From Lunasporangiospora selenospora (taxonomy: Eukaryota > Mortierellomycota > Mortierellomycetes > Mortierellales > Mortierellaceae): a stretch of 22,047 nt of DNA. The stretch lies in NCBI GenBank assembly GCA_015680635.1, contig JAABOA010000045.1, forward strand, positions 7,088 through 29,134, read 5' to 3'. The position numbers were made by a program, and so were the translations under genes. Below, one piece after another: positions 1 through 22,047 of the stretch (positions within the stretch are counted from its first letter, which is position 1; the number at the start of each line of letters is the position of its first letter). The notes beneath the pieces were generated by a model. That model did not search any database. It had not been told where the DNA came from and saw only the letters and a program-made list of their open reading frames with translations.

Positions 1-49
1 ACACGGGAGTGAGCTGTAGCTAATTTTTTTTTTGGGGGGGGGGATCTAG

Positions 50-1804
50 GGAAGGCGTTGGATCTGTTCAGGCCCCGTACTTCTTGCCTGCACCTGGTAA
101 TGCCCCTACCATATATCCTATCATTTGACTATGCCAATGATACGAAAGGTAGATGATGTACTTAACCTGCAACCCTCTATTTTCTTGTAGGGTTTCATTT
201 CTTTTGGTACAAGAATCGGTTACTATGGGTAAGTTGTAGCTTCTTTAGCATTGTCACTTATGCGCCCCAATCACTTACGGCCCATGCTTACGTTAATTGA
301 CACCATCTCAAATGATTACAGATGTATAGGGAACGTGCTAGACCTGCAGGAGCGACTGTCGCAACGGCGGGCTCGCCCGTTGAGAATATTACTATTAGTA
401 CCCTTGGTCGCTCCCGAAGCATCCTTCAGACTTTAATCCTTGAAGCTCAGCATAAATTTATCGAAAGAGATCAGTCACGGACCGTTATTTTCGCTGCCGA
501 CCAATATGGTGCTTGGAGGAGGACAAAATCTAGACCAAAGAGGTACATTGACCTGATTCACTTTTATTGTCTTATTGCGACAAAGCCAGTCATGCTCACA
601 CCTCAATTATACTGTGCGTTTTTTCCCCCTCTTGATACTCGCAGACCTTTGGAAACAATTGTAATGGATCCAGAACTTAAAAGTTATATTGTTGAGGATG
701 CAAAAGAGTTTTTTTCAAGCGAGAGTTGGTATGCTGAACGAGGTCTCCCCTTCCGACGTGGTGTAAGTCTTTAGGCGAACTGTCAAATGACTAGTATGGG
801 GTTTTAACTGCACAAGGAATCTAGTGTGTATTAACCATACTGTTTGTTCTTTTCCCATATTCTTCTCAGATTCTGCTCTATGGATCGCCTGGAACAGGAA
901 AGACATCCTTTATCCATGCACTAGCGGGGGAATTAGGTTTGAACATTTATGTCATCAATCTTTCGAACAAGGCTATTTCTGATTCAACACTCTCAGAACT
1001 CGTCGCGGATACCCCATCACGGTGCCTTCTTCTGATTGAGGACGTCGACGCGGCTTTTGTTCAGCGCGACTCGAATGATGCTTCGTCTGGTATTACTTTC
1101 TCTGGGCTTTTGAATTCTGTCGATGGTGTATCTGCTCAAGAAGGTCGTATTCTTTGTATGACTACCAAGTACGTATTAGCGTTATCTCAATTGTTCCTAT
1201 GTGTCAATCATGAACTATTTATTGACCAGTCTATCGTGTTATATCCAGTCATCTTGAACGATTAGATGAAGCTCTGATTCGTCCAGGACGTGTTGATGTT
1301 AGAGCAAAATTTGGCAAGGCCACACAATCACAGGCCAAGGAACTGTTTACCAAGTTCTTCCCACAGTCAGTATCAGTATCAACGGCTCATTCCAGCGCAG
1401 AATCATCCAAGAGTATCGATATCAGTGCTGATAAGCGAGAGTCGGATGGTATCGAGAAGCATGTCTGTACTCAATATACGCCCAGCATCACAAGACAAGA
1501 AGCAGAAGAACTGGCAGCACGATTTGCGGAGCAAATTCCTGATCAAGAATTCTCAATTGCCCAGCTTCAAGGGTTCCTAATGGGCTACAAAAAGCATCCT
1601 GATTTTGCAGTAAAGAATGTTAAAGAGTTTGTTCGCCAGGCAGGAAGTATGGAGGTTAGTGGAACAGCAAAAATCGGATACAGTATGGATCAGGACATAA
1701 ACGACGAGGAGCAAGTCTGGCAAGGGAACGAAGAGCTGCAGAAGGCGCAACAAGAGTTTAGGGAAGAGAAAGAGAAGGCACGTAGAGACAGCATAAAACA
1801 ATAG
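50..1804 (+). CDS. BCS1-like AAA ATPase, 5' end cut off by the window (exons 50-96, 191-228, 322-542, 645-762, 870-1168, 1249-1804)
   Basis: Six spliced exons join in consistent phase to 425 visible residues. The BCS1-specific region contains PAPGFHFFWYKNR and RTKSRPKRPLETIVMD, then WYAERGLPFRRG. The AAA core follows: Walker A GSPGTGKTS, Walker B LLLIEDVD, and the sensor/arginine-finger stretch HLERLDEALIRPGRVDV. The C-terminal part has the usual FAEQIPDQEFSIAQLQGFL block and a charged tail ending at 1804. In the family, yeast Bcs1 is an inner-membrane mitochondrial ATPase that moves the folded Rieske iron-sulfur protein into complex III. The membrane anchor and import signal would lie upstream of the window, so location cannot be read here. 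Fungi carry many BCS1 paralogues, and the WYK-type motif and Ser-rich insert make a paralogue as likely as the true Rieske chaperone. The 5' boundary at 50 (after ATCTAG) is the least certain junction. Confidence 0.9.
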
Positions 1805-1823
1805 ATACTGGGTGGCGATCGCC

Positions 1824-1829
1824 TTTATT
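1824..1829 (-). terminator. Probable poly(A) signal of the G-patch gene
   Basis: The minus strand reads AATAAA fourteen bases past the G-patch stop codon. It lies inside the 38-base gap to the convergent BCS1-like gene, so the two 3' ends must overlap or nearly touch. Confidence 0.5.
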
Positions 1830-1842
1830 ATTCTGACCAAAA

Positions 1843-3639
1843 CTACTTACTTCCAGGTCTCTTCAACTGGAAAGAGCCAATCTTCATGGGCTTGAATGCA
1901 GTCATTTTTGTGGGCTGAAACCCACTGGGGTTAACTGAAGATGTCCCTCCAGCATTTGCCTTTGTTGTTTCTGAGCTTGGCTCGTGTGTTGCCGACAAAT
2001 CTGGTTCGCCACCAACAGGCTGGAAAGCACTTTGCTTTCCTGGCTTAAATCCTCCACCACCGATTTTAACGGGCTGGAAACCGCTAGCCTTGACCTGTTG
2101 GAATCCTCCACTACTATTACCATCAACACCGGAATCTGATCTCGATCCTGGAGAGCTGCCTGAACTATTTGACCCTGGATTCATTGAAGAACCCTGGACT
2201 GTAGTTCCAGATGATACTGGTTTGAAGCCGCTTAGAGTAACTGACTTGAACCCACTCACCGTTACAGGCTGAAATCCACTTCCCACTGCTCCAACTGCTG
2301 GTGACGATGCAGTTGAGGTTGTAACTGATAAGGTGGTCGCAGTGTCATTTCCTGTGCCACCTCCAGCCTTCTTCATTGCAGCCTCCTGCAGCTTTGCTAG
2401 CTCTTTTTCTTCCCTGCGTCGCTCCTTTTCTTTGATCTTATTTGTGACACTAGCTGCTCCTGCACGACTCATATCCTTCATCTCTTTAAAGCGCTATATT
2501 GGTAAAGTTGATATATCATGGTGAGACACACTCCGTGGTAAACAAAAAGTGCGCTAGATGCGGCTCTATTCGCCGTGAATCTTGATGGGCCTACCTTTTT
2601 GTGGTTATGATCATAGGAGCTGAGGTGGACTTCGTATTCAGAAATGCGCTCATATTGTTTATCGCATAGAGCACAGTAGAATGCGGCCTTGACAACCTCC
2701 AGCTCTGCTTGGACCGCCTTTTTTTGCAGGACCAATGTCTGAATAAAGGGTGACAATGGAGGAGAGAGGGAGGGAAGGGTGGAGTAGAGAGTAAAATCAT
2801 TGCATCAAATAGAAAGGAGACATCAAAGGCCATTCTTACGGACGAAAATCTCGCGCTTACCTCGCGTTGCTTCTTATCTTCTTCCGTTTCTTCAGCCTGT
2901 TTTTCGACTTCGAGCGTTTTCCTTCTAGAGGTTGACCATTCGGTATACCAATTATCCACCTCCTGCATGCCCAGCCCCAGAAGGTCATGCTTTCGCTCTA
3001 TAGGAACCGGGTCCGTCCTTCCTAAATTCGGTTGAATCTTGTGTCAGAATCACATCAAAGATGCAATGATACTTTGAGGCTGGCGAGATAAATCATTGCT
3101 TTTTTTCATACCAGTGGCACTCTGTCCCAATCCTGTCCCAGCCTTCCAGCCCATCTTTAACAAAAGTTTGTATCCGATGTTGGTCTCAGGGATGTGGGTG
3201 TTCATATCTGCAGCTTCCACTTCTGCTCCCGAGGAATAAGAGAAGTCCATATCGTCCCCAATAAAGTCGGAGTCGTCATCCTGTTCTGGTTCTGAATCAT
3301 TGCTTTCAGGGCGATGTTTGGAGCGCAGGATAGCTCTCGTCTATGTAGAGAATCACGGATTCGATGCAGCGTAGAGAGAATATGATAGTTGTGAGGAAGG
3401 TGTTGCAAGGTAGTCTTGGAGAACCATAAAATTAAATAAAGGATTGCACGTCCAATGACCTCAACCAAAGAACAAGACCCAAGACTCTTTTCGGTTGTTT
3501 TTGTTCCTAAAAAAGGAGTGGTAAATCCCTTTTCAAGGTCTATGCTTTTGAAATAACTTACGTTAGCAAGTTCGTCCAACTCTTTACGGTAGAACCGCTG
3601 GAGCTCCTTCTCCCGCTGCTCTGATGGAAGTTGCTGCAT
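1843..3639 (-). CDS. G-patch and U1-type zinc-finger protein, GPATCH8-like (exons 3639-3562, 3340-3112, 3021-2861, 2738-2595, 2493-1843)
   Basis: Five exons on the minus strand join in exact phase to a 420-residue protein. The acidic N-terminal part (EPEQDDDSDFIGDD) leads into a G-patch at about residues 76-120, with LLLKMGWKAGTGLG and, across a splice junction, GRTDPVPIERKHDLLGLG. A Lys/Glu-rich helix follows. Next is a C2H2 zinc finger of U1 type, CALC...H.....H, with Cys178, Cys181, His194 and His200 and the family signature FYCALCDKQY...SYDHNHKK, then a basic KEKERRREEKE helix. This G-patch, linker and finger order is that of the GPATCH8/ZNF804 family. G-patches typically bind and activate DEAH helicases in RNA processing, so a nuclear splicing-linked role is inferred. 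The C-terminal 140 residues hold ten copies of a GF[QK]PV-type repeat. The ATG at 3639 is the only sensible start. Confidence 0.88.
1847..2265 (-). repeat. GF[QK]PV-type peptide repeats coded in the G-patch protein tail
   Basis: The last exon encodes ten short degenerate units: GFQPV, GFKSV, GFKPV, GFQQV, GFQPV, GFKPG, AFQPV, GFQPT, AFKPM and a terminal SFQLK. They are separated by Ser/Gly-rich spacers of unequal length. The units are conserved as peptides but differ in codons, so this is an old protein-level repeat and not a recent DNA tandem array. Coordinates are approximate. Confidence 0.75.
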
Positions 3640-3782
3640 TCTTGGATGGTTGCGGTTTCAAAGTGATTGTCAAGGATGATGGCGAGCAACTTGGAGTTAA
3701 TGTGCATGTGCAAAGCCACTTTTGAATTATACTTTACTTCTTTTACTCCAAGAACTCAACTTGAGTGAAGACTCAATTCATC
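3640..3782. promoter_or_regulatory. Shared promoter region between the divergent G-patch and MOZART1 genes
   Basis: Only 143 bases separate the two start codons, which point away from each other, so both promoters must lie here or within the genes. I see no clear TATA box; there is a T-rich run (ATTATACTTTACTTCTTTTA) just upstream of the MOZART1 start. Confidence 0.5.
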
Positions 3783-4284
3783 ATGCAGGGCCCATCCAAG
3801 GAGCAGCAGCAGCAGCAGCAGCAGCAACAGCAACAGGAGGCGCGCCTAGCAATGGACAGTAAGAGCCCCCACCCTTTACTCTATCCAGATTCGTCGCTCA
3901 ACTCTGGGTCATTTCATTGTCGTTCTTCTTGGGTTGGTCATGTCATGCTTTTGAAAAGGCGCCAGCTTATTCATAAATGGTTTACTCTACCATCTAGTTC
4001 TGACAGAAATGTCCTCCATTCTTAATACTGGACTTGACCGGGAGACACTGTCAATATGTGTGTCTCTCTGTGAATCGGGCGTCAACCCTGAGGCTCTGGC
4101 GGTACTGTACTTTCTTTTCTCCTCATACTGATATATGTTCAATGATATCCCTTCGCCATATTACAGAACCAAGAAGACGCGAACACAGCCCTGATGCTTC
4201 ATTTTTCATTTGGACTAGGCTGTAATCAAAGAACTTCGACGAGAGAGTGCCGCAGTTAGGGTAATGCTTGCTCCACTCTCTTAA
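3783..4284 (+). CDS. MZT1: Mitotic-spindle organizing protein 1, MOZART1 (exons 3783-3858, 3998-4101, 4219-4284)
   Basis: Three exons give an 81-residue protein, the same size as animal and plant MOZART1 (about 80). The core reads [14 protein letters not shown], then [20 protein letters not shown] and, across the second intron, [15 protein letters not shown], which matches the three-helix MOZART1 fold closely. MOZART1 binds the N-terminal parts of gamma-tubulin complex proteins and lets gamma-tubulin complexes be recruited and activated at spindle pole bodies. Here the short N-terminus is MQGPSKE followed by eleven glutamines. I chose the ATG at 3783; the in-frame GTG at 3765 is unlikely as a start. 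Introns are 139 and 117 bases. No exon is long enough to be noticed alone. The C-terminus (RVMLAPLS) is not conserved. Confidence 0.93.
3802..3834 (+). repeat. CAG/CAA repeat coding for polyglutamine in MOZART1
   Basis: Seven CAG codons are followed by CAA CAG CAA CAG, giving eleven glutamines between two glutamates. The pure CAG part is the type of tract that varies in length between strains. Confidence 0.9.
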
Positions 4285-5460
4285 AGGATGATACATTGCT
4301 CTGATTTGAATTGACAAAAGTCTTTCTCCACGTTGTGCTGCTTAATAGGCAAGTAATAAAATATAATAAAGGTTTTGCAAAAACACCTCTCCCCCATCAT
4401 GACTTCATCCTTCTTGACCCTATGAATGAGGGATAGTCCTGAGAGTAACTTGTGCCATGTTAGAGCGCATTGGATCGACCACTGCGCCTGAAATTTTGAT
4501 TCTTAGTGACCATTGGTCAAAGCGTCTGGGGGGAGGGGAGAAACGTAGTTGGTCAGTGCTTTTTACACCATGTGAGGTATCTTTTTTTAGGAAGTTGTCT
4601 TCGAGCCTCTGTGCCTCGCTCCTTTTTGTTTGTTTGAGTTTACTCTTCCCCCTATCCATCCCCCAACCCTTCCCACCCCGACCCCCCCCCCCCCCTCACT
4701 CACCATTCTACCCACCATATTGTCAGTTTAATGAGAAGCATGTTGTCAATCACCAGCACAACGTTCTTGCTCTTTTGGGTACACTGCCTACGACAGAAGA
4801 CCAGTAGGCAAGGGCGCTGGAAGACCTGCCATTTGCTACCTCTCACAGATCAGTCTGCGGGGGAAAAGACAAACGAAAGCAAGAATCTTCATATTTTCGT
4901 TGTAAGACCAAAGCGCCTATAACTCACAACACCGATATTTCATTGAATCTCATAATTTTTGGCAACGAAAAAGGCACAGGCAAAGGGAGACTAAGTGCAG
5001 TATCGCGGGAGCGTTGGCCTTTTACATTTTCACAAGTACTTCCATTCGTCTATACTCTCTCAATCCATTCACACATCTACACATCTTTCTACACCCACAC
5101 GCCTCCTCTTCAATATAGCGGTTCGAAGGGGTATCATCGCTATCGCGGCACTCTCAGCTGAGACTCTTATTGACAGCGGAATCTCTGATTCGTACTCTCC
5201 TTCGTTCATTCGTTTGGTCCAGACAGATGAGAATATTCAAAGGACGGCAAGAAGATGGGATACGGCTAGAGGCACAAATCAAGTTGGTGTAACAACTGCC
5301 ACTCCTTCAAAGCATACTGTTGGAGATGCAATAGAGCTTCTAGATATCTCTCAGACTTCAAAGAGCGACATTGTCTTTGCTAGGACGGATCCTGGAATCG
5401 TAAAGATGGTGTAATAAATCTTATGACATTCGAAATGACTGAAACATGTGTACCAATAGT
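4285..5460. other. Mostly non-coding interval between MOZART1 and the possible small gene
   Basis: Two AATAAA poly(A) signals for MOZART1 sit at 4355-4360 and 4365-4370. A pyrimidine-rich stretch with a 15-base C run lies near 4680-4695, followed by an ATG at 4731 with a 63-codon frame (hydrophobic start, no family recognised). A second CT/CA-rich leader-like stretch is at 5040-5105. A frame without ATG stays open from 4995 to about 5410 and could be an exon of the next gene. None of these frames resembles a known protein. Confidence 0.4.
4355..4370 (+). terminator. Two AATAAA poly(A) signals downstream of MOZART1
   Basis: AATAAA occurs twice, ten bases apart, 71 to 86 bases after the MOZART1 stop, in AT-rich sequence. 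The position is normal for a fungal 3' end. Confidence 0.5.
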
Positions 5461-5868
5461 ATGGTTTGCGGTCGACTGTGGACAGAGAAAGCTGTACAAG
5501 TTACAACTGATATAGACAATTTTATCTTTTCTTTCTTTCTTTCTTTCTTCTTGGTCTATTAGAGCGATCAACAGAGCAAGCACATTTTAATGGAAGCCAG
5601 TAGTTCAAAGGAGCAAGATGGTATCTCCAGTCCTGAGTCGCAAACGTCACCAAGGCTCCCCAAGATGCACATGGTTCGTCGAGGCAGAATCCTATGTAAG
5701 AGTGTGGACAGAAAAAATGATTTATCAAGGATATGAAATGAACCAAAGACTGACATAGAATAACTCTTAGACAAGCTAGATGAATGGTTCAAGAGCCATC
5801 AATGGTGTAATGTGGCCAACAGCACTGGCAAGAGTTATCAGCATCCAGTCTACTGCCTCAAGGATTAA
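5461..5868 (+). CDS. Possible small multi-exon gene of unknown function (exons 5461-5493, 5563-5695, 5771-5868)
   Basis: Three short open segments join in phase across two intron-like gaps. The first gap is 69 bases, with a long TTTC polypyrimidine tract and a TTAG acceptor. The second is 75 bases, with a GTAAGA donor, a CTGAC branch-like site and a TTAG acceptor. The product would be 87 residues if it starts at the ATG at 5461: a Ser/Gln/Glu-rich middle and a C-terminus containing RRGRILYKLDEWFKSHQW and ending HPVYCLKD. The open frame at 4995-5410 can splice onto it (donor GTAATA at 5411, acceptor at 5459), so this may be the 3' part of a longer protein; that upstream frame has no ATG. I do not recognise any family. 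The clean phase of the 5696-5770 intron is the best evidence that it is real. Confidence 0.4.
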
Positions 5869-6379
5869 CCAGAAAAAAAGATATTAATATTTTTATATGG
5901 ATAGTGGGAACGGGAGCAGGAAGCGGAATGAAGACGCAAGAACAATTCATGCAATGTGTTGTGGTGAGAGTGACTAACGAGTATCGCTCGTCATAGACGT
6001 GCATATTTTGCTTTTAGCTAGTAAAGTTGGAGGATTGCTGGAGGGAGATCGAGGCAGTGAGAGTACATTGGGCGTGGAGTGCGTCAACCTTGAGTGCGAG
6101 TTATTTAAGGCACACGATACCAACGCAGAGTTGTGTATTGCCATTGCAAGAGCGTCTCGGCTTTTAGAGCGTCAAGAAATGTGGTGCCTGCCTTGTGTGA
6201 CTGTAATGCGCGACATTTTTTTTTTAATTTATTCGCGTTGTTTTCTTTGACTGCAGTATCTCGACTCAGCCAAAGACAACCCCTTTGTTCAGAGCAGTCG
6301 CCCATTAGATTGATCAAGATGGATGTAGATCAGGATCATAGTATGTTTTCAACAATCTATCCGCTATGACTACAGAACC
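5869..6379. other. Intergenic region and upstream region of the primase gene
   Basis: No frame here looks like a protein. An ATG at 6319 opens a short frame (MDVDQDHS...) ending shortly before the primase ATG at 6380. Splicing it into the primase would need a 35-39 base intron and gives a stop in the required phase. It is therefore either a uORF or untranslated. Confidence 0.4.
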
Positions 6380-8677
6380 ATGACGCCTGAATCCAATAAC
6401 CGACTCTTGTCGCTGCCTCATAAACATTCTGTAGATCAGACAAATGACAAGGCCACAAAAGACAATGACAATCTGGATCATCTCTTCGACCTTGATGACA
6501 AAGATATCACAAAAGCTTACAGTACCAGCACCAGGTAATTCCTAGTAGCCTTTGATTGATACAATATACACAGTCGAGCAACATGAGTACAGTTAGAGTA
6601 AGCCATCCGTTGATGATTAACCGTTACACACTCGTTTACTCAACGATAGCAACATCGACCTAAATGACCAGCTAAGGCTCTTTTACCGCCATTTCTTTCC
6701 ACTGGATCCATACTACCGATGGCTGAACTATGACTCCGGTAACTAAATTACCCCAAGACAAATTGGCCTGAAAGAATACCCGCTTGAGATGTATCAAAAG
6801 ACTAATTCGTCACATGGGCTACTCTCCATTAGAAACCAAACCATCCAAGGCTTTTATGAATCGGGAATTCTCGTTCACACTTTTGGGAGATACTTATATT
6901 CGATTCCAGTCTTTCAAGACCCTAGATGAGTTTAAACAGGAGTTGACTAGACTTCGACCCGTGAAGATTGATTTGGGTGCCATATACAACATTCGTCCTC
7001 GGGATAAGAATTCTGTGAGAGCCTCGTTTTTCACCCCCATCTCCAAGGAACTCGTGTTTGATATCGATATGACTGATTATGATGATATCAGAACCTGTTG
7101 CTCGGGAGGCGATGTGTGCGTAAAGTGCTGGGAGTTTATGACTGTTGCTATGAAGATCATTCATGCTGCATTGACAGGTACATGGAGCTAGTCATTCATT
7201 GCGATCTGGAGTCTATCTCAGTGTCAACTACATGTATATAGAACTGCAGTTCTCCATCTCGGCTGTATTAACATGGCTACTCCACACTGGACACAATAGA
7301 TGATTTTGGTTTCAAGCATCTTTTATGGGTATATTCAGGACGTCGTGGTATTCATTGTTGGATAGCAGACGAAAGAGCACGTCAGCTGAATAATGAGCAG
7401 AGAAAAGCCATTGTGTCATATCTCGAGGTTGTCAAAGTAAGGGACCTCACTGCGGATTAAACTCGCTTGGGCACAGCTTTAATCGGATTTATTAAATGGA
7501 AGTTCTCATAACCGCTAGGGGGGCGCACAACAAGGAAAGAAGGTCAAACTTCCCAATATCCTTCATCCATCATTAAGGTAAAGCCGCAGTTCCGAAGGAT
7601 CGTGTCTTCCGGATGTTCCCTCTTCATTAGGCGTGAGGTTTGTTTGTAGTACTGATGCTGTATTCTACCCTGTGGAGTTTAGTCGCTCGCTAGATATTAT
7701 TCATCAGCATTTCCCTAACATTGCCTTCGAGACACAAGACATATTCGTTGCTCCCGAGAATTGGGCAAAGGTTCTCGAGGCAATTCCAGATGACGCCATA
7801 AGAGAGAGGATCCGCGGGCAATGGGATGACGCACCTACACGATCTCCATCACAGAAATGGAGAGACCTGTTAGATATCATTGGAGAGGCTATTGCAGAGG
7901 TAATAACGCTTTTCTTTTCGTGTAGCCCTAATGTATGATCAGGCATATGCTTACTCTCAAGGCTTTTGCATTTGATCTGTCGTTCTGTTAGACGCCGAAG
8001 AGGAAGCTTGCATTAGAGAGCATACCTCGTGATATTATGTTCCAATATACGTATCCTCGTCTGGATGAAAAAGTCTCGACTAACATCAACCATTTGCTCA
8101 AGAGCCCATTCTGTGTTCACCCAAAGACGGGTAAGTGATGCTGAGGAAGTCATTCAGTTCTTTTGTCTGACGGTGTAAGCTGTTGGATGACTCTATATTA
8201 TGCATTCTTGCGAGATGGCTTACAAGTGTCCCTCTCAATGCTCTGCAACTCTATTTGCTTCCTATCTCGCATGATCTTTTTTCACACCTCACCTCTTTCT
8301 CTAACCTTTGTTTATGGCATTCTTCTTTACTAAAGGCCGAGTGTGTGTTCCTATTGCGATCGAGACGTGCGAGGAGTTCGATCCAAAGTCACCACCTACC
8401 GTGCCAGACCTGATCAAAGAATTGAACGAGTATGATGCCAAAAATCCATCAACTAGCGGTAGAGGCAAGCTCCAAGGTAACTATTGAGGTCGAAATATCT
8501 GCAAATTAGTGCGACAAGGTCAAGAGAGCTAATCCTCTACTATACTGCCTGTATTTTTAATTTTATTCAGATTGGCAAAAGACTTCGCTCCGGAAATACG
8601 TTGAAATATTTGAACAGTTTGTGGACGGAATCATTAACGACATCCGAGGGGAAAAGCGAGGTAGGTTACTACGTTAG
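6380..8677 (+). CDS. PRI1: DNA primase small (catalytic) subunit (nine exons)
   Basis: Exons 6380-6534, 6650-6738, 6833-7177, 7300-7436, 7519-7577, 7683-7899, 7992-8130, 8336-8476 and 8571-8677 sum to 1,389 bases, coding 462 residues; the human protein has 420. The protein makes the RNA primers for DNA replication in the polymerase alpha-primase complex in the nucleus. Visible family marks: YYRWLNYDS and [19 protein letters not shown]; the metal-binding DID motif (Asp158, Asp160) in [13 protein letters not shown]; the zinc-site cysteines 170, 171, 177 and 180; SGRRGIHCW at 209-217; and the third catalytic Asp359 in YPRLDEKV, just before [16 protein letters not shown]. All catalytic residues are present, so it should be active. 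The acidic first 50 residues are extra relative to animals. An alternative last intron (8661-8702) would change the last few residues. Confidence 0.95.
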
Positions 8678-9494
8678 TGCCAGAACTCTTTAATCAAATC
8701 AGGCAAAAAAAAGGGTGCATGAAAGTGGGCTGACCATCAAACCTATTGGGGAAACCTATCCCATCAGCTGAGAACTCGCGATCGTTAGATTTCTAAACTA
8801 TTACTCAGCGGAGAAAAAAAAGGATATATGTTCTTCCACGAGAATACCCTCTGCTCAGAAAAGGAGAGAGTATCTGGATGGGCGAAAGAGGGGAAAACTC
8901 TGACGAGCATGGCATTGTCCAGCCCAATCCAATACATTGCTCAAGACGTTCATTAACAGGAGCTGCTCAAGGGTTAATAAACTTGTACCATTACCACAGC
9001 CACGGGTCAATGAATCGGAAGTCGGCCAACCGAGATGTGACTAAGATTTCGGTCGAGGACGGAATCCGTGAGAGTGCAAACAAGAGTTAGGGAGACACCT
9101 AGGGACGCAGGAAAGGTAACGAGCAAAGGAACCTCTTGTTGGCGCTGGACGGAAGAGGACAGCCGAGGGCGTTAACAAAGCACAGCGAAGGATGCAAGGC
9201 CACTGAACTGAAGTGAGAGCCGGATTCTGAAAGGTCCTCCTCCATCTGCGCAGGGCTCAACAACTTTTTGAATTATTGTACTTCGGCCCTTCCTTGCCCT
9301 CACTTAATTCTTTGGTCCGCTTTGGAAAGCGTCACCCTGTCTAGCCTGGTTGGGCCTGGCCTTGGCTTTTGTTCTGTAAATCCAAAGAGGAAGGTGCTCT
9401 CAACCTAATTGCTGTCGACAAGCTGACTTTTTTCGGACAACATGTAAGCAATGCGCCCGGCTTGGCCTTTCTTTTTGCTGTATGTCTGACCCTC

Positions 9495-9523
9495 TGTGTG
9501 TGCGTGTGTGTGTGTGTGTGTGT
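9495..9523 (+). repeat. TG dinucleotide microsatellite
   Basis: A 29-base run of alternating T and G is interrupted once by a C. It is in non-coding DNA. Confidence 0.9.
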
Positions 9524-10862
9524 TCATCCATAGAATCTTTCGTCTGCGCTGCACAGTCCAGTGGCGACCCAACAAGAATAGACACGTTGACGATGGGCTA
9601 AAAAAAAGCCCGGTATCCAACAATGTTCGTGCTCCCAAAAGAGTATACTGACGTTCTCACCCCGCTTCCACAGCCAAGAAAAGATGACGCTCATGTAATC
9701 ATGATCCAAGGGCTGTGTCTGTCGATGAGGGGAAGGGGAAAGGCACGGCGAAGGAGGTGTTGTGGGTGGTGCTCAGAATTGTGTTGTGGGGAGAGAGATA
9801 AAGGGGAGAGACATGCGTGCCATTCAAAGGATTACATTTCGTGTATACACAACTTTGGGCAAAACAGTGTTTCCTTTTCCGTGGGCTTTGTCTACCTGTT
9901 CACTTTCACTTGATGCAAGGACCCGCACATGCGCGTGATTTCGGGGTCGCGCGCTGGACAATGAGCCTTGGACAACCGTGGTGTTGCTTGAGAGATTGGA
10001 CTCGAAACGACACGGACTCTCTTCCGAGTCACCATCCAAGGAAGCGGATGAAAAAGGAGAGCCGCTTGAAATGACTGGTCGGGCCTGGCAAAGAGAGAAG
10101 GGTGTACGTACCACAGACGTTTTAAAAGAAGCTTTAAGAAGCAGTGTGCCTAATTCTAACCCACGAACGATAGTCCTTGCTTAATGAAGCTGCCGAATTG
10201 GCCGTTGTTGTTATTTACAATCGTTCTCAAGACTCCGATGCTCTGTGGAGGATCTGGATCTGTCCCTGTGTCCCTGAGTCCGATCTTGGATGCATTCTGC
10301 GAGCAAACAGACAGGGGAGACTGACAAAGTGGAAGGAGAGATTCAGTCATTTCAAAAAAGGACCACTACAACTCAATCTAATATGGCTCGTTCTGTCGTA
10401 TGCACGATTGGAAGGTCGCGTCTCAGGTGAAGACATTACACTCAAGCTCTGCAGAGAAATAGAGTACAGTGGAGTGCAGTGCCATTTGTTGTCAGGAAGA
10501 AGCGAGAAGCGAGCGGGGCCTTGATTCAATGTATTTGTGAGGTGTAGGAGAGCAGGAGAGTGAATGTGCGAGACAGAGAGGGTGCGAGTGGCCGGGCCGC
10601 CGGGCCAGGCTCGGAAAAGGTAAAATGCGGTGTCGACTCCACAGGGGGAGGGGGGAGAGGTGTGATTAGTGCACAAGCAGTCCCTGTCGCGGCGGCCATG
10701 CGGGAGGTGGGTGCAGTCCAGTGCGTTCGATGCAATTGCGGCACCTACTGTTGGGTGAAGGCTCGCTTCTCCGATCGCCCACTGTCCCGCTCCCGCAGCC
10801 GTACTCGCCATCCTGGCCATTCTCCAACGCATCCGTCCGCGCACTGTATCTTTGCCAGAGCC

Positions 10863-10872
<10 letters not shown>

Positions 10873-10914
<42 letters not shown>

Positions 10915-10920
10915 CCCCCC
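10873..10920 (+). repeat. CT microsatellite followed by a C run
   Basis: A near-perfect CT run of about 38 bases is followed by an A and nine Cs. It lies about 300 bases upstream of the transcription-factor start, in a pyrimidine-rich stretch typical of fungal promoters and leaders. Confidence 0.9.
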
Positions 10921-11150
10921 TCTCTATCACCCTTTCTCTTTCTCTCTCACCCTCGTCCCTTTCGCTCTGCTCACTGTCTCTGTTCTTCTTAGTCATTCAT
11001 CCACTGCTCTCGGATCACCCATCAGCCCATCCACTCATCCACCCATCCCCATTCACACCTTTCTCCATCTCTTCTCTCCATCTTCAACCACTCCTACTAC
11101 CACCACTTCTTCTCCATTCCTACCCTCTCGCCTCCAAAGTGGCCGATCGA

Positions 11151-11177
11151 ATGCAGCTTTTGGTCATATCCTTCTAA
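11151..11177 (+). promoter_or_regulatory. Upstream ORF 1 of the Zn2Cys6 gene (MQLLVISF)
   Basis: An ATG opens an eight-codon frame ending in TAA, 34 bases before the main start codon. Whether it is in the transcript depends on the start site, which I cannot see. Confidence 0.5.
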
Positions 11178-11204
11178 AACTGCCTCCTTCGCCCTTCTGC
11201 CTGG

Positions 11205-11219
11205 ATGAACAATGGCTGA
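11205..11219 (+). promoter_or_regulatory. Upstream ORF 2 overlapping the main start codon (MNNG)
   Basis: The sequence ATGAACAATGGCTGA holds a four-codon uORF whose third codon contains the first two bases of the main ATG at 11212. A ribosome starting at 11205 stops at 11219, five bases past that ATG, so the uORF would compete directly with the main start. Confidence 0.6.
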
Positions 11220-14200
11220 CTCTGCTCCTCCTTCTATTGGCATCGCCTTGCCGCCAACATCTGTTCTAAAGATCAGAGACGCTTGTCTGCCATGTCGCAA
11301 GCAGCGATCTAAATGCGATGGCCAGCCATGTTGTTCTCGCTGTGCTCGACTTGAGCTTGAATGCACCTATGTTGAGTTAGTCAAGGCCCCGACACCTGCC
11401 CCAAAAGAACCTTGGCAAGAGTTTCTTGCAACAACTGGTACGAAGCCGGAGACTTTCGAGACCCTTGCAAGTGAGCTTTTTAATGACCCAGCCGTTGTCC
11501 CGGTATCGGACACCACTACCTTTCCCTGGCAAAAGCCCAAAGTTGCTCGAAGGCGCAAACAGACCTCCTCTGTGCGCTGTACCTGCCCCGTCACATCCAC
11601 GCCCACATCCATGTCCTCACCTATGTCCATGTCTATGTCCTCACCCGATCCTGCTGGCCAGGACTCGTTGTTACAGTCACCGCTTGCACAAGATGTGCCC
11701 GATCCTTTCACCAAGAGCCCAGATCCCCAGTCAGCACCCTTTTATTCCACCAACTCTAATGCTGCTCCAGCAGCAGAGCTGGGACAGAGCGGCACCAACA
11801 GCAAGCGCAAAGGTCGATCGACATCCGGGCCTTGCCGAGTGCATCAACCACACCTGTTCAGCAAACCACCACGGTCAGCAGCACAGATAGGTCCCTCGAC
11901 AGTCTCGACGGGAGCGTCGTCCTCAACATCCAGTATGGATGGACATGGTGGTGCAGGACCAAGTGGAGCACCTGCAGGGTTATTGCCATCAGGGCATCGT
12001 CATCGCCCTCCCCCAACCGAGCCAGCACCACTGCCAACCGCAGTGATCGAGACGTCCGAGAAAATCAACAATCTGAGCTCAAAACTCTCTCGGCTTTTCC
12101 TCTTCCCGGACAACTCTGTGCCGCCGCCACCACCCCAGCTCGCCATTCTCCAGTCGCGCTCGTTGTCTCCTGTGTTGCAGTCACACCTCATCCAGCTCTA
12201 CTTAACCTACTGCTGGCCTACACAACCGATCCTGGACCCACACACTTTCATGGCCCGGCTAGCTGCCCAGGAATATTGCACTCCACCCCATCCACTTTTG
12301 ATTGCTGCCATGTGTGCCGCAGCTGCACGGTGTATTGATGATACTGATATCGAGGCTCTCTGGGAAGAACATGACCTTCCAAACCCGATTTACCCCAGCT
12401 ATGCCAATGGCGAGCCTCGCGTTCGTTCAGCGCGCGACATGATCTGCTCCATCGGTGAATACTTTGGCTCGCTTGCCAAGGGCTATTTGCGGACAGAGTT
12501 ACCTCTGGTCCAGTCGCCGGACCGCTCTGGGGGTGCGGGTGACCCATTGACGGTTGTTCAGGGATTAATAATGATATCGACCTGGGATGCGTCAATCGGG
12601 CGGCAACGGGAATGCCAGGCTTGTTCAGCGCTCGCGCTGCGTATCATGATAGCAGGAGGCTGGCATCTTATGGACCATCCCAACGGTGATGGGTGCACAG
12701 ATAGTAGGATCAAGATGTGGGGCACGCTGGAGCGCGAGCTGGCTCGACGCTGCTGGTGGTTCGTTTGGGTTGCGGAAAAATGGACTGCTGCCATCCTTAC
12801 TCAGTATGTGGTACGTTCCGTGCGTTTTTATTATTTTGCTTTCATCTACTTGGAGCTAAACCCAAGGCTCAAATAGAACTGTGACTTGTATTCGAATGAC
12901 TGATGATGTCCAGCTACACTCTCTCCCTCTAGACTCTGCATCTCTCACTCTGCGAGACCCTTTCGCTGCCACGCGAGTTCCGTCAGGGGGACCCAAATGA
13001 TAACCTGACAGTGCGCTACTTTCCACAGACGATCCAAGGTGCTTATCTCTGCGGTGCTGTCATCCAACTCCACTATCATCCGTACGAGGCTGAAGATGGT
13101 ACTGAGTATCACCACGAGATCAGTTTGGAAGATTACAAGCGACTCGAGGCTCGACTAAACGAGATCGATACTCATCTTGAGGCCTGGTTCAAAGCCCTTC
13201 CAGGTGACCTGCGCCCTGATTGGGGTGAGGGTGCAGGAGAGGACAGTGGGGACGGACAGGGGTTCAAGCCCGGTGGAAGTTCGCAGTTCTTTGTTGCAGG
13301 TGGAGAGTGGTGGTGGCGACATTATGTTGGCTCACTGCTGGAGCTAAACTATTATGCTCGTAAGTGATCCATTAACCCAACTCTTGCCTTTTTTACTCTG
13401 TCATCCACGTTAATTTAATGTTTGGAGGAAAAATCTACACAAACGAACTTTACTAACGCTTGTGCATAACTTTTGTGTGTATGTGTAACTTCCTACGACA
13501 CAGTCAAACTGTTGCTTCACCATCCTCCACATGTTGTTTCTAAGATTCCCTCACCTGTGTCGCGGTTGAAGCTGGCCCAAATGGCCAACAAAATTACTTT
13601 GACCTGCGAACGGTTATGGCAGTATCCGACAACTCGCCCTGTGTTCTATCACATGGCTGGACCCATCCTCTGGCTAGCTCTCTGTTATCAGCAAGAAAAC
13701 ACATTGAGCGAGAACCCCAGGATTCGTACGCCAGCATGTGTCAACATGCAAAAGAGCTATTACCTAGTGAAGAAAGCAGGTCGTCTAGTTCATGCGAATG
13801 AAGACGAACCTTTGACAGAACTTGAGTCAGTCAGCGGAAACAGCACTACGGTATGAGCACGAGCGCGACATTTTATTCGTCCAAATATCATTTATGCTTA
13901 GCAACTAACGCTCTGTTGGCTGTCTTCAATAGGCCACACCCTCTTTCCTGCGTCTCAGTGACGATCAACACATCAAGCCGATCATGGAAATATTCAAAGA
14001 GATGTTTCCAGTCATTCGACAAACCCTCCGCGACAAAGGATTTGGGCTTCGGACAAGGCCTAATGCGACGTCGAAGATATCTCCAAGCATGCTTCTTCCA
14101 AATCAAGCACCATCACCGCCTGCACCACTGCTTCAAGATATGAGCAGTAGTCCTGCGATTGCTAGCATGCCTTCTTCAGTCGACCCGGCTCCTGCATCTA

Positions 14201-14994
14201 CAATGTCATCAATTTCGGCAGCGGCAGCGGCAGTCATTAATACTGCTGGCAGCAGCTCTCCTGGTTTCTACTTGGCCCCATTGACTCCACCTGGAACTTC
14301 TAACACAGCTGGGAGCTCGCCTGTGACAGACTCTCTTGGTTCCGCACCTTCGCCATCGCCGCCTCCGAATAGTATTGTGCATAATGGGACGAGTATGGGA
14401 TCTCTTGGAATGGCCTCCTCTAGCCTCAATTCAAACATCCCTGTTTCAGAGACCGGACATGTCTATGCTCCAGGCATAATACCAGGTATCCCTGGTATCC
14501 CTGATTGCATATCGCACCAGCAGCAACACGCATGTGTCGAGTTCCAGATGCAACAACAATCGTTTGTTCAGAACCAGCAATCACAACCACTCCTATTCCA
14601 ACAGCAACAACAACAGACGCCGCCAACAGCAATTTTTAATGGCCAGCAGAGCTCCTCGATGAACGAAATCCATTTTCATGGGAGCAACGCCCACCATCCA
14701 AGTATCCCACTTCAGTCATACCCTCAACAACAACAACAACAACAACAACAACAGTTATTCACTGTTCAGTCGATCCAAACTCAGAATGCACAAGGCATAT
14801 TGCCACAGCAGGCGGGACCCTCTCTTTCACGGCAGCCCCCAGTCATTCCAGCTGGTCTTACCGGTCTGTCAGATCCCTTGAGTTCAATCATGAATATGAG
14901 TCCAGATCCATTTGGCTCCATCATGCAGAATGAACCTAACGTGTTGTCATCTATCATAGACTATTCTGAGTGGATTAACCACTCGCTGGAGTGA
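11212..14994 (+). CDS. Zn2Cys6 binuclear-cluster transcription factor (exons 11212-12810, 12933-13359, 13504-13850, 13933-14994)
   Basis: Four exons in consistent phase encode 1,144 residues. The DNA-binding domain is near the N-terminus: Cys25, Cys28, Cys35, Cys41, Cys44 and Cys51 in the CX2CX6CX5CX2CX6C pattern, starting RDACLPCRKQRSKCDGQPC. A long Ser/Pro-rich linker follows. A helical region from about residue 318 (LIQLYLTYCWPTQPILDPHTF) through WWWRHYVGSLLELNYYA near 655 to FYHMAGPILWLALCYQ fits the fungal transcription-factor middle homology domain. The C-terminal 350 residues are low complexity, with Gln-rich runs and ten glutamines near residue 1056, ending in an acidic/hydrophobic DYSEWINHSLE that could be an activation segment. 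These proteins bind CGG-type sites and regulate metabolism or development; the target is not readable here. Two uORFs precede the start. An alternative acceptor for intron 1 breaks the frame. Confidence 0.92.
14725..14754 (+). repeat. CAA repeat coding for polyglutamine in the Zn2Cys6 protein
   Basis: Nine CAA codons and a CAG encode ten glutamines. Shorter Gln runs occur just upstream, around 14580-14617. Confidence 0.9.
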
Positions 14995-14999
14995 ATCCA

Positions 15000-15005
15000 A
15001 ATAAA
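15000..15005 (+). terminator. AATAAA just after the Zn2Cys6 stop codon
   Basis: AATAAA lies six bases after the stop. It may act as a poly(A) signal, but it is unusually close, so a signal further downstream (AT-rich stretch near 15060-15125) is also possible. Confidence 0.35.
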
Positions 15006-15217
15006 CATGGGACTCGTTGACCTTATTCTTGTTCCTGACTCCTTGCTAGTTTCTTGATCCCGTCATAAAATTCGTTCTTTACTCACTCTTTTCATTTCCT
15101 GGGAGGGGGTCTCAATCATAAAATATGGCCACTATCTTGTGAAGACCTGAGTGAATAACAGCGCTCTCGAGGATCGCGCGAGCTTGGTCCTTCTAGTACA
15201 GTCGAACTTTGGTCCTT

Positions 15218-15244
15218 GAGACGATGGCCCAGCGAAATCGTCTC
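15218..15244 (+). repeat. Subterminal hairpin next to the pogo-like left end
   Basis: GAGACGAT (15218-15225) is the exact inverted complement of ATCGTCTC (15237-15244), with an 11-base loop. It lies between the transposon end and the start of the transposase frame. Confidence 0.75.
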
Positions 15245-15300
15245 GAAGCGAGATGGGAGGCTCCCTATTATTGCAACATACATTAGGCAGAGCAACCCCA

Positions 15301-15412
15301 GGTACTCGTGGTTCTACTCGTGGTTCTACTCGTGGTTCTACTCGTGGTTCTACTCGTGGTTCTACCCGTGGTTCTACTCGCAGTTTAGCTCGTGGTTCTA
15401 CTCGTGGTTCTG
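15301..15412 (+). repeat. 12-bp tandem repeat (GGTTCTACTCGT type) coding for RGST units
   Basis: About eight to nine head-to-tail 12-base units, some with substitutions (for example CAGTTTAGCTCG), encode Arg-Gly-Ser-Thr repeats in the transposase frame. The near-identical units point to recent expansion by slippage. Confidence 0.85.
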
Positions 15413-16101
15413 CTGATGGTTCTAGTCAAGTTTCCCCTGATTCTCGTCAAGTTCCGCCTAGCTCCACTCGAGTCTCAATTAGTACTGCTTACGCGTCTCC
15501 TGGAACAATATCGCTATCGCTTGCTCTACTTCCTGGTTCAGCTCAAGCTTCGAGCGCCACCAGTGGGCAACCTGGCAGCCGAAAAAGACCACCTGTTTCC
15601 CAGATTGTACAAAAGGCCAAAGGCATCGGATGGAACCCACCCGTTTTTAAGACTCTAAGATCAGGCAAATACACTCGTAGTCAACTGACGACAGTAGAGC
15701 GGACAACAACTGATCGCGTGAGTGACCTACTTCATTGCGCAAGGATGAAGGTTAAAAATGCCGCTCTAGTGTCGCCGACGGATGACCTGCCACGCATCCT
15801 TTTGGCAAGATACTCGTACACTTTCAGTCAAAAACCGGCATTCATTGAAAGTTACGACTACCTCAAAAATAGAGAGGATGAGGTGACAGGTGGCGTCTCA
15901 CTTGGAAACTTCGGCAATCTCATCGGTCTTGATATCCCCAAGCCTAGCATTCACCGGTGGTGTATGGAAGACAGAGAAAGGACATTCAAAGAGGCATCGA
16001 TCAATCCTGACGCGTGTAATTTAACCGTTCGGAAGCACATGAAACTTGAGGATGTATTGGTACGCTGGCTCGAGGATCAGCGAGGACGAGGCGACTTTGT
16101 A

Positions 16102-16109
16102 CGCAGAAG
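16102..16109 (+). repeat. Left copy of the target-site duplication around the MITE
   Basis: CGCAGAAG here matches GGCAGAAG at 16231-16238 in seven of eight bases. Eight-base duplications are typical of hAT-family insertions. Confidence 0.65.
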
Positions 16110-16230
16110 CAGTATTTCTGATTCAAGTTTTGATACTTGAAATCTCCTAACAAAGCTTGAGGTTTGAGCTTGAGTTTGATCAAACATCATTAAGAAATTT
16201 CAAGTATCAAAGCTTTGATCAAAAACACTG
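16110..16230. mobile_element. 121-bp hAT-like miniature inverted-repeat element (MITE) inside the transposase pseudogene
   Basis: The two ends form a 41-base terminal inverted repeat (16110-16150 and 16190-16230) with 34 matching positions by my alignment, starting CAGTRTTTYTGAT. A 15-base core (16129-16143 and 16197-16211) is perfect. Six of the seven mismatches are transitions. The 39-base middle contains the palindrome GTTTGATCAAAC. The ends beginning CAGT and the flanking eight-base near-repeat (CGCAGAAG / GGCAGAAG) fit non-autonomous hAT elements. Element plus one duplication is 129 bases, a multiple of three: taking both out rejoins the transposase frame as FVRRS-NMQDAAKS, supporting a real insertion. 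It codes for nothing. Confidence 0.78.
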
Positions 16231-16238
16231 GGCAGAAG
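16231..16238 (+). repeat. Right copy of the target-site duplication around the MITE
   Basis: GGCAGAAG matches the left copy (16102-16109) except for the first base. The identity continues as CA on both sides because the element itself starts with CA. Confidence 0.65.
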
Positions 16239-17761
16239 CAATATGCAAGATGCAGCAAAATCAATCTTCACTATTCTTGCAGATGAAAAGGATCCTGATG
16301 ATGTCTCCAAAGACACAACTCCATGTTTTTCAGTCTCTTGGTTCGACGATTTCAAGAAACACCACAATATTACATACGTGAAGCTGCGTGGAGAAGCAGG
16401 ATCAGTCGACCTTGAGAAGATCGAGCCTGAACTGGAGGCGATCCGTGCGCGTTGTGCACGGTATTCTCCTGACAACATTTACAACTGTGACAAAACAGGC
16501 CTTTATCTCAAACAACTGGATCCAAAGTCTCACACGACTGTCGGTGACACCACAGCTGGCGTCAAGGCTGACAAGAACTGCAGAGTTACCATTTTGTTTT
16601 GCATCAATGCCTCAGGCTCATCCTTACTGAAAGCGCAGCGATCAAGGCATTACAGCCTCTGGTTATCGGTGAGGAACACGACAGATGGCCTATCCGGAAT
16701 GAATGAAAACAAGGTGCATTCACTCATTCATCTCACTTCTCACTCGATGTCTATAGGAAAACACATTGCAAAAGGGATCGATAAAGAGTCTCTTAAACTC
16801 ATAGATGCGGAGAGAACAACTAAAGGATGGATGACAGGTGAACTATTCCTCAAATGGATGCAGAACTTTGACGATTAATTGACTGAACCAACTCTTCATC
16901 TTTTGGACTCGGCATCACAGCACAACAATACTGATTACAGTAACCCTGACACCAAGACACTCTGGAAACACCTCGATGTTGTGCGCCTTCCCGTCAACTC
17001 CACGTCCGTGACACAACCTTTGGATGTTGAAGTTATCAGTGTGTTCAAGAGAGTATTCTTGGGGATGCTCTGTCGCAAGACATCTGTCGTCCGAACACTG
17101 ACGGATGACAAGGTGATCAGCGATGGGCAAGCATGGGATCTCATTCCGTTTGCACGGAACGCTGGGAAAGCAAGCACATTGAGAAATTGCTTTGCCAAAT
17201 CCCCAGTTCCCCTGAAATCATGCACGCTACGATCAGGTCTATGCCAATTACAGACAACGAACGTATTATTCATGAAAGTAGCACGAAACGCCTTCGTCTT
17301 GCCGATCAAGAAAGGTTGTATTTCGAGCACCTGGTTGCCGAAACAAGCGCTGAAAAGGGCTGGGAAATCAAGGGTGCTGCAGAGTCAGATATTCTAGCTA
17401 CCTTCATGGAGGAGGAAACACTATCGGATATGCCCTTGCATGACCCAAACTCCACCGAAAATGATGATCAACAAGGCGTTGCAATGAGAGTTCTCCTGCA
17501 AGTGACCTTTTCAAGTTTATCGCAGATGGGCTTTCCAAATACACGGGAGGACAACCTCTTCATTCTCCCGAGGGTATGCGAAACACTCTTTATGTGAATA
17601 GGAAGGAAATGGGCCCAGAATTGCGGACCCACTTTAAAGGCATCCTTGACGTGCTCAAGAAACAAATGCGCGAAATAGTTGTTCCAGAGAAGCCATTTGC
17701 GACTCCTCCCTCTTCCAGTGGCGACTTTTTCGATAGCAATAACCCCTTCTGGAATAAATAA

Positions 17762-17975
17762 CTTTTTGAAGCGAGGGCCGTGATCTAGTGTTGCGCGGTG
17801 TAGCTCTATTGCTGAAGGGATGAGTGGGTCTGAGAGGATGATCAGGCGAGGCAGTGGCCAACCACACATTTGCATAAGTGGGGAGCTCGTTTCGGTCCAT
17901 CTGGAAGTACTCCCTCTTGTAGCACATCGAGACGGCTCACATTCATGCAGGTATTCATGGTGTTATTTCCTTTCA
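17762..17975. other. Interval between the transposon remnant and the SQ/TQ-rich gene
   Basis: I see no gene here. It should hold the promoter of the downstream gene and possibly the lost right end of the transposon. No inverted copy of the left terminus was recognised. Confidence 0.4.
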
Positions 17976-20900
17976 ATGTCACGACGAAGAGGAAACTATG
18001 GTTGGATTTAGAGCCATCACGTTTCCTACGGACTCTCACTAAGTTCTCATCGTTCCCATCATTTACACATCTCTTGTCCAAATTGTTTGATCTATAGTAA
18101 TTTTTACAACCTCTGTATTTTGCTCTAACCTGTGGCAGTTCCATCGGGGGAGAAAATCATTCCAGACTTTGACATGCCACATCATCACGAATACGAAGAT
18201 GGTGAGCTCGAGGAGGGAGAGCTGATGGAAACAGCACCTCGAATCTCGTCCCAGGGCCAACCTACCTCTCGCACGAACAGCGACCATTATAACAGCAATC
18301 ATAGTTCGACAACCTCAGCCAATGTGGGTGGTATTGGCAGCCGTAACAGTCATCCTCATCGACCAAGTAGTGGTCATGCTCATTCTACCCACAGCAGCCA
18401 CAGTCATAGTAACAGCAGCAATAGTCCAACCTCTACCAGTGCGACAGTCCGACATGCTTTACCACGACCACCATCATTTAGCCTCCATCCTAGTCTACCA
18501 CCTCCGCCCCATCGCCATGACAAAGGCCCTCGGCTCCATTCTAGTCTGGACTCGAGTAGCCACCCTGGCCACAATCATAACTCTGGTGCACATAGTGGCA
18601 GTAGTAGCAAGAAACTCAATATTGGTGGTAGCAACGGGGCTTTGTCGCCTCCCCAACTGCAAAGCTCCAGCGACAGGAGCAGACATGCACTCCCCAAAAA
18701 GCCGAGATTTGACACACAGGCCTCAGACCTCCATAGGACGAAGCGGGTACTTTACCAGTTGCTCAAGCTGGTCTGACTGTTGCCCCTTTCGATGATCAGA
18801 ACTACACTTCCTAATCCCAATGACTTTTTACCCCTCTATCCTCTCTGTCTCTATTTCTCCTATATCGCTCTCTTTCTCCTGACTTAGATGCGAACATTTA
18901 GTCCTGACGGAGGCGAAAAGGCTGAAGAGCGGGGTAGTCATCACTACCCCCAAAATATGAGCAACAGTACCAGCTCTAGCAATACTGACTATGAGAAAGC
19001 TCCAACACTTCAAGAGACCTCTATGACAAGCGACCACGACAATCCTATCAAAAATCACGATCATCTTGAATCATCCACAGACATACAACCACAACCAGAT
19101 ACACCAGCGAGGGGTGTTGAAGATGCAAGTATATGTGTAAAGTCTATGGAGGGCAGTAATGACTCCTGGAGCAAAGACTACCTGCGACATCTACCACCAC
19201 AAGCACAGCAGATGTCATTGTCCCAGGAAGAGTCGCCGAATTCTTATTCTGATCAAGATCCGCAAGATTCGAATACTGGCAGACCTACAGACAACATCAC
19301 TCTTGATACTCTTGAGCAACACATAACTATCTTACCACAGACCTCTGGTCCAAATTACAACAACCACCACAGCCCCCGGATAGCTGTGAGGAGTAGCGTC
19401 AATGGCGATGGCGATGGCGATGGCGACAATTCCTTTGAATCCGAATCTCTGCTTCAAAGCGTAGGTCAGAGGTCTCCTCTGTTCCTCGAGGGAGCTAACA
19501 ACTCGGCGTACACACCTCCAGCCTCTTCTCCACATGCTGGCATGGATAATGATTCTCAAGATTTACAGGAGCAAATGGAAAGCAGAGAGAATCTGCTGCC
19601 ACCGATATCCGAGCCTTTGCAAGATCGACATTTGCCGCTACCACCGGTATCGGTACCAGTGTCACCTGGACACATGGCTGAGGTATCGATCTTCACTATC
19701 ATTACAATGGGATAAGTATGACACGTTGAATTAGTATTTTATGATACTGATATACCTGTTGTCCGATGGGTAGGTGGATGTAGGGAGGGACATTTCGTCA
19801 GTGTACTCCATGGATGGCTCAGATATGATCGTAGAGTCAGAAGTAGAGCCAGAATATGATTTGCAAGACTTGGAGCCTATGTCGCCTACTCCAGCAACCG
19901 CTACTCCCCAGCAATCATCCCGCCTTTCATCACCGGTTGCGAGAAGCTTGTCCGATAGCATTGCAAACGACTATGTATATAATGACAGCGATCGGTACTC
20001 TATAGAGTCTGCAATGATACCCCCAACTACACAAATGACTACCTCCATTAGCGAGGACTCTGCGGCCTCCAAACTTGAGAGCGAGACTCCGGCGAGCCTT
20101 ATTATGACGAGCGATATCCAAGAGTCGGCAACCACATCGGTGAGCCAAGAGAGAGAGCAGGACGATGAAGCTCAACTGTCTGATGATTGTATGGACACAG
20201 CCTCTGATGACTGCATGGACACAGTTTCTGATGACTGCATGGGCATAGCCTCCGATGATGGGATGACGGTTGACGATACGGCACTAATGTCCAACATACT
20301 ATTGACAACAGCTGACCCATTGGTCCATACCATAAATCCCTGTGAATCCCAGGAGCTCGTTGATACCACCCTACCATGTGAACTTTTGGACAAATCTCTG
20401 GATGCGACAGTAACAGGGTGTAAAGGTGACAAGTCAGTCGACACCCTGAGTCATGAGGGAACACAAGTGCTGGAAACTCTCATGGATCAGAAAAAGCTCC
20501 TGGCAGCAGACAATCCCTCAACAAATGATATGGATGTGGTGATATATGCTGTACCAACCATTGAGGAACAAAGGCTACGTCAACCACAATCACCACAGCC
20601 AGAACAGTCAGAGCAGCCAACATCAGACGAGGATCTGCAGCACGAAAATCCAATGAAATCACTACGTGTTGAATCTATAGCACCAGCACAAACGACATCA
20701 CCCATGGAAATGCTGGATCTGGAATCAAGACCCCAAAGGGACTCTTTAGGACCAACACCACATCAAGAGCTGACTTCGGATTCGCTAGCCGCACAGCTGC
20801 TTCTAACTATCCAGCCACTGTTGGAAGTACCACTCGAGTTAGAATCGTCTACTTTAGAACCCGACAATGACGAGCGTCTTGATGGAGTCGCGGCAGCGGC

Positions 20901-22047
20901 ATCAACAAACGCCCGTGCGGCAGAAATAGATGAGGTGGCAAAAATGGGTACAGAATCGGAAGGCTGTACTATTGAAGGACTGGATGTGTCAGATAAGACT
21001 ACTGGTGGAGTGACCGAAGAAATGTCAAGCCAGGCCGATAGGGGCGAGGAAATGCTGGATCAGCCTGATGGGAGCGAAGAAGGGAGCCATAAAGATGAAA
21101 TTGGCAACTCTGTTGATAATCATGAACCTGGAAGCCAGGATGAAGGAAAGGCCAAGATTGCTCTCCAGGGCATGGATGAAGGCGGCGGAGAAGATGAAGA
21201 AAATGTTGACATGGACCTAGAAACGAACTCTTCTACATCTCAGGGTAGTGAAGTTTCCGGGACCGGTTTGACACAAGACCTGCCAATTGTAGCACACTCT
21301 CCGGCCATCCGCATTTCTCATGAGACTACGATGCATCAGGGACTGGCCTTGTTGGGAGACGTCGACTTTGGACAGACAGTGGAAGATTCCGAGTGGAAGG
21401 AGGAGGGCATGGAGGACACTCCAGTTCAAGACAGGGTAGCAGAAGGACAGTACGAGGAGGAGAATGCTGACATTACCTCCGCACGGGAATACCAAGATCC
21501 AAAGCGACTCTCTCAGGATCATCCTCTACCTATGCCCGAGGTGGACACTCTAATCCAGTCGCAGGATATCAGTACTATGTCTTTATCTGAAGATACTAAT
21601 GATACCCAATTATCTGTGCAAGAATCGACAAGAGATGTTTCTGACCTGTCATCACACAATGAAAGGTTGACCAGTCAGATCCAACACTCAGTACAGCCAG
21701 CGCCTGACTCGGTAAAGATGGAGGAAGATGCTTTGAATCAACCTGACTCTGGACTAACCTCGACCGTTAATAATTCCGAGCTTTCGGACTCGTCCATGTC
21801 AATTGGTGATGAAGATACTCCAGGCACTGATGACCCTTCCTCCTTGAGTGCCTTGATCATCGAAGCACTTCAATCGACGCAAACAGTATCGGCACAAGAT
21901 ACGGATGCTATTGTAGCTGCGACTCCCCCCACGCATGATCTCAAACTCACTGAAGTGGAGTGTACTGTGAAAGATGAGACTCAGCAAGTAGAACCAGCTG
22001 TCGGTGACCCTGTAACTGACGAGGAGTCACTCTTGAGTACTGACCTA
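17976..22047 (+). CDS. Very long disordered, acidic, SQ/TQ-rich protein, 3' end outside the window (exons 17976-18000, 18139-18746, 18888-19682, 19774->22047)
   Basis: Exons 2 to 4 join in phase, and exon 4 stays open for 758 codons to the window edge, giving about 1,234 visible residues. The first exon is less sure: ATG at 17976 codes MSRRRGNY, with a weak GTTGGA donor that gives the correct phase into VPSGEKIIPDFDMPHHH. The N-terminal part carries EYEDGELEEGEL, then Ser/His-rich sequence (HSTHSSHSHSNSSNS) and a basic KKPRFD stretch. The rest is Asp/Glu/Ser/Thr/Gln-rich without hydrophobic domains: (GD)4 near 19404-19427, a fourfold SDDCMDTA-type repeat and EDEENVDMDLE. I count eighteen SQ or TQ dipeptides. 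No folded domain is recognisable, so function is unknown. Clusters of SQ/TQ occur in DNA-damage kinase targets, but that is only a suggestion. Any folded domain would lie beyond the window. Confidence 0.75.
19400..19427 (+). repeat. GATGGC hexanucleotide repeat coding for (Gly-Asp)4
   Basis: Four units of GGCGAT type in tandem encode GDGDGDGD inside the SQ/TQ-rich protein. Confidence 0.8.
20179..20268 (+). repeat. 24-bp tandem repeat coding for SDDCMDTA-type units
   Basis: Four units encode SDDCMDTA, SDDCMDTV, SDDCMGIA and a decayed SDDGMTVD. The first two differ at only a few bases, so the array expanded recently in part. All units keep the reading frame. Confidence 0.85.

Follow-up and report, generated by a model that had tools for sequence, protein, structure and literature searches.

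A putative hAT-type miniature element nested in a pogo/Tigger-type transposase gene of Lunasporangiospora selenospora

The window, by which we mean the whole 22,047-nt stretch of Lunasporangiospora selenospora DNA analysed here, contains a predicted transposase gene whose two parts are separated by a short non-coding element. Their positions in window coordinates are as follows.

15253-16109, plus strand: 5' part of the transposase, with the first part of its predicted DNA-binding region (joined flanks 41% identical to the homologue P0040)
16102-16109, plus strand: left copy of the target-site duplication, CGCAGAAG
16110-16230, no strand assigned: non-coding element with terminal inverted repeats (TIRs) and hAT-like ends (CAGTA.../...CACTG), lacking in the host gene's relatives
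16110-16150, plus strand: left TIR, 41 nt, 34/41 matching the right arm
16190-16230, minus strand: right TIR
16231-16238, plus strand: right copy of the target-site duplication, GGCAGAAG, 7/8 identical to the left one
16239-17761, plus strand: 3' part of the transposase, with the remaining DNA-binding region and the DDE_1 domain (PF03184 match; extent beyond ~17206 judged by eye)

A neighbouring Zn2Cys6 gene (11212-12876) matches the L. selenospora protein P0004 with 100% identity over 96% of the query.

The flanks of the element encode a single plus-strand protein. The stretch 16879-17397 matches the Pfam domain DDE_1 (PF03184, E 8.8e-10) and over 326 aligned positions the downstream part shares 48% identity with the homologue P0001; from this match and this similarity, the host gene is classed by sequence as a pogo/Tigger-type transposase. 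The motifs YNCD, LLD and QPLD, which we take to be its acidic triad, are present. For the Tc5/CENP-B-type DNA-binding domain, the separate pieces matched no Pfam family; PF03221 is found in many homologues, including P0040. The copy carries a stop codon in its 3' part (TAA, 16876-16878), and its frame appears to jump near 16630 and 17206, and possibly around 17490, relative to P0001 and P0040 (16630 and 17490 judged by eye). Between 14990 and 18000 no convincing candidate was recognised for the TIRs or TA duplication of the pogo element itself. Only one of the five inverted-repeat pairs in that interval encloses the gene (15049-15065 and 17647-17663, 17 nt, 88%), and it is probably a chance pair since its end falls inside apparent coding sequence. 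Two other pogo copies, both 38% identical, and a fragment on contig C30 were found in the same genome, none of them close. A diverged pogo/Tigger-type copy, L024 (C35:20500-25500), has long open stretches, an uninterrupted DNA-binding region and, about halfway along, two stops which could indicate an intron. Within the host gene, the 88 nt at 16669-16756 (GTGAGG...CTATAG) are flanked by segments reading PLVIG/GKHIAKG; P0001 has unrelated residues there and P0040 ends there, and we regard this segment as probably a true intron of the transposase. Tandem 12-bp repeats (GGTTCTACTCGT-like, 15305-15410) encode a run of GSTR close to where the transposase frame is proposed to start.

The element is 121 bp long, ends in CAGTRTTTYTGAT and has imperfect arms (34 of 41 positions matching, 40 of 51 on extension), in which palindromes such as TTTGATCAAA are nested; its right end is CAGTG and its left end CAGTA. 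Its inverted repeat is the best 41-base one of the 22-kb window at arm spacings up to ~200 bp and stands far above Markov sequences: ten first-order Markov sequences as long as the window had best 41-base repeats matching at 24-26 positions, and among 50 sequences of 551 bp that shared the element's composition the best reached 27/41. The flanking copies CGCAGAAG and GGCAGAAG agree at seven of eight positions, or can be read as an exact 7-base duplication, GCAGAAG; by a rough reckoning, one in some 2,600 pairs of unrelated 8-mers would agree at seven or more positions. A direct repeat at the junction (12/13, 16103-16115 and 16232-16244) overruns the 8-bp duplication into the first bases of the element, since CAATAT in the right flank is similar to the CAGTAT with which the element starts, a likeness which may be due to chance or to a target resembling the element's end. 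The element has a G+C content of 31%, against 47% in its flanks, and when translated in the host frame it contains several stops. No Rfam family was matched at the gathering threshold in the region 15900-16450. Folded as RNA, the element reaches -39.9 kcal/mol compared to -20.2 kcal/mol for shuffled sequences (z -5.92), and as DNA it gives z -4.86; this strong fold follows from the inverted repeat, which must fold so. The first-pass annotation had suggested the arms, if transcribed, as a possible small-RNA source; they fold well by computation, and small RNAs would be a conjectural product of such a hairpin. Short, non-coding and TIR-bearing, with a target-site duplication (7/8), the element shows these features of a MITE.

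The element and one copy of the duplication amount to 129 nt (121+8), a multiple of three. Removal of 16110-16238 yields the joined sequence ...FVRRSNMQDAAKS..., and removal of the left copy of the duplication instead yields ...FVGRSNMQDAAKS...; both versions stay open until the TAA at 16876-16878, and an in-frame TGA (16138-16140) is contributed by the insert. Of the proteins compared, P0040 (340 aa, JGI source) matches the joined flanks best, and no closer relative spanning the site was found; it was compared at the protein level, whereas L024 was read as DNA. Across both sides of the site, 321 aligned positions are 41% identical to P0040, the junction is free of gaps and 16 gap positions lie elsewhere. 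With the insert retained, the alignment over the same ends takes 59 gap positions, an increase of 43 that equals the insert's own size. The diverged paralogue L024 (contig C35, ~32% identical) is uninterrupted at the site with the same spacing, and a worn paralogue, L025 (C386), lacks the insert, with 53 nt between the landmarks compared to 60 expected. We then examined the spacing in an alignment of 59 sequences (57 homologues, L024 and the joined window), from which P0001, which begins at the site, and P0004-P0016, which belong to a transcription-factor query, had been left out. Both landmark columns are occupied in 39 sequences, the other 20 being gapped at one. The distance from the conserved W to the A column is 20 residues in the joined window and in 30 others (L024 included), 19 in six and 21 in two. 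Scored against a profile of the 57 homologues, the joined protein peaks at 145.8 bits with precisely the 129 nt removed, and shifting the right boundary by one to eight codons either way lowers the score to 134.1-141.7 bits. Since P0040, L024, L025 and the spacing of the homologues all lack the insert at this site, it reads as an insertion and not as ancestral sequence, and we hold it very probable that 16110-16230 is a transposon-like element nested in a pre-existing pogo/Tigger-type transposase. One observation counts against this conclusion: the gene model of P0001 starts exactly at MQDA, which follows the insert in the window, a coincidence for which we can offer only that the M of MQDA is an ATG. 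The first-pass annotation had described a 41-base TIR with an eight-base duplication inside a pogo-like transposase, and both points stand, at 34/41 and 7/8 for the repeats, and with a DDE_1 match and joined flanks gap-free against P0040 for the host. Its claim that the transposase reads through once the insert is taken out holds locally, but not beyond the TAA at 16876-16878 or across the points near 16630 and 17206 where the frame appears to jump. It had also named intact transposases of the same genome carrying the same 121 bases as the finding that would speak for an ancestral part or an intron; among the diverged relatives (P0040 at 41%, L024 at ~32%) there are none, which argues for insertion.

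Further copies were sought in 8.2 Mb of assembly in 475 contigs, which may be incomplete, and copy counts are lower bounds. A search of this assembly with the whole element returned itself and its own reverse only. The 18-base end, with up to two mismatches, gave 11 matches in the 8.2 Mb, two being the element's own ends and nine lying elsewhere, against three for the reversed control; none of the nine continues like the element over the 160 bases examined. The 13-base end, with up to one mismatch, matched 51 times compared to 38 for the reversed pattern, and no second inward-facing pair at short distance was seen among these matches by eye. A 15-base inner arm motif (up to one mismatch) was found three times, twice in the element itself and once on C122 in unlike surroundings. 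A gapped pattern search of the 8.2 Mb recovered the window copy only, a sensitive comparison with 28 loci, the window copy left out, gave matches of only 13-16 bases, and in the viral contigs scanned the 34-base arm had no match. An exact 13-base match on C125 was rejected, the following 300 bases being unlike the element, and two matches on C275 were dropped as outward-facing and lying within a larger inverted repeat. That region of C275 (L037:860-979 and 1340-1459) has 120-nt arms, 89% complementary and separated by 360 nt, contains further nested arms and holds CAGTGTTTCTGA facing outwards on both sides. The count in the 475 contigs is therefore at least one copy, that of the window. The first-pass annotation had spoken of an element family and proposed a genome search with 16110-16230; the search brought up the window copy alone, and the family is not borne out at this lower bound. 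The element may be a MITE in the strict, multi-copy sense. A literature search by title gave nothing concerning this element among the titles listed; the name of the host species turned up in one paper, which deals with fungi of ancient wooden vessels.

hAT elements typically have a CAGTG-type end and an 8-bp duplication, and their TIR ends follow a CA..G pattern. The CAGT...ACTG ends of the element and its 8-bp duplication, which has one mismatch and can also be read as an exact 7-bp one, point to this superfamily. Other traits agree less well. hAT TIRs are given as 10-25 bp in an excerpt of PMC3942097; the element's arms, at 41 bp, are longer, and its left end is CAGTA, not CAGTG. Target preferences of nTnnnnAn for Hermes and nnnTAnnn for TcBuster are described in the parts of PMC10368747 and PMC10512250 consulted. 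In CGCAGAAG the A at position 7 fits, but the G at 2 and the AG at 4-5 do not; these preferences belong to single elements and are not a defining requirement of hAT. The hAT dimerisation domain (PF05699) has four matches in the assembly, on C287, C141, C271 and C111. In the 8.5 kb around the C111 match no ends of the element were found, bar one partnerless 13-base match at two mismatches, and no transposase-coding element with its ends was found in the 8.2 Mb.

The other three PF05699 matches are remnants within a hAT-derived family of about 606 bp, located at:

C287 (L028:2648-3253), with PF05699 remnant
C141:12225-12834, with PF05699 remnant
C271:15165-15583, with PF05699 remnant, at the contig end
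C90:12002-12241, part of a copy

At C287 the copy lies between two identical 8-bp flanks, GGCAAAAG, which differ from GGCAGAAG by one base; its ends are TGGTGATT and CAGTGATT, with a TIR match of 10/14. As a single hit it is weak, because the scan that found it yielded 0.15 spanning hits per run in Markov sequences (20 runs; the Markov control for L029 was void, with 57 N). The family is real because there is a second copy at C141, in which both ends are CAGTGATT (CAGTG/CACTG), the flanks are alike at 6/8 positions and identity is 79% over 604 query bases. It is apparently non-autonomous, and hAT-type elements with CAGTG ends have thus moved in this genome. The family resembles the window element in its CAGTG-type ends, its 8-bp flank duplication and its lack of a full transposase, but is five times longer and carries a PF05699 remnant. 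Compared with the right end of the window element, its right end matches at 10/14 and its left end at 8/14 positions; beyond the first bases the sequences differ, and the window element was rejected as a copy of this family. The family demonstrates hAT activity in the genome, not hAT movement of the 121-bp element, and we raised the weight given to hAT, and lowered that given to MULEs, on its account.

It is unlikely that this is a non-autonomous element from a superfamily other than hAT in which long TIRs go with 7-9 bp duplications, for example a MULE. In MULEs the TIRs are long and the duplications measure 8-11 bp, and such an origin would suit both the arms of 41-51 bp, long for hAT, and the duplication, which is exact over 7 bp when the mismatched base is dropped. 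However, the CAGTG-type end and the 8-bp duplication resemble in kind the hAT-derived family of the same genome, and the MULE domain PF10551 has no match in the assembly, which may be incomplete. Mobilisation by a hAT-type transposase is the likely reading. The earlier assignment to hAT was supported in its duplication, its CAGTG end and the presence of a hAT-derived family in the genome; the search for a partner found none in the 8.2 Mb.

It is very improbable that the insert is an intron, or an introner-like spliced insertion, in a transposase uninterrupted as a protein. The family probably has an intron elsewhere (the 88 nt at 16669-16756, where relatives diverge), the P0001 model starts exactly at MQDA, and stop-free in-frame GT-AG pairs do occur, e.g. 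16112-16249 (138 nt) and 16127-16255 (129 nt). We listed all GT/GC-AG pairs with donors in 16040-16159, acceptors in 16190-16319 and a length divisible by three. None of these 45 pairs takes out 16110-16238 or its equivalent. All stop-free GT-AG pairs have acceptors at 16249 or beyond and cut MQDAAKS, which is gap-free in P0040 and of which P0001 keeps MQDA, while the GC-AG pairs without stops cut into WLEDQ, RGRGDFV or MQD. The pair 16127-16255 has the right length but is shifted, so that it retains part of the element and cuts MQDAA. The site is moreover uninterrupted in P0040 and L024. As no in-frame GT-AG or GC-AG pair accounts for the insert, this explanation was rejected. No more credible is a local inverted duplication or chance foldback: a single copy and arms with nested palindromes would suit it, but the arms have no long match in the flanks 15900-16450 (longest partial match 25 nt at 76%), the relatives lack the element with a gap-free junction, and the flanks are duplicated at 7/8 positions.

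On the reading as a nested hAT-type insertion, the element would be a short non-autonomous DNA transposon that entered the DNA-binding region of the pogo/Tigger-type transposase gene by cut-and-paste, most likely mobilised by a hAT-type transposase acting in trans, and presumably moving elsewhere in the genome. The site before insertion would have held a single NGCAGAAG, which staggered cutting and repair would have turned into the 8-bp target-site duplication, since altered at one base. Within this explanation, the inverted repeats, the duplication, the absence of the insertion from relatives and the broken frame are observed. The order given in the first-pass annotation, pogo copy first and insert later, is sound as logic: because it lies inside the gene, the insert is younger than the gene of the pogo lineage. 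It may have entered a live pogo copy or one already dead, and since no close second copy was found, the pogo copy may also have arrived here already carrying it. More speculatively, and with doubt prevailing, the element could represent an undescribed low-copy hAT-type miniature family of the Mortierellaceae, with its autonomous partner outside the 8.2 Mb or lost, whose long arms would give a hairpin RNA on transcription.

The locus shows a nested insertion with exact boundaries, and locally the succession of events, in a fungal lineage for which annotation is sparse. Repeat annotation in Mortierellaceae should profit from it, where such a disrupted gene could otherwise be modelled as two genes or with a false intron; the general view of transposons is unaltered by it. 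The host gene shares with pogo/Tigger/Fot-type transposases (DDE_1, PF03184) its DDE_1 domain, the spacing of the DNA-binding region of its homologues and YNCD, LLD and QPLD, but unlike these the present copy is broken, and no TIR or TA duplication belonging to it was convincingly recognised. The element itself is comparable to hAT-type MITEs such as mar and the BuT2-derived elements of Drosophila, as presented in excerpts of PMC3517528 and PMC3942097: like these it is short and A+T-rich, has no coding capacity and combines inverted terminal repeats with an 8-bp duplication. According to the same excerpts, the Drosophila elements occur in several copies and share their ends with a known hAT element, whereas the 8.2 Mb searched here yielded a single copy without a partner, and the arms exceed 10-25 bp. 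Nested insertions are common in fungi, and the present case is a real but ordinary one. In Mycosphaerella graminicola, the part of PMC4522978 consulted reports 78 putative nested transposon clusters, which likewise place transposon within transposon; their primary insertions are mainly LTR retrotransposons, whereas here a miniature DNA element lies in a pogo-type gene.
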